In this document: positions 1 to 52,516 of the stretch, piece after piece
Layout: each line of letters opens with the position of its first letter
How positions within the stretch are numbered: the stretch's first letter is position 1
Origin: Actinomycetota bacterium
GTDB lineage: Bacteria; Actinomycetota; Aquicultoria; Aquicultorales; Aquicultoraceae
Length of the DNA stretch: 52,516 nt
Assembly: GCA_030018005.1 (NCBI GenBank)
Contig: JASEGT010000006.1
Location: 1-52,516 of the forward strand
Reading direction: 5' to 3'
The notes under the pieces: model-generated
Database searches by the model: none
What the model was told of the DNA's origin: nothing
Seen by the model: the letters and a program-made list of their open reading frames with translations, nothing else
Made by a program: the position numbers and the translations under genes

Positions 1-473
1 CTTCCCTCGTAGCCAATTGAAAAAACAGCTGAATTTGTTTGGGATAAATATATTTGCTTATTTCTTTTTATACTATCTTCATCAATAAAATTGGAGGCGA
101 TTTCACTATTAATTGTATAATAGGGGAATTTCTGATAGACAAGGCTTATCAAATTATTGCCACTTAATTGACCATACTCTCTTTTAACTTTGCGCAAAAT
201 AGACTGATCTATTGTAGTTAATTGAGCATAATAATCAACGCAATCGCTGTTAATCCAACCGTCATCGTTTTTTATAATGCCATCCCTGGTAAGAGCCCGC
301 TTATCACAATAACTGGTAAACGAAAAGCAGCCATACTTGTATGGTGTGAATTCAAATAACGGTTTGTCTTGCATATTTGTCGCGAGCAACAAGAACTTTT
401 GAAAATCAATGCTAGACAACTTTCCGCCAAATATTTGTAATAATCCGCCTAGAAATCTTCTTCTGTACAACAT
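1..473 (-). CDS. DUF488-family protein with long N-terminal extension (3' end cut by window edge)
   Basis: An open frame starts at ATG 473 and runs off the left edge with 157 codons and no stop. About 145 N-terminal residues of unrecognised sequence are followed by SIGYEG at the very edge, the usual opening of the DUF488 domain. DUF488 proteins are small and poorly characterised; versions with an N-terminal extension are often found in accessory and defence loci. It lies 68 bases downstream of hsdS on the same strand. By eye it is much more AT-rich than the rest of the window, which suggests recent acquisition. Seen: the frame and the motif. Inferred: membership of the restriction island. The rest of the domain is outside the window. 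Confidence 0.6.
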   Translation of the reverse strand, partial: MLYRRRFLGGLLQIFGGKLSSIDFQKFLLLATNMQDKPLFEFTPYKYGCFSFTSYCDKRALTRDGIIKNDDGWINSDCVDYYAQLTTIDQSILRKVKREYGQLSGNNLISLVYQKFPYYTINSEIASNFIDEDSIKRNKQIYLSQTNSAVFSIGYEG

Positions 474-489
474 TTTTTAACTATAGCAT

Positions 490-537
490 ACAGAACTATT
501 ATTATATTGCTAATAGTTCTGTTGCATAAATAATGCA
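490..537 (-). promoter_or_regulatory. Two adjacent inverted repeats with a -10-like box, upstream of the DUF488 gene
   Basis: A perfect 12-bp inverted repeat (arms 490-501 and 511-522, 9-base loop) is followed by a 5-bp repeat (TGCAT/ATGCA, 523-537). On the minus strand a TATAAT sequence overlaps the loop and left arm of the larger repeat, 30-odd bases before the DUF488 start. No good -35 box is visible and there is no T-run, so an operator or promoter region is likelier than a terminator. Confidence 0.35.
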
Positions 538-541
538 CAGC

Positions 542-2080
542 TTAAAGATCATGGCGAATTGAATTATTTCCGTTATTCCCTTTTGCTATTTTTTCCGCTC
601 GGATTCGCGCTAGCAGAGCCGAGGCGGGTTCGTCGTGTGGGTCTTGCGGCACCAGTTGGCCAGAGAAAGCTTTTTTCAGGATGGACTGCCGCATGGCTTC
701 GGCTTGTTGCAGGGATGTGGTGATGGTTTGGTCGAGTTGGTCAATTTCGGAAAATTTTGATTCAAGTGTCAGTAGTATTTGCGCCTGCTCATCAATTGAG
801 CAAATTGGAATAAGCATCCTTGTCAGCTTCTCGCCCGTCAAATGCTTGATGGTGGTTCCAGTAAACATCTTCTCAAGCCTGCGATTTGATGCGCACAACT
901 CGAAGTACATCTGCACAAAAGACGAATTCATGGAATCGGTAAATCGAACTCTGTGCAATGCTTTTTGAATTTGCATGTCTTGACCAAGCTCTTCCCGCCA
1001 TACCGCGCTGCGACCTGGCTCACCGCCTTCACAGATAACCAGGTCGCCATCCCGCAAACCGTATCGAACGTACTCAGATTCTTCAAATCGCATTTCAAGC
1101 AAATCATCAAGGGCGAATTTCCCCCAGCGTACATTGATGTTTCTTAGGTAGGGCTTTAGCTCTCCTTTGTTTTTTTCCTTATCCAGCATCTTCCCCAGAA
1201 TAGATTCTAGGCAAATGTTCCCCATTCCAAACCACCCCCACCCATCCGGCAGTTCAGGTAATTCAGCTAGTTCTTCGGCGGTCAGAGGTGGTAGGGGTTT
1301 TGGGGGTTTGGGTTTGCGGGCTTGTTTGCCGGATGCTTCCCAGGCAGTGAGTTGTTGTTGGTAGTGTTGCGCGCGTTCGGTTTGGATGCGTTTGAGCAAA
1401 GCTTCGGCGCTTTCCAGTTTATCCTGGTTTTCTGCACGCCATTGCGCAGTAAGCTTGCCCTCGAAGGCGTGTTTCAGCAGGGCTTGGCGATATACTTTGA
1501 GCTGCGCGCGGGCGGTTTTCAGGTTTTCAATACCCTTGTCCAGCTCAGAAAACAGCTCCTCTATTTTGGCAACAATGCGATGTTGTTCGTTGGTTGGCGG
1601 AAGGGGAACTTCACAACTAGCTATATAAGGTGTCGTTACACGTCTTTGACCAACCGCGCCAGACATGTTGTGTTCTGCCTCATGACGAAATGCTCGGGAT
1701 GAGACGTAATAGTAAATATACTTTGCGTTCACACCAGATAGGGCTCGAAGAACATGAAATTCTGTAGAGCCAAAACCTAAGCCATTTCTAAGCTCTGGCA
1801 CTATGGCCATTTTTCCATTTTCCATACAAGGGGTTATCTTGGCAAATAGAACATCCCCTTCACGGAAAGGCGTGTAACCTTTTTTTACGTCTGAAAATTT
1901 GCGTTTATTGCTAACGTCAATAACACCACTTTCAGCTTGTACAGCGGACATCGGTACAAATGCAACATCCAGATCATCAGAAATCTTGGCTTTATCAAGT
2001 GCCGGGTTCACTGCGGCTATATCAGAAATCTTGGCATTACACCAAGTATGGGGTAATCCGCCAACGCTACTCATCATCAC
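542..2080 (-). CDS. hsdS: Type I restriction-modification specificity subunit HsdS
   Basis: HsdS carries the DNA-recognition domains that direct HsdM and HsdR. The 512-residue protein has the expected two-fold plan: a first target-recognition domain (about residues 8-165), a helical spacer containing NEQHRIVAKIEELFSELDKG (about 165-215), a Pro/Lys-rich linker (KPKPPKPLPP, near 260), a second recognition domain (about 285-430) and a second helical repeat (about 430-490). The length is in the usual range for HsdS. The start is a GTG overlapping the hsdR stop; two ATG codons follow at once and are equally possible. It is translationally coupled to hsdR. No hsdM is visible; it would have to lie left of the window or elsewhere. 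Confidence 0.93.
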   Translation of the reverse strand: MMMSSVGGLPHTWCNAKISDIAAVNPALDKAKISDDLDVAFVPMSAVQAESGVIDVSNKRKFSDVKKGYTPFREGDVLFAKITPCMENGKMAIVPELRNGLGFGSTEFHVLRALSGVNAKYIYYYVSSRAFRHEAEHNMSGAVGQRRVTTPYIASCEVPLPPTNEQHRIVAKIEELFSELDKGIENLKTARAQLKVYRQALLKHAFEGKLTAQWRAENQDKLESAEALLKRIQTERAQHYQQQLTAWEASGKQARKPKPPKPLPPLTAEELAELPELPDGWGWFGMGNICLESILGKMLDKEKNKGELKPYLRNINVRWGKFALDDLLEMRFEESEYVRYGLRDGDLVICEGGEPGRSAVWREELGQDMQIQKALHRVRFTDSMNSSFVQMYFELCASNRRLEKMFTGTTIKHLTGEKLTRMLIPICSIDEQAQILLTLESKFSEIDQLDQTITTSLQQAEAMRQSILKKAFSGQLVPQDPHDEPASALLARIRAEKIAKGNNGNNSIRHDL

Positions 2081-4863
2081 ACCACCAACACCTCATTCAA
2101 CTCTTCCAACAGCTCATCCATCCGCGCACCAAACAACTGATACATCTTGCCAAGCCCGCCTTGTCCGTCGAAGGGCGCCATTTCGAGGTCGTCGCGACCA
2201 ACATGAAACGAGCTTGCGACGTGGTCGCGGATCATGCGTAGCCAGTTCATTTGTTCTTCGTTGAATTTTTCGCTGCCGCCGGAGTGGTGTTTCATCACCC
2301 AGTTCTGGAAGTTGCGGCGCACGGTGTCGTCGAAGGTGGAGAGTTTGTCGTCCATGCCGCAAACGCGGCGGATAAGCGCGACCAGCGCAGTCAGTTCGCT
2401 GATGGGCTGCGCGCCTTTGTAATCGTCCAACTGGCGGTAGGCTTGCCACACCCGGAGCGGGGCGAGTTTGGGTTTGTCGGCTTTGAGCTTGTCCATCACT
2501 TCGCGTATCATCTCGAAGCTGAGTTCGCGCCGACGATACGGCTGGCTGAAGAAAATGGTCAGCGCTTCGATGTTGTCCTGATTGCTTCTCAGGTAATCGG
2601 CAAATTCGTCGGACAGGGCTTGTGCGTTGTTGGCCGCGTCTTTGTCCCACTCGGCGCGCAGCACGCTGTCGATATTGTCATGGTCGATGGTTTGTTCCTT
2701 GTCGCGGCGGATGGTGTCGATGAGTTCGACGAGGTTGCCATTTAAAAGACGAGCAGCGTCGCCGACCAGTTGCTCTTGCGCCGACTCGCGGTTTGCGTCG
2801 CCGGGGTCATTCTCTACGGGTAGCCCGGCCAACTTTAACGCTTTGGCTTCGATGTTATCGGCATCGATTGCGTCGAACAGCTTGCCGATAATCGCGGTGA
2901 GTTCCACACCTCCGGCAGCCTCACTGATTCGCCGCTGTTCATCTGTGTTGAGTTGCTTGTTGAGCCGCGCCAAACGTCCGGCAAGTGAGCTGACCGTGTC
3001 CGCATCGCTCGCGCCCATCATCACGCTCATCGCCAAATCCTTCAGCGGTATGCCGGGTTTGGTGATGAGCGGCTGGCTGGCGGTTTTCAGCGATTTAGTA
3101 ACGCCGATGGCATCGATAATCACATAGTGGGTCTTAGCGCTAACGGCGGATGGTGTGACTTTCCGCAGATCGTCCACATCAAGCGTGCGCGTGCCGCGGC
3201 CTTTCATCTGCTCGAAGTAGTTGCGGCTCTTAACGTCGCGCATGAACAGCAGGCATTCCAGCGGTTTTACATCGGTGCCGGTAGCAATCATGTCCACCGT
3301 GACAGCGATGCGCGGGTAATATTCGTTGCGAAACTGCTGCAAAACGGACTTGGGGTCTTCCTCGGTCTTGTAGGTAAGTTTCTTGCAGAACGCATTGCCT
3401 TCGCCGAACTCCTCGCGCACGGTCTGGATAATGTCGTCGGCGTGGCTGTCGGTCTTGGCGAAGATAAGGGTCTTCGGGACTTCTCTGCGGCCGGGAAAAA
3501 TCTCCGGCAACTTGTCGCGAAAAGTGCGAATGACCGTGCGAATCTGATCGGGATTAACGATATTTTGGTCGAGCTGCCGGGCGGAGTAGACTTCATCTTC
3601 GTCCTGGAGTTCCCAGCGTTTTTTGCGGGTGAGCTTCTCACGGCGCTCGACCTGCTGTTGCGCCTTTATTTGCGCGCCTTGCGTGGTAATCTCGGTTTCG
3701 ATTAGATAGATTTCGTTACCCACATTGACGCCATCGGCCACGGCTTTTTCGTGGCTGTAATCGCTGACCACGTTCTTTTTGAAAAAACCATAGGTGCGGT
3801 TATCGGGTGTAGCGGTTAAACCGACTAAGCTCGCGTCGAAATAATCGAGCACCTGTTGCCATAGGTTGTAGATGGAGCGGTGGCATTCATCGACAAATAT
3901 GAAATCAAAAAACTCCGGCGGGACCTTTTCGTTATAGACTACGGGCATCGGTTCTTTAGTTTGTATTTGCTCAGCCGGATTTATCTCTTCCGCGGCCTCA
4001 TCGAGTTCTCTATCTTTGAGAATCGAGTAGAGCCGCTGAATGGTGCTGATGCAAACCTGGCTGTCTTTAGCAACAAACGAGGACTTAAGCCGCCGCACGT
4101 TATATAGCTCGGTAAACTTGCGGTTATCGTCGATGGGCACATAGGACATCATTTCCTGTTCGGCTTGCTCGCCCAGGTTCTTGGTGTCCACCAGAAAAAG
4201 GATGCGCTTGCCTTCTGCGTGTTTGAGCAAGCGATAGATGGAGGTGATCGCGGTGTAAGTTTTACCCGCGCCCGTCGCCATCTGAATCAGGGCGCGCGGA
4301 CGGTCTGCCTTGAACGAGGCTTCCAGCTTGGTGATGGCTATCTCCTGGCAATCGCGCAGGCGCAGTTCCTTTGCGGGACGATGATTCGGATTGAGTATAG
4401 GAATATGCTGCAAACGTTCGCGCAGGCTGTCTCCTTGCGCGAGCCATTCCTTAAGTGTTTCAGGCCGGTGAAAACTGAAGACTTCGCGGGAGCGCGGTTT
4501 TGGGTCGCGGGCATCGGTGAAGCGGGTTAGAATGCCGGTGCTCTCGTAGAGAAACGGCAACGGCTCTTGGTTGTTAACCCACTTCAGCTTGGCGCCGGCA
4601 TAGCCTTCGGTTTGTGTTTCGTGAACGGTAAGCCGCTGCCCCTCTTCTTCACGCTTGGCCTCGATCACACCGACCGCTTTTTTGTCCACAAACAACACAT
4701 AGTCCGCCGGGCCGACATCGGTCTGGTATTCGCGCACGGCCCGACCCAAGCCGACATTGAGGTCGATCTTCGTGTTGCTCTGAACCGCCCACCCTGCCTG
4801 CATTAGCAGCGCATCGATAGTATCTCGGGCTTTCTGTTCGGGATTTTGGTTGTATGTTGTCAA
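2077..4863 (-). CDS. hsdR: Type I restriction endonuclease subunit HsdR
   Basis: This is the ATP-dependent translocase and nuclease of a type I restriction complex. The 928 residues show an N-terminal PD-(D/E)xK nuclease core (D54, then E68-A-K70 in VIEAK), a superfamily 2 helicase with Walker A MATGAGKT (residues 195-202), DECH (325-328) and TATP (350-353), and a C-terminal region of the EcoEI-like type. All key catalytic residues are present, so nothing suggests a dead enzyme. The start is TTG at 4863 with an AAGGA about 11 bases upstream. It is the first gene of hsdR-hsdS-DUF488; the usual neighbour hsdM is missing from the window. Confidence 0.93.
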   Translation of the reverse strand: MTTYNQNPEQKARDTIDALLMQAGWAVQSNTKIDLNVGLGRAVREYQTDVGPADYVLFVDKKAVGVIEAKREEEGQRLTVHETQTEGYAGAKLKWVNNQEPLPFLYESTGILTRFTDARDPKPRSREVFSFHRPETLKEWLAQGDSLRERLQHIPILNPNHRPAKELRLRDCQEIAITKLEASFKADRPRALIQMATGAGKTYTAITSIYRLLKHAEGKRILFLVDTKNLGEQAEQEMMSYVPIDDNRKFTELYNVRRLKSSFVAKDSQVCISTIQRLYSILKDRELDEAAEEINPAEQIQTKEPMPVVYNEKVPPEFFDFIFVDECHRSIYNLWQQVLDYFDASLVGLTATPDNRTYGFFKKNVVSDYSHEKAVADGVNVGNEIYLIETEITTQGAQIKAQQQVERREKLTRKKRWELQDEDEVYSARQLDQNIVNPDQIRTVIRTFRDKLPEIFPGRREVPKTLIFAKTDSHADDIIQTVREEFGEGNAFCKKLTYKTEEDPKSVLQQFRNEYYPRIAVTVDMIATGTDVKPLECLLFMRDVKSRNYFEQMKGRGTRTLDVDDLRKVTPSAVSAKTHYVIIDAIGVTKSLKTASQPLITKPGIPLKDLAMSVMMGASDADTVSSLAGRLARLNKQLNTDEQRRISEAAGGVELTAIIGKLFDAIDADNIEAKALKLAGLPVENDPGDANRESAQEQLVGDAARLLNGNLVELIDTIRRDKEQTIDHDNIDSVLRAEWDKDAANNAQALSDEFADYLRSNQDNIEALTIFFSQPYRRRELSFEMIREVMDKLKADKPKLAPLRVWQAYRQLDDYKGAQPISELTALVALIRRVCGMDDKLSTFDDTVRRNFQNWVMKHHSGGSEKFNEEQMNWLRMIRDHVASSFHVGRDDLEMAPFDGQGGLGKMYQLFGARMDELLEELNEVLVV

Positions 4864-4990
4864 AAACGCTCAAATCCTTGTAGGTATTTTGTAGCACGAC
4901 ACATTGTTATCAGCTACATGCTTTTCTTAAGATTCTACCGAGCGCTTACAATAAATACAAGAAAGCTGGATATGGTGGGGCGGCAGGTGC

Positions 4991-5046
4991 CACAGCAAGT
5001 GCAGATTGGCACAGCAAGCGCAGATTGGCACAGCAAGCGCAGATGG
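4991..5046. repeat. Three tandem copies of a 19-bp direct repeat
   Basis: Units 4991-5009 and 5010-5028 are 19 bases and differ at one position; the third, 5029-5046, lacks one base. The core is CACAGCAAGCGCAGATTGG. It lies in the 216-base gap between the toxin gene stop and the hsdR start. It is too short and has no spacers, so it is not a CRISPR. It may be a replication-slippage tract or an iterated binding site. Confidence 0.8.
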
Positions 5047-5079
5047 ATTCCCGCTGGTGTGATTGTTATGCGCTATTAG

Positions 5080-5385
5080 TTATGCTTTCTCATTCTCTAG
5101 TCGTGCTTTCCAAGTCTTCGGATCTCTACTAAGATGCATAACCGCAACTATCAGTAGAATATCGTCTCTGGCCTGATAGATGACCCCGTAAGGAAACCTG
5201 TTTGTTCTACATCGGCGAACACGTAATGATAGCTTTGGCCAAGCTTCAGGATACTGAATGATTTTGGCGAGGGTTCGCTTCACTTCTGCGGCGAATTCAA
5301 AACCAAGACCTTCACTCTCAAGATTGTAGAAAACGACGGCTTCCGCAAGCTCGTCTTCAGCAGCAGAAAGGAATTTTATGTCCAT
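5080..5385 (-). CDS. RelE/ParE-family toxin
   Basis: The 101-residue protein has the RelE/ParE plan: an N-terminal helical part (SAAEDELAEAVVFYNLES), a central RTLAKIIQYPEAWPKL helix-turn, then a C-terminal sheet with the characteristic RRCRTNRFPYGVIYQ and LIVAVMHLSRDP stretches. Family members inhibit ribosomes (RelE) or gyrase (ParE); the sequence alone does not say which. It starts two bases after the antitoxin stop, typical of an antitoxin-first operon. Placement beside a restriction locus fits an accessory island. Confidence 0.88.
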   Translation of the reverse strand: MDIKFLSAAEDELAEAVVFYNLESEGLGFEFAAEVKRTLAKIIQYPEAWPKLSLRVRRCRTNRFPYGVIYQARDDILLIVAVMHLSRDPKTWKARLENEKA

Positions 5386-5387
5386 CT

Positions 5388-5615
5388 TTATCGAATTTTT
5401 TCGATATCTGCGAAGACATCGCTTGCGGGTTTGGCAGTCATCTCGCCACGGTCAAAAGCATCGATTCTATCTTCTACTTCCTGAGCCCACAGTGCGTCTA
5501 TGCTTTTTCTAGACTCGAACTCAAAACTAGACAATAGGTTTTCGACGAGTTCGGCGCGCTCTGTTGGCGGCAGTTTCAATGCCTCAGCAAGTATCTGTTT
5601 TCTATGTTTTGGCAT
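5388..5615 (-). CDS. Addiction-module antitoxin (putative addiction module component family)
   Basis: The 75-residue acidic, helical protein has the family pattern: ILAEALKLPPTERAELVENLLSS at the N-terminus, then a central ALWAQEVEDRIDAFDRGEM region and a C-terminal tail ending in FADIEKIR. These antitoxins pair with RelE/ParE toxins, and the next gene, two bases downstream, is one. The ATG at 5615 is preceded by AAGGAGAAG. Antitoxins of this kind usually also repress their own operon; no clear palindrome was found upstream. Confidence 0.85.
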   Translation of the reverse strand: MPKHRKQILAEALKLPPTERAELVENLLSSFEFESRKSIDALWAQEVEDRIDAFDRGEMTAKPASDVFADIEKIR

Positions 5616-5829
5616 AACACTTCTCCTTGATAATCAACCTAATTCTACTCTAACATACTGCTGAGATAGGCTCCATCCTTTTCGATATGGCTTTCAAGCG
5701 CATGTGTTGATTTTACAAGGCAAAAGCAACGTTGCCGGTAAGGCCAGCTGTCCGCGCTACTTACACATAGCGATGTTAATGATGCTCAAATATTGCTTCA
5801 AATACAGACCAACAAATACAGACCAACAA

Positions 5830-5865
5830 CAAAAGCCCAGAACCACCGCCAACGTGATTCTAGGC
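5830..5865 (-). terminator. Rho-independent terminator of the tRNA operon
   Basis: On the minus strand, just after tRNA-Val, a 12-bp stem with a few G-U pairs (bases 5854-5865 with 5835-5846, 7-base loop) is followed by TTTTGTTGTTGG. The rest of the 260-base stretch between the antitoxin and tRNA-Val shows nothing I can support. Confidence 0.7.
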
Positions 5866-5875
5866 CTCTTACGTG

Positions 5876-5947
<72 letters not shown>

Positions 5948-5962
5948 CAATATGGGTCTTCT

Positions 5963-6037
5963 TGGAGGCGACGACCGGAGTCGAACCGGTGTAGATGGTT
6001 TTGCAGACCATTGCCTAAGCCACTCGGCCACGTCGCC
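5963..6037 (-). tRNA. tRNA-Cys(GCA)
   Basis: The cloverleaf has acceptor GGCGACG/CGTCGCC, anticodon stem ATGGT/ACCAT and loop CTGCAAA (anticodon GCA). The discriminator base is U, as is usual for tRNA-Cys, and CCA is encoded, unlike in the flanking tRNAs. Confidence 0.95.
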
Positions 6038-6087
6038 ATGACAAGTTATGGGAGAGAACACTATCGGTCGTTCCCTCCCACCTGTTG

Positions 6088-6160
<73 letters not shown>

Positions 6161-6172
6161 ACTGCGAAAAGA

Positions 6173-6201
6173 ATTTTACCACGTCTTAAATAATTCTGCA
6201 A
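6173..6201 (-). promoter_or_regulatory. Promoter of the Gly-Cys-Val tRNA operon
   Basis: On the minus strand, TTGCAG (-35, 6196-6201) and TAAAAT (-10, 6173-6178) are separated by 17 bases and sit 13 bases before the tRNA-Gly 5' end, close to the housekeeping sigma consensus. Confidence 0.75.
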
Positions 6202-6331
6202 ATATGTTTCAGCATGTTGCGTCACTAATAAGGGTAGTCGTCGTGCCTGGCGGGAAAGCTTGCGCTTGTTCCTCTGCGCGCGCACTGGAAAGGCCTTACT
6301 ATCGCCCAGCAAGACCTGACTAAGGACTATA

Positions 6332-6616
6332 CTACTGGAGATGTCTTACGTACTGTTCAAACAAAGCGAGCGCCGATTCGACACTCTCCTCGGGACCTTT
6401 ATCGGCGGAGCTTTCTTTTGCGATACAGTCACGGATGACGCTCGCCAAAATAATCTCTCCTACGCGCTGGAAAGCGCCTTTTGCGGCCGCAAACTGGGTC
6501 AGGACGCTCTCGCAGTCCTCGCCCATCTCAACCAACCGCTGGAGACCCCTTAGCTGGCCCTCAAGCCTCTTAAGCCTTGTGACTATCCGTTTGCACTCTT
6601 CCTCGCGATCGTACAT
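6332..6616 (-). CDS. CsoR/FrmR-family repressor, CstR-like (lacks the copper-ligand His)
   Basis: This is a 94-residue all-helical DNA-binding repressor of the CsoR/RcnR/FrmR/CstR family, with the typical IVTRLKRLEGQLRGLQRLVE opening. By position, Cys35 and Cys64 match the two copper-ligand cysteines of CsoR (C36 and C65 in the mycobacterial protein). The middle ligand, His61 there, is Val60 here. A dithiol without the His is the pattern expected of thiol or persulfide sensors such as CstR, so copper sensing is unlikely; this is inference. An extra Cys8 is present. It lies 20 bases downstream of the Sec-thioredoxin gene, so the repressor is co-transcribed with it and probably autoregulated through the site at 7113-7137. 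Confidence 0.88.
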   Translation of the reverse strand: MYDREEECKRIVTRLKRLEGQLRGLQRLVEMGEDCESVLTQFAAAKGAFQRVGEIILASVIRDCIAKESSADKGPEESVESALALFEQYVRHLQ

Positions 6617-6636
6617 ACAATACCCCCGTGTCCCTG

Positions 6637-7065
6637 CTATTTAAGAGTTTTCTCGACATTCTCCACGATGAGTGCTTTCGGCTGCGACCCGATTAACGTA
6701 CTGACCGTAGCTCCGTCCTTGTTTATAAATATCAGTGTCGGTATCGACCGAATGCCAAACTGGTCGGCGACTTTTACATGATCCGGATTGTCCAAATCAT
6801 AGGTTTCAAATGTAATCTTACCTGCATATTCTTTCTTCACCTGCTCCACGAGCGGCTTTATCTCCCTGCAGGCGGGTCAGTAATCAGCCGAGAAGAACAT
6901 GACCTTTGGCGTTCCGCTCACTACGGGCTTCGCGCCATCACCCTGGTTGACCGCCCCACTCGTTCCCTGGGTTTGACTCTGCTGACAACCGATTATGGAT
7001 AGCGCTAAAACTCCTACGAGTATAGCGATTGCTAAAACTTTAATTGTGTTATTTCTATCAAACAA
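6637..7065 (-). CDS. Selenocysteine-containing thioredoxin-like lipoprotein (UxxC; in-frame TGA read as Sec)
   Basis: A frame of 142 residues is interrupted only by TGA at 6877-6879 (residue 63). Read through, it gives a complete thioredoxin fold with active site DYUPAC, the TGA standing exactly at the first catalytic Cys of CxxC (Sec63, Cys66), and a cis-Pro109 in IRSIPTLIF. The N-terminus has a membrane segment and lipobox IIGC (Cys27), so it should be anchored outside the membrane. The start is TTG at 7065 with GGAGAA upstream. The homology continues on both sides of the TGA, so a simple pseudogene is unlikely. A possible SECIS hairpin lies downstream (CCTGC 6868-6872 with GCAGG 6840-6844), only weakly supported by eye. 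The likely role is extracytoplasmic thiol or persulfide reduction. Confidence 0.85.
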
Positions 7066-7112
7066 CGCGTTCTCCTTCCAACCGTGACGGAAAGTTTGTT
7101 ATTTGTATCGAG

Positions 7113-7137
7113 TGGTATAGACCCCCATAGTATACCA
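7113..7137 (-). promoter_or_regulatory. Probable CsoR-family operator over the -10 of the Sec-thioredoxin/repressor operon
   Basis: The arms TGGTATA (7113-7119) and TATACCA (7131-7137) flank an 11-base spacer containing a run of five G on the minus strand. A -10 box TATACT (7129-7134, minus) overlaps the right arm; no strong -35 is visible. G-tracts flanked by AT-rich inverted arms are the usual CsoR-family operator form, and the site resembles the one at 7976-7992. Confidence 0.55.
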
Positions 7138-7202
7138 CGATACTGTGATAAATATAATGCTAGATACGCATATTAGTTTATGTGCGGTACTTGTTTTAAC
7201 GA

Positions 7203-7230
7203 TTTAAGCCCTCGCAAGCGAGGGCTTAAA
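7203..7230. terminator. Strong hairpin downstream of the trxA / zinc-ribbon pair
   Basis: A perfect 13-bp inverted repeat (7203-7215 with 7218-7230) is centred on GCAAGC. It lies after the FmdB-like gene and before the Sec-thioredoxin promoter. There is no T-run on either side, so a weak or bidirectional terminator or an RNA-stabilising hairpin is possible. Confidence 0.55.
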
Positions 7231-7328
7231 TATTGCCTTCAAACACGATACGGTTTAATCTTTCTCATACCAATCGCCGTTTTAAATTTTTAAGTTACCA
7301 GTCAAGCCACCGGCTCGCTAGATTATCC

Positions 7329-7547
7329 TCAGCGAAAACCGCCCGTACCGCAGCCGCCGCCGGAGTGTCCCGCGGCACTGCCGCCGCCGCTCCTCGACGC
7401 GGTGTAGCCGAAAAAGTCCCGGTATGCTTGGCGCACGTTGCTGCTGCCGCAGCTTGGACAGACTTTGTCCGAATCACGCAGCATCCTCATTAAAAATATC
7501 TCATAGTCGCTGGCGCAATCGTTGCATACAAATTGATAAGTTGGCAT
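7329..7547 (-). CDS. FmdB-like zinc-ribbon protein
   Basis: This 72-residue protein opens with MPTYQFVCNDCASDYEIF and has CPSC after about 20 residues, giving the CxxC...CxxC zinc ribbon of the FmdB/putative regulatory protein family. The C-terminus is a Gly/Ser-rich tail with a Cys and a His (HSGGGCGTGGFR), common in this family. The function of the family is not well established. The ATG at 7547 follows GGAGGG. It is 91 bases downstream of trxA on the same strand and is probably co-transcribed with it. Confidence 0.85.
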   Translation of the reverse strand: MPTYQFVCNDCASDYEIFLMRMLRDSDKVCPSCGSSNVRQAYRDFFGYTASRSGGGSAAGHSGGGCGTGGFR

Positions 7548-7638
7548 AGTCCCTCCATTTCAACCGGCACTTCGCCGGAGAAGTCTTCATAGTTGCTAGA
7601 CAAACATTGCATCGTTTAGTAAGTGCTGTAAGTTGTGT

Positions 7639-7950
7639 CTATAGCCCGAACTGGCGCACGATTTCTTCCTTCGGCACCGCACCGACGATTTGACCCGCGG
7701 CCTGGCCCTCTTTAAAGAGCATGAGCGTCGGGATACTCATAACGCCGAACTTGCCGGCCCATTCGCGCTCTTCGTCGACGTTGAGCTTAACGACCTTGAC
7801 CTTGCCGTCATACTCTTTAGCGAGCTCCTCCAACCTCGGACCGATAATCTTACACGGCCCGCACCAAGGAGCCCAAAAATCGACTATCACAGGAACATCT
7901 GATTTCAACACTTCCGCATCGAACTGCGCATCGGTTATATTACTAGGCAT
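7639..7950 (-). CDS. trxA: Thioredoxin
   Basis: This is a cytoplasmic disulfide reductase of 103 residues, the normal thioredoxin length. The active site is [10 protein letters not shown] (Cys30 and Cys33) and the cis-proline loop is [10 protein letters not shown]. No signal peptide is present. The ATG at 7950 follows AAGGAGTGG. Its promoter (7973-8001) is close to consensus and carries a CsoR-type operator between the -35 and -10, so the upstream repressor family probably controls it. Thioredoxin reductase is encoded at 33532-34446. Confidence 0.96.
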
Positions 7951-7972
7951 TGTACACCACTCCTTTTTTAAA

Positions 7973-8001
7973 TTTATACCCTAGGGGGGTATTAATGTCA
8001 A
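7973..8001 (-). promoter_or_regulatory. trxA promoter with CsoR-type operator in the spacer
   Basis: On the minus strand, TTGACA (7996-8001) and TATAAA (7973-7978) are separated by exactly 17 bases. The palindrome ATACCCTAGGGGGGTAT (7976-7992, plus strand) fills the spacer: half-sites ATACCC and GGGTAT around five bases with a G-tract, the form seen for CsoR/CstR operators. Binding here would block RNA polymerase. Confidence 0.75.
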
Positions 8002-8021
8002 TACCAAATTCTAATAATTTC

Positions 8022-8041
8022 AAAAAACGAGCCTGTCGGCT
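8022..8041 (-). terminator. Short terminator-like hairpin
   Basis: On the minus strand AGCC-GACA-GGCT is followed by CG and six T. The stem is only 4 bp, so termination would be weak. It would shield the trxA promoter from upstream transcription. Confidence 0.35.
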
Positions 8042-8178
8042 TAAGTAATCCCCTCCTGGCCGGTACGGCAAACGGCTTTTCGCGACCGCTGCTCGACGGT
8101 TGCGTCGCTCAGCCCCAATAACCCGCTTCCAGCCACTATGGCATTAATCGTATCATTGACGACTTTATTTCCAGTCAT
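8041..8178 (-). CDS. Possible 45-residue protein of unknown function
   Basis: A short frame runs from ATG 8178 to TAA 8041 and lies between two hairpins (8200-8224 and 8022-8041). The product begins MTGNKVVNDTINAIVAG and contains one Cys. I recognise no family, and the ribosome-binding site is weak (AGGCAG). It may be a real small protein, a decayed gene remnant, or chance. It occupies most of the 336-base gap between trxA and the cytochrome gene. Confidence 0.22.
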   Translation of the reverse strand: MTGNKVVNDTINAIVAGSGLLGLSDATVEQRSRKAVCRTGQEGIT

Positions 8179-8199
8179 TGTGCTGCCTGCAGAATGCAG

Positions 8200-8224
8200 A
8201 AAGGCCGGTCAATATCCGGCCTTT
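8200..8224 (-). terminator. Hairpin after the cytochrome c gene
   Basis: A perfect 9-bp stem (8200-8208 with 8216-8224, arms AAAGGCCGG/CCGGCCTTT) with a 7-base loop lies 62 bases beyond the cytochrome stop. On the minus strand only three T follow directly, so it is a plausible but not ideal terminator. Confidence 0.55.
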
Positions 8225-8286
8225 CCCTGTGTCTAACCTATGAAGTGCTAGATATTTTCAAACTAGACTTTCCGTCTACTTGACGT

Positions 8287-8703
8287 CTACTTGAGTTCGG
8301 TCTTAACATAATTCGCGATTATCTTGATTTGCTCTTCGGTCAACTCGCCGTCCTTGAACTTAGGCATCGAGCCTTTACCGCCGTTGATTACTTTCTCTAC
8401 TTCATCGACAGAACGAGCGGTTCCCCGGATAGCCGGACCAATCACTCCGTTGCCGTCATGGCCATGGCAAGCGCCACAGCTATTTACAAACAGCTGCTCA
8501 GGGTCCTTGACCTCTTCGGGCTCCAGCTCCACCGCTTCGCCTTCAGCGTTTGCCTCCCCCGCGTTTTCCGTAATAGCACCTTCTTTTTTCTCCTCGCTGC
8601 TACCGCCCGAACACCCTGCGAGCATAAAACCGGCCAATGAAATCAATAGCAGGAAAACTAAAATGCCTGTCGATTTTTGAAACTTCACCTTGTCTAGCCT
8701 CAA
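8287..8703 (-). CDS. Lipoprotein class I cytochrome c
   Basis: The protein carries an N-terminal membrane segment and lipobox LAGC (Cys31 with this start), an acidic linker rich in Glu, and one c-type haem domain with CGACH (Cys76, Cys79, His80) and a distal Met in GSMPKF (Met113). It should be a membrane-anchored electron carrier on the outer face. I chose TTG 8703 because GGGAGGG stands six bases upstream; ATG 8718 has no spaced ribosome site. It is monocistronic, with a hairpin downstream. It fits an anaerobic respiratory chain using the menaquinone made by the cluster at 37-45 kb; the partner enzymes are not in view. Confidence 0.9.
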   Translation of the reverse strand: MRLDKVKFQKSTGILVFLLLISLAGFMLAGCSGGSSEEKKEGAITENAGEANAEGEAVELEPEEVKDPEQLFVNSCGACHGHDGNGVIGPAIRGTARSVDEVEKVINGGKGSMPKFKDGELTEEQIKIIANYVKTELK

Positions 8704-8842
8704 AAGATTCCCTCCCATCCTAAACAACCATGTCTTTCTATATAAGTTACCGTATTGTGGCCGCCGTTTCCAGTATTTGATGATAATTTATCAATTGTTT
8801 TGCGCTTAGGCTGACAGAAAAAGCTCACGCGAAATAGTCTTT

Positions 8843-9703
8843 CTATTCTAATTCGCCGCCGCTGAAGATATTGTCCGGCATCAGCGATACTAGTTTGCTT
8901 CGCGCTTCCTTGAGCGTAAGGGGCAATTTATCAAACGGCAATTGGTCTTTGTGCTTGAGTTCTTCTATGAGATGGGTGATATAGGGAAGGCGCAGGTCGA
9001 CCTCTTCCATCACCTGCGTGCTCGAAAAGACGGTGTCCGGCGTGCCTTCGATAGTAATCCGGCCTTCTTTCAAGACGAAGATGCGGTCGACGAAGAGCGG
9101 GATGAGGTCGACCATGTGCGTGGCCATCACGATAGTCACACCGGCCTCCTTGTTGAGTCGCCCCAATATATGAAGCAAATTCGCCTCGCTCTTGGGGTCG
9201 AGACCGGCGGTAGGCTCATCGAGCAATAGGATTCGGGGGCGCATCGCCAGCACACCGGCGATACAGACTCGTTTCTGCTGGCCAAAGCTTAAGTGGTGGA
9301 TTGGTTTTCGCCGGTGGGCCAACATGTCGACCATCTCAAGCGCCGTCTCGACCCTTTCCTCGACTTCGACATCGGTTAACCCCAGGTTTCGGGGGCCGAA
9401 CGAGACATCCTCTTCGACGGTCGAGGCAAAGAGCTGGTCGTTCGGGTTCTGGAAGACCAGCCCTATCGCGCGCGCCAGGTCGATACGTTTGAGCTTCGAG
9501 AGCGGTTTGTTGTCGATGAGAATCGACCCAGGGCGCGCCTTAAAGAGGCCGACGATTGCTTTGAGCAGCGTCGTCTTGCCCCCGCCGTTCGACGCCAAAA
9601 GCCCGATGAACTCCCGCTCATCTATGGAGAGATTTATGCCGTCCAGCGCGCGGGTCCCATCTTCATATATGTATACTAAATCCCTGACTTCCAGGTATGA
9701 CAA
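8843..9703 (-). CDS. cbiO: Cobalt ECF transporter ATPase CbiO
   Basis: This 286-residue ABC ATPase powers the CbiMNQO cobalt importer. Seen: a Walker A region LLASNGGGKTTLLKAI, Q-loop FQNPNDQLFASTVEEDVSFG (characteristic of ECF ATPases), signature LSFGQQKRV (canonical LSGGQ altered at the third position), Walker B ILLLDEPTAGLDP and the switch His in MATHMVD. It starts 4 bases after the cbiQ stop and ends the operon. A single ATPase gene implies a homodimer in the complex. Confidence 0.93.
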   Translation of the reverse strand: MSYLEVRDLVYIYEDGTRALDGINLSIDEREFIGLLASNGGGKTTLLKAIVGLFKARPGSILIDNKPLSKLKRIDLARAIGLVFQNPNDQLFASTVEEDVSFGPRNLGLTDVEVEERVETALEMVDMLAHRRKPIHHLSFGQQKRVCIAGVLAMRPRILLLDEPTAGLDPKSEANLLHILGRLNKEAGVTIVMATHMVDLIPLFVDRIFVLKEGRITIEGTPDTVFSSTQVMEEVDLRLPYITHLIEELKHKDQLPFDKLPLTLKEARSKLVSLMPDNIFSGGELE

Positions 9704-9706
9704 CCG

Positions 9707-10492
9707 TTACCTCCAGTAAAAATCGAGCGCCAGCAGCACGAGAAAGAGCGATGTGAACAAAACGCCCGCGCTTAGGTCGCTTCTTCGTAGTGCTTGCGGC
9801 CTTTCGATATAGATAGCCCCGTTGTAGCCCCGGAGCACCATTGCGTCGTGCGTCGCGTGAGCTTGGTCGAAGACACGGGCAAAGAGCGACCCTACCAGCG
9901 TGCCCCAAGATCTCAATCCGGTCAAGAGACCCTGGTAGCCGAGACGCAGGCGCTGAGAGTCCATAATGCTCTGCGCTTCCTCTATAAAGACGAAAATATA
10001 ACGGTAGGCGAATGCGAGAACGGCGAGCCATTCATCGGAGACTCTCAAGAACTTGAGCGCACTTAATATTTTGTGAAGCGGTGTTGTCATGCTTAAAAAG
10101 ATAATCGACGAGGTCCCGGCGAGCACCCGGCCCGCGATCAATATCCCTTTTTCGATGCCCTCCCGATAGAGGGGAACCGAAAAACCCATGGCCTCCAAGG
10201 TGTAGAGCGGCGTCTCACCGAAGAACAATCCCTGAAGGAGAAGTATCATGCCGGCCATAAAAAGCGGGGCGGCCAGGCGCGCCAACACCATCTTGGGCGG
10301 AATCCCTATCATGACGAGGGCTCCCAAAGACGCGAACATAACGGAGATTAGTATGGGTAAGTCCTTGCTGACCAGGACAAGTACGAGAACGGCAAGGATA
10401 AAAAACAACTTGACCCGCGCGTCTATCACCGTCAAAACGTTGCTTCTTTGCGCAAAATAATCCGAGAAAATCTCGACATTGTGCCTTGGCAT
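9707..10492 (-). CDS. cbiQ: Cobalt ECF transporter transmembrane protein CbiQ
   Basis: This is the energy-coupling membrane component (T subunit) of the cobalt importer. Several hydrophobic segments are visible, with the family stretches DARVKLFFILAVLV near the N-terminus, FLSMTTPLHKILSALKFL, and a cytoplasmic coupling region EEAQSIMDSQRLRLG / VLRGYNG. ATG 10492 has GGAG seven bases upstream and gives 261 residues; an ATG at 10531 exists but lacks a ribosome site. It follows cbiN and precedes cbiO. Confidence 0.9.
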   Translation of the reverse strand: MPRHNVEIFSDYFAQRSNVLTVIDARVKLFFILAVLVLVLVSKDLPILISVMFASLGALVMIGIPPKMVLARLAAPLFMAGMILLLQGLFFGETPLYTLEAMGFSVPLYREGIEKGILIAGRVLAGTSSIIFLSMTTPLHKILSALKFLRVSDEWLAVLAFAYRYIFVFIEEAQSIMDSQRLRLGYQGLLTGLRSWGTLVGSLFARVFDQAHATHDAMVLRGYNGAIYIERPQALRRSDLSAGVLFTSLFLVLLALDFYWR

Positions 10493-10536
10493 ATATATTC
10501 TCCGGCCCGCATCTGCCCGGTCGAGCCCCATAGTTT

Positions 10537-10860
10537 CTAATCAGATTTGTTCCCATCCGTCTCCGGGTCTTTAGCGGCACCCTTAAAGACAACCCGCCAA
10601 TAGTAGCCCATGACAAACCCCCCTATAGTGCCGGCGAGCAAGAATACAAACAGGAGTAGGTCTCCCTGGTCGGTATTGATGAAAGAAGTCCACGCGGGCC
10701 GTCCGGCCTGCTCCGCGTAGTGCTCGACGACGGCCTCGTCGACACCCGACCACTCTCCGGCGAACGCATGCCCTGTGAGCGGGCCTGCGGCAAGTGCAAA
10801 CGACGCCAAGCACAGCATACGCCAAACCCAACCCATAAAATGACTAAACTGCCTGCTCAT
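10537..10860 (-). CDS. cbiN: Cobalt transporter accessory subunit CbiN
   Basis: A 107-residue protein has one N-terminal membrane segment, a short external domain (GEWSGVDEAVVEHYAEQAGR) and a C-terminal segment DQGDLLLFVFLLAGTIGGF, the two-helix plan of CbiN. CbiN helps load metal into CbiM. Sequence conservation in this family is low and the call leans on position: it overlaps the end of cbiM by 17 bases and precedes cbiQ. Confidence 0.85.
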   Translation of the reverse strand: MSRQFSHFMGWVWRMLCLASFALAAGPLTGHAFAGEWSGVDEAVVEHYAEQAGRPAWTSFINTDQGDLLLFVFLLAGTIGGFVMGYYWRVVFKGAAKDPETDGNKSD

Positions 10861-11620
10861 AAGATATCCCCTTTCCCGTTTGCGGCGCTTGGTCGATGAT
10901 ACCGAGCTTGACCAGAATATCCGGTCTCCTGCTCAACATGAATGCGAAGAAACCAGCGGCAGCGAAGCCTTCAAGGATTCCTATGGGTAGCTGTGTCGGA
11001 ATAAAGGCGATAAGAATAGCCTTGAACATACCGGGAAAACCCTGCACTCCGCCCAAGCCGAGCGCCAACTCGAGCGCGGTCGTGGTGTACGTCGCCCAGT
11101 CCGAGAGGACCCCCGCAAAAAAAGCGGCGACGGTCAGCGGCGCTTTGAGGCGCACCAGCAACTTGAAGACAAAAAAGCCCGAGAACGCGCCGACGATGCC
11201 CATCGACATAATGTCCGCTCCCCAGGTAGTGATACCGCCGTGCGCGAGAAACAACGCCTGTATCAAGAGCGCGACTGAGGTCGCGATAACGGTAGCAAAA
11301 GGCCCGATGATGATGGCGGCCAAACCTGTGCCGGCCGGGTGTGAGCAAGTTCCGGCCGTGGGCACCGGTATCGGCATCGCCGATATGATAAAGACCGCTG
11401 CCGACACCATGCCGATAAGGGGCAGGTAAGCCGGCATATCCAAGCTTTTTCGACGCATCTCCCGAACCCCGTAGACGACGAATGGGAGAGCGACCAAATA
11501 CCAGGCCCCCGCCCACGGAAGCGGAAGTATGCCCTCCGCGATATGCATGGCGTACGCGGGAGCGGCGCCCATGCCGAGCATTGCTACTGATAACGTAAGA
11601 ACTGCTGCTAAACGTTTCAC
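10844..11620 (-). CDS. cbiM: Cobalt ECF transporter substrate-binding subunit CbiM
   Basis: CbiM binds Co2+ through its mature N-terminus. Here a signal-like segment ends in AYA before MHIAEGILP, the conserved mature start with the ligand His, and HPAGTG and further hydrophobic helices follow. I chose GTG 11620 (258 residues) because AGGGGG stands six bases upstream. The longer frame to ATG 11716 would begin inside the riboswitch terminator and is unlikely. It is the first gene of cbiMNQO and is controlled by the cobalamin riboswitch upstream, which links cobalt import to B12 status. Confidence 0.94.
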   Translation of the reverse strand: MKRLAAVLTLSVAMLGMGAAPAYAMHIAEGILPLPWAGAWYLVALPFVVYGVREMRRKSLDMPAYLPLIGMVSAAVFIISAMPIPVPTAGTCSHPAGTGLAAIIIGPFATVIATSVALLIQALFLAHGGITTWGADIMSMGIVGAFSGFFVFKLLVRLKAPLTVAAFFAGVLSDWATYTTTALELALGLGGVQGFPGMFKAILIAFIPTQLPIGILEGFAAAGFFAFMLSRRPDILVKLGIIDQAPQTGKGISYEQAV

Positions 11621-11676
11621 TTTGACCCCCTTTAATATATGAGCGGCCGCCGAAAACAAGAACTCACCGACCACAC

Positions 11677-11707
11677 AAAAAAGCCCGGCCGTTATTGACC
11701 AAGGCTT
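11677..11707 (-). terminator. Riboswitch expression-platform terminator
   Basis: On the minus strand the AAGCC arm (11703-11707) pairs with GGCTT and is followed by a run of T (complement of 11677-11682). It lies between the cobalamin aptamer and cbiM, as expected for B12-dependent transcription termination. Confidence 0.7.
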
Positions 11708-11749
11708 ACCGCCCACTCCGGCCTCGGAAGTGGTCTCCCTTGCATGCCC

Positions 11750-11915
11750 CAGGCAGGTCTCCTGGCTTCCGGATCTTTGCTTGCCACGCCTTCCCGGCCT
11801 TTGCGGATTTCACCCCGCTCTTGCCAGTGGCATCTATGGCTCGCTCCCCGATTACAGTGACGGGCTCGCGCTGGACTTTCACCAGCTTCCCTATTCTACG
11901 CTGACCATTCTTTAT
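11750..11915 (-). promoter_or_regulatory. Cobalamin riboswitch controlling cbiMNQO
   Basis: On the minus strand the hallmark elements of the B12 aptamer appear in order: AGGGAAGCTGGTGAAAGTCC, GCCCGTCACTGTAATCGGGG, GCCACTGG, GGGAAGG and finally AGCCAGGAGACCTGCCT (the B12 box). Together with the terminator at 11677-11707 it forms a transcriptional off-switch. Between it and tadC (to 12148) lie its promoter and an 8-bp inverted repeat (12012-12019 with 12052-12059); I see no gene there. Confidence 0.96.
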
Positions 11916-11955
11916 GTCGGTCGCACGTCACCTGGGACGTATATGATTTGGCGCC

Positions 11956-11984
11956 AGTTTACCATAGCGCAACATCGTTCGCAA
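11956..11984 (-). promoter_or_regulatory. Probable promoter of the cbi operon
   Basis: On the minus strand, TTGCGA (11979-11984) and TAAACT (11956-11961) have 17-base spacing, placed about 40 bases ahead of the riboswitch core. Confidence 0.5.
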
Positions 11985-12147
11985 ATAATATCGCGCCCTA
12001 ATCGGCAGAGCCGGCAGGTACTCTCCGGTTCGCTGCAGGGTCGTCTGTTTAACCTGCCGCTCGATTGCGCATATCCTCGATTAAACAAAGAGGGCGCGCG
12101 CGTCGTCGCCGAGCAGGTTTTCGAGTTCTTCTTCAGCAATGAGACCT

Positions 12148-13080
12148 CTAAAACGACTTGAAAATCGATTCATATATTTGAATCATCGCCGGGCCCATGA
12201 TTACCACGAGAATCGCGGGGAAGATGCAGATAATTAGCGGGAATATGATTTTTACCGGCGCTTTCTGGGCCATCTCCTCGGCTCTTTGCCGGCGTTTGAT
12301 TCGCAGCTCGGTCGCTTGTACCCTGAGCACTTTGCCGATGCTTATACCAAAGACCTCGGCCTGCAACATTGCTAAGATAAATGAGCCCAGCTCATCGACT
12401 TGCGTACGGTGACCCAGGTTACGGAATGCGTCGCTTCGAGCGGTCCCGAGCTGTATCTCCTGCAACAACCGGAAGAACTCCTCAGAGAGCGGCCCGGTCG
12501 TGTTTCTGACCACCTTATGCATAGCGGAATCAAAGCCCAACCCGGCCTCGACACTTATCGTCAAAAGGTCGAGCGTATCGGGGAGCGCGAGGCGTATCAC
12601 CTTCTGGCGGGCGGCGCTTTTTTGATTGAGCCAGATGTCGGGGACGAAGAAACAGAGCACCGCGAATATGAGTGCGAGCAGGACATGATCGGCGCTTCTT
12701 CCCGCGAAGAGGATAGCAGTTGAGGCGATACCGCCTCCAATCACCAGACACGAACCCTTATATGCGAGAAACCGGTCGGCGTCGAACTCCCTCGCTGTCC
12801 CCGCCAGCACCAGCCGCTGCCGGGTGCCCTCCATAAAACCGAGCGGTGTCAACCTTGTGCCGATGCGCAGGAAGACGCGGAAAAATGGCGGAAGCACTCG
12901 GGTCAAGAACGGCTCGCGCAATTCATCATCGATTGCCGAGACACCATCATAAGAGTTGAGACGCCTAAGCGAGCTTTTTACCGACATACGATTGCTCGCC
13001 GCCATCGTGGCCGAGACGCTCAACAAAAACGACGCTGCAAAGAGTGACGCCAGTGAGACGAACAAGACTGCTGAATTCAT
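12148..13080 (-). CDS. tadC: Tad pilus inner-membrane platform protein TadC
   Basis: TadC is the second polytopic membrane protein of the Flp/Tad pilus platform. The 310-residue product has the type II secretion F domain: KVIRLALPDTLDLLTISVEAGLG (the conserved LPD-L--SVEAG pattern), FDSAMHKV, and a C-terminal pair of membrane helices with KIIFPLIICIFPAILVVIMG. ATG 13080 has AGGAGGAG upstream; the longer frame to 13224 would overlap tadB by 130 bases and was rejected. It is the last recognisable gene of the operon. Confidence 0.92.
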   Translation of the reverse strand: MNSAVLFVSLASLFAASFLLSVSATMAASNRMSVKSSLRRLNSYDGVSAIDDELREPFLTRVLPPFFRVFLRIGTRLTPLGFMEGTRQRLVLAGTAREFDADRFLAYKGSCLVIGGGIASTAILFAGRSADHVLLALIFAVLCFFVPDIWLNQKSAARQKVIRLALPDTLDLLTISVEAGLGFDSAMHKVVRNTTGPLSEEFFRLLQEIQLGTARSDAFRNLGHRTQVDELGSFILAMLQAEVFGISIGKVLRVQATELRIKRRQRAEEMAQKAPVKIIFPLIICIFPAILVVIMGPAMIQIYESIFKSF

Positions 13081-13091
13081 AACTTCTCCTC

Positions 13092-14045
13092 CTAGACCTC
13101 TACCGCCACTACCCGCTTTAGCCAAAAACCGCCGATAACGAGCATCGATGCGGCCGCACCGAGCATCGCGAGACCCAGCGAGTGTGTAAAAAGCAGCATG
13201 AGATAGCCCGGATTTATCACCCACAACAGCAGGCTTACCGCAAACGGCAGCGCAAAAAGAATCGCAGCCGAGAGCCGGCCCTCGGCGGTCAAGACGAGTA
13301 TCTGACGACTTACCTGGTCGCGGTCGCGAATGGTCGACGCCAGTATCTCCAATATCTCCGCCAGATTGCCGCCGACTTCGCGTTGTATGCGAACGGCCAT
13401 GACCGTCCAGTCGAAATTGCTGCTCGCGACACGCACGGCCATGTTGTCGAGGGCTTGCTCTAACGGCAAACCCAATCTCGCTTCGCTCAGCACCCGCTTA
13501 AACTCGACCGACATCGGCGGCGAGGTCTCTTTGACCGTCATATCAACCGCCTGCATAAAACTGTAGCCCGCTTTTAGCGCGCCGGCAATGAGCGTCAACG
13601 TATCCGGCAACTGCTCGTGAAACCTGTTCTCGCGCTGCTTTTTAATACGCTTCAACCCGAAGACCGGCAGGACGACCGCGATAACCGAGAGCAAGAGAGT
13701 GCCGCCCGGCCCCCAGAGGCTGTAGCCGATGACCGCGACTACGGCGAGCGCCATGGCGTGAAAGAAGAGATACTCGGACGCCCGCAGCGGAATGCCGGCC
13801 CGGTCTAGCAACATCTGCAGATTGCCGACGAACGGCTTCTTGCTGATGAGCGGGGTCATCCAATCGATGAGCTTGGTCACTAAGGTCTTAATCGTCAACG
13901 GGCCGTCATCTCTCGCTTTGGTGAAGCGTATATATTTCTCGACCTGGCGACTGAAGAATTTCCGTATCGGCGAGCGCATAAGGAGAACGCCGAAGATAAA
14001 GAGAAAAAAGCTCAAGAAATACATGCCGATTATCCAACCTATCAT
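13092..14045 (-). CDS. tadB: Tad pilus inner-membrane platform protein TadB
   Basis: This 317-residue membrane protein has N-terminal hydrophobic segments, the type II secretion F domain with QLPDTLTLIAGALKAGYSFM and EFKRVLSEARLGLPLEQAL, and two C-terminal helices. With TadC it forms the membrane base that transmits ATPase motion to the pilus. The start ATG overlaps the tadA stop by 4 bases, so translation is coupled. Confidence 0.92.
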   Translation of the reverse strand: MIGWIIGMYFLSFFLFIFGVLLMRSPIRKFFSRQVEKYIRFTKARDDGPLTIKTLVTKLIDWMTPLISKKPFVGNLQMLLDRAGIPLRASEYLFFHAMALAVVAVIGYSLWGPGGTLLLSVIAVVLPVFGLKRIKKQRENRFHEQLPDTLTLIAGALKAGYSFMQAVDMTVKETSPPMSVEFKRVLSEARLGLPLEQALDNMAVRVASSNFDWTVMAVRIQREVGGNLAEILEILASTIRDRDQVSRQILVLTAEGRLSAAILFALPFAVSLLLWVINPGYLMLLFTHSLGLAMLGAAASMLVIGGFWLKRVVAVEV

Positions 14046-15397
14046 GACGCCATCCCCCTGCCGATATACTCGAACTGAAAGACCTCTCCGGGCAGCGGAA
14101 TACCCAAATCTTGGAGGCGCTGCGCGAACTTCGGGCGAATGCCGGTCGATTTGAGCTTGCCCTTGAACTTGCCGGCTTCATCGAGGCCCATCGAAAAATC
14201 GAAGAGGAAGAGGTCTTGGAGGGTGATGATGTCTCCTTCCATGCCTTGGACCTCGGTCACATGTGTGATGCGCCTGGTCCCGTCGCGCAGCCTTGCCTGC
14301 TGAATGATGATATCGATGGCCGATGAGACCTGCTCGCGGATGGCGCGAATCGGCAGCTCCATACCGCTCATCAACACCATCGTCTCGAGCCTCGACAGAA
14401 CGTCGCGCGGTGAATTGGCGTGAACCGTCGAGAGCGAGCCGTCGTGGCCCGTGTTCATCGCCTGGAGCATATCGAGCGCTTCGCCCCCGCGCGCCTCGCC
14501 GACGACGATTCTGTCCGGGCGCATACGCAGGGCGTTTCTAACCAGGTCGCGGATGGCGACTTCGCCTTTACCTTCAATATTGGCCGGTCTCGACTCGAGC
14601 TGGACGACATGGTCCTGGTGGAGCTGCAACTCGACCGCATCCTCTATAGTCACGATACGCTCGTCGGTCGGGATAAACGAGGAGAGCACATTCAAGGTCG
14701 TAGTCTTGCCGGAGCCGGTGCCGCCGGAGACGATGACATTGAGCCGTCCCCGGACGCAGGCCTCGAGAAACATAGCGACTTTCGGCGCCAAGGTGCCGAA
14801 ACCTATCAGGTCTTCGACTTTGAAGGGGTCGGCGGCGAACTTCCTTATCGTGAGCTTGGGGCCGCCTATAGCCAGCGGCGGGATTATCGCGTTCACCCTC
14901 GACCCGTCCTGCAAGCGCGCATCGACCATCGGGACACTCTCGTCGATACGCCGGCCGACCTGGGCGACTATCTTCTCGATGATTCGCCGCAAGTGGTTCT
15001 CGTCGAGAAACTTCTCACCTGATAATTCGAGCTTACCGAAGCGCTCGACGTATATCGACTCGGGCCCGTTGACCATTATCTCCGTCACCTCGGTGTTCTT
15101 GAGAAACTGGTCGAGTGGGCCATAACCTAAAACATCGTTGCTTATCTCGTCGTTGAGACGGCTCTTTTCGGCCGGAGAGAGCTGTGTCTGCTCCCGGGCC
15201 ATCAGCTCTTTGAGCTTTTCGGCTATCTTCGCCTTCAGCTCATCACTGCTGGTAGAGCGGTCGTACAGCTCCGGCCCCAGCGCCTCGATAAGCTGCTGGT
15301 GAATCTGCTTGTTTATCTCATCGAGAATCTGCCGGCGGGGTACCTCAGGCACATCCTCTACCGCACGAGCTTCAGTAAGCCTCTGGTGTAATGACAT
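14042..15397 (-). CDS. tadA: Tad pilus assembly ATPase TadA/CpaF
   Basis: This is the secretion ATPase that drives Flp pilus assembly, a cytoplasmic hexamer of the type II/IV secretion ATPase family. The 451 residues show an N-terminal helical domain, then GYGPLDQFL, the Walker A GGTGSGKTTTLNVLSSF, the Asp box region VTIEDAVELQL, the Walker B-like RIVVGEARGGEALDML and the His box STVHANSPRDVLSRLE. The ATG at 15397 is preceded by AAAGGAG. Confidence 0.95.
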   Translation of the reverse strand: MSLHQRLTEARAVEDVPEVPRRQILDEINKQIHQQLIEALGPELYDRSTSSDELKAKIAEKLKELMAREQTQLSPAEKSRLNDEISNDVLGYGPLDQFLKNTEVTEIMVNGPESIYVERFGKLELSGEKFLDENHLRRIIEKIVAQVGRRIDESVPMVDARLQDGSRVNAIIPPLAIGGPKLTIRKFAADPFKVEDLIGFGTLAPKVAMFLEACVRGRLNVIVSGGTGSGKTTTLNVLSSFIPTDERIVTIEDAVELQLHQDHVVQLESRPANIEGKGEVAIRDLVRNALRMRPDRIVVGEARGGEALDMLQAMNTGHDGSLSTVHANSPRDVLSRLETMVLMSGMELPIRAIREQVSSAIDIIIQQARLRDGTRRITHVTEVQGMEGDIITLQDLFLFDFSMGLDEAGKFKGKLKSTGIRPKFAQRLQDLGIPLPGEVFQFEYIGRGMAS

Positions 15398-15445
15398 CTT
15401 TTGCTCCTTTCAAAAGCGCCGCGCGCAATGCGGCTGTCGATTGCG

Positions 15446-16612
15446 CTAACCGCTTAGCCGCACATTTATCCAGTCCGGCCGGTATTTGTTGACATAGAAT
15501 AAAGCCAGCTCTTCGATTTCCCTGCTGACGGGGATTCTAGGGGCGTCCATTACAACCGGGACCCCTTTATTTACCGACAGGGATACCGCTTTGTCTGAGG
15601 GGATTTTGGCGATGGCCCGCATGCCGAGAACCTTCTCTATCTCGACTACTTTTAGCCCCACATTGGTCTCCACGCGATTTATAACCATCTTCTGGCGCTC
15701 ACGGGCGTATTTGAGGTCGTCCAGGGTCTTGAGGCAAAGCTTGATGTTTTTCAAGCTCAGCATATCCATCGTCACGACGACGCATATCTCATCCGACTGG
15801 TCGAGCACGGCGAGAACGTTGTCGTTGAAGGACGCGGGAGTATCTATGATGATAAAATCGGCGTAACGCTTGAGCGCCGAGATTATCGAGCCGGTCGCCT
15901 GCGCGTCGATGAGGTCCGCCGATTCGGGCTCTTTCGGAGCAAGAATGACCTTGGCTCCGCTCGCATGGCCAATTAGCAGGTCTTCAAACCGATTTTCGTC
16001 AAGCTCACCCAGGTTTTCGACGAAATCCAGCATCGTCGCGCTGGGGTTTAGCCCCATCGCGATACCGACATCGCCGAACTGGAGGTCGAGGTCGACTACG
16101 ACCACGCGGCTCTCGAACTGCCGCGCAATCGAGGCGGCGATATTGGTCGAGAGTACCGTCTTGCCGACGCCGCCCTTAGTGCTGAAAACCGTGATTACGA
16201 CCGCGCCCTGGTCCGGTGTTTGTGTCTGATCTTTAATCGCCAGCTGCTGCGCGTAGCCCGCCGCGGTCTGGATGGAGCCGATAATCTTCTCGGGGTCGAC
16301 GGGAATCTGTATTACCTCGACCGCGTTCGCCTTGATCGCGGCCATTTTCATATTGGCGGTGACGTTGGGAGAAAACAGCAGACACCCGATAGGATGGCTA
16401 GATGTCAGTTTCCTGGTGAACTGTACGGCAAGCTCGGCGCCCACTCCGGGTCCGATTATCATGACATGCGGCTCTTGTTGGCCGGCTGCGATGAGCGCAC
16501 GGTTCAAGTCGGGAGCCACCGCGACTATCGCCATGTCGCTTCTGTTTTCAAGAAGTCGCTCGACCTCGGCCGCAAATTGGGGGTCGGGGTCGATGAGAGC
16601 GAGTCTTATCAT
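15446..16612 (-). CDS. tadZ: TadZ/CpaE-like pilus localisation ATPase
   Basis: A receiver-like N-terminal domain (LALIDPDPQFAAEVERLLE opening) is followed by a MinD/ParA ATPase with deviant Walker A STKGGVGKTVLSTNIA, VVVVDLDLQFGDV and FIIIDTPASFND. CpaE/TadZ proteins mark the pole or site where the Tad machine assembles. ATG 16612 follows GGGGGAGG; the longer frame to 16684 would overlap cpaB and was rejected. Length 388 residues is normal. Confidence 0.92.
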   Translation of the reverse strand: MIRLALIDPDPQFAAEVERLLENRSDMAIVAVAPDLNRALIAAGQQEPHVMIIGPGVGAELAVQFTRKLTSSHPIGCLLFSPNVTANMKMAAIKANAVEVIQIPVDPEKIIGSIQTAAGYAQQLAIKDQTQTPDQGAVVITVFSTKGGVGKTVLSTNIAASIARQFESRVVVVDLDLQFGDVGIAMGLNPSATMLDFVENLGELDENRFEDLLIGHASGAKVILAPKEPESADLIDAQATGSIISALKRYADFIIIDTPASFNDNVLAVLDQSDEICVVVTMDMLSLKNIKLCLKTLDDLKYARERQKMVINRVETNVGLKVVEIEKVLGMRAIAKIPSDKAVSLSVNKGVPVVMDAPRIPVSREIEELALFYVNKYRPDWINVRLSG

Positions 16613-16622
16613 CTTCCTCCCC

Positions 16623-17354
16623 CTATTTAAATACCGACTGCACGGTCCGGCCGGCAGTCTGCTCATACTCATCGTTTGCGACATGGCGAAGGCCGAGCCA
16701 GACGTGGCCCTTTTCCGCCGCGAAGACCAGCTTTTCCGCGTGTGCGGACGTTACGGCGACCGTCACGGTCTTCTTGCCGATGCCCGACTGCTGTCCCTTG
16801 ATAAACCCGTCACCCTGCTCGCCTGTTCCCGAATCCGAGGTGGCCAAAATCTCGACGTTTTGGAGCATGACCCGCGTAGTGTCGATATCGCCCGGTCCGG
16901 GGCTTAACGTCGCGATAACATCTATGTGGTCACCGGGTCGCAACTCTCCACCGACCCCCGTAACCTCGTCTACGGCTATCGCCACCGCGATTTTACCCTC
17001 CGGCACCCTGTAAGCCAAACCGGACTCATCGACCCGCTTGAGCTTGGCTTGCGTGAGCTGCTCCCCTTTGCCGAGATCGGAACCGAGAACCCGCTCCGAA
17101 TGGCCTTTTATCGAGGTGATGGCACCATCGGCGACATATTGTCGCGGAATCTTCTCCGACGCCAGAGCGCCGCTCGCAAAGAGCTCGACGACCGTTAAGC
17201 CCGCGTCGATCGATTTCTTGGCGACGACCACCTCGACCAGCTCCTGTCCTTGGACGAGGGAGGCTCTAAGCTGTGCGATATAATACGCCGCTCCCACAGT
17301 TGCCCCCGCCGCCAGTATGAGCGATATTAGAACGATCATAAACCGCGATTTCAC
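16623..17354 (-). CDS. cpaB: Flp pilus assembly protein CpaB/RcpC
   Basis: This 243-residue protein has an N-terminal membrane segment followed by a SAF domain (VVVAKKSIDAGLTVVELFAS) and an RcpC/CpaB region with LRPGDHIDVIAT and VMLQNVEILA. CpaB is an extracytoplasmic accessory protein of Tad pili. The start is GTG 17354 with GGAGG eight bases upstream. In Gram-negatives it works with the CpaC secretin, which is absent here, consistent with a single-membrane cell. Confidence 0.9.
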   Translation of the reverse strand: MKSRFMIVLISLILAAGATVGAAYYIAQLRASLVQGQELVEVVVAKKSIDAGLTVVELFASGALASEKIPRQYVADGAITSIKGHSERVLGSDLGKGEQLTQAKLKRVDESGLAYRVPEGKIAVAIAVDEVTGVGGELRPGDHIDVIATLSPGPGDIDTTRVMLQNVEILATSDSGTGEQGDGFIKGQQSGIGKKTVTVAVTSAHAEKLVFAAEKGHVWLGLRHVANDEYEQTAGRTVQSVFK

Positions 17355-17432
17355 TTCTGTTTCCTCCTCGGTCGGTCTTGAATTATCAACTGTCCTTTTT
17401 CGATTACAAAAAGCTCGTTTAGACAGCGAACG

Positions 17433-18668
17433 TCATTTCACGAGCCAAACGGTGTCGACGCCGAAATACGCATCGGGCGCCGACCCCTGAACTCCGCTAA
17501 CGACTGTGCCGTCGGTGAAGTAGCCGGTGATGGTCTTGGGTTGGCCCGAAAAGTCGAAAGCGGTGACGACAAACTCAGCAAATCCGATGACCTGGTATTT
17601 ACCTTGGCTGCCGCCCCCTTGCGTATAGCTGTATACCGGGACGACGATATTGGGGTCGCTCTGCCTGCGCCACTCCATGGCGTCTTTGAGGGCCACCTTC
17701 ATACCCGTACCATTCGCTATCGAACCGGCATAGACATAGTCCGGAAAGCCCTTCCGTATCCACTCGTCATACTGCGGGACGCCATTGCTGCCTCCGTCAA
17801 AGTCGCATAGCCAGAAATACCCACGCTGCGCGCTGTTGCCGGTATCCGCGGATATCGTCTTGTTATTGCCCAAGATCGTCAGGTAGGCGGTATTCTTAAT
17901 AGAGCCAACCGAACCGGAGGTCGCCCTCACCGCAAACCGCATTATCCGGTAGTCTCCCGGTGCGACATTCGCAAAACTCCAGGTGACCTCTTTCGTCGAT
18001 GCATCGTATGAGCCGCCTCTATCGGCCGACCCGTTTATATATACAGTACCGTCGGGAAGCGGGTCGCGCACGCTTATGCTCTCGCTCTTACTGCCGGTGT
18101 TGTTATAGGTGATGGTGTAGGTGATGGTGCCGCCGCTGACCGTTTGGAGCTTGCTGAACGCTTCGAGCGGCCGGTCCTCACCAAGCTCGAACGAGCCCGC
18201 TCTAGACGCACCTGAATGATCTTGCACTTTTTGCAGCGGCACTATAAACGGGACGAGTTTTGCGACCCCGCTCGCGGAGCCCATCGCCGCCGTTGACTCG
18301 GCCTTGACCAGCGCGGCTTCCCGGCCGACCAGGCCGGAGAAAAAGATGCGGCGCTCAGTCTGCGCGACGACGCGCACCCGGTCTGCCGCCGGAAACCCCA
18401 CGTCGACCAGCCGGGGCACAACATTGGCGTTGACAGAGACATATTGCACCGCTTCGGCTTTGGCCTCGACGACGCTGCGGCCTTCGGAGATATCTATGGC
18501 GGCAGCCAGAGCGGCGGCATCGGTACTGGTCTGAAGCTGCCGACGCTCCTGGTATAACAGGCCGATGTCGGCGACGACGGCGACGCTAAGAAGCAGGGCT
18601 ATCAAAGCTGCGGTCACGACTACAATCACCGCCCCGCCCTCGTTTTTAAGTCTTTGACCGATTCTCAT
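17433..18668 (-). CDS. TadG-like pseudopilin-associated protein with a DUF11 repeat
   Basis: The N-terminal membrane segment (GGAVIVVVTAALIALLLSV) and following YQERRQLQTSTDAAALAAA are the TadE/G-like Flp motif. The middle, about residues 190-275, is a DUF11-type surface repeat (TYTITYNNTGSKSESISVRD, then LPDGTVYINGSADRGG). The C-terminal part has no motif I recognise. It is probably a surface-exposed minor pilin or tip protein. GTG 18683 is an alternative start. It lies 16 bases after tadE. The DUF11 insertion is unusual for a TadG protein. Confidence 0.8.
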   Translation of the reverse strand: MRIGQRLKNEGGAVIVVVTAALIALLLSVAVVADIGLLYQERRQLQTSTDAAALAAAIDISEGRSVVEAKAEAVQYVSVNANVVPRLVDVGFPAADRVRVVAQTERRIFFSGLVGREAALVKAESTAAMGSASGVAKLVPFIVPLQKVQDHSGASRAGSFELGEDRPLEAFSKLQTVSGGTITYTITYNNTGSKSESISVRDPLPDGTVYINGSADRGGSYDASTKEVTWSFANVAPGDYRIMRFAVRATSGSVGSIKNTAYLTILGNNKTISADTGNSAQRGYFWLCDFDGGSNGVPQYDEWIRKGFPDYVYAGSIANGTGMKVALKDAMEWRRQSDPNIVVPVYSYTQGGGSQGKYQVIGFAEFVVTAFDFSGQPKTITGYFTDGTVVSGVQGSAPDAYFGVDTVWLVK

Positions 18669-18684
18669 CTCAATTCTTCTCACT

Positions 18685-19083
18685 TTAATACTCGATTCTC
18701 ATTCTGGCTTTACTGGCGAGGTGGACATTGGTCGTGGCAAAGAGGGGGATGCTCAGCGGCCTATCGTATGCGACCACAACCTCTACGGGCGCACCGTGGC
18801 GCGCCGTACCATCCGCGGAATAATAGGCGATAGAAACTGAACTCGGTTTGACCGGATAAGCGCGCGCGACGACTTCGGCTTCGCTGAACTCACCGATCGC
18901 CGCCATCCGGGCTCCCTCGCGGGCGGCATGCGTTATCGCCAGATAATCACGGTACGCGAGGCCGAATTCAAAGATTCCGAAGAGTATCATGACTAGAACC
19001 GGGAGGATGATGGCAAACTCCACCGAGCTTGCACCGACATCGTTTCGTATATTGACTGAACTCACTTCTGGTTTGGTTCTCAT
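18685..19083 (-). CDS. tadE: TadE-like minor pseudopilin
   Basis: The 132-residue protein has the TadE signature: GASSVEFAIILPVLVMILFG, a hydrophobic helix preceded by a Glu at +5 of the processing-like site, then GLAYRDYLAITHAAREGARM. TadE is a minor pseudopilin of Flp pili. ATG 19083 has AGGTG five bases upstream. It follows the two pilin genes across a strong hairpin. Confidence 0.9.
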   Translation of the reverse strand: MRTKPEVSSVNIRNDVGASSVEFAIILPVLVMILFGIFEFGLAYRDYLAITHAAREGARMAAIGEFSEAEVVARAYPVKPSSVSIAYYSADGTARHGAPVEVVVAYDRPLSIPLFATTNVHLASKARMRIEY

Positions 19084-19118
19084 AATCACACCTGATTGAT
19101 TTACCGGCTGGAAGATTG

Positions 19119-19144
19119 ATGCCCCGCGCTCACGCGCGGGGCAT
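19119..19144 (-). terminator. GC-rich hairpin between the flp genes and tadE
   Basis: A perfect 10-bp stem (19119-19128 with 19135-19144, arms ATGCCCCGCG/CGCGGGGCAT) with a 6-base loop and no T-run. It probably attenuates or protects the transcript so that pilin is made in excess over the assembly proteins. Confidence 0.65.
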
Positions 19145-19162
19145 GGTCAAAGTGATGGTGCG

Positions 19163-19339
19163 TTACCCTAGATTAGATACGATTGTTTGAAAGGCGCCTA
19201 GGATTTTAGTGCCGAGGATAACGACTGTTCCGATGATGACTGCTCCGATAAGCGCTACCATGATGCCATATTCTACTGCTGTTGCACCATTCTCTTCCCG
19301 TAAGTACGTCGCCAATTTTCCGTAAAACCATGCTAACAT
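19163..19339 (-). CDS. Flp-family pilin (second copy)
   Basis: A 58-residue prepilin: a short charged leader (MLAWFYGKLATYLREENG) followed by the Flp signature ATAVEYGIMVALIGAVIIG with the conserved Glu5-Tyr6 pair of the mature pilin. It aligns without gaps with the neighbour at 19357 and is identical over ATAVEYGIMVALI, so the two are tandem duplicates. The ATG at 19339 follows GGAGG. No prepilin peptidase is in the window. Confidence 0.95.
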   Translation of the reverse strand: MLAWFYGKLATYLREENGATAVEYGIMVALIGAVIIGTVVILGTKILGAFQTIVSNLG

Positions 19340-19356
19340 CTTGAAAACCTCCTGAT

Positions 19357-19533
19357 CTATCCGAGACCGCTCACTATGGCTTGAAAAGCGGCTTGCATCT
19401 TAGACCCAAGGATTGTGACCGTTCCGATGATTACTGCTGAGATAAGTGCCACCATGATGCCGTATTCTACTGCGGTAGCCCCGGCCTCGTCGCTCTCGAA
19501 CAATTTCGCTCTCGTGATTAGTGCTCTAAACAT
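19357..19533 (-). CDS. flp: Flp-family pilin (first copy)
   Basis: A 58-residue major pilin candidate with leader MFRALITRAKLFESDEAG, then ATAVEYGIMVALISAVIIG. ATG 19533 follows GGGAGG; an in-frame upstream ATG at 19569 has no ribosome site. It is the first gene of the Tad operon. The 181 bases upstream carry a TTATTGTGCA motif shared with the XRE regulator promoter. Confidence 0.95.
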   Translation of the reverse strand: MFRALITRAKLFESDEAGATAVEYGIMVALISAVIIGTVTILGSKMQAAFQAIVSGLG

Positions 19534-19675
19534 TTGTTCCTCCCCTGAATAAACCTGATTCCCGTTCATCGTATGTGCTAGTCTATTAGTGCTGTTCTGT
19601 ACTATTTGTACAATTATCGGATGTTTTGCCCCTCATCTTTAACATATTCTGGTAATTATTGGGCAGAATTCTTTA

Positions 19676-19705
19676 TTTGTTGTGCAGTACTGTGCTTATT
19701 GTGCA
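19676..19705. promoter_or_regulatory. Candidate operator upstream of the flp operon
   Basis: TGTGCTTATTGTGCA (19691-19705) nearly repeats the palindrome TGCACTTATTGTGCA at 20733-20747 before the XRE gene; the last 11 bases are identical. A further TTGTGCAGT lies at about 19680. It lies about 160 bases before the first pilin start. No convincing promoter was found in this gap. Confidence 0.45.
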
Positions 19706-19750
19706 GTCTTTGGAGTAATAAAAAAGCAGTACTAAAGGGGCGCATCGCTC

Positions 19751-20263
19751 TTAGACGGCCTTCCACTGGACGTAATCCCAGTTGTGCTTGCCTTTCGGTA
19801 TAAGCTCGAGGTCTTCCATCTTCTTAACCATCAAGACTTCGCTGACGTTGAAGAGGTCCGCCAAGAACTTGTGGTCGTTAAACCAACTATAGGCTTCTTG
19901 TTTCAATAATGATGTGGGAATGCAAAGCTCCAGCGCGAAGACATCCGCCTCCCTGTGATAATGGTCTTTGTCCGGACTTCTTTGGTAGCCAAGATCATCG
20001 TTGTGGAGCTTGTAGTGCCCGAGTTCATGGGCGATAGTAAATCGCTTGCGGCTCTCGGGCATAATCTTGTTTACGACAATATAGAAGTCGTCGTGGTATC
20101 GCGTGAGCATGCCGTAAAACCAGCTGTCGGTCGACATCTCGACGACCTCGATGCCCAGCCGCTGCGCTATCCCGCGCACGTCGACAGGGAGTTTTGTGAT
20201 GTTGCACTCTTTTATCAGGTCGTTAGCCTGTTCTTTGATGTGGCTGTGTGTGTAGATGGGCAT
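19751..20263 (-). CDS. ImmA/IrrE-family metallopeptidase
   Basis: The 170-residue protein carries the zinc protease motif AHELGHYKLH (His79, Glu80, His83) and a third ligand in READVFALELCIP (Glu105), the ImmA/IrrE (DUF955) pattern. Such proteases cleave a partner XRE repressor to release its targets. Here the XRE gene lies immediately upstream with a 10-base gap. Because pilin genes lie directly downstream, the pair may control pilus expression; that part is inference from position and shared motifs. Confidence 0.92.
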   Translation of the reverse strand: MPIYTHSHIKEQANDLIKECNITKLPVDVRGIAQRLGIEVVEMSTDSWFYGMLTRYHDDFYIVVNKIMPESRKRFTIAHELGHYKLHNDDLGYQRSPDKDHYHREADVFALELCIPTSLLKQEAYSWFNDHKFLADLFNVSEVLMVKKMEDLELIPKGKHNWDYVQWKAV

Positions 20264-20273
20264 GGGTACCGCC

Positions 20274-20624
20274 TTACTCTTTACCCTCGGCTCTGCGTTT
20301 CGCTTTTATGATCTCGAGCACGTCGAGCATGAGCCGCCGCTCGTCGGTGGAGAAACTCGGGTCCGCCATGAGCAACGCTTCGATGTTGACCTTCTCATCA
20401 TTGCTCTGTGCGGTTGCCTCGCCCATAAGCCAAGCGACAGAGATGCCATAAAAATCGGCAAGCTGCTTCAGGCGCGGCATGGGAATTCTACGCCTTCCAT
20501 TCTCATACATAGCAAGTATCGATTCCTTGAACTCACCCCTCGTTAAGCTCTCGATATCTTTGCGGCTCAGGTCTCGACTCTCCCTAACGTGCCTGAGTCG
20601 CCAGCCTACATCTTGCTCATACAT
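20274..20624 (-). CDS. XRE-family transcriptional regulator
   Basis: The 116-residue protein has an N-terminal helix-turn-helix (GWRLRHVRESRDLSRKDIE, then ESILAMYENGRRRIPMPRL and LADFYGISVAWLMGE), as in phage-type repressors, and a C-terminal helical tail that may be the protease target. The ATG at 20624 follows AAGGA. It is paired with the ImmA-like protease. A palindrome at 20733-20747 upstream is a likely autoregulatory site. Confidence 0.92.
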   Translation of the reverse strand: MYEQDVGWRLRHVRESRDLSRKDIESLTRGEFKESILAMYENGRRRIPMPRLKQLADFYGISVAWLMGEATAQSNDEKVNIEALLMADPSFSTDERRLMLDVLEIIKAKRRAEGKE

Positions 20625-20732
20625 TTCAGAGTCCTTTACAATTAGTGCGGTATACGCACCGCCAAACTTTTATAACGATGTTATCGGCAAATATTACCAG
20701 CATGTTTAGAAAATATGCCAGGTTTTTACTCA

Positions 20733-20747
20733 TGCACTTATTGTGCA
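20733..20747. promoter_or_regulatory. Candidate XRE operator
   Basis: The palindrome TGCACTTATTGTGCA (TGCAC/GTGCA arms with 5-base centre) lies 109 bases before the XRE start. A near copy lies before the flp operon at 19691-19705. Confidence 0.5.
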
Positions 20748-20777
20748 TTTTTGACGTCACAACTATAACAGGTGGTA

Positions 20778-20804
20778 GGTTGCTTTGCAACCGTTTGTTT
20801 TTTT
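20778..20804 (+). terminator. Plus-strand terminator with no evident plus-strand gene
   Basis: GGTTGC-TTT-GCAACC (20778-20792) is followed by GTTTGTTTTTTTG. Orientation is plus, opposite to the genes on both sides. It could block antisense transcription into trkA or end a very short RNA. Confidence 0.55.
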
Positions 20805-20822
20805 GTCGCTTGACAGAGGGTG

Positions 20823-21479
20823 CTAGCCGACAAATATTCTTCGAATATCCTGCTCTAGTTCGGGGCGCGTCACAATCAAAACGCTGTCCCCAGCCCTTAT
20901 GGTCGTCTCTCCATGCGGCACTATCACAGACGTATCTCGCAATAAAGCGACCGCGACCGCGTTTTTCGGAAAGCCTATGTTCTTGACCTTTTTATCGTGT
21001 GCCGGTGAGTTTGGGCCCACCGTCACTTCCACAAGCGAGAGTTCGCCGACCTTCAATTTTAACAGTGTCAGCACATCGTTTAGGGATAGCTCTTCCGATA
21101 TCAATTGGAGGATTATCTGGGGGCTGCTAACAGCCACGTCAACACCCCACTTTTCGTCAAAGAGCCACTGGTTTCGGGGGTCGTTTATCCTGCCGATTAC
21201 GCGCGGGATTTTGTAGACATCTTTAGCTAGCTGTGATATCACCAGGTTGTCCTCATCGTCTCCGGTGACGGCAACGACGATATCGGCCTTGAGTATGCCC
21301 GCGGTTTCGAGGTCCGCCGGTGATGTCGCGTCGCCCGTGTATGTTGCAATATTGGGTAAGCTCCCAACAGTTTCGAGATTAGCCTCGTCGAGGTCGATGA
21401 GGCCGATGTTGTAACTTTCCTCAAGGCTAAGCGCGAGATAGCGCCCGACTTGTCCGGCTCCGGCAATCAGTATATACAT
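20823..21479 (-). CDS. TrkA/KtrA-family potassium-channel regulatory protein
   Basis: The 218-residue cytoplasmic protein has an N-terminal Rossmann RCK domain (IAGAGQVGRYLALSL with GxGxxG, then the acidic IDLDEANLE, and YTGDATSPADLETAGI) and a C-terminal TrkA_C domain (about 135-218). Such proteins gate Trk/Ktr K+ uptake in response to nucleotides. It is last in an operon after a second TrkA protein and a P-type ATPase; no TrkH/KtrB membrane subunit is in view. Confidence 0.9.
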   Translation of the reverse strand: MYILIAGAGQVGRYLALSLEESYNIGLIDLDEANLETVGSLPNIATYTGDATSPADLETAGILKADIVVAVTGDDEDNLVISQLAKDVYKIPRVIGRINDPRNQWLFDEKWGVDVAVSSPQIILQLISEELSLNDVLTLLKLKVGELSLVEVTVGPNSPAHDKKVKNIGFPKNAVAVALLRDTSVIVPHGETTIRAGDSVLIVTRPELEQDIRRIFVG

Positions 21480-21489
21480 CGCTTGCCTC

Positions 21490-22143
21490 CTAAGCTACGG
21501 TGCTAATAAATTCCTCAAGTTTGCCGACCGCAAACGCGCTGACGAGCACCTCGGCTATGTCGCCTTGCTCAAAGCTCGTACCCGGTGCCGGGATAAAGGA
21601 GCGGCCATGGCGCGTGATAACCGCGACGCTTAGCTCACCGGGTATAGCGATGCTCTCTATTGTCTTACCGAACAGGCCGACCGGAACCGCTACCCTGACC
21701 AGCTCGACCTCCCCGCTTCCGAAAGACAACTGCACGTCAAGGGCACGATGCGTTATCATCTCTTTGATTCTGTTCGCCGCCCATGCCGTTGTCGAGATGG
21801 TCGAAACGCCAAGGTGCGCGAATATGTTCGCTCGCACGGGATCGAGAATCCGCGAGACGACGCGAGGCACAGAGTATGTCTCCCGCGCAATCCGAGCGGA
21901 GACTATGTTGAGATTATCGTCCGCAGTCACCGCTATGAATGCGTCCGCCTTGTCGATGCCTGCTTTTTCTAGTGTGCGCTGGTCTATGGCATGGCCCAGG
22001 ATTCGCTCGCCCGAGAACGATTTCGACAGGCGCTCGAACGCTTTAGCCTCCCTGTCTATTACAACTATTTCATGACCATTCATAGCGAGCGAATTTGCCA
22101 ACTCGGACCCGAGACGCCCGCAACCTGTAATGATGATGTGCAT
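21490..22143 (-). CDS. TrkA/KtrA-family potassium-channel regulatory protein (second)
   Basis: This protein of about 217 residues is a paralogue of the next gene: Rossmann motif IITGCGRLGSELANSLAMNG, nucleotide-ribose Asp in VVIDREAKAFERL, ILGHAIDQRTLEKAGI, and a C-terminal TrkA_C domain. ATG 22143 has GAGGTG about seven bases upstream; GTG 22152 overlaps that ribosome site and is less likely. Paired RCK proteins of this kind usually assemble as heteromeric gating rings. Confidence 0.9.
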   Translation of the reverse strand: MHIIITGCGRLGSELANSLAMNGHEIVVIDREAKAFERLSKSFSGERILGHAIDQRTLEKAGIDKADAFIAVTADDNLNIVSARIARETYSVPRVVSRILDPVRANIFAHLGVSTISTTAWAANRIKEMITHRALDVQLSFGSGEVELVRVAVPVGLFGKTIESIAIPGELSVAVITRHGRSFIPAPGTSFEQGDIAEVLVSAFAVGKLEEFISTVA

Positions 22144-22190
22144 GTCAAACACCTCTTATACTTTCTATTCCCCTTTATGCCTTAACGCTA

Positions 22191-24998
22191 TTAAGCTGCG
22201 CGTCGCTTATGGCCGCCGCGCGCCCGCATCGCTGGTCCGGTCGTTCCATGCCCGCCTCCCCGACCGGATACGCGCCTGCGCCGCGCAATCCATTTCCTAG
22301 TCTCATCCGCCAGCAATATAGTCGGAGTGAACAGGAACAGAAAGAGCCAGTCGGTATAGCGGAGCGCCGCCGTGTGGAAGATTAGCTGAAAAAACGGCAC
22401 GTAAACTATGAGTGCAATGAAAACCAGCTCGCTTGCGATGCCCCACAGATAAAACTTATTTGTGAGAAATCCTTTTTTTAAGATTGAGGCGCGTTCGGTT
22501 CTCACCGCAAACCCGTTACCGATTTGCATAGTTACAATAGATGCCAGGACCATCGTCGTCGCGAGGACATAGACCTCACCTGAGGCGGCGAGCGTCTCAC
22601 CCGGGCGCCAGCCGTTTTGGTAGTAGATGAAATAATATCCCGCCATGCCGGCCGCCGCCTCGATTGGGCCGAGAAATAAGTATGCCCTGGTTATAAGCGG
22701 TATATCTAAAAGACGTTTGTTTCTCGGCCGGGGCGGGCGGTCCATCACGTCCGGTTCGGACGGCTCTGAGCCGAGCGCCAGCGCCGGAGCGATGTCGGTT
22801 CCCAGGTCGATTGCGAGTATTTGCAGGATGGTCAGTGGTAAGGGAATACCGAGCATCACAAAAAGGATAAAAGGGACGATCTCGGGTATGTTGCTGGCAA
22901 AGATATACGTAATGAAGCGGCGAATATTATCGTACACCGCCCTGCCTTCTTCTATCGCGCTGACGATACTTGCGAAATTGTCATCGGCCAGCACCATATC
23001 CGCCGCCTCTCGCGCCACATCCGTGCCGCTGACACCCATCGCGATTCCGATATCCGCCCTCTTTAAAGCCGGGGCGTCGTTGACGCCGTCCCCGGTCACG
23101 GCGACGATTTCGCCGCGCGACCGGAGGGCTTCGACAACGCGCATTTTGTGATCCGAAGCAACGCGGGCGAATATCACGTTCTCCTGAGTGACAACATCCC
23201 GAAGCCGGTCGCCCGGCATCCCATCTAAATCGGAACCGCTGACAACCGTCGCCGGCCCTTCGATGATTCCGATTTTGCGCGCTATCGATTCTGCGGTCAG
23301 GCCATAATCTCCTGTTATCATGATGATTCTTATCCCGGCCCGGTGAGCCAGCTTGACCGCGTTTTCGACTTCGGGTCGCGGCGGGTCGAGCATCGCCATC
23401 AACCCGAGAAAAACGAGGTCGTGTTCGACGCTGTCTGCGCTATACGAGCTAGTGTCGAGTGCTAATTCACGCCGGGCGATAGCGAGCACGCGCAGTCCCC
23501 GGCGGGCGAAATCGTCGATACACTCTTCTAACTGCGCCTTAAGCTCGCTAGTAATATTGACGGCCTCACCGTTTAGCATGACTTTGGTCGAAAGCTGAAG
23601 TATCTCTTTCGGTGAGCCTTTGACGTGGGCGACGCGTCTGGAATCATTCTCGTGGATACTCGACATCCGCTTGCGCGCCGACTCGAAGGGCAGCAGATAG
23701 ATTCGAGGGTACGCGCCGAACTCCGCATCGATATCATGGCCGGCTTTCTTCGCGACGACCTGAAGCGCGGCCTCGGTCGGGTCACCTATCACCCTCCAGG
23801 CGCGCTCATCAGGCGTGGGTGCGACGAGCCTGGACGTCGTGCAAAGAAGCGCCGAACGGAAAAACTCGACCCAACTATCCATCTGTGGCTGCGTCAAAAC
23901 CCTGCCGTCGGCACTGAACTCACCGACCGGCTCATATCCCGCGCCCCCGACCGTTATCACCTTACCATCTACCCATAGCTCGCGAACCGTCATCTCGTTC
24001 TGGGTCAGGGTGCCCGTTTTGTCGGTGCAGATGACGGTAGTCGAGCCGAGAGTCTCAACGGATGAGAGTTTCTTGATAAGAGCGTTCTTTTTTACCATCC
24101 GCTCCACCCCGAATGCGAGCGATAGTGTCACCGTCGGTAGCAACCCCTCCGGGACGTTTGCAACGATGATGCCGATTGCGAACAGCAGTGCTACAGGCAT
24201 CGAAAGCCCGGCAAGCTCGCTGCCGAGCACGAAAAAGAGGGTGCCGAGCCCCACGGCGAGTACGGCTACGACCCTCGTAACGAAGACCATCTCCTTTTGG
24301 AGCGGGCTGAGGTCCGTCGCTATCTGCTGAGTCAAGCCCGCAATTTTGCCGAATTCGGTCGCGTCGCCGGTCGCATATGCTACCGCTCGTCCGGAGCCGG
24401 TCGCGACGTTAGTCCCGGCAAAGACGATGTTCGGCGATTCGACTAGAGCGATATCCGGCCCCGGAATTGGTGCGCTCGTCCTCCTTACCGGAGCCGATTC
24501 CCCGGTGAGCGTCGCGTTTACAGTGCGCATCTCAAAGGCCTGAACCAGTCGCGCATCAGCGGATATGTTGTCTCCCTCCTCAAGAATTAAAACATCGCCC
24601 GGGACCAAGGCCGTCGCGAGAATTTCTTTGACCTCTCCCTCCCGAAGCACCTTGGAATAGCTGGGCAGCAACCTCTTGAGTGCTTCAGTTGCTTTTTCGG
24701 CCTTGTGTTCCTGCCAAAAACTGAAAAGCGCGTTGATGATGATGACAGCGATGATGGCCCAGCCAAGCTCCGGTAGACCGGCGACAAACGAGAGACCGGC
24801 GCCGACCCAAAGCAAAACGGCGAAGAGGTGATAGAAGTTTGCTAAAAACTTGTTGATTAGCGGCGGGCCTTTTATTTCTCTGATCTCGTTTGGGCCATAA
24901 CGTTCCAAGCGCAAGTTCGCCTCACGGTCACTGAGACCGCGTGGCTCGGAATCGAGACTCGTATATACTTCGGTGTTGCTCAAACGCTGGATTTCCAT
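22191..24998 (-). CDS. P2-type cation-transporting ATPase
   Basis: This 935-residue ion pump shows the full P-type set: TGES (residues 165-168), phosphorylation site ICTDKTGTLT (Asp326), the membrane motif NVPEGLLPTVTLSLAF (PEGLL as in Na+/K+-type pumps rather than PEGLP of Ca2+ pumps), nucleotide-binding KGSPKEI, and TGDGVNDAPALKRADIGIAMG's hinge. Ten membrane segments are plausible, four of them before the phosphorylation site. The motif and the two TrkA genes downstream suggest monovalent cation transport, but ion choice cannot be fixed from sequence. The C-terminus is Arg/Gly-rich. Confidence 0.9.
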   Translation of the reverse strand: MEIQRLSNTEVYTSLDSEPRGLSDREANLRLERYGPNEIREIKGPPLINKFLANFYHLFAVLLWVGAGLSFVAGLPELGWAIIAVIIINALFSFWQEHKAEKATEALKRLLPSYSKVLREGEVKEILATALVPGDVLILEEGDNISADARLVQAFEMRTVNATLTGESAPVRRTSAPIPGPDIALVESPNIVFAGTNVATGSGRAVAYATGDATEFGKIAGLTQQIATDLSPLQKEMVFVTRVVAVLAVGLGTLFFVLGSELAGLSMPVALLFAIGIIVANVPEGLLPTVTLSLAFGVERMVKKNALIKKLSSVETLGSTTVICTDKTGTLTQNEMTVRELWVDGKVITVGGAGYEPVGEFSADGRVLTQPQMDSWVEFFRSALLCTTSRLVAPTPDERAWRVIGDPTEAALQVVAKKAGHDIDAEFGAYPRIYLLPFESARKRMSSIHENDSRRVAHVKGSPKEILQLSTKVMLNGEAVNITSELKAQLEECIDDFARRGLRVLAIARRELALDTSSYSADSVEHDLVFLGLMAMLDPPRPEVENAVKLAHRAGIRIIMITGDYGLTAESIARKIGIIEGPATVVSGSDLDGMPGDRLRDVVTQENVIFARVASDHKMRVVEALRSRGEIVAVTGDGVNDAPALKRADIGIAMGVSGTDVAREAADMVLADDNFASIVSAIEEGRAVYDNIRRFITYIFASNIPEIVPFILFVMLGIPLPLTILQILAIDLGTDIAPALALGSEPSEPDVMDRPPRPRNKRLLDIPLITRAYLFLGPIEAAAGMAGYYFIYYQNGWRPGETLAASGEVYVLATTMVLASIVTMQIGNGFAVRTERASILKKGFLTNKFYLWGIASELVFIALIVYVPFFQLIFHTAALRYTDWLFLFLFTPTILLADETRKWIARRRRVSGRGGGHGTTGPAMRARGGHKRRAA

Positions 24999-25077
24999 GG
25001 CTACCGCGGCGTCGGGAAAGAATTGAAGCCTGCGTCCAATATGTACCCAAAAGCGGTCAACCGGAGAGGGTTACGAG

Positions 25078-25109
25078 CAACGCAATGCCGGATTTATCTT
25101 GTTGCGTTG
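25078..25109. repeat. Inverted repeat upstream of the P-type ATPase
   Basis: CAACGCAA (25078-25085) and TTGCGTTG (25102-25109) form a perfect 8-bp inverted repeat with a 16-base loop, about 80 bases before the ATPase start. It may be an operator or leader hairpin. I see nothing else in the 248-base gap. Confidence 0.4.
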
Positions 25110-25246
25110 GCATGACTGTAAAGCGGGACACGTCGTTTATCCGCACATAACCGGTCGATGAGCTCTTAGGTAGAGCGCAAGCAGGGCAATAGGTTTAAAA
25201 AGGGTAGGTGCCTCGATAGGCAGATGATATCGTCAGCGCGGTTATC

Positions 25247-26314
25247 CTAACTGGCATCTCTAAGGTAATCGGCGATGCCTTTTGCCATCCCGTCGGCGAG
25301 CTTAGCTTGGTAGTCGGGGTCGTTTAGGAGCGCGTCTTCTTTGGGATTGCTCATAAAGCCCGTCTCGACGAGGATAACCGGGACTTTCGACCAGTTAAAT
25401 CCGCTGATGTCTTTTCGGGCCACGGTACCGTTATCCTTAGCCCAGGTCGTCTTGACGACACTTCGCTGCACGACCCGCGCCGCTTTTAAGCTCTCGGCGC
25501 AGACATGGTCGGCACAGCTCTCTTGCGCTGGATAGAGCGTCGATATCCCGTGTACTTCGGGGTCGCCTGCCCCATCCGCGTGGATTCTGACGAAGAGGTC
25601 GGCTTTGTTGCGGTTCGCGACTTCGGCGCGCTGGCTATTGCTTATATCCACATCATGGGTCTCTCTGGTCATGATGACCTTGACCCCGTAAGATTCAAGC
25701 CGGGTTTTCAACTTTTCGGCTACCGCCAAGGTAATCTTGTATTCGGGAGTCTTGGAGTCGATGCCCGAGGTGCCGGTCTGCACCTTGGCTTTGGTCGTAG
25801 TCGATCCGGGGCCGATAGGCTCGCGCTCCAGATTGGCTTTTCGTTGATGGCCGGGATCGATGACCACAACCTTTCCTTCCATTTTATTTGCGGGCTGAAT
25901 CGGCGGTGTCGGAAGCGGTTTGACGTCTTCGGCAAAGGCAACGCCATCGTACTCGTTGCCGTTCTCAGCATAACTCGCGCCGCCGCTCACTTTGACCGTG
26001 ATTTTGGCGCCCTTCTCGACAGGATGTCCGGGAAGTGGTTTTTGTGTCACTATATGGTTCTTAGGATAGACCTTGCTCTCCACCCACCGGTCGATTTCAA
26101 TTCTTAGACCTTCTTCCTCGGCAGTTTTTTTCGCTTTCACGAGGGCGCGCCCAACAAACGCTGGGGTATCTAACGTATTCGATGTTGCGGGCGCGTTTCT
26201 TGATTGGAAGTAGGCGTATGCCGTGAAGGATACCGTGGCGAGGATTAGTGTCGCTATCCCCAAAATCGCAAACATTTTGAACTTGTAGTTTTTAGATGAA
26301 AACAAACCGTCCAT
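25247..26314 (-). CDS. N-acetylmuramoyl-L-alanine amidase with PASTA domain
   Basis: The product is a membrane-anchored cell-wall hydrolase. An N-terminal membrane segment (FAILGIATLILATVSFTAYAY) is followed by a PASTA domain (about 50-120, with FVGRALVKAKKTAEEEGLRI and SKVYPKNHIVTQKPLPGHPV) and an amidase_3 catalytic domain with VVVIDPGHQ, VKVIMTRETHD, FVRIHADGAG and ILVETGFMSN, carrying the zinc ligands His/Glu/His and the catalytic Glu. ATG 26314 has GGAAGG 11 bases upstream; ATG 26323 is nearly as good. PASTA domains bind muropeptides, so this may be targeted to new wall. It is a single gene. Confidence 0.92.
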   Translation of the reverse strand: MDGLFSSKNYKFKMFAILGIATLILATVSFTAYAYFQSRNAPATSNTLDTPAFVGRALVKAKKTAEEEGLRIEIDRWVESKVYPKNHIVTQKPLPGHPVEKGAKITVKVSGGASYAENGNEYDGVAFAEDVKPLPTPPIQPANKMEGKVVVIDPGHQRKANLEREPIGPGSTTTKAKVQTGTSGIDSKTPEYKITLAVAEKLKTRLESYGVKVIMTRETHDVDISNSQRAEVANRNKADLFVRIHADGAGDPEVHGISTLYPAQESCADHVCAESLKAARVVQRSVVKTTWAKDNGTVARKDISGFNWSKVPVILVETGFMSNPKEDALLNDPDYQAKLADGMAKGIADYLRDAS

Positions 26315-26612
26315 TACTTCCATATCCTTCCAGCTCAAAGCTGATAATAATCCTATTATCGGCACGAACCAGGTCTTTTCTACACTATTTATCAGGAATT
26401 TCTCTTCTTTGATATTAGAACGGGCGGCGGCGGCGTGCAAGGGCGACCGGAATCTTTCCTAGCAAGCGGTGGGTATAATATGCTGCACAAACATCGTATA
26501 TCGCTAATCATTAAACCGCTTGCTCTGTCGTTAGCCTGCGTATTGTATTTTGACGCTAATCCGGGGACGGCCGTGCCCCTGCGATGCCCCCTTAAGCGCA
26601 AGGGCGATGTGA

Positions 26613-26640
26613 TTGACAGGTTACCGTGAAATGATATAAT
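26613..26640 (+). promoter_or_regulatory. Promoter of tRNA-Leu
   Basis: TTGACA (26613-26618), 16-base spacer and TATAAT (26635-26640), also with an extended -10 TGA, about 48 bases before the tRNA. The 26441-26612 stretch upstream holds no feature I can support. Confidence 0.85.
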
Positions 26641-26687
26641 TACTTCTGCATCGACGTGGCTGTTGAGCCTTGAGTTTGGTGCGATTA

Positions 26688-26771
26688 GTCCGAGTGGCGG
26701 AAATGGTAGACGCGCTAGGTTGAGGGCCTAGTGGTAGCAATACCGTGCTGGTTCAAGTCCAGTCTCGGACA
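26688..26771 (+). tRNA. tRNA-Leu(GAG)
   Basis: An 84-base type II cloverleaf with a long variable arm: acceptor GTCCGAG/CTCGGAC, anticodon stem CTAGG/CCTAG and loop TTGAGGG (anticodon GAG), T-arm CTGG-TTCAAGT-CCAG. CCA is not encoded. Confidence 0.95.
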
Positions 26772-26776
26772 CTCGA

Positions 26777-26806
26777 AAACCCGCGAGACGATTTGCGGGT
26801 TTTTTT
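26777..26806 (+). terminator. Rho-independent terminator of tRNA-Leu
   Basis: AAACCCGC (26777-26784) pairs with GCGGGTTT (26795-26802), followed by a T-run to 26806. Confidence 0.88.
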
Positions 26807-26913
26807 GTTTTCCCCCGGCCGCCGATTTACAAGACGAGCGTGCAACTGCAAATTGCCAATAATCCCTGGTAAGCGTAGACTATATATGCAGGCGTTTATT
26901 AGGTAGGAGTATT

Positions 26914-27810
26914 ATGAAGAGCGAAAGCAAGCAGGAACGGATATCGGTCGGCGAGCATATCGCGGTCCGCTGTGAGGCGTGCGGATACCGCCAAAACCTC
27001 AAAGCGTCCGACATCGAAGACCCGTCGAAGATAATCTGTACCGGAAAAGACTGCGATGTCTCTTTCAGCGCGAAAGAAGGCATCAAGCGCGCCATCGCGT
27101 CAGACAACGACTATATGGCGTGGTGCTTTATTAGCGACACGATGATATACGGCAAGGAAGAGCTATCTATCGGCACCGCCAAGTCTGTAACGCTGGAGGC
27201 ACCTGTAAGCGCGGTTAAGAAAGTCTTTCTCTACCAGGACGAGGGAAAGCCCCATGACGACTCCATATATTTGGTCCATAAATTCAGCCTTCCGGATAAG
27301 CTCGTAATCATCAGCTCGTCCTCGGAGGAGATGCTTGGTCAGAAGGTTGAGATAAACTGGACGGTCTACGCTAATATCGCGGAAGAATCGACCCAACCCT
27401 GGCGTGACTACCTTAGAAAAGCAAAGGAAAGCCTCATCAACGAGGACTATCCAGACGCGATAATCGAGGCCGAAATCGCGGTCGAAGTCACTCTCGAGGC
27501 TATCGTATGGGAGTTGCTGATAAAGCGGAAGAAGCTCGAAGAGGATGTGACCGACTGGATTCTCAATCACATGAAAGGTGTGAGCGACCGGTCGAAACAC
27601 GTCATGGAGCTGGCTATCGGCAAGAAAATCAGTGAAATCAATCCGACGGTCTACAAGGCCTGGGTAAACAGTGTTGCCAAGAAGCGCAATCTAATCGTCC
27701 ACCAGGGCTACGCCGCGTCTAAAGAAGAAGCTCTTGAGGCTATCGGCGCCGCTTTTGAGATAATCTGGCTGATGCTGGAGCTCGTCAACAGAAAGCCGAT
27801 TAGGATTTAA
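26914..27810 (+). CDS. Zinc-ribbon protein with HEPN-like C-terminal domain
   Basis: The 298-residue protein has an N-terminal zinc ribbon (Cys20-x2-Cys23 and Cys42-x4-Cys47), a middle beta-rich region of no recognised family, and a helical C-terminal half (about 165-295) ending in KKRNLIVHQGY: Arg258-x4-His263, the Rx4-6H motif that marks catalytic HEPN ribonuclease domains. I do not recognise a named family. HEPN proteins act as toxins or defence RNases, but some are non-catalytic. It is a stand-alone gene beside tRNA-Leu with no visible antitoxin partner. ATG 26914 follows TAGGAG. Confidence 0.7.
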   Translation: MKSESKQERISVGEHIAVRCEACGYRQNLKASDIEDPSKIICTGKDCDVSFSAKEGIKRAIASDNDYMAWCFISDTMIYGKEELSIGTAKSVTLEAPVSAVKKVFLYQDEGKPHDDSIYLVHKFSLPDKLVIISSSSEEMLGQKVEINWTVYANIAEESTQPWRDYLRKAKESLINEDYPDAIIEAEIAVEVTLEAIVWELLIKRKKLEEDVTDWILNHMKGVSDRSKHVMELAIGKKISEINPTVYKAWVNSVAKKRNLIVHQGYAASKEEALEAIGAAFEIIWLMLELVNRKPIRI

Positions 27811-27868
27811 GCGCTAGCGCTCGTATCGGCATCGGGCTCAAGATAGATTCCGGGGCTTAGCTTCCAGG

Positions 27869-28597
27869 TTAAGGCCTGCAGATGCCGCAAGGAGAATAGC
27901 CTGCCCTCACCGCCTCGTCCCTGCTCGCAAGCAGCACCTGATTGTGGGGCGCGGGAAGCGACCGGCACGACGGGAGATGAAATACCCTGCTGTTCCTGTT
28001 GCCGATGTAGGCGCCGAGCGATTGACTTTGTGGTTTTTTAAGGGTGGTTTCGGGCGGGGCGCGCCCGGTATCGTCCGACCACAGGCCGACTCCTTTTTCT
28101 CGCGCTTCAGCCGCCAACTTCACGAAAAAATCGGCGTACGCGACATCGGGCGGATAGGTCGCGGCTGCGGCATATCCTTGGCGAACCAGTTCCGCATTAA
28201 TAAAAGTCTCGCCGACATAGACGTAACGAAGGAGCCGCCCATATCTGTCGGTCTCACTGATATCTTTGACAAGACTTACTTCTTTGCCGTCGACCAGCCT
28301 GGCATTCGCTCGTGTCGCCTCGGTGTAGAGGTCTTCGGAGCGCTCCGGCGTGTCTATCCCGATATAGCGAACCTTTCGAACCTGCCCATCGGTAAGCCTG
28401 ACTTCAATCGTATCGCCGTCGATGATGCGGACAACCTTGCCGGTGCGGGGAGTTTCATAATCATTCGCCTTTGATTTGGTGCTCAAATTGCTGTCGCTCA
28501 CCGAACAACCGGCCGCCACAGCGACAAACAAAATTATAAGAATGTGTAAAGTGATGCTCAAAAGCAACCTCATTAGATTACCCGTTCGATTATTCAC
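27869..28597 (-). CDS. Staphylococcal-nuclease-like lipoprotein with C-terminal Ada-type zinc domain
   Basis: An N-terminal lipoprotein signal (ILFVAVAAGC) precedes a staphylococcal nuclease domain with GKVVRIIDGDTIEVRL, RYIGIDTPE, ATRANARLVDGKEVSLVKD and DRYGRLLRYVYV, so the usual Asp, Arg and Glu catalytic positions are present. The C-terminal 45 residues (YIGNRNSRVFHLPSCRSL then SPCGICRP) form the Ada-like metal-binding domain often attached to secreted nucleases and lipoproteins. It is probably anchored outside the membrane and degrades extracellular nucleic acid. GTG 28597 has GAGGG upstream; ATG 28573 is an alternative. Confidence 0.88.
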   Translation of the reverse strand: MNNRTGNLMRLLLSITLHILIILFVAVAAGCSVSDSNLSTKSKANDYETPRTGKVVRIIDGDTIEVRLTDGQVRKVRYIGIDTPERSEDLYTEATRANARLVDGKEVSLVKDISETDRYGRLLRYVYVGETFINAELVRQGYAAAATYPPDVAYADFFVKLAAEAREKGVGLWSDDTGRAPPETTLKKPQSQSLGAYIGNRNSRVFHLPSCRSLPAPHNQVLLASRDEAVRAGYSPCGICRP

Positions 28598-28841
28598 CGT
28601 GCCCTCTTGACTAACATAGATTCTACCACGTGGCGGTTGGCCAGGTTTGGATGTCTTTAGTTGCCGGCGCACCGGACTGGATTGTTCGGCGCCGGGCGTG
28701 TATTATCAATCGGGTAGACTCCACTTCATTATTCGAAACATTTCGAAATCTTGCTGTCCGGTTTGTTTTTCATTTGCTCATGGAGTAGAATTTAAGGTAG
28801 ATTAGTGTTGTTAAATCCTGGCATGTTATGGTAAAGCGCTC

Positions 28842-29288
28842 ATGAAGTTGTGTAAGGAAATCGAGCCGCAAATCGCTGAACTACTCGAAAGAATGGCGCA
28901 GAGCCTCGGCACCGACGCGGCAGGTTTTGCAGTCGTCAATGGTGACGAATCAATTGGCTACTGTGCTCTCTACAATATAGCCGACCACATGGGAAAACTC
29001 TCTGTGTCAAAGGGCATAGACGTTTTAGGTATGGTGCTGGCAACGCAAAAAACTACTGTTATCGACGACTACGCGTCGTTCCCTAAAGCGATATCCGCGT
29101 GGATTCAGGTAGGGGCCAGATCTGTGGCGAGTGCGCCTGTTCTGGTAAACGGTAATCTGGTTGGAGCGATGACAGCCCTGAGCATCGATAAGGCGCGAAG
29201 CTTTTCGCAAACCGATGTCGAGACAATAGAAGCGTTTGCCGGGCGCGCCGCCTCGCTGCTTGAAGTAGCTATGTCACGCCAAACCTAG
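28842..29288 (+). CDS. Stand-alone GAF-domain protein
   Basis: This 148-residue protein is a single GAF sensory domain, with KTTVIDDYASFPKAISAWIQ and a C-terminal DVETIEAFAGRAASLLEVA helix. Its core resembles the second GAF of the phosphatase on the other strand (INDYRSYPGAIDEFVQAGL). It ends two bases before the convergent phosphatase stop. Probable ligand-sensing partner; the ligand is unknown. The ribosome site is weak. Confidence 0.78.
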   Translation: MKLCKEIEPQIAELLERMAQSLGTDAAGFAVVNGDESIGYCALYNIADHMGKLSVSKGIDVLGMVLATQKTTVIDDYASFPKAISAWIQVGARSVASAPVLVNGNLVGAMTALSIDKARSFSQTDVETIEAFAGRAASLLEVAMSRQT

Positions 29289-29289
29289 T

Positions 29290-31629
29290 TCAGCCAATCT
29301 CTCCCGCATCGTCGATTGCAAGCTTTAAGGTCACAATCGCCAGGTCGTCCTCGAGACGGCTCCCGGTGAAGTCCTTCGCTATATTTACCATCTCTGAAGC
29401 GAGTTCCTGCGGGTCCTTACCCGGCATTATCTGGTTCAGGCGGTCGAGCATGGACTCATCCCCGAGAATCATGCGGTCACATTTAGCCTCTATCAACCCG
29501 TCGGTGTAGAGAATCAGCACATCACCATTGAAAAGCTTAATCTCGTTTTGCTCATAGACGATGTCGGGTAAAATTCCGAGCGGCAGGTTGCTTTCAGACT
29601 CGCAGGGTCGGCAACATTGATCGCGACCGATAATCGCCTCCGGGTGGCCGGCTCGCGATTTGAAAAGCTTGCGCTCCTTTAAGTCGATTACAGCGAAGGT
29701 CATGGTGACGAATTGACTATAGCGAAGCTGCTCACAGATGACCTTGTTGGCCTCGGTTAAGACGGCGGCGGGCTCCAACCCGGTGTAAGCGAACGCTCTG
29801 ATGGTACTTTTTACCATTGAGGTAATGGTCGCCGCTTCGAGGCCCTTCCCGGAAACATCCCCGATTAGAACCCCGATTCGTCCGGCTCCGAGTTCAAATA
29901 GATCGTAGAAGTCCCCGCCCACTTTTGCCGCCTCGGCGGCCGACTCGTATGCTATGCCAACTTCAACCCCTGGAAGATGCGTCGGGACCGCTAAAATCGC
30001 TTGCTGCAGGGTCTCGGCTATTCTGTGCTGTCGTTCGTATGCCTCTGCCTTCTCGATGGCGACGGATACTTGTGCGCAAAGAGCCAGGAGAAGCTCTTCG
30101 TCCGTTTTTGTAAAGGACATGTCGCCGCTTTTGCCGGTGAGCATGACCTGTCCCATGAATTCGTTGTTCGAATCCAAGAGAGGTGCCCCGAGCAGACCGT
30201 CAAGCTCCATATGACCACTGGGTAGACCCCTGCTTCGCGGGTCGTTCGCGATATCATCCACGCGGATGGGGCGCTTGGTCTGATAAATCTCGCCGTAGAG
30301 TCCGCCGAGCGTGGCAATATCCAGTCCGGTTGCGATTATGGTGCCGAAATTGTCATCCTGCGTAGACCAGGTGATAACCGGACCTTCGTTGGCGCCGGTT
30401 CGCACCAGCAGAACGGTCGCAGCCGAACAGGCCAGCAAGAGCTGTGAGCTTCTAGCAAGCTGAACGGCCATATTTATAGGCCCCTTCTCTCGGGTGATGA
30501 TCTGTGAGGCCTCATTCAAGAATCTAAGCTGGTCTGCGTAAGCTTCGATTTGCTTCCTGGTACGAATCTGTTCGTTGTAGAGCATTGCGTTCTCGATAGC
30601 TATAGCAACGTGGCGTGCTACCAGCTCCAGCTGCTCGAATTCATCTACAGAGAAGCAACGCTCGCTATTGAAGCTTATCGCCGACAATGTAGCCAGCACC
30701 GTATTCTTAGAGACAACCGGCACCATTATGACACTCGATAATCCCGCTTGAACGAATTCATCGATAGCTCCGGGATAGCTCCGGTAATCGTTTATCAGAA
30801 CCTGCCGGGGGTTCTCGAAGACGCCCCTAGCCAGAGTTCCCCTCGCTTTCAAGAGCCCGGCCGTACCCAATGGCATGTTGTAGAAATACACGGAGTCCGA
30901 GGTAGTATCCATCTTGTCGGCAATGTTGACGACGGCGGCATCGGCATCGAGAATCTCCGCCGCATATCTGACGACTTTGTCGATGATAGCGGTAATATCG
31001 AGGTCGCTTACGAGATCCATACCTATCTCGTTGAGGACTCGCAGGCTTTTTATTCCGCTCCGCAATTCGCGCTCTGAGCTTAACTTATACTCAAACAACA
31101 CAGAGCGTTCGAAAGCTGCCGAAGCAAGCTCGACGAATGTCTCGACTATGTCTAACGGAAACTCCTTGAAGTCTTTATCGAAAAACGTGTCTGAAGAGAA
31201 CCCGAGTACGCCTAGGCTGTTGCGGCCCGCGATTAATGGATACATGGCAATCGCCGGTGAATTAGAGCTGATTGATTTCTTGTAGAACATCGAAGCCGGA
31301 TGAGAGGCCGGAGAGGAGATGATTTCGGGCTGTTGTGATGCGAAGACTTTGCCGGCGATACCGACGCCGACGCGAATCGAACAATCCTCGAATAAATGCT
31401 TTTCAGGACCCCAGTAGCGGCGCATCTTAAGCTTTTCATCGCGATAGTCATGGATGAGTATCCAGACGGCTCCAGCGTCGAATATCCGTTTGACCTCTTC
31501 GATAACGATGGTTTCGACTTCTTCGAAGTGGTGAGCGGCGCTCAGCCTACAGGCCGCTTCGACTAGGGAAGTTAGTGCTCTCATATAGGCTTTATCGATC
31601 GGCTCGAAGACGTCCTTCTTGATTAACAC
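29290..31629 (-). CDS. SpoIIE-type PP2C phosphatase with three GAF domains
   Basis: The 779-residue protein has GAF domains at about 15-170, 200-350 and 380-540 and a C-terminal SpoIIE/RsbU phosphatase (about 555-775) with VGGDFYDLFELG, IGVLIGDVSGKGLEAA, LYTDGLIEA and EDDLAIVTLKL, giving the metal-binding Asp residues. Such enzymes dephosphorylate anti-sigma-factor antagonists in partner-switching stress signalling. No cognate anti-sigma or antagonist gene is in view. The start is GTG 31629. No membrane segment was seen, so it is probably cytoplasmic. Confidence 0.9.
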   Translation of the reverse strand: MLIKKDVFEPIDKAYMRALTSLVEAACRLSAAHHFEEVETIVIEEVKRIFDAGAVWILIHDYRDEKLKMRRYWGPEKHLFEDCSIRVGVGIAGKVFASQQPEIISSPASHPASMFYKKSISSNSPAIAMYPLIAGRNSLGVLGFSSDTFFDKDFKEFPLDIVETFVELASAAFERSVLFEYKLSSERELRSGIKSLRVLNEIGMDLVSDLDITAIIDKVVRYAAEILDADAAVVNIADKMDTTSDSVYFYNMPLGTAGLLKARGTLARGVFENPRQVLINDYRSYPGAIDEFVQAGLSSVIMVPVVSKNTVLATLSAISFNSERCFSVDEFEQLELVARHVAIAIENAMLYNEQIRTRKQIEAYADQLRFLNEASQIITREKGPINMAVQLARSSQLLLACSAATVLLVRTGANEGPVITWSTQDDNFGTIIATGLDIATLGGLYGEIYQTKRPIRVDDIANDPRSRGLPSGHMELDGLLGAPLLDSNNEFMGQVMLTGKSGDMSFTKTDEELLLALCAQVSVAIEKAEAYERQHRIAETLQQAILAVPTHLPGVEVGIAYESAAEAAKVGGDFYDLFELGAGRIGVLIGDVSGKGLEAATITSMVKSTIRAFAYTGLEPAAVLTEANKVICEQLRYSQFVTMTFAVIDLKERKLFKSRAGHPEAIIGRDQCCRPCESESNLPLGILPDIVYEQNEIKLFNGDVLILYTDGLIEAKCDRMILGDESMLDRLNQIMPGKDPQELASEMVNIAKDFTGSRLEDDLAIVTLKLAIDDAGEIG

Positions 31630-31884
31630 GATACACTCGCCTTATCAGCTCTAAGAACTCACTCTTGCGCCATTCGGTAGAAGCGATCATTATCATTGGT
31701 CCCGTTGCGGGCACTGCAAAACCAGTCGTATTGCCCATCGGCCAAGTTGGGAATGTTTACTTTGAAGACAGATTTGGACTCAGCTCTATATTAAGGAACA
31801 CGAGCCACCATATGTTTATAGTTGCTATAGGTGTATGCCCGGCTCATCTATTCAAAACATGCAGTCTTTAATAATATAGCACAA

Positions 31885-31911
31885 GTGTTATAGTTTTAAT
31901 TACTATAACAC
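31885..31911. repeat. AT-rich inverted repeat upstream of the GAF-SpoIIE gene
   Basis: GTGTTATAGT (31885-31894) and ACTATAACAC (31902-31911) form a perfect 10-bp inverted repeat around 7 bases, within two overlapping CACAAG(T/C)GTTA direct repeats. It looks like an operator. In the rest of 31630-32051 I see only a short GC hairpin at 31987-32004 and no gene. Confidence 0.5.
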
Positions 31912-32051
31912 AAGCGTTAAGTGGAGCTAAGGGCTTCCGCTAAGGATGCCATGAAATTTCGCTCCGAGTATCGGGGCGAGAATTATCCCGGCGGTGTCGC
32001 CGGGGAGTGCTTTCGGGATTTCAGATATAAACCCAGAACTTTGCCAAACAG

Positions 32052-32891
32052 CTACGGCTTTTGGGAGAGCGTCGTTGCGTCGAGCATTTCGTGGTTTGGG
32101 GTTATGAAGCGCCGGATGACCTCCTCGACGCCTTTGCTGATAGGAGCTTCGGTTATATAATCAGCAACCACTTTCAGCTCGTCGGTCGCGTTGGCCACGG
32201 CTACCCCGAGACCGGCGTACTCGACCATCTCGAGGTCGTTGATGTTGTCACCGATAGCGATTACCTCTTCCCTCTCGATGCCGAGGTGCTCGGCCAATTG
32301 CGCGAGAGCCAATCCCTTCGTCGCTTGAGGATGGAGCACATCCAAGAACCAATCGGCCGAATTGGTTATCCTCACCTGCGAATCGAGCTTGCTCTTGAGT
32401 GTTTGCGTCAGTAATTGCGCTCTACCCACGGGAACCATGAACACCAGCATCGTCGGGTCTTCATCTAACATATCCTGCACGTCAGCGACCTGATGTATCT
32501 CAACTCCGAGCAAATCGGCATACCTGTCGGTCCAATCGTGGGCGGTGTCGGTAAAGACGTCCTCGCCAAGGAACGCATAGCGCAAGACAGGCTCGTCTCC
32601 CAATAGGCGCAACGCCTCTTTTGCCGGCTCCGCCGGGACTTTGAACTCGCGATAGACCTCATCTGAATAGATGCTCCGCATAATCGCGCCGTTGTAGGTG
32701 ATAACCGGGGTGTCCACGCCCAGCTCATCCGCATAACGCAACGCGCCGCGAGACATCCTGCCGGTGGCAATGGTAAATCTCACGCCATACTCGCTGACCT
32801 CGCGAATCATCTCTACCGTATTGCGATTTAGGATTTTATCGTCGTCAAGCATGGTGCCGTCTAAATCCAACGCGACTAGCTTGTAAGCCAA
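32052..32891 (-). CDS. Cof-type HAD-IIB family hydrolase
   Basis: This 279-residue phosphatase shows the HAD motifs: VALDLDGTMLDDD (catalytic Asp), TIATGRMSRGA (motif II Thr), Lys in ATKGLALAQLAEHLG (motif III) and AIGDNINDLEMVEYAGLGVAVANA (motif IV). The Cof-type cap lies in between, about 85-185. Such enzymes act on small sugar or cofactor phosphates; the substrate is not evident. The start is TTG 32891 with AAAGGA upstream. Confidence 0.92.
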   Translation of the reverse strand: MAYKLVALDLDGTMLDDDKILNRNTVEMIREVSEYGVRFTIATGRMSRGALRYADELGVDTPVITYNGAIMRSIYSDEVYREFKVPAEPAKEALRLLGDEPVLRYAFLGEDVFTDTAHDWTDRYADLLGVEIHQVADVQDMLDEDPTMLVFMVPVGRAQLLTQTLKSKLDSQVRITNSADWFLDVLHPQATKGLALAQLAEHLGIEREEVIAIGDNINDLEMVEYAGLGVAVANATDELKVVADYITEAPISKGVEEVIRRFITPNHEMLDATTLSQKP

Positions 32892-32954
32892 ACCGGTTGT
32901 CCTTTCTTTATGTGTATGTATGCCGAGCTCTGCTCACAAACCCGTCGGCCAGCC

Positions 32955-33281
32955 TCATCTTAGAAACTTCTTGGCCAGCCCGATTACGCCCTCGTTCAAG
33001 AAAAGATTGAGCATCTCGCGTTTTCTGGAGGCATCGTAGGCGGCGCGCTTATCGTCGTCTTTAAGCACCTCGTAGGCGTCGCGAATCTCCATCCACCTGC
33101 GCTCGGCATCTTGCTTTTGCCCGGGAGGCACTTTATCCGGGTGCTTCTTCTGGGACAAAGCTTTAAAGGCTTTCTCGATTACCTCTTTAGACGCTGCTGG
33201 GTCTACCTCTAACATCCTATAATAATCCGGCAATTTGTTCCTACTTTGCACTTGAGACGCTGCCGGCGACAGCGAGAGCAT
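32955..33281 (-). CDS. Small J-domain (DnaJ-like) protein
   Basis: The 108-residue protein is essentially one J domain: DYYRMLEVDPAASKEVIEKA, the HPDK motif in KKHPDKVPPGQ, and DAYEVLKDDDKRAAYD, followed by a short C-terminal tail. It should stimulate an Hsp70. A TTG at 33233 with TAGGA upstream would start right at the J domain and is a serious alternative. It runs divergently from the small membrane protein at 33397. Confidence 0.85.
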   Translation of the reverse strand: MLSLSPAASQVQSRNKLPDYYRMLEVDPAASKEVIEKAFKALSQKKHPDKVPPGQKQDAERRWMEIRDAYEVLKDDDKRAAYDASRKREMLNLFLNEGVIGLAKKFLR

Positions 33282-33396
33282 TTCAACATCCCGACCAGTA
33301 CACTATACCAAAAATAAAACAATCCTGTATAATGTAGAGAGCCGCAGACATCGAATCGAGCACGGTTTTAAACATTAGCGACACAGGGTGGATGAA

Positions 33397-33522
33397 ATGC
33401 GCATAGTTGAAGGTCTTAGAAGCTTTATAAAAAAAGAAGACCCCATTGTTTGGAAGAGCCTGCTGATAGCATCGGCACTGACGCTCATCTTCTATATCTT
33501 CGTACTCGTCTACACGAGATAA
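33397..33522 (+). CDS. Small single-span membrane protein (41 residues)
   Basis: ATG 33397 follows AGGGTGG and opens a 41-codon frame. The product starts MRIVEGLRSFIKKEDPIVWK, a basic amphipathic stretch, then one hydrophobic helix (SLLIASALTLIFYIFVLVY) and a terminal TR. The codon choice, ribosome site and a TATAAT at 33328-33333 about 60 bases upstream support a real gene. Its function is unknown. It ends 9 bases before the convergent trxB stop. Confidence 0.6.
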   Translation: MRIVEGLRSFIKKEDPIVWKSLLIASALTLIFYIFVLVYTR

Positions 33523-33531
33523 CGACCGGAC

Positions 33532-34446
33532 CTATTTATCTTCTAGCCTGATAAGATATTCAAAGGCGGAGAGGGCGGCCTTGGCACCCTCACCTGCAGC
33601 GACGATTATCTGCTTTTGCGGCACATTCGTGACATCCCCTGCGGCAAACAAACCGGTGACATTGGTGCGGCTGCCACAATCCACAACGATTTCGTGCTTC
33701 TCGTTGAGTTCGACCAGACCGGAGACGAAGTCCGAGTTTGGTTCCGACCCTATTTCGATAAAAACGCCGCGCACCGGAAGTTCGCGCACCTCATCGGTCT
33801 TTCGCGACTTGATTTTCAAGCGCTCTACCAGGTTCTGCCCTTCGATTGCGATGATATCGTAACCTTTAAGTATCTCGATATTGCTCGCGCCCGTCGCCCG
33901 CTCCTGTAAAACCGGGTCGGCGCTCCATCCGTATTGAGATACCGCATAGACCTTGCCGGCGATATCGAGAAGCTGCACGATCGAGCTTAACGCGGCGTTA
34001 CCGCCGCCGATTACCGCGACGTCCATCTTGGCGAAGAGCGGGGCGTCGCATGTAGCGCAGTAGGTTACGCCTTTGCCGACGAACTCTTTCTCGCCTGGAA
34101 TCTTAAGATGCCTCGGCGACCTGCCGGTCGCCACAATAACCGTCTTTGTCCGGACTTCCTCACCGCTATCGAGATGGACGGTGAAGACCTCTCCTTCTTT
34201 CGTCACTTTCTCGGTGGTTTTATACTCGATTGGGATATTGAATTCCTTTACCTGTTCCTCGAATTTTGCCATGAGTTCCACGCCGGAAATCAGATGATAC
34301 CCCATATAATTTTCGATACCGGCGCTCCATAGCGCGAGGCCGCCCACATTATTCGCGTATATCACGCAATCCATTTTTTTACGCGCGGCATAAACGGCGG
34401 AGGTCATCCCCGCCGGCCCCGCACCGATTATCACAACATCTCTCAA
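33532..34446 (-). CDS. trxB: Thioredoxin reductase
   Basis: This 304-residue FAD/NAD(P)H enzyme has an N-terminal FAD motif VVIIGAGPAGMTSAVYAARK, the redox-active CATC pair (Cys130, Cys133), a second GxGxxA nucleotide motif VAVIGGGNAALSS, and the C-terminal FAD motif TGLFAAGDVTNVPQKQI. Length and domain order are normal for the low-molecular-weight type. It starts at TTG 34446 after GGGGG and follows the Sec-glutaredoxin with a 15-base gap, so the pair is probably a dedicated reductase and redoxin. Confidence 0.95.
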   Translation of the reverse strand: MRDVVIIGAGPAGMTSAVYAARKKMDCVIYANNVGGLALWSAGIENYMGYHLISGVELMAKFEEQVKEFNIPIEYKTTEKVTKEGEVFTVHLDSGEEVRTKTVIVATGRSPRHLKIPGEKEFVGKGVTYCATCDAPLFAKMDVAVIGGGNAALSSIVQLLDIAGKVYAVSQYGWSADPVLQERATGASNIEILKGYDIIAIEGQNLVERLKIKSRKTDEVRELPVRGVFIEIGSEPNSDFVSGLVELNEKHEIVVDCGSRTNVTGLFAAGDVTNVPQKQIIVAAGEGAKAALSAFEYLIRLEDK

Positions 34447-34461
34447 AACAAACCCCCAGCT

Positions 34462-34701
34462 TTACAGTCCGGCGATAGCAGCTTCGAGTCGGGCCCGGTC
34501 GTAGCCGACGATGGCCTGCCCGTCGATTACAGTCACGGGCACCCCTAGTTGGCCCGACACCTCCACCAACTCGCCTACTTTGTCAGGTTCGGCCGCCAGG
34601 TCGATTTCCTCGAATTCGACCTTCTTTTCCTCGAGAAACTTCTTGAGCAACGAACAGTACGCTCAGGTCGGAGTAGAATAGACTTTAATACTCGCCGGCA
34701 T
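34462..34701 (-). CDS. Selenocysteine glutaredoxin-like protein (UxxC; in-frame TGA read as Sec)
   Basis: From ATG 34701 (GGAGG upstream) the frame reads MPASIKVYSTPT, then TGA (34663-34665, residue 13), then AYCSLLKKFLEEKKVEFEE. The TGA stands exactly where the first Cys of a glutaredoxin/NrdH CxxC belongs (Sec13, Cys16). The C-terminal half has GVPVTVIDGQAIVGYDRARL, the cis-Pro and GSH/NrdH-type end, for 79 residues in all. A possible SECIS stem (TGAGC 34661-34665 with GCTCA 34644-34648) starts at the codon itself. It is the second gene in this window with a TGA at precisely the catalytic Cys, which makes Sec far likelier than a mutation. trxB follows. Confidence 0.87.
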
Positions 34702-34787
34702 TAAATCCTCCATGTCCAATATTGATCACTTCTATTGTTAACCGCATCCGCTGTCGAACATCTTAAAACGCGCCGACCTTCAGCGGC

Positions 34788-35459
34788 CTACGCCGCCGGT
34801 CGGCGCAGGCCGCGCACATTCAAATCGTTAATCATATCAACGACGCCCAGCACCGAAAACGCGATGTATTCCGCTATCTTCTTTTGCGTGAAGTTCGCCA
34901 CCTCTCCGGTGAGCGTCACTACGCCTTCGGTGACGTCCACTTCCATCTCGGTTAGGTCGAGGCGCGTGTTCTTAATGAGCGCTCCTCTTACATCGCGGGC
35001 TATCTCAGCGTCGGCGATATCCATCTCGGGTTTGACTACCAGATGGTTGACGACATCGACCACTCCCGCTACCCAACGCGCATCGTTTTCTGCCTCGAAT
35101 TTCTCGACCATCGAATTTATCGTGCCGCGCAAAAAGACTACGCCGTCGATGGTCTCGGCGCTGATGCGCTTATCTTCTACCCACGTATCGAGTTCGAGAT
35201 TCCTTCGAACATCTTCGGCGATATCCGCATCGCTCTTGGTGATAGCCGGGATGACCGTGATATTGTTGATGACATCTTTTACGCCCCGCACCCTGCCGGC
35301 GATTTCCTCGGCAACCGCCTTCTCGTTGTAGGTGTCGACCTGGCCGTCGATGATGATGACGCCTCCGATGCCGGCGCTCACACCTACCTTGGTATGGTCA
35401 ATCCGCGTATCCGAAGCTAAAGCGCGCTCCACGTCGATTACAGGATCTATGCTCGCCAT
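34788..35459 (-). CDS. Protein with three BON domains
   Basis: The 223-residue protein is made of three BON domains (about residues 10-75, 80-150 and 155-220), each with the alpha-beta pattern ending in a conserved Gly: GGVIIIDGQVDTYNEKAVAE, GVVFLRGTINSMVEKFEAE and GVVTLTGEVANFTQKKIAE. BON domains bind phospholipid or membranes and occur in stress proteins. No signal peptide is seen with ATG 35459, whose ribosome site is GGGAGG 11 bases upstream. The precise role is unknown. Confidence 0.88.
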   Translation of the reverse strand: MASIDPVIDVERALASDTRIDHTKVGVSAGIGGVIIIDGQVDTYNEKAVAEEIAGRVRGVKDVINNITVIPAITKSDADIAEDVRRNLELDTWVEDKRISAETIDGVVFLRGTINSMVEKFEAENDARWVAGVVDVVNHLVVKPEMDIADAEIARDVRGALIKNTRLDLTEMEVDVTEGVVTLTGEVANFTQKKIAEYIAFSVLGVVDMINDLNVRGLRRPAA

Positions 35460-35620
35460 ATCAAGAGATACCTCCCACTCCACTAATATTGCCTGATTGT
35501 AGAGTGATTCTACCCGTGTTCGACGCGATGAAAACATCGAAACCGCTGCTAGGCTAAGACAGGCTTCAAAGGTAATATTTGGTTCCTCGGAATGCAGCGC
35601 AGCCTATATGGCTAGCATTT

Positions 35621-37138
35621 TTACTTGATATTATTGTAATTATTGACCGACGCGTTGACTTCGACGCGCTTCGCTTCATAGCGATCCACATCAGCCTGGT
35701 GCGCAGCGACCTTTGCGTTATGGGCGACTATCTTCTCATTATAGAGAGCCACCAACGAGTTGTGCGCCTGGACGGCTCGTTCGTAATCGGCCTGGCTCGA
35801 AAAAGTGCGCGCGTCTAGATTCCGGCGCGCGTCCGATATCTGCCGGTTGATACTGTCCAAATCGGCCTGGGACGCGTCGATAGCCGCTGCAAGGGTATCG
35901 ATACCTTTACTAAATTGGTCGAGTTCACCTTTACCCCGGTCGAGTTCCTCGCGCACCTGAGCGATATATTTTACTCGGGCTGAGTCGATAGCCAGTGAAT
36001 GCTCCACATCGACCTTGAGCCCGACATACCGGCAGGTGAAGATGTCGGATTGGTTTATTACCTCATCGTGGCGGACATCGGTCAAATAGATATAGGAAGG
36101 GCGCAGTTTTTCAAAGGTAACGGCGCCGGTATCTCCCCAGGTGGGGTCGAATGGAACCCAGCCGTAATTCGCCAAGTAGACCTCGGCCCACGCGTGCCCT
36201 TTGCCGAGGCTTTCCCCTTCGGTGGGGATGCCGCCGATATACTTAGCCGGAATCCCTTTTGCCCGGCACAACGCGATAAAGAGGTCGGCATACTCCACGC
36301 AAACGCCGCTTTTAATCTCAAGAGCGCGGGCAGCGCCATACGTTTTGGAAAGCGCTTTTTCTGCTTTCGACTTATCATAAGAGAGGCTTTGGACCACGAA
36401 TTCGTGGATTTTCTCGACGGTCTCGACATCATCGACCCCGTTGACTCGCTCGGCCACCTCGCGTATCGAGGAATGGTCTGTCTCGATGAACCGCTCGCCT
36501 TTTATGTATGCGGCGCGCTCGGCTTCGCTAAGCGGTGCGGCCAGACCGGAGTCTCGAGCGGTCGACAGGTCATACCTGAAGAGCTTAAGGGTGACGCGAA
36601 TCCTGATATCGAAGTCCGCTTTGGGGTCTTTGACTGTGAATTCGGCGTAGCGATTATCGCCGACGTCATATATTCTTGAGGGGTCGATGGAGAAATCCAT
36701 CCCCAATACGTGCTGTTTATGCTCTATGGTCTTTGGGATGAGTGTAGTGACGACCACACCGGGCCCTCCCGCTCCCAGTATCCGCTTGAGTGAGCCCGAA
36801 CTCTCCCCGGACACTCTTACGTTGTATATCATATCTGCGGTGACCAGGTCATTATCACCGGCCGTTGCCGGGTCGAATTGGTAGGCGTCCGGTATCTGGA
36901 CGGTCAAACTTGCCGGGTCGACCGGTTGAGGTTCTCCCCTGCCGGCATATGACTTCGGCTTTGTTTCCAAGGCGGCTTTCTCGCCGTTGCCGACCATGAT
37001 GACGTCTTTAATATTATCGCTTAACTTGGAGCCGTTCCCGCCCGGCAGGCCTACACAACCCGCCGCCGCAGCCCATATCAACAATGCGATAAGCAGTATT
37101 GCCGCTTTGGCCGCCAGCTTGATCTTACCGATTCTCAT
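35621..37138 (-). CDS. Transglutaminase-like lipoprotein with C-terminal coiled coil
   Basis: A lipoprotein signal (AAAGC, Cys28) leads to a region of unknown fold (about 40-235) and a transglutaminase-like core with the full triad: Cys280 in KSGVCVEYADLF, His315 in GKGHAWAEVYL and Asp331 in FDPTWGD. The C-terminus (about 390-490) is a long, Ala/Asp/Gln-rich coiled coil. Bacterial transglutaminase-like proteins act as proteases or cross-linkers of surface proteins. It overlaps the amidohydrolase by 14 bases and closes the menaquinone operon, but no enzymatic link to menaquinone is apparent. Confidence 0.85.
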   Translation of the reverse strand: MRIGKIKLAAKAAILLIALLIWAAAAGCVGLPGGNGSKLSDNIKDVIMVGNGEKAALETKPKSYAGRGEPQPVDPASLTVQIPDAYQFDPATAGDNDLVTADMIYNVRVSGESSGSLKRILGAGGPGVVVTTLIPKTIEHKQHVLGMDFSIDPSRIYDVGDNRYAEFTVKDPKADFDIRIRVTLKLFRYDLSTARDSGLAAPLSEAERAAYIKGERFIETDHSSIREVAERVNGVDDVETVEKIHEFVVQSLSYDKSKAEKALSKTYGAARALEIKSGVCVEYADLFIALCRAKGIPAKYIGGIPTEGESLGKGHAWAEVYLANYGWVPFDPTWGDTGAVTFEKLRPSYIYLTDVRHDEVINQSDIFTCRYVGLKVDVEHSLAIDSARVKYIAQVREELDRGKGELDQFSKGIDTLAAAIDASQADLDSINRQISDARRNLDARTFSSQADYERAVQAHNSLVALYNEKIVAHNAKVAAHQADVDRYEAKRVEVNASVNNYNNIK

Positions 37139-38396
37139 ATACGATTTCTCCGCCTAAAATGGTGTGGGTTATATCGGATTTGGTGACGCTCTCCAGAAGA
37201 TAGTCGTATGGGTTTGCGTGACGCTTCGCGGCCGTATCGACGGCAATAAAATCGGCGCGCTTCCCCGCTTCGAGGCTTCCGAGGTCGTCGTCGAACCCGA
37301 GAATCCGCGCCGCCTCAATGGTCAACTTCTCAACGAGCGTCTGCGAGCTGAGCTTACTTCCCACCCCGCGCTGCTTCTTAAAAATCGCGCGCACCTTTCC
37401 GGCTTCGACAAAGAGGTCGAAGTCGGGGTTGCTGGCGATACTGTCGGTTCCGATGCCGAAGCTTAATCCATGCTCGACAAAGCTTCCGATAGGCGCCTCG
37501 CCCACATTTAGTAACTCGTTGGAGGTCGGGCAAACAGCGACGGCCGCTCCTTTTTGTCGCATCGAAACTATATCGTCTTCGCTCAGCCACACGCCATGCG
37601 CGGCGATGAGCGAATTGTTTATCAGACCCAATCCATCCAGAAATTCAGCCGGTGTGCTCCCGGAACCGCCGGCGGCTATCACTTCGAGCGCCAGCCGGTC
37701 ACCAATCGCCCGCGCAAGCGCGCCCGAGCCGCTTCGTACGAGTTCGACCTCGTCGGCGGTTTCCGCTAAGTGTATGCTGAGCGGCAAGGTGTATTGCTGC
37801 GCGATATCGGCGCATGCTTTGAGCGCCGCTTCGGTCAGCGTATATGCGGAATGTGGTGAGAGGCCGAGTTTTTGCACTCCGGCTTGGGCAACCGGCTCCG
37901 AACTTTTGAGCCGCTCAAAAAGGCCGACGACGGTATCCATTAGGTTGGAGGCGTCTACTGCGACGACCTCGAGGTATATAAGCGCCGGCATACCGGCCTC
38001 GTAAGCGGCTTGCAAGCCCGCTCCCGAGCGTGTTATATCGGCCGAGCAAGTTATCCCCGCCGCTAGGCTGTCGGCTACCCCTTTTCGGGCCGCCCTCAAC
38101 CAGTCGTCTCTTTCCATTCCGCGCCCCGCCTGGATTATTCCGCCGAGCCACTGCGAAAACGACTTGGGTTCGGAGGCGAGAAAATCAAAGGCGGCGCACT
38201 CGAAATGACCATGGAGGTTGACTAAGCCGGGCATGAGAAGAGCGTCTCCAAAATCATGGAATTCTTCCCGGGGATTTTCTCTAAGTACGCCTGCGCGTTC
38301 GCCGACGGTAATAATGCGGCCGTCTTTAACCAGAATCGCCCCATGCTCAACGGGCGAGCCGGTGATAGGGAGAACCAAATCAGCTGTGTAAATCAT
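37125..38396 (-). CDS. Amidohydrolase, probable aminodeoxyfutalosine deaminase
   Basis: This 423-residue metal-dependent hydrolase of the MtaD/chlorohydrolase family has the metal ligands in GLVNLHGHFECAAFDFL (HxH-type), SIHLAETADEVELVRSG, LIAAHGVWLSEDDI and GIGTDSIASN. Relatives deaminate adenosine-like compounds. In futalosine menaquinone clusters such enzymes convert 6-amino-6-deoxyfutalosine (made by MqnE) to futalosine, which fits the position next to mqnE/C/A. The exact substrate remains inferred; S-adenosylhomocysteine or methylthioadenosine deaminase is the main alternative. Confidence 0.82.
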   Translation of the reverse strand: MIYTADLVLPITGSPVEHGAILVKDGRIITVGERAGVLRENPREEFHDFGDALLMPGLVNLHGHFECAAFDFLASEPKSFSQWLGGIIQAGRGMERDDWLRAARKGVADSLAAGITCSADITRSGAGLQAAYEAGMPALIYLEVVAVDASNLMDTVVGLFERLKSSEPVAQAGVQKLGLSPHSAYTLTEAALKACADIAQQYTLPLSIHLAETADEVELVRSGSGALARAIGDRLALEVIAAGGSGSTPAEFLDGLGLINNSLIAAHGVWLSEDDIVSMRQKGAAVAVCPTSNELLNVGEAPIGSFVEHGLSFGIGTDSIASNPDFDLFVEAGKVRAIFKKQRGVGSKLSSQTLVEKLTIEAARILGFDDDLGSLEAGKRADFIAVDTAAKRHANPYDYLLESVTKSDITHTILGGEIVYENR

Positions 38397-38463
38397 AGCT
38401 TAAGCATAGCCCACTTGCGCCCGCCGCGCTAGAATTTCGCGCCTCGAAGAAATAATTCTCTGG

Positions 38464-39303
38464 CTAATCTTCCTTTAAGAGGGTGTGTTTTCGCAAGCTT
38501 GCGCACTCGCAAGCTGCCGTCGCTTCCGTTGCGCGAAGGGCATCGAGCAAGCTCTTGCCTACCATCTCCGACTCGCCGTAAAAGATGTCCGCCAGCTCTT
38601 CGTGCGTCCAATCCTGAACGATGCCTTCGGCGTAGTTTACGACGAGGTACATGCCGGCATAACAGGCGCCTATCTCGCGCGCCAAGTAGACCTCGGGGCA
38701 GATGCTCTGCCCGACGACGTCGGCTCCCCACTGTTTAAGGACAGCGACCTCCGCCGGGCTCTCAAAATGTCGCCCGTCGGTGTTGGCGTAGATACCACGC
38801 TCGAAAATCCTGGCCGGGGCATGCTTCTTAGCGGCTGCGGCTAAGTTCGCGTGGAGCTCGGGACAGATAGCTTTTCGCATGACCAGGAGGTAATCCGAAC
38901 CGATGTTGACAGCTTTTCTCATCGAGTTATCTATATAATCAGTGGGCAGAACGATGTCGCGTGGGTTGAGCAGGTGGTTGACCGCGCCGACACCGCCTTC
39001 GACCAGAACGCGCCCCACGCCCGCTTCGCGGAATACCCAAAATATCTGCCGCGACGCAGCCGCTCGTGTCACGCCGCTGCGCCAACCGTGCATCTTGCAG
39101 GTGAGGACGGATTTATCACCGAGTTTGAAAAGCGTAAGCGGGGGGCTCGCCCCAAAAGGCGTCTCGAAGACGAGTCCTTCTTCCACGACCTCGACATCGG
39201 GCTCACCGAGCGCCGCGGGAAACTTTATCGAAAATGTGCTCGAGCCGCCGATAATGGCGAACCCCGCTGCCGGGATCTCTGTCGACATAAGCGTATTGTC
39301 CAT
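38464..39303 (-). CDS. MTAP-family purine nucleoside phosphorylase
   Basis: The 279-residue protein has the family start FAIIGGSSTF, MHGWRSGVTRAAASRQIFWV, the NHLLNPRDIVLPTDYID stretch and the GVYANT/CPELHAN substrate region, with NYAEGI near the end. Normal MTAP sequences have a HGxxHxxxP box; here it reads HGWRSGVTRA, so the substrate pocket is altered. In this menaquinone cluster there is no mqnB (futalosine hydrolase), so this enzyme may release the purine base from futalosine. That is inference; methylthioadenosine salvage is the alternative. ATG 39303 follows GAGGAGG. Confidence 0.8.
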   Translation of the reverse strand: MDNTLMSTEIPAAGFAIIGGSSTFSIKFPAALGEPDVEVVEEGLVFETPFGASPPLTLFKLGDKSVLTCKMHGWRSGVTRAAASRQIFWVFREAGVGRVLVEGGVGAVNHLLNPRDIVLPTDYIDNSMRKAVNIGSDYLLVMRKAICPELHANLAAAAKKHAPARIFERGIYANTDGRHFESPAEVAVLKQWGADVVGQSICPEVYLAREIGACYAGMYLVVNYAEGIVQDWTHEELADIFYGESEMVGKSLLDALRATEATAACECASLRKHTLLKED

Positions 39304-39339
39304 TCTTTTCCAGTCCTCCTCCTCGCGAAGAGGACGTCT

Positions 39340-40407
39340 TCAATCGAACCTCTCGACGATGTTATATGTGGTGTCGCGCCGCGCCGCCTCTTTGCCGGTC
39401 GCTTTAATGAGGCGCACCATCTCTTCTTTCGTCATCTTATAGACCAGGCCGGTCGCTCGAACGACGTTCTCCTCTATCATGATGCTCCCCAGGTCGTCGG
39501 CGCCGAACGAGAGGCTGAGCTGCCCGATGTCGGTGCCCTGGGTGACCCACGAACCCTGGATGTGCTTAACATTATCCAAGAAGAGGCGGGCGACCGCCAG
39601 TGTTTTAAGGTAATGGCGCGACGAGACCACGCTACCGCCGAGCTCGGTCATCCCCGGTTGGTAGGTCCACGAGATAAACGCGCGGAATCCGCCGGTCTCA
39701 TCTTGCAGGCTGCGAATCTTGCTCATATGCTCGATGCGGTCCGCCACGGTTTCGGGGCCGCCCATCATCATCGTCGCCGTGCTCTTGATGCCGTTTTCGT
39801 GCGCCTTGCGCATGACATCGAGCCAGCGCCCGGCCGAGACCTTGTTCGGGCTGACCGCGTTGCGGTAGTGGTCGACGAGTATCTCGGCGCCCGCGCCGGG
39901 CAGCGAATCGAGGCCGGCGTCTCTCAAGCGCCGCAGTGCTTCATCGACGCTTATGCCGGATATATCGGCGATATAGGCGACCTCGGGCGCGCCGAGCGAG
40001 TGGACTACTATATCGAAGCGCTCCTTGATGCTGCGAAAGAGGTCTTCGAAGTGGTCGATAGCAAGGTTGGGGTGGAGCCCGCCCTGCATCATTATCTGCG
40101 TGCCCTCGAGCGCTATGGTCTCTTCGATTTTCTTAAATATCTCCTCTTTGCTTAAAAGGTAAGCTTCGGGGTCGTCTTTATCGCGGTAGAACGCGCAGAA
40201 CTTGCACTTGCTGGTGCAGACGTTCGAGTAGTTGATGTTGCGATCGATGATGAAGGTGACGGTCTTACCAAAGAGCCGCGCCCGCACCCCGTCGGCAGCC
40301 GCGCCGACCGCGAGCAAGTCCCCCTCGTTGAGCAAGTATAGTGCTTCTTCCTCGGTCAAGCGGCGCCCCGCGGCAACTTCATCGAGTATCGTTTGCTCGT
40401 CCATCAT
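39340..40407 (-). CDS. mqnC: Cyclic dehypoxanthine futalosine synthase MqnC
   Basis: This 355-residue radical SAM enzyme makes cyclic dehypoxanthinylfutalosine. It has the cluster motif NVCTSKCKFC (Cys64, Cys68, Cys71), RNINYSNVC ahead of it, MQGGLHPNLAIDHFEDLFR and SWTYQPGMTELGG, the MqnC-specific tail pattern. It overlaps mqnA by 4 bases. MqnE, a relative, is encoded two genes upstream, and the two are told apart by SWTYQPG here versus SFIPLPFHPDNT there. Confidence 0.93.
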   Translation of the reverse strand: MMDEQTILDEVAAGRRLTEEEALYLLNEGDLLAVGAAADGVRARLFGKTVTFIIDRNINYSNVCTSKCKFCAFYRDKDDPEAYLLSKEEIFKKIEETIALEGTQIMMQGGLHPNLAIDHFEDLFRSIKERFDIVVHSLGAPEVAYIADISGISVDEALRRLRDAGLDSLPGAGAEILVDHYRNAVSPNKVSAGRWLDVMRKAHENGIKSTATMMMGGPETVADRIEHMSKIRSLQDETGGFRAFISWTYQPGMTELGGSVVSSRHYLKTLAVARLFLDNVKHIQGSWVTQGTDIGQLSLSFGADDLGSIMIEENVVRATGLVYKMTKEEMVRLIKATGKEAARRDTTYNIVERFD

Positions 40408-41234
40408 ACCTCCACGAACTCGAGTTTCGGTATCTCCTGGATGAAGCCGAGCTCATACGCACGCGTGGCGTAAGCGAGCAAATCTTCCTGGTAGGCCTCA
40501 TCGAGATCGAATTTTAGGCTCGCGAAGTAGTCCCGCAAAAAGCCCGCTTCGAAGTTCTCCCAGCGCGACACCGCGACCGCTATCTCGTCGACTTTTTCGA
40601 TGCTGTAGGCCATCGATTTCATAAACCCCTCGTAAATCTCTTTTACCAGGTCGGGATTTTCGGCGGCGAAGATGCGCCGCACCGCCCATACGGCGAAGAC
40701 CATCCGCCTGCCGGTCAGCTCTTTCCATTCTTTGCCGAGGTCGTATAGGTAGAGGTCTTCCGGGGGCTCGTAGAGCACGCGCAGGGCGTGGTCTCCGATG
40801 AGCAGCGCGCCGTCGGCCTCCATCAGCATCTCGGACAAATCGGGCGGGCATGAGAAATACTTCGGTGACAGACCGTATTTGTCGCGAAGGATGATGCGCG
40901 TAAGCGCCTGCGAGGTCGCCGAAGTGTTGGTCAGCGCCACCAGGCGGCCGTCCATCTCCTCGATGGGAACCTTGCTTATGAAAAGGATACTCTTAACCTC
41001 GCCGTCGGCGGCGACCGCCAGGTTCGGCATGAGCATCAGGTCTTTATAGTTGCGGCAGTACTCGATAGACGATATCGGGCTGATATCTAGTTTTCCTTCG
41101 AGCAACCACTTGTTCAGCTCGGTCGGCGTGCCCTTGACCAGCTCGACATCGAGCAATACGTTGTTTTGAACGAGGCCATAATAGAGCGGCAGACAATTGA
41201 TAAACTGGATATGGCCGACGCGTGGTCTAAGCAA
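40404..41234 (-). CDS. mqnA: Chorismate dehydratase MqnA
   Basis: This 276-residue periplasmic-binding-fold enzyme starts the futalosine pathway from chorismate. The start RVGHIQFINCLPLYYGL is the MqnA hallmark, followed by GTPTELNKWLLEGKLDISPISSIEY (substrate Ser pair) and LIGDHALRVLYEPPE. The start is TTG 41234 with GGAGG eight bases upstream. It lies between mqnE and mqnC and is coupled to mqnC. Confidence 0.93.
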   Translation of the reverse strand: MLRPRVGHIQFINCLPLYYGLVQNNVLLDVELVKGTPTELNKWLLEGKLDISPISSIEYCRNYKDLMLMPNLAVAADGEVKSILFISKVPIEEMDGRLVALTNTSATSQALTRIILRDKYGLSPKYFSCPPDLSEMLMEADGALLIGDHALRVLYEPPEDLYLYDLGKEWKELTGRRMVFAVWAVRRIFAAENPDLVKEIYEGFMKSMAYSIEKVDEIAVAVSRWENFEAGFLRDYFASLKFDLDEAYQEDLLAYATRAYELGFIQEIPKLEFVEV

Positions 41235-41302
41235 TTACGATTCCTCCAAGTATGTTTGGTGCTTTCCATGGCAGCATGCTGCCGGCAGTAACACTGCTCG
41301 CG

Positions 41303-42403
41303 CTAATCCTCGTAGACCTTGAGGATATTGTAGAGCGTGTCGCGCTCAACCGGTGTGCGCCCGGCGTCTTTTATAAGATTAATAAGCTCGTCTTTTTCGA
41401 TCGACTCGCCCGTCTGCGCTCCTGCGGATTTGGTTATCTTCTCCTCTACGACCGTGCCGTCGAGGTCGTCGACGCCAAAGTCGAGCGAGAGCTGCGCCAG
41501 CTTCAAACCGACCATTATCCAGAACGCTTTGACGTGGTCGAAATTGTCGAGCATGAGGCGCGCGACCGCGAAGGTCTTGATCTCATCGAACGCGGTCGTT
41601 TTGCTGATACCGGTAAGCTCGGTGTTGTCCGGGTGAAATGGGAGCGGGATGAAGCTCTGGAACCCACCGGTCTCATCCTGGAGTTCACGGAGTGTTATAA
41701 GGTGGTCGACGCGCTCCTCTATCGTCTCGACGTGTCCGTAGAGCATCGTCGCGTTCGATTTAAGACCGAGCCCGTGGGCGGTTCTCATGACCTCGAGCCA
41801 CTCCTCGCCGCTCGCTTTCTTCTCGCAGGTTAGCCCGCGCACGCGGCCGCTGAATATCTCCGCTCCCCCACCGGGCATCGAGCCGAGACCGGCGTCTTTT
41901 AACTTCTGGAGCACCTCGCGGATACTAAAGGCCGTTATCTGGGCGAAGTAGTCGATTTCGACCGCCGTAAACGCCTGGATGTGTATATCGGGCAGGGCTT
42001 TCCGGCACTCGCTGATTACTTCGAGATAGTAGTCGAAGGGAAGGTCGGGGTGGAGCCCGCTGACTATGTGAAGCTCCGTAGCGCCGAGCGCCGGTGCTTC
42101 AAGCGCGCGCCCGAGCGCCTCGTCGAGCGTCATCGTGTAGGCGTGCGCGTCGCCCTTGTCGGCGCTGAACGCGCAGAACTTGCAGCGCGAAACGCAGACG
42201 TTGGTCAGGTTGATGTGGCGATTGACGTTGAAGTAGGCGTAATTGCCGGTCTTTTTCTCCTTGACATGGCGCGCGAGCCGCCCCAGGGCGAGGATATCAT
42301 TGCAGTTATATAGTGCGATACCGTCTTCGCGCGAAAGCCGCTCGCCGGAGAATACCTTTTCTTCGATTTCCTTTATGTTAATGTCTGTGCTCACTATCGA
42401 CAT
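41303..42403 (-). CDS. mqnE: Aminofutalosine synthase MqnE
   Basis: This radical SAM enzyme of 366 residues joins the MqnA product to SAM-derived adenosine, forming aminodeoxyfutalosine. It has NLTNVCVSRCKFCAF (Cys70, Cys74, Cys77 from this start), SGLHPDLPFDYYLEVI, GAEIFSGRVR and SFIPLPFHPDNTEL. ATG 42403 follows GGAGG with a 5-base spacer; the TTG at 42415 overlaps that ribosome site and was rejected. Confidence 0.93.
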   Translation of the reverse strand: MSIVSTDINIKEIEEKVFSGERLSREDGIALYNCNDILALGRLARHVKEKKTGNYAYFNVNRHINLTNVCVSRCKFCAFSADKGDAHAYTMTLDEALGRALEAPALGATELHIVSGLHPDLPFDYYLEVISECRKALPDIHIQAFTAVEIDYFAQITAFSIREVLQKLKDAGLGSMPGGGAEIFSGRVRGLTCEKKASGEEWLEVMRTAHGLGLKSNATMLYGHVETIEERVDHLITLRELQDETGGFQSFIPLPFHPDNTELTGISKTTAFDEIKTFAVARLMLDNFDHVKAFWIMVGLKLAQLSLDFGVDDLDGTVVEEKITKSAGAQTGESIEKDELINLIKDAGRTPVERDTLYNILKVYED

Positions 42404-42457
42404 GTTGACCTCCAAGTTGGTTCAAGTTTTGGATTTAATTCTTCCCGCTCGACAACC

Positions 42458-43051
42458 CTACTCCCACCTCTTAAAAAGCTCATGCTCTACCTCGAGCTGG
42501 TCGAGAACTTTGCCGACGACAAAATCGACCATGTCACTGACGGTCGCGGGTTTATGGTAGAACGCCGGCATGGGAGGGACTATCTTGGCTCCCGCCTCTT
42601 CGGCGGCCAAAAGGTTTTTCAGGTGTATCCTGCTAAACGGTGTCTCCCTCGGCACCAGTATTAAGCGCCGTGACTCCTTGAGCATGACATCGGCGGTGCG
42701 CTCAATTAGATTGGATGAGAGTCCGTTTGCGACCGCGCCGAGCGTCGCCATGCTGCACGGTATTATAACCATACCGGCGGTGCGGTGCGAGCCGCTGCAG
42801 ACCGGCGCCATAAAATCGTCGTTGCTATAGTATTTAAGAAGGCTCTCGACCTCGGGCATGCCGAGCTTCCCGGCTAAGACGGAGACCACCTGCTCATCAT
42901 CGAAATGGTAATCAAGCTCGTGGGCGAGGACCAATTTTCCCGGCTCGGAGATTATGAGTGAAACCTGGTGGCCGCGTTCGATGAGTGTCTCGACGAGGCG
43001 CACCCCGTAGACACCGCCGCTGGCTCCGGTTATGGCGACGACATGCTCCAA
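42458..43051 (-). CDS. ubiX: Flavin prenyltransferase UbiX
   Basis: This 197-residue enzyme makes prenyl-FMN, the cofactor of UbiD. It has AITGASGGVYGVRLVETLI (FMN binding), the SGSHRTAGMVIIPCSMATLGAVANG stretch shortened here, and LVPRETPFSRIHLKNLL with PPMPAFYHKP, all family signatures. The ATG is one base after the mqnP stop. It supports the UbiD decarboxylase encoded two genes upstream. Confidence 0.94.
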   Translation of the reverse strand: MEHVVAITGASGGVYGVRLVETLIERGHQVSLIISEPGKLVLAHELDYHFDDEQVVSVLAGKLGMPEVESLLKYYSNDDFMAPVCSGSHRTAGMVIIPCSMATLGAVANGLSSNLIERTADVMLKESRRLILVPRETPFSRIHLKNLLAAEEAGAKIVPPMPAFYHKPATVSDMVDFVVGKVLDQLEVEHELFKRWE

Positions 43052-43052
43052 A

Positions 43053-43925
43053 CTACGCCATCCCCTTAATTAAATATCGCGCGGCGAAGTCGAGGCCGGT
43101 AAAGGCGAAAATCTGCAGGCTTATAAAGCCGTTTATCGTGAAAAAGGCCATATTAACCTTGGATAGGTCATCCGCTTTGACCATCCGGTTTTCGTACGCC
43201 AAGAGCAACGCCGTGATCGCTACGCCGATATAGTAGACCACGCCCAAGTTGAACGCGACTCCCACGGTAAAGAGCAGTCCCACCGTCAACACATGAAAAG
43301 TCCTGGTCACTAGGAGCGCTTTCTTGATTCCGAAGACTGCGGGAATCGAGAAGAGCTTGTCTTTGCGGTCGAAGTCGATATCCTGGCACGCGTAGATTAT
43401 GTCGAAACCGGCCACCCACAATGTCACCGCCGCGCCTAAAGCTACGACGGGCCAGCTAAGTCCATTAGTTATAGCGATCCAGGCGGCAATCGGCGCGAGA
43501 CCGAGGCTAACCCCTAAGACAACATGACTCAGCCAGGTAAACCGTTTCGTGTAAGAATAGATCAGAAAAGGAAAGACGATGGCGGGCCAGACGATGCGGG
43601 CCAGCGGCGCGAGCTGGTAAGTCGCCACAAAAAAGACGATCAGGCTAATGGCGCTAAACACCAGCACATAGTTGTTGTTCAGCTTGCCGGCGGGTATCGC
43701 GCGGTCCTCGGTGCGCGGGTTGCGCGCGTCTATCTCTCTGTCGATATAGCGGTTTATCGCCATCGCAAAACTGCGCGCTCCGACCATCGCCACGGTAATC
43801 CAGAATATCTCGGCGATACGCGGGAGCCCGTTCGCCGCAAGCACCATGCCCATGTAGGCGAAGGGCAGCGCGAAAATAGTATGTTCGAACTTGATCATCT
43901 CAAGAATTACCTTAAGCTTACCCAA
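43053..43925 (-). CDS. mqnP: UbiA-family prenyltransferase, probable MqnP
   Basis: This 290-residue polytopic membrane protein (about eight segments) attaches the polyprenyl tail to the naphthoate ring. It has both Asp-rich motifs: NRYIDREIDARNPRTEDRAIP and YACQDIDFDRKDKLFSIPAVFG. The start overlaps the ubiD stop by 8 bases. In futalosine-pathway genomes the ubiX/ubiD/ubiA trio performs the late prenylation and decarboxylation, so MqnP fits better than UbiA of ubiquinone. Confidence 0.9.
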   Translation of the reverse strand: MGKLKVILEMIKFEHTIFALPFAYMGMVLAANGLPRIAEIFWITVAMVGARSFAMAINRYIDREIDARNPRTEDRAIPAGKLNNNYVLVFSAISLIVFFVATYQLAPLARIVWPAIVFPFLIYSYTKRFTWLSHVVLGVSLGLAPIAAWIAITNGLSWPVVALGAAVTLWVAGFDIIYACQDIDFDRKDKLFSIPAVFGIKKALLVTRTFHVLTVGLLFTVGVAFNLGVVYYIGVAITALLLAYENRMVKADDLSKVNMAFFTINGFISLQIFAFTGLDFAARYLIKGMA

Positions 43926-45363
43926 GACCGTATTCCTTCCATTTTTCGTCTACCATCTTGCGGGTGGCGTCGTCCATCACGATGTCGTCCGGCCACTCGC
44001 GGGTGTGACCCTCTTCGGGCCACTTCTTAGTCGCGTCGATACCCATCTTCGACCCGAACCTCGGAGTGTTCGACGAGTGGTCAAGCGCGTCGAGGGGGCC
44101 CTTCACAATCATAATATCACGAGCCGGGTCGACATTGTTAAATACCTTCCACAAGACTTCCGACATATTCTGTGCGTCGACGTGCTCGTCGACGACGATT
44201 ATCATCTTGGTAAACATCATCTGCCCGAGTCCCCATATCGCGCTCATAGCTTTGAACGCGTGCGCGGGGTAGCTCTTCTTTATGGAAATGATGGCGCAAT
44301 TATGGAAAACGCCTTCGAGCGGCAGGTTGAGGTCGACTATCTCGGGCAGCGCCGTCTTTAACATCGGCAGAAATATGCGCTCGGTAGCCTTGCCCATGTA
44401 GCAATCCTCCATCGGAGGCTTGCCTACGATGGTCGCCGGATAGATGGGGTCTCTACGCATGGTGATGCACTTTACGTGGAATACCGGGTAATAATCGGCG
44501 AGCGAGTAGTAGCCCGTATGGTCGCCGAAGGGGCCTTCCCAGCGCGTCTCCTCGTGGTCGACGTAGCCTTCGAGGATAATCTCGGCGTGCGCCGGGACCA
44601 TCAAATCGACGGTTTTGGCTTTGACGACTTCGACCGCTTGGCGGCGGAGTATCCCGGCAAAGAACAACTCCTCCAGCTGCGGCGGAAGCGGTGCGGTCGC
44701 CGAATATATCGTCGCCGGGTCGCCCCCGAGTGCAACCGCCACCTCGATCGGCCGTCCCTGTCTCTGCCGCTTGCGATAATACTGCGCGCCGTCGTGATGC
44801 TCGTGCCAGTGCATCCCCGTCGTCGTGTCGTCGAATACCTGCATCCGGTACATGCCGAGGTTTTGCCTGCCGCTATCGGGGTCTTTCGTGATGACCAGCG
44901 GAAGCGTGATGAACTTCCCGCCATCTTGCGGCCAACATTTGAGGACCGGCATATCGTTGAGGGAGAAATTCTCGGTAAGGACTACTTCCTGGCAAGGGGC
45001 GTTCTTGACCTCTTTCGGTTTGTAGCCGGCGATATTTTTAAGCTTGAAGAGCGTCGATAATTTTTGCCAGAAATTGCCCGGCTCGCCATCGGGCAAAAGC
45101 TCGGCGAGTTTCTGCGGTACTTCGTCGAGCTTGTTTACACCAAGAGCCCAGCTCATGCGCTCGTAAGAGCCGAATGCGTTCATCAAAACCGGCATGCTGG
45201 AGCCTTTGGGTTTTTCAAACAGGACGGCCGGTCCATATGCCTTGCTGATGCGGTCGGTTATCTCGGTGATCTCGAGGTCGGGGTCTACCCCGGTCTTTAC
45301 CCTCTTGAGCTGCCCCTTACTCTCAAGATACTTTATGAAATCTCTCAGGTCCTTATAAACCAT
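43918..45363 (-). CDS. mqnL: UbiD-family decarboxylase, probable MqnL
   Basis: This 481-residue prenyl-FMN-dependent decarboxylase probably removes the carboxyl of the prenylated dihydroxy-naphthoate in the futalosine route. Family stretches seen are MYRMQVFDDTTTGMHWHEHH, the catalytic region TRWEGPFGDHTGYYSL (the Glu-Asp pattern), and IYPATIVGKPPMEDCYMGKATE. ATG 45363 has GAGGTGG about ten bases upstream; the ATG at 45384 overlaps that site. It is the first gene of the menaquinone operon. MqnD (dihydroxynaphthoate synthase) is not in the window. Confidence 0.9.
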   Translation of the reverse strand: MVYKDLRDFIKYLESKGQLKRVKTGVDPDLEITEITDRISKAYGPAVLFEKPKGSSMPVLMNAFGSYERMSWALGVNKLDEVPQKLAELLPDGEPGNFWQKLSTLFKLKNIAGYKPKEVKNAPCQEVVLTENFSLNDMPVLKCWPQDGGKFITLPLVITKDPDSGRQNLGMYRMQVFDDTTTGMHWHEHHDGAQYYRKRQRQGRPIEVAVALGGDPATIYSATAPLPPQLEELFFAGILRRQAVEVVKAKTVDLMVPAHAEIILEGYVDHEETRWEGPFGDHTGYYSLADYYPVFHVKCITMRRDPIYPATIVGKPPMEDCYMGKATERIFLPMLKTALPEIVDLNLPLEGVFHNCAIISIKKSYPAHAFKAMSAIWGLGQMMFTKMIIVVDEHVDAQNMSEVLWKVFNNVDPARDIMIVKGPLDALDHSSNTPRFGSKMGIDATKKWPEEGHTREWPDDIVMDDATRKMVDEKWKEYGLG

Positions 45364-45397
45364 AGTGCCGTTTCCACCTCTCATTTATCCGTAAATG

Positions 45398-45427
45398 ATT
45401 ATACCTTTTGCTTAAGGATAGTTGCAA
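45398..45427 (-). promoter_or_regulatory. Promoter of the menaquinone operon
   Basis: On the minus strand, TTGCAA (45422-45427), an 18-base spacer and TATAAT (45398-45403) lie 35 bases before the ubiD-family start. Confidence 0.75.
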
Positions 45428-45480
45428 TTTATTACAAATTGGACCGAGCGCTAAATTTCCAAAAATATTTCTAATTATTG

Positions 45481-45509
45481 TTGACAGCTTCAAAAACATT
45501 TGATATCCT
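45481..45509 (+). promoter_or_regulatory. Promoter of the structured non-coding RNA
   Basis: TTGACA (45481-45486), 17-base spacer and TATCCT (45504-45509), with the first stem of the RNA starting at 45517, 7-8 bases downstream. It is the best -35 box match in this intergenic region. Confidence 0.85.
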
Positions 45510-45515
45510 TGGAAT

Positions 45516-45710
45516 AGACCCCAAGGGGCTGAACGAGAGACGTTCAAGAAAGTGAACGTACCAGAAGCGGCTTCAAGGCAAGAGACGAAAGATTATGGTC
45601 GTGAGACCAGAACGAGTAATTATCTGCCGAGAAGTACGAAAAGGGAACTTCACGAGTAAGGAATAATCTCAAGCGAGGTTTCTTGGGGTTCTTTATTTTG
45701 TCTTTTTTTG
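45516..45710 (+). ncRNA. Structured non-coding RNA of unrecognised class (about 180-195 nt)
   Basis: The transcript from the promoter at 45481 opens with GACCCCAAG, which pairs over 8-9 bases with CTTGGGGTT (45682-45690), followed by a T-rich tail (TTCTTTATTTTGTCTTTTTTTG) that would end it. Inside are several perfect hairpins: GAACG-AGAGA-CGTTC (45531-45545) or, exclusively, ACGTTC-loop-GAACGT (45540-45559); GAAG-CGG-CTTC (45564-45574); GGC/GCC and AGAT/ATCT enclosing TGGTC-GTGA-GACCA with a GNRA loop (45577-45628); and GAAGT-loop-ACTTC (45631-45651). It contains no convincing ORF. It does not match 6S, tmRNA, SRP or RNase P as I know them; a raiA-type RNA is a possible match. It fills most of the gap to the CDF gene. 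Confidence 0.75.
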
Positions 45711-45938
45711 CGTTCTACATCCCCGACCGGCACTTTCACCTATTCGCGCGTCGACCATTGCTCACCCACACAGAGCTAAAGACGCCTGGCGCGAATTGTG
45801 CGAAAAACCGGTAATTTCCTACTAGAAAAAGGATGATTTGGGGCTTTCTTGAAGAAGAACTAGTAATGGCTTAAAACAGAGGGTAATCTCGGCCTGCATC
45901 AAGAGAGATGTTCGGGCCTTGCTGGAGGACAGGTAGTC

Positions 45939-46814
45939 TTGCAATACGACTCGCGGTACGCAAACATAAGAAACACCCTGATATTCGTTTTCGTTCTCAA
46001 CTTGCTGGTAGCGGCGGCCAAAGGGTTCTACGGCTATTACACCCATTCGGTCAGCATGCTCGCCGACGGCTTTCACTCGCTCTTCGACGGAACCTCTAAT
46101 ATCATCGGGCTCATCGGCATATATATCGCGTCGAAACCTGCCGACCCCGACCACCCTTACGGACATACAAAATTCGAGACGATTGCCTCGCTCGGTATCG
46201 GCGTCCTGCTCTCCATCACCGCGGTGCAAATACTTGTCGCATCCTACCGGCGGCTCTTTACCGGCGCCGAGCCCGACGTCACCGGATTGAGCTTTATCAT
46301 CATGGCCGTGACCATAGCCGTCAATATCATCGTGACCACCTACGAGCACCGCAAAGGAAAGGCGCTCTCCAGTGAGCTGTTGGTCTCCGATTCGCTCCAT
46401 ACCAGAAGCGACATCTTCGTCTCGATGTCGGTTATCGGCAGCCTGATAGCGGTACGCTTGGGCTTTCCGATTGTCGATGTCATTGTGGCGCTCATCATCG
46501 CTGGGGTCATCGGTTTTATGGCTATCTCGATTCTAAAAGAGACCTCGAACGTGCTGTGCGACGCGTCGGCCATCGAGTACGATGAGATTCGCGGCGTAGT
46601 CTTGCACATTGAGGGAGTACGAGACAGCCACGCCATCCGCACGCGCGGGAGAAAAAGCGAGATATACCTCGACCTCCATGTACTGGTCGACCCGAAGCTC
46701 AGCATCGACCAAGCGCACGATATCTCGGATGCGGTCGAAGCGGAGATTCGAGGGTGTTATCCGGAAATTACCGATGTCCTTGTCCATGTGGAGCCGTACA
46801 AGGAACGGACGTAG
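45939..46814 (+). CDS. Cation diffusion facilitator (CDF) metal exporter
   Basis: This 291-residue membrane protein has six segments with the CDF metal site SVSMLADGFHSLFDGTSNIIG (HxxxD-type), DHPYGHTKFETIASLGIG and LLVSDSLHTRSDIFVSMSVIG (second HxxxD), and a C-terminal cytoplasmic domain with HAIRTRGRKSEIYLDLHVLVDP. It exports Zn, Fe, Mn or Co; the metal is not evident. The start is TTG 45939 with GGAGG about ten bases upstream. Confidence 0.92.
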   Translation: MQYDSRYANIRNTLIFVFVLNLLVAAAKGFYGYYTHSVSMLADGFHSLFDGTSNIIGLIGIYIASKPADPDHPYGHTKFETIASLGIGVLLSITAVQILVASYRRLFTGAEPDVTGLSFIIMAVTIAVNIIVTTYEHRKGKALSSELLVSDSLHTRSDIFVSMSVIGSLIAVRLGFPIVDVIVALIIAGVIGFMAISILKETSNVLCDASAIEYDEIRGVVLHIEGVRDSHAIRTRGRKSEIYLDLHVLVDPKLSIDQAHDISDAVEAEIRGCYPEITDVLVHVEPYKERT

Positions 46815-46832
46815 CTCCAAGATTTGGTCCGG

Positions 46833-47354
46833 TTAGAAGAGGCTTTCCTGTTCGAACCCGTCCTGGTATGCCGCGCGCTGCGTGCCCGGGTCGCTCCCCT
46901 GTCCGCCTCCAAACGCGTCCTCGCTGCTTTGATAGGCGTCGATGGCCATGTTGGCAAGCTCGTCCGCGTGGGCGTTCTCGCTGCGGTAGACATGTCTTAC
47001 CTCGAACTTCTTAAGGTTGGCGGAGAGCACTTTTATGCGCGCGTAGAGCGGTTTTAGCCCCTCGTTTTTGACCTTGTATTCGCCGCGAAGCTGTTTGACA
47101 AGGAGCTCGCTATCGGCGCGAACCTCGATTTCCTGCGGATTAAAGAGCAGGGCGCGCTCGAGTGTGAGAATCAGGGCTTTATACTCGGCGACGTTGTTGG
47201 TCGCCTCACCCAAATACTCGAAGACCTCGGCGAGGAGCTTGCCGTCGTCGTTTCTAATCTCGCCGCCCGCGCCCGCCGGCCCGGGATTGCCCCTGGCCGC
47301 GCCGTCGGTGTGGAGTATGAGTTTCGCTGTGTTTGTGCTCACCATATCTATCAT
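46833..47354 (-). CDS. rnhA: RNase H-like protein (RnhA family)
   Basis: The 173-residue protein has all four carboxylates of RNase H: LHTDGAARGNPGPAGAGG, AEYKALILTLERAL, RADSELLVKQLRGEYKVKNE and SENAHADELANMA, so it is probably an active ribonuclease on RNA-DNA hybrids. The C-terminus adds an acidic Gly/Gln-rich tail. The ATG at 47354 overlaps the TGA of the zinc-ribbon gene (ATGA). It is the last gene of a three-gene operon. Confidence 0.9.
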   Translation of the reverse strand: MIDMVSTNTAKLILHTDGAARGNPGPAGAGGEIRNDDGKLLAEVFEYLGEATNNVAEYKALILTLERALLFNPQEIEVRADSELLVKQLRGEYKVKNEGLKPLYARIKVLSANLKKFEVRHVYRSENAHADELANMAIDAYQSSEDAFGGGQGSDPGTQRAAYQDGFEQESLF

Positions 47355-48064
47355 TCCGTAGGTTTCACAAAAATTCTGCCGCAGTTGGAACATCTCTCGA
47401 GCTTGGTCGATTCATGTATCTGGTCGGCTTCGATGCTCGGCAAGTCCACTCTGCACCCCTGGCAAATCTCGCCCTCCAGGACAGTTACTGCAACCTGGTG
47501 TTTTAGCCTTACCTTGTCGTATAGGCGGCTCGCGTCTTCGCTGAGCGCCGCGTAGACCGGCTCGCGCTTCACCTTCCAGCCGTCGCGCTCGCTCGCTATC
47601 TGTGCCAGCTCATCCTCCATCCGCTGCTTCGCAGCATCTCGCTCAGCCGTCCGCTTTTGCAGTCGCTCGCTTATCGTCTTATCGTCCGATTTGCAGCCGT
47701 CCACCACCTCGCTCTGCTCTAGAAGCTCCAGCTCGGTATTGTCGGCCTGGCCCTTGAGATGCGCCAACTCCTGCTGAATGCCTGCAAGCTCTTTGGGGAT
47801 GGTCACCGTTCCGCTATATAGGCGTTTTTCCTCTTTGGCGATTTTTGCGTTAAGGCCTTCCAGAACATCCTCGTGCTTCTTGAGAAGCGCGGTCTCCTCG
47901 CGCAGTTTCTTAGCGGCACTGGTGTAGAGCGCCTCCAACTTTGTTACCTCGTCTTTTAATGCAAGGTAAACATCGCGCTCGGCCAAGTTCGCCTCGCGGT
48001 AGTCGAGCGCATCGATCTGTGAGTCGATTTCCTGGAGTTCGACGAGTGTTTTATGGTCGTTCAT
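47351..48064 (-). CDS. Coiled-coil protein with C-terminal C4 zinc ribbon
   Basis: The 237-residue protein is a long coiled coil (about 10-175, charged heptads such as KLEALYTSAAKKLREETALL) followed by a zinc ribbon with CQGCRVDLPS and CSNCGRIF, the CT398/zf-RING_7 type. These proteins accompany Nif3-like genes in many bacteria, and their function is not established. ATG 48064 has AAGGA six bases upstream. It sits between Nif3-like and RNase H genes with tight overlaps. Confidence 0.9.
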   Translation of the reverse strand: MNDHKTLVELQEIDSQIDALDYREANLAERDVYLALKDEVTKLEALYTSAAKKLREETALLKKHEDVLEGLNAKIAKEEKRLYSGTVTIPKELAGIQQELAHLKGQADNTELELLEQSEVVDGCKSDDKTISERLQKRTAERDAAKQRMEDELAQIASERDGWKVKREPVYAALSEDASRLYDKVRLKHQVAVTVLEGEICQGCRVDLPSIEADQIHESTKLERCSNCGRIFVKPTE

Positions 48065-48066
48065 GT

Positions 48067-49179
48067 TCAATCCTTATTCCACGGGCTCGTGTCTATTTCA
48101 GAGACTACGACTTCTAAGTTCATACCCGATTCATAAATTCGCCTCTGTAGCTCTTTCGCCAATTCGGGCACGATAAGCCGCTCGGTTTCGGCGTGGCCCG
48201 CATCGACGAGAGCCAGCCCTATTGCTTTAGCGGCATGCGCCGCATGGTGTTTGATGTCGCCGGTGATAAAGACGTCGGCGCCGGCTGCTTTCGCGACACC
48301 GATAAGCTCGCCACCGCTGCCTCCGCAGACCGCCACCCTTCTCACCGTCATATCCAAATCGCCCGAAACTCGCAGGTCGCAATCGAGCTGGTCACTCCAG
48401 TGCTCAGCGTAATCGCGGAGCGTGCGCGCCTTCGACATATTGCCGATGCGCCCGAAACCCACCCCCGGCGGCGGCGTTTTTACCTCGTAGAGGTCGTAAG
48501 CGACCTCCTCGTAAGGGTGCACCTCGAGCATGGCGGCTATAACGCGCTCTACGCGGTCGGGGCCTACCAGCATTTCCAGCCGGTATTCGTCGACCTCGTT
48601 CAATTCGCTGACTTCTCCCAGGTACGGGCGTGCGCCGAGCATCGGATAAAACGTGCCCGTCCCTTCGGTTCGAAACGTACAGTAACTATATTCCCCGATG
48701 ACGCCGCTTCCCACATTTCCCATCGCCGATATCAAATCGTCCACGTTCTCGCGTGGGACGAAGACCGCGATCTTGTACATCGGGATATCGCGCGCCTGCA
48801 GGAGCACCTCTATATCTTGGAGGCCGAGCACGCGCGCCAAGACATCGCTTACCCCGCCGCGGACCCGGTCGAGATTGGTATGCGCCGCAAATACCGATAT
48901 GCCGGCTTTTAAAAGCTCGGTGATCATCCCGCCGATATGGTCGTCGGCGATGACGCGTTCAAGATTTTGAAATATCAGCGGGTGGTGCGAGACTATGAGC
49001 TGAGTGCCCTTAGCTCTCGCTTCGATGATTACTTCATTTGTGACTTCAAGTGTCACCAGGATCTTGCTGACTGACGCTTGCGAACTGCCGACTTGCAGCC
49101 CAACCCTGTCCTGGTCGGACTTGAGATACGCCGGAGCGATATCGTTGATTATACCGGTTACTTGCGAGACAATCGCCAA
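48067..49179 (-). CDS. Nif3-like dinuclear metal-centre hexameric protein
   Basis: The 370-residue protein has the metal ligands of the Nif3/DUF34 family: VSHHPLIFQNLERV (paired His), FAAHTNLDRVRGGVSD, and a C-terminal DVFITGDIKHHAAHAAK with VDAGHAETERL. The PII-like insert occupies about residues 125-225, as in the longer YqfO type. Its biochemical role is unsettled (metal insertion or GTP cyclohydrolase-like activity has been proposed for the family). TTG 49179 has a GG-rich ribosome site; ATG 49194 is the alternative. Confidence 0.92.
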   Translation of the reverse strand: MAIVSQVTGIINDIAPAYLKSDQDRVGLQVGSSQASVSKILVTLEVTNEVIIEARAKGTQLIVSHHPLIFQNLERVIADDHIGGMITELLKAGISVFAAHTNLDRVRGGVSDVLARVLGLQDIEVLLQARDIPMYKIAVFVPRENVDDLISAMGNVGSGVIGEYSYCTFRTEGTGTFYPMLGARPYLGEVSELNEVDEYRLEMLVGPDRVERVIAAMLEVHPYEEVAYDLYEVKTPPPGVGFGRIGNMSKARTLRDYAEHWSDQLDCDLRVSGDLDMTVRRVAVCGGSGGELIGVAKAAGADVFITGDIKHHAAHAAKAIGLALVDAGHAETERLIVPELAKELQRRIYESGMNLEVVVSEIDTSPWNKD

Positions 49180-49271
49180 ACTAACCACCCCCATAAGCAG
49201 TAGAATTATGGTAGCACAACCGGGACGGGTTGAGTAGCTGATTGGGAGTTCGTGTTTCGCAGACTGATTAT

Positions 49272-49339
49272 GCTCGTAGCTCGGGGCCTTGCCCTGATAG
49301 CCCGCTACGCCGTAAGCCTTGAAAGGCTGAACTACGAGC
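49272..49339. repeat. 68-base cloverleaf-like inverted element of unknown type
   Basis: GCTCGTAG (49272-49279) pairs with CTACGAGC (49332-49339). Inside are a GGGGC-CTT-GCCCT hairpin, a short TAG/CTA stem, and AGCCT-TGAA-AGGCT (TGAA tetraloop), giving a cloverleaf shape. It has no anticodon-like loop I can trust and no tRNA T-arm. It could be a dispersed palindromic element or a terminator-like structure. The other parts of the 387-base gap (to 49566) hold the clpC promoter and leader. Confidence 0.5.
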
Positions 49340-49451
49340 GCCCGCTATTCAATCCTTATCTCTTGCCTAACTTAATCCGCTAAAGCAGACCATTACCCTC
49401 TCTGAGCTTGCTTGATAACCAACCTAGCCCACGCTATGTTATTGCATCGTT

Positions 49452-49460
49452 TGATATAAT
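49452..49460 (+). promoter_or_regulatory. Extended -10 promoter of clpC
   Basis: TGATATAAT is an extended -10 element 107 bases upstream of the clpC start. No good -35 is visible. No CtsR or CIRCE-type operator was seen. Confidence 0.5.
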
Positions 49461-49501
49461 GAGATAAGAGGCAAGTAATTAATTACATAAGCTTTAAAGA
49501 G

Positions 49502-49533
49502 TTCCCGTTCATTTTTTATTAAAAGAACGGGAA
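49502..49533 (+). promoter_or_regulatory. Leader hairpin in front of clpC
   Basis: TTCCCGTTC (49502-49510) pairs with GAACGGGAA (49525-49533) over 9 perfect base pairs around an AT-rich 14-base loop. It lies 33 bases before the start codon and could protect the mRNA or act as a stress- or heat-sensitive element. Confidence 0.4.
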
Positions 49534-49566
49534 GAATCATCTTAGGAGAAAAAGGAGGTTGAATCC

Positions 49567-52371
<2,805 letters not shown>

Positions 52372-52475
52372 TTGAACTCGAATTCGCCAACCAATCGAGC
52401 GACTGTCGTTCTGAGCCGGACAATAGCTAGCGAAAAATATCTAAAATATATTGAGTAGCCTAACTGCTACCCTGC

Positions 52476-52515
52476 AAGAGGCGGATTTCCAGTCCGCCTC
52501 TTTTTTTATTTTTTT
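52476..52515 (+). terminator. Rho-independent terminator of clpC
   Basis: A perfect 10-bp stem (52476-52485 with 52493-52502, arms AAGAGGCGGA/TCCGCCTCTT) with a 7-base loop is followed by a T-run to the window end. In the 104 bases from the clpC stop to this stem I see nothing. Confidence 0.92.
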
Positions 52516-52516
52516 G

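Follow-up and report, generated by a model that had tools for sequence, protein, structure and literature searches.

A putative selenocysteine-containing thioredoxin lipoprotein encoded next to a CstR-like repressor in the Aquicultoraceae

The gene at 6637-7065 of the analysed window, a stretch of 52,516 nucleotides of an Aquicultoraceae genome, very probably encodes a thioredoxin lipoprotein in which an in-frame TGA is decoded as selenocysteine (Sec). This reading, put forward in a preliminary description of the DNA, is borne out by the presence of sel genes in the genome, the retention of the TGA in relatives, purifying selection and a covarying hairpin. From TTG to TAG the frame is open except for codon 63, where, as described there, a single TGA takes the place of the first catalytic Cys; the lipoprotein signal and the cis-Pro are likewise intact, with the lipobox Cys27, Cys66 and cis-Pro109 all present. 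The translation (LFDRNNTIKVLAIAILVGVLALSIIGC...VMFFSADY-U-PAC...SIPTLIF) starts with a signal peptide that carries the lipobox IIGC; a linker rich in Gln, Ser and Gly leads to a thioredoxin domain, which scores 55.9 bits for the Pfam family Thioredoxin (PF00085; cut-off 23.5). The best PDB matches are thioredoxins, and the score for the TrxA equivalog TIGR01068 stays below its cut-off (62.3 versus 96.8); judged by these profiles, the protein contains a thioredoxin family domain but is not TrxA. The redox pair U63-C66 and P109 are invariant in the alignment of relatives. The lipoprotein assignment is made from the sequence pattern alone: the lipobox Cys is found in nine of ten family orthologues and is missing from the tenth, L025, and also from L060, so lipidation is not universal. 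The coordinates of all features are listed in Table 1.

Table 1. Features in and around the Sec thioredoxin gene and the second Sec redoxin frame
Feature	Position	Strand	Remark
DUF156 (CsoR/RcnR family) repressor gene, CstR-like Cys/Cys, no His	6332-6616	-	20 nt downstream of the Sec gene
Putative Sec thioredoxin lipoprotein gene, 142 aa when read through	6637-7065	-	TTG start at 7065, TAG stop at 6639-6637
cis-Pro109 codon (IPT)	6739-6741	-	invariant alignment column
SECIS-like hairpin GCCGCU / AGC-A-GGU, pentaloop CGUGG at 6846-6850	6839-6856	-	RNAalifold and covariation
Resolving Cys66 codon (UxxC)	6868-6870	-	invariant alignment column
In-frame TGA, codon 63, first position of UPAC, predicted to be read as Sec	6877-6879	-	same codon in relatives
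Signal peptide with lipobox I-I-G-Cys27 at its end	6985-7065	-	sequence; orthologues
Ribosome-binding site AAGGAG	7072-7077	-	6 nt 5' of the TTG start; sequence
Palindrome GTGGTATA-CTATGGGGGTC-TATACCAC over an extended -10 (TGGTATACT)	7112-7138	-	candidate repressor operator
Perfect 14-bp inverted repeat, terminator-like stem	7202-7231	.	parts upstream genes from the Sec transcription unit
Cytosolic-type thioredoxin gene, CGPC, ordinary	7639-7950	-	conserved neighbour in the family, upstream of the Sec gene
Sec glutaredoxin-like frame, UAYC, TGA at 34663-34665	34462-34719	-	Pfam Glutaredoxin, 56.9 bits

The source genome (2.19 Mb, 99.4% complete, a draft assembly of 128 contigs) belongs to the Candidatus Aquicultor lineage, and its genus neighbour G003 has the same protein as locus L079 of a Candidatus Aquicultor assembly (JAUXNY010000128.1). 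Of the 11 genomes of the family Aquicultoraceae, 10 have an orthologue in which a single TGA occurs, at the same codon in every case; the eleventh genome is 77% complete. These orthologues, which include separately named public assemblies, share 37-89% protein identity. Members with the TGA are found in 18 of the 36 genomes of the class, eight of them beyond the family, and a conservation of this extent is more than chance would give. A Cys homologue of the class (G030) has the motif CGAC. Among 397 genomes of the phylum, TGA members were detected at the threshold used in only one other family, where three genomes (L089, L090 and L091) encode a transmembrane rhodanese-Sec-thioredoxin fusion with the motif UPTC and the same SECIS-like hairpin. 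The tree of Sec and Cys forms is built on 95 columns and has long branches. No decayed Cys copy was seen, and the relatives carry TGA at residue 63; the concern of the preliminary description, that relatives might have Cys there and this strain a frameshifted or decayed copy, is thereby dispelled. The dN/dS values 3' of the TGA are 0.093, 0.122 and 0.139, and those before it are higher, at about 0.2; by this measure, the segment after the TGA is under purifying selection. A second Sec thioredoxin of G008 (L071; also L032) has the motif UPSC and is preceded by TPR-like repeats, not by a lipobox.

The machinery for Sec insertion is encoded in the same genome, where selB, tRNA-Sec, selA and selD are grouped on a single contig. 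SelB (380.6 bits, above the cut-off) and SelD (357.9 bits) were identified by their profiles and tRNA-Sec by Rfam (72.6 bits) as well as by ARAGORN; the selA-like frame adjoins selB and was assigned by this position and by its sequence, not by a profile. Absence of selA, selB, selC and selD, which would have told against the Sec reading, can thus be dismissed, since all four genes are there. The selD gene (L017, G000:C48:5428-6342, minus strand) has an in-frame TGA in the N-terminal active-site loop (GUAAK), and SelD of this genome is, from its sequence, probably itself a selenoprotein.

A search of positions 6600-7100 returned no match to an Rfam SECIS model; covariation across relatives supports a SECIS-like hairpin 3' of the TGA, with its loop 26 nt after the UGA. 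Unguided RNAalifold runs on the ungapped alignment 3' of the UGA placed it at columns 27-44 in the family and at columns 30-40 in the wider set. The inner stem is paired in 95.8% of the cells, and 18 of 48 cells are changed on both sides (16 sequences); the hairpin of L028 sits one pair out of register. Stem covariation amounts to 0.922 compared with 0.254 +/- 0.068 in shuffles, none of which reached it (0 of 500), and slid controls did not exceed 0.286. The summed pairs come to 126 against 63 +/- 9 (maximum 95 among 2000) in a synonymous-codon null that keeps the protein, a deviation that is overstated because the sequences are related. The pentaloop follows the pattern NGUNR, with columns 34 and 35 always GU and column 37 G or A, and its apical-loop G recalls bacterial SECIS elements, which have a G at this site (PMC1088965). 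In the hairpin register, at most one pair forms in any of four Cys homologues or in the Cys thioredoxin encoded nearby. When all TGA triplets of the window were scanned by a criterion derived from the Sec thioredoxin family itself, 2 of 1434, the codon-63 TGA included, were followed at the same distance by a hairpin of at least six pairs with such a loop. The window sequence on its own is unexceptional, and the case for a SECIS thus rests on the family: its 45-nt minimum free energy has a z-score of -1.07, the corresponding fold pairs CGCCUGC with GCAGGUG instead of forming the conserved hairpin, and the synonymous-null P value is 0.34. While halted at the UGA, a ribosome would occupy the 5' arm of this alternative fold and could thereby free the conserved hairpin.

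Other readings of the TGA have to be weighed against this evidence. That it is a real stop, resulting from a nonsense mutation, an assembly error or pseudogenization and leaving a dead 3' fragment, would agree with its meaning in translation table 11 and with the draft state of the 128-contig assembly; it is nevertheless highly improbable, since the same TGA recurs in 10 of 11 family genomes with proteins 37-89% identical, separately named public assemblies among them, the dN/dS after it is 0.09-0.14 and selDABC are present. Hardly more credible is the production of two polypeptides, a lipoprotein cut short at the TGA and a C-terminal fragment with an initiation of its own. The window copy does contain a GTG (CTC GTG GAG) behind a purine-rich AGGGAG, but most relatives have GTT or GTC instead, and there is no conserved start codon just past the TGA. 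A fragment deprived of residue 63 and of the first strand would moreover be left without a redox pair, and covariation of the hairpin also speaks against two products. Insertion of another amino acid, be it by reassignment of UGA to Trp, Cys or Gly or by general readthrough, would account for the open frame and for nothing more, and we give it very little credence: UGA sits at a catalytic Cys position in the thioredoxin and glutaredoxin genes as well as in selD, homologues have Cys at the UGA position, and the genome encodes tRNA-Sec and SelB. The pseudogene, split-gene and code-reassignment readings were consequently rejected on the grounds of conservation and covariation.

A second redoxin of the same kind had been reported for the window, and the glutaredoxin-like frame with its UAYC motif agrees with this. 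Its closest families, YruB and Uxx-star, are matched below the cut-off, and a thioredoxin-reductase-like gene (33532-34446, minus strand) begins 15 nt downstream. In the family, TGA and non-TGA forms of the glutaredoxin-like gene both occur, unlike the thioredoxin. In G020, which belongs to another family of the class, locus L062 (plus strand) carries a Sec thioredoxin lipoprotein with UGAC (1483-1869) and a Sec glutaredoxin with UPYC (1914-2168) in tandem, downstream of a nitroreductase-like gene. Elsewhere in the window, type I restriction-modification genes (542-4863, minus strand) encode specificity and restriction subunits as judged by eye, which are adjacent and overlap by a few bases.

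The Sec thioredoxin gene is followed by a repressor gene (PF02583, 77 bits), and the preliminary description of this neighbour as a thiol-type repressor is supported: it is a DUF156 protein with the Cys/Cys pair and no His. In alignments to 7mq3, 5fmn and 4m1p it shows the pattern DC...DC, with Val at the His position, whereas InrS and CsoR have His there. Its best PDB match is 7mq1/7mq3, which we take to be pneumococcal CstR. Nine family loci lie on contigs that extend far enough, and in each of them a repressor with two Cys and no His is encoded 17-38 nt downstream of the Sec gene; the two genes therefore probably form one operon. Repressors of the CstR type respond to reactive sulfur, and their genes are typically found beside their targets (PMC10318464). 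The palindrome over the promoter, GTGGTATA-N11-TATACCAC, is confined to the genus, with a shorter G-run in G003; other genera keep a TTATACTAT-like -10 and lack the palindrome. Its G-run resembles that of many operators of the DUF156 repressor family (PMC10318464). A genome search with the palindrome gave a mismatch-free hit only at 7112-7138, and hits were not in excess of those in the reversed control. The interval from the Cys thioredoxin to the Sec gene encodes, at about 7329-7500 on the minus strand, a small zinc-ribbon-like protein with CPSC and a ...GGGCGTGG tail, which has no Pfam match.

In the proposed mechanism, translation would start at the TTG at 7065, and the SECIS-like hairpin some 26 nt past the UGA would recruit SelB with Sec-tRNA-Sec, so that the UGA would be read as Sec and not as a stop. 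The gene, the codon, the machinery and the hairpin are seen in the sequence, and from these we infer Sec insertion itself. The product would be exported, lipidated on Cys27 and held at the membrane, where the Sec63-Cys66 pair may reduce disulfides or sulfane sulfur (persulfide or polysulfide) on extracytoplasmic substrates. CcdA would probably return the pair to the reduced form, drawing on electrons of cytosolic thioredoxin, and the thioredoxin encoded upstream is a possible donor. The CstR-like repressor probably controls the Sec gene and its own downstream gene, and it may release the promoter once its two cysteines react under sulfur or disulfide stress. The substrate and the regulatory steps are put forward tentatively, with a likelihood between rather low and about even.

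The best functional inference is a reduction of disulfides or sulfane sulfur outside the cytoplasm, with CcdA delivering the electrons, as this fits the lipid anchor, the Sec site, the CstR-like partner, CcdA, dsrA and the rhodanese fusion found elsewhere. The operon itself holds no gene that names a substrate. The ccdA gene is not adjacent to the Sec gene; dsrA is also present in the genome, and an in-frame TAG noted in dsrA turned out to be the terminal stop of that gene. The Aquicultoria have been inferred to be anaerobic sulfite or sulfate reducers (PMC10591310). A more specific proposal, which we consider rather unlikely to hold in full, is that a selenothioredoxin anchored at the surface, under the control of a persulfide-sensing repressor, serves as a dedicated extracytoplasmic sulfane-sulfur reductase in sulfite- or sulfate-reducing Aquicultoria; if true, this would be a previously undescribed selenium-dependent module of sulfur homeostasis, with rhodanese-fused counterparts in other Actinomycetota. 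A serious rival, though on balance less likely than not, is that the lipoprotein functions in cytochrome c maturation or in general extracytoplasmic disulfide reduction in the manner of ResA/CcmG and has no part in reactive sulfur metabolism. In favour of such a role, a gene for a c-type cytochrome lipoprotein lies in the vicinity (8287-8727, minus strand) and the ccdA gene of the genome is found beside a multihaem cytochrome gene. Against it stand the tight conservation of a CstR-like repressor as the partner, the fusion of this Sec domain with a rhodanese in another family and a better match to thioredoxin models than to those of ResA/TlpA. The cytochrome gene is followed by a region (8843-11833, minus strand) resembling, by eye, a cobalt/nickel ECF transporter of the CbiMNQO type. 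The fixed CstR-like link and the rhodanese fusion offer a testable tie between selenium and the control of reactive sulfur outside the cytoplasm.

Sec thioredoxins are a long-known selenoprotein family (PMC1794560) with an experimentally verified entry (PMC13188914). Like the bacterial members from Geobacter, Treponema and Carboxydothermus (PF00085; PMC1794560, PMC13188914), the protein described here has a thioredoxin fold with Sec replacing the first catalytic Cys, a UxxC motif and a SECIS just 3' of the UGA; the features that may set it apart are its predicted export and lipid anchor and the conserved operon that it shares with a CstR-like repressor. The lipoprotein stays below the cut-off of every NCBIfam model, no description of it was found in the literature searched, and a 2026 inventory leaves lipoproteins unmentioned. 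The preliminary description had called a membrane-anchored Sec thioredoxin beside a thiol-type repressor unusual, which is upheld for the lipoprotein form and the conserved pairing but not for the Sec thioredoxin itself, a known family. TsoB (rhodanese/DsbD fusion-like, NF045694) and SaoT (NF040730) are also thioredoxin-like UxxC selenoproteins, and the rhodanese-Sec-thioredoxin fusion of the other actinobacterial family recalls TsoB; the window protein, however, has no rhodanese domain and scores far below the cut-offs of both curated models (26.8 versus 805 for TsoB and 13.3 versus 65 for SaoT). With the extracytoplasmic thioredoxins ResA, StoA and CcmG it would share a membrane-anchored thioredoxin fold that faces outside and is probably fed by CcdA, but matches to this type are weak and the active site contains Sec. 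Among the DUF156 proteins CstR, CsoR and FrmR, the predicted repressor resembles CstR in having Cys at both CstR positions and no His. An annotation that ignores UGA recoding would truncate the thioredoxin. Its family also yields a clear alignment of a bacterial SECIS with an NGUNR loop and compensatory stems. The bacterial selenoproteome would gain a Sec thioredoxin with a lipid anchor, retained in much of a class; while the Sec thioredoxin as such was already known, its lipid-anchored form paired with a CstR-like repressor is, provisionally, new.
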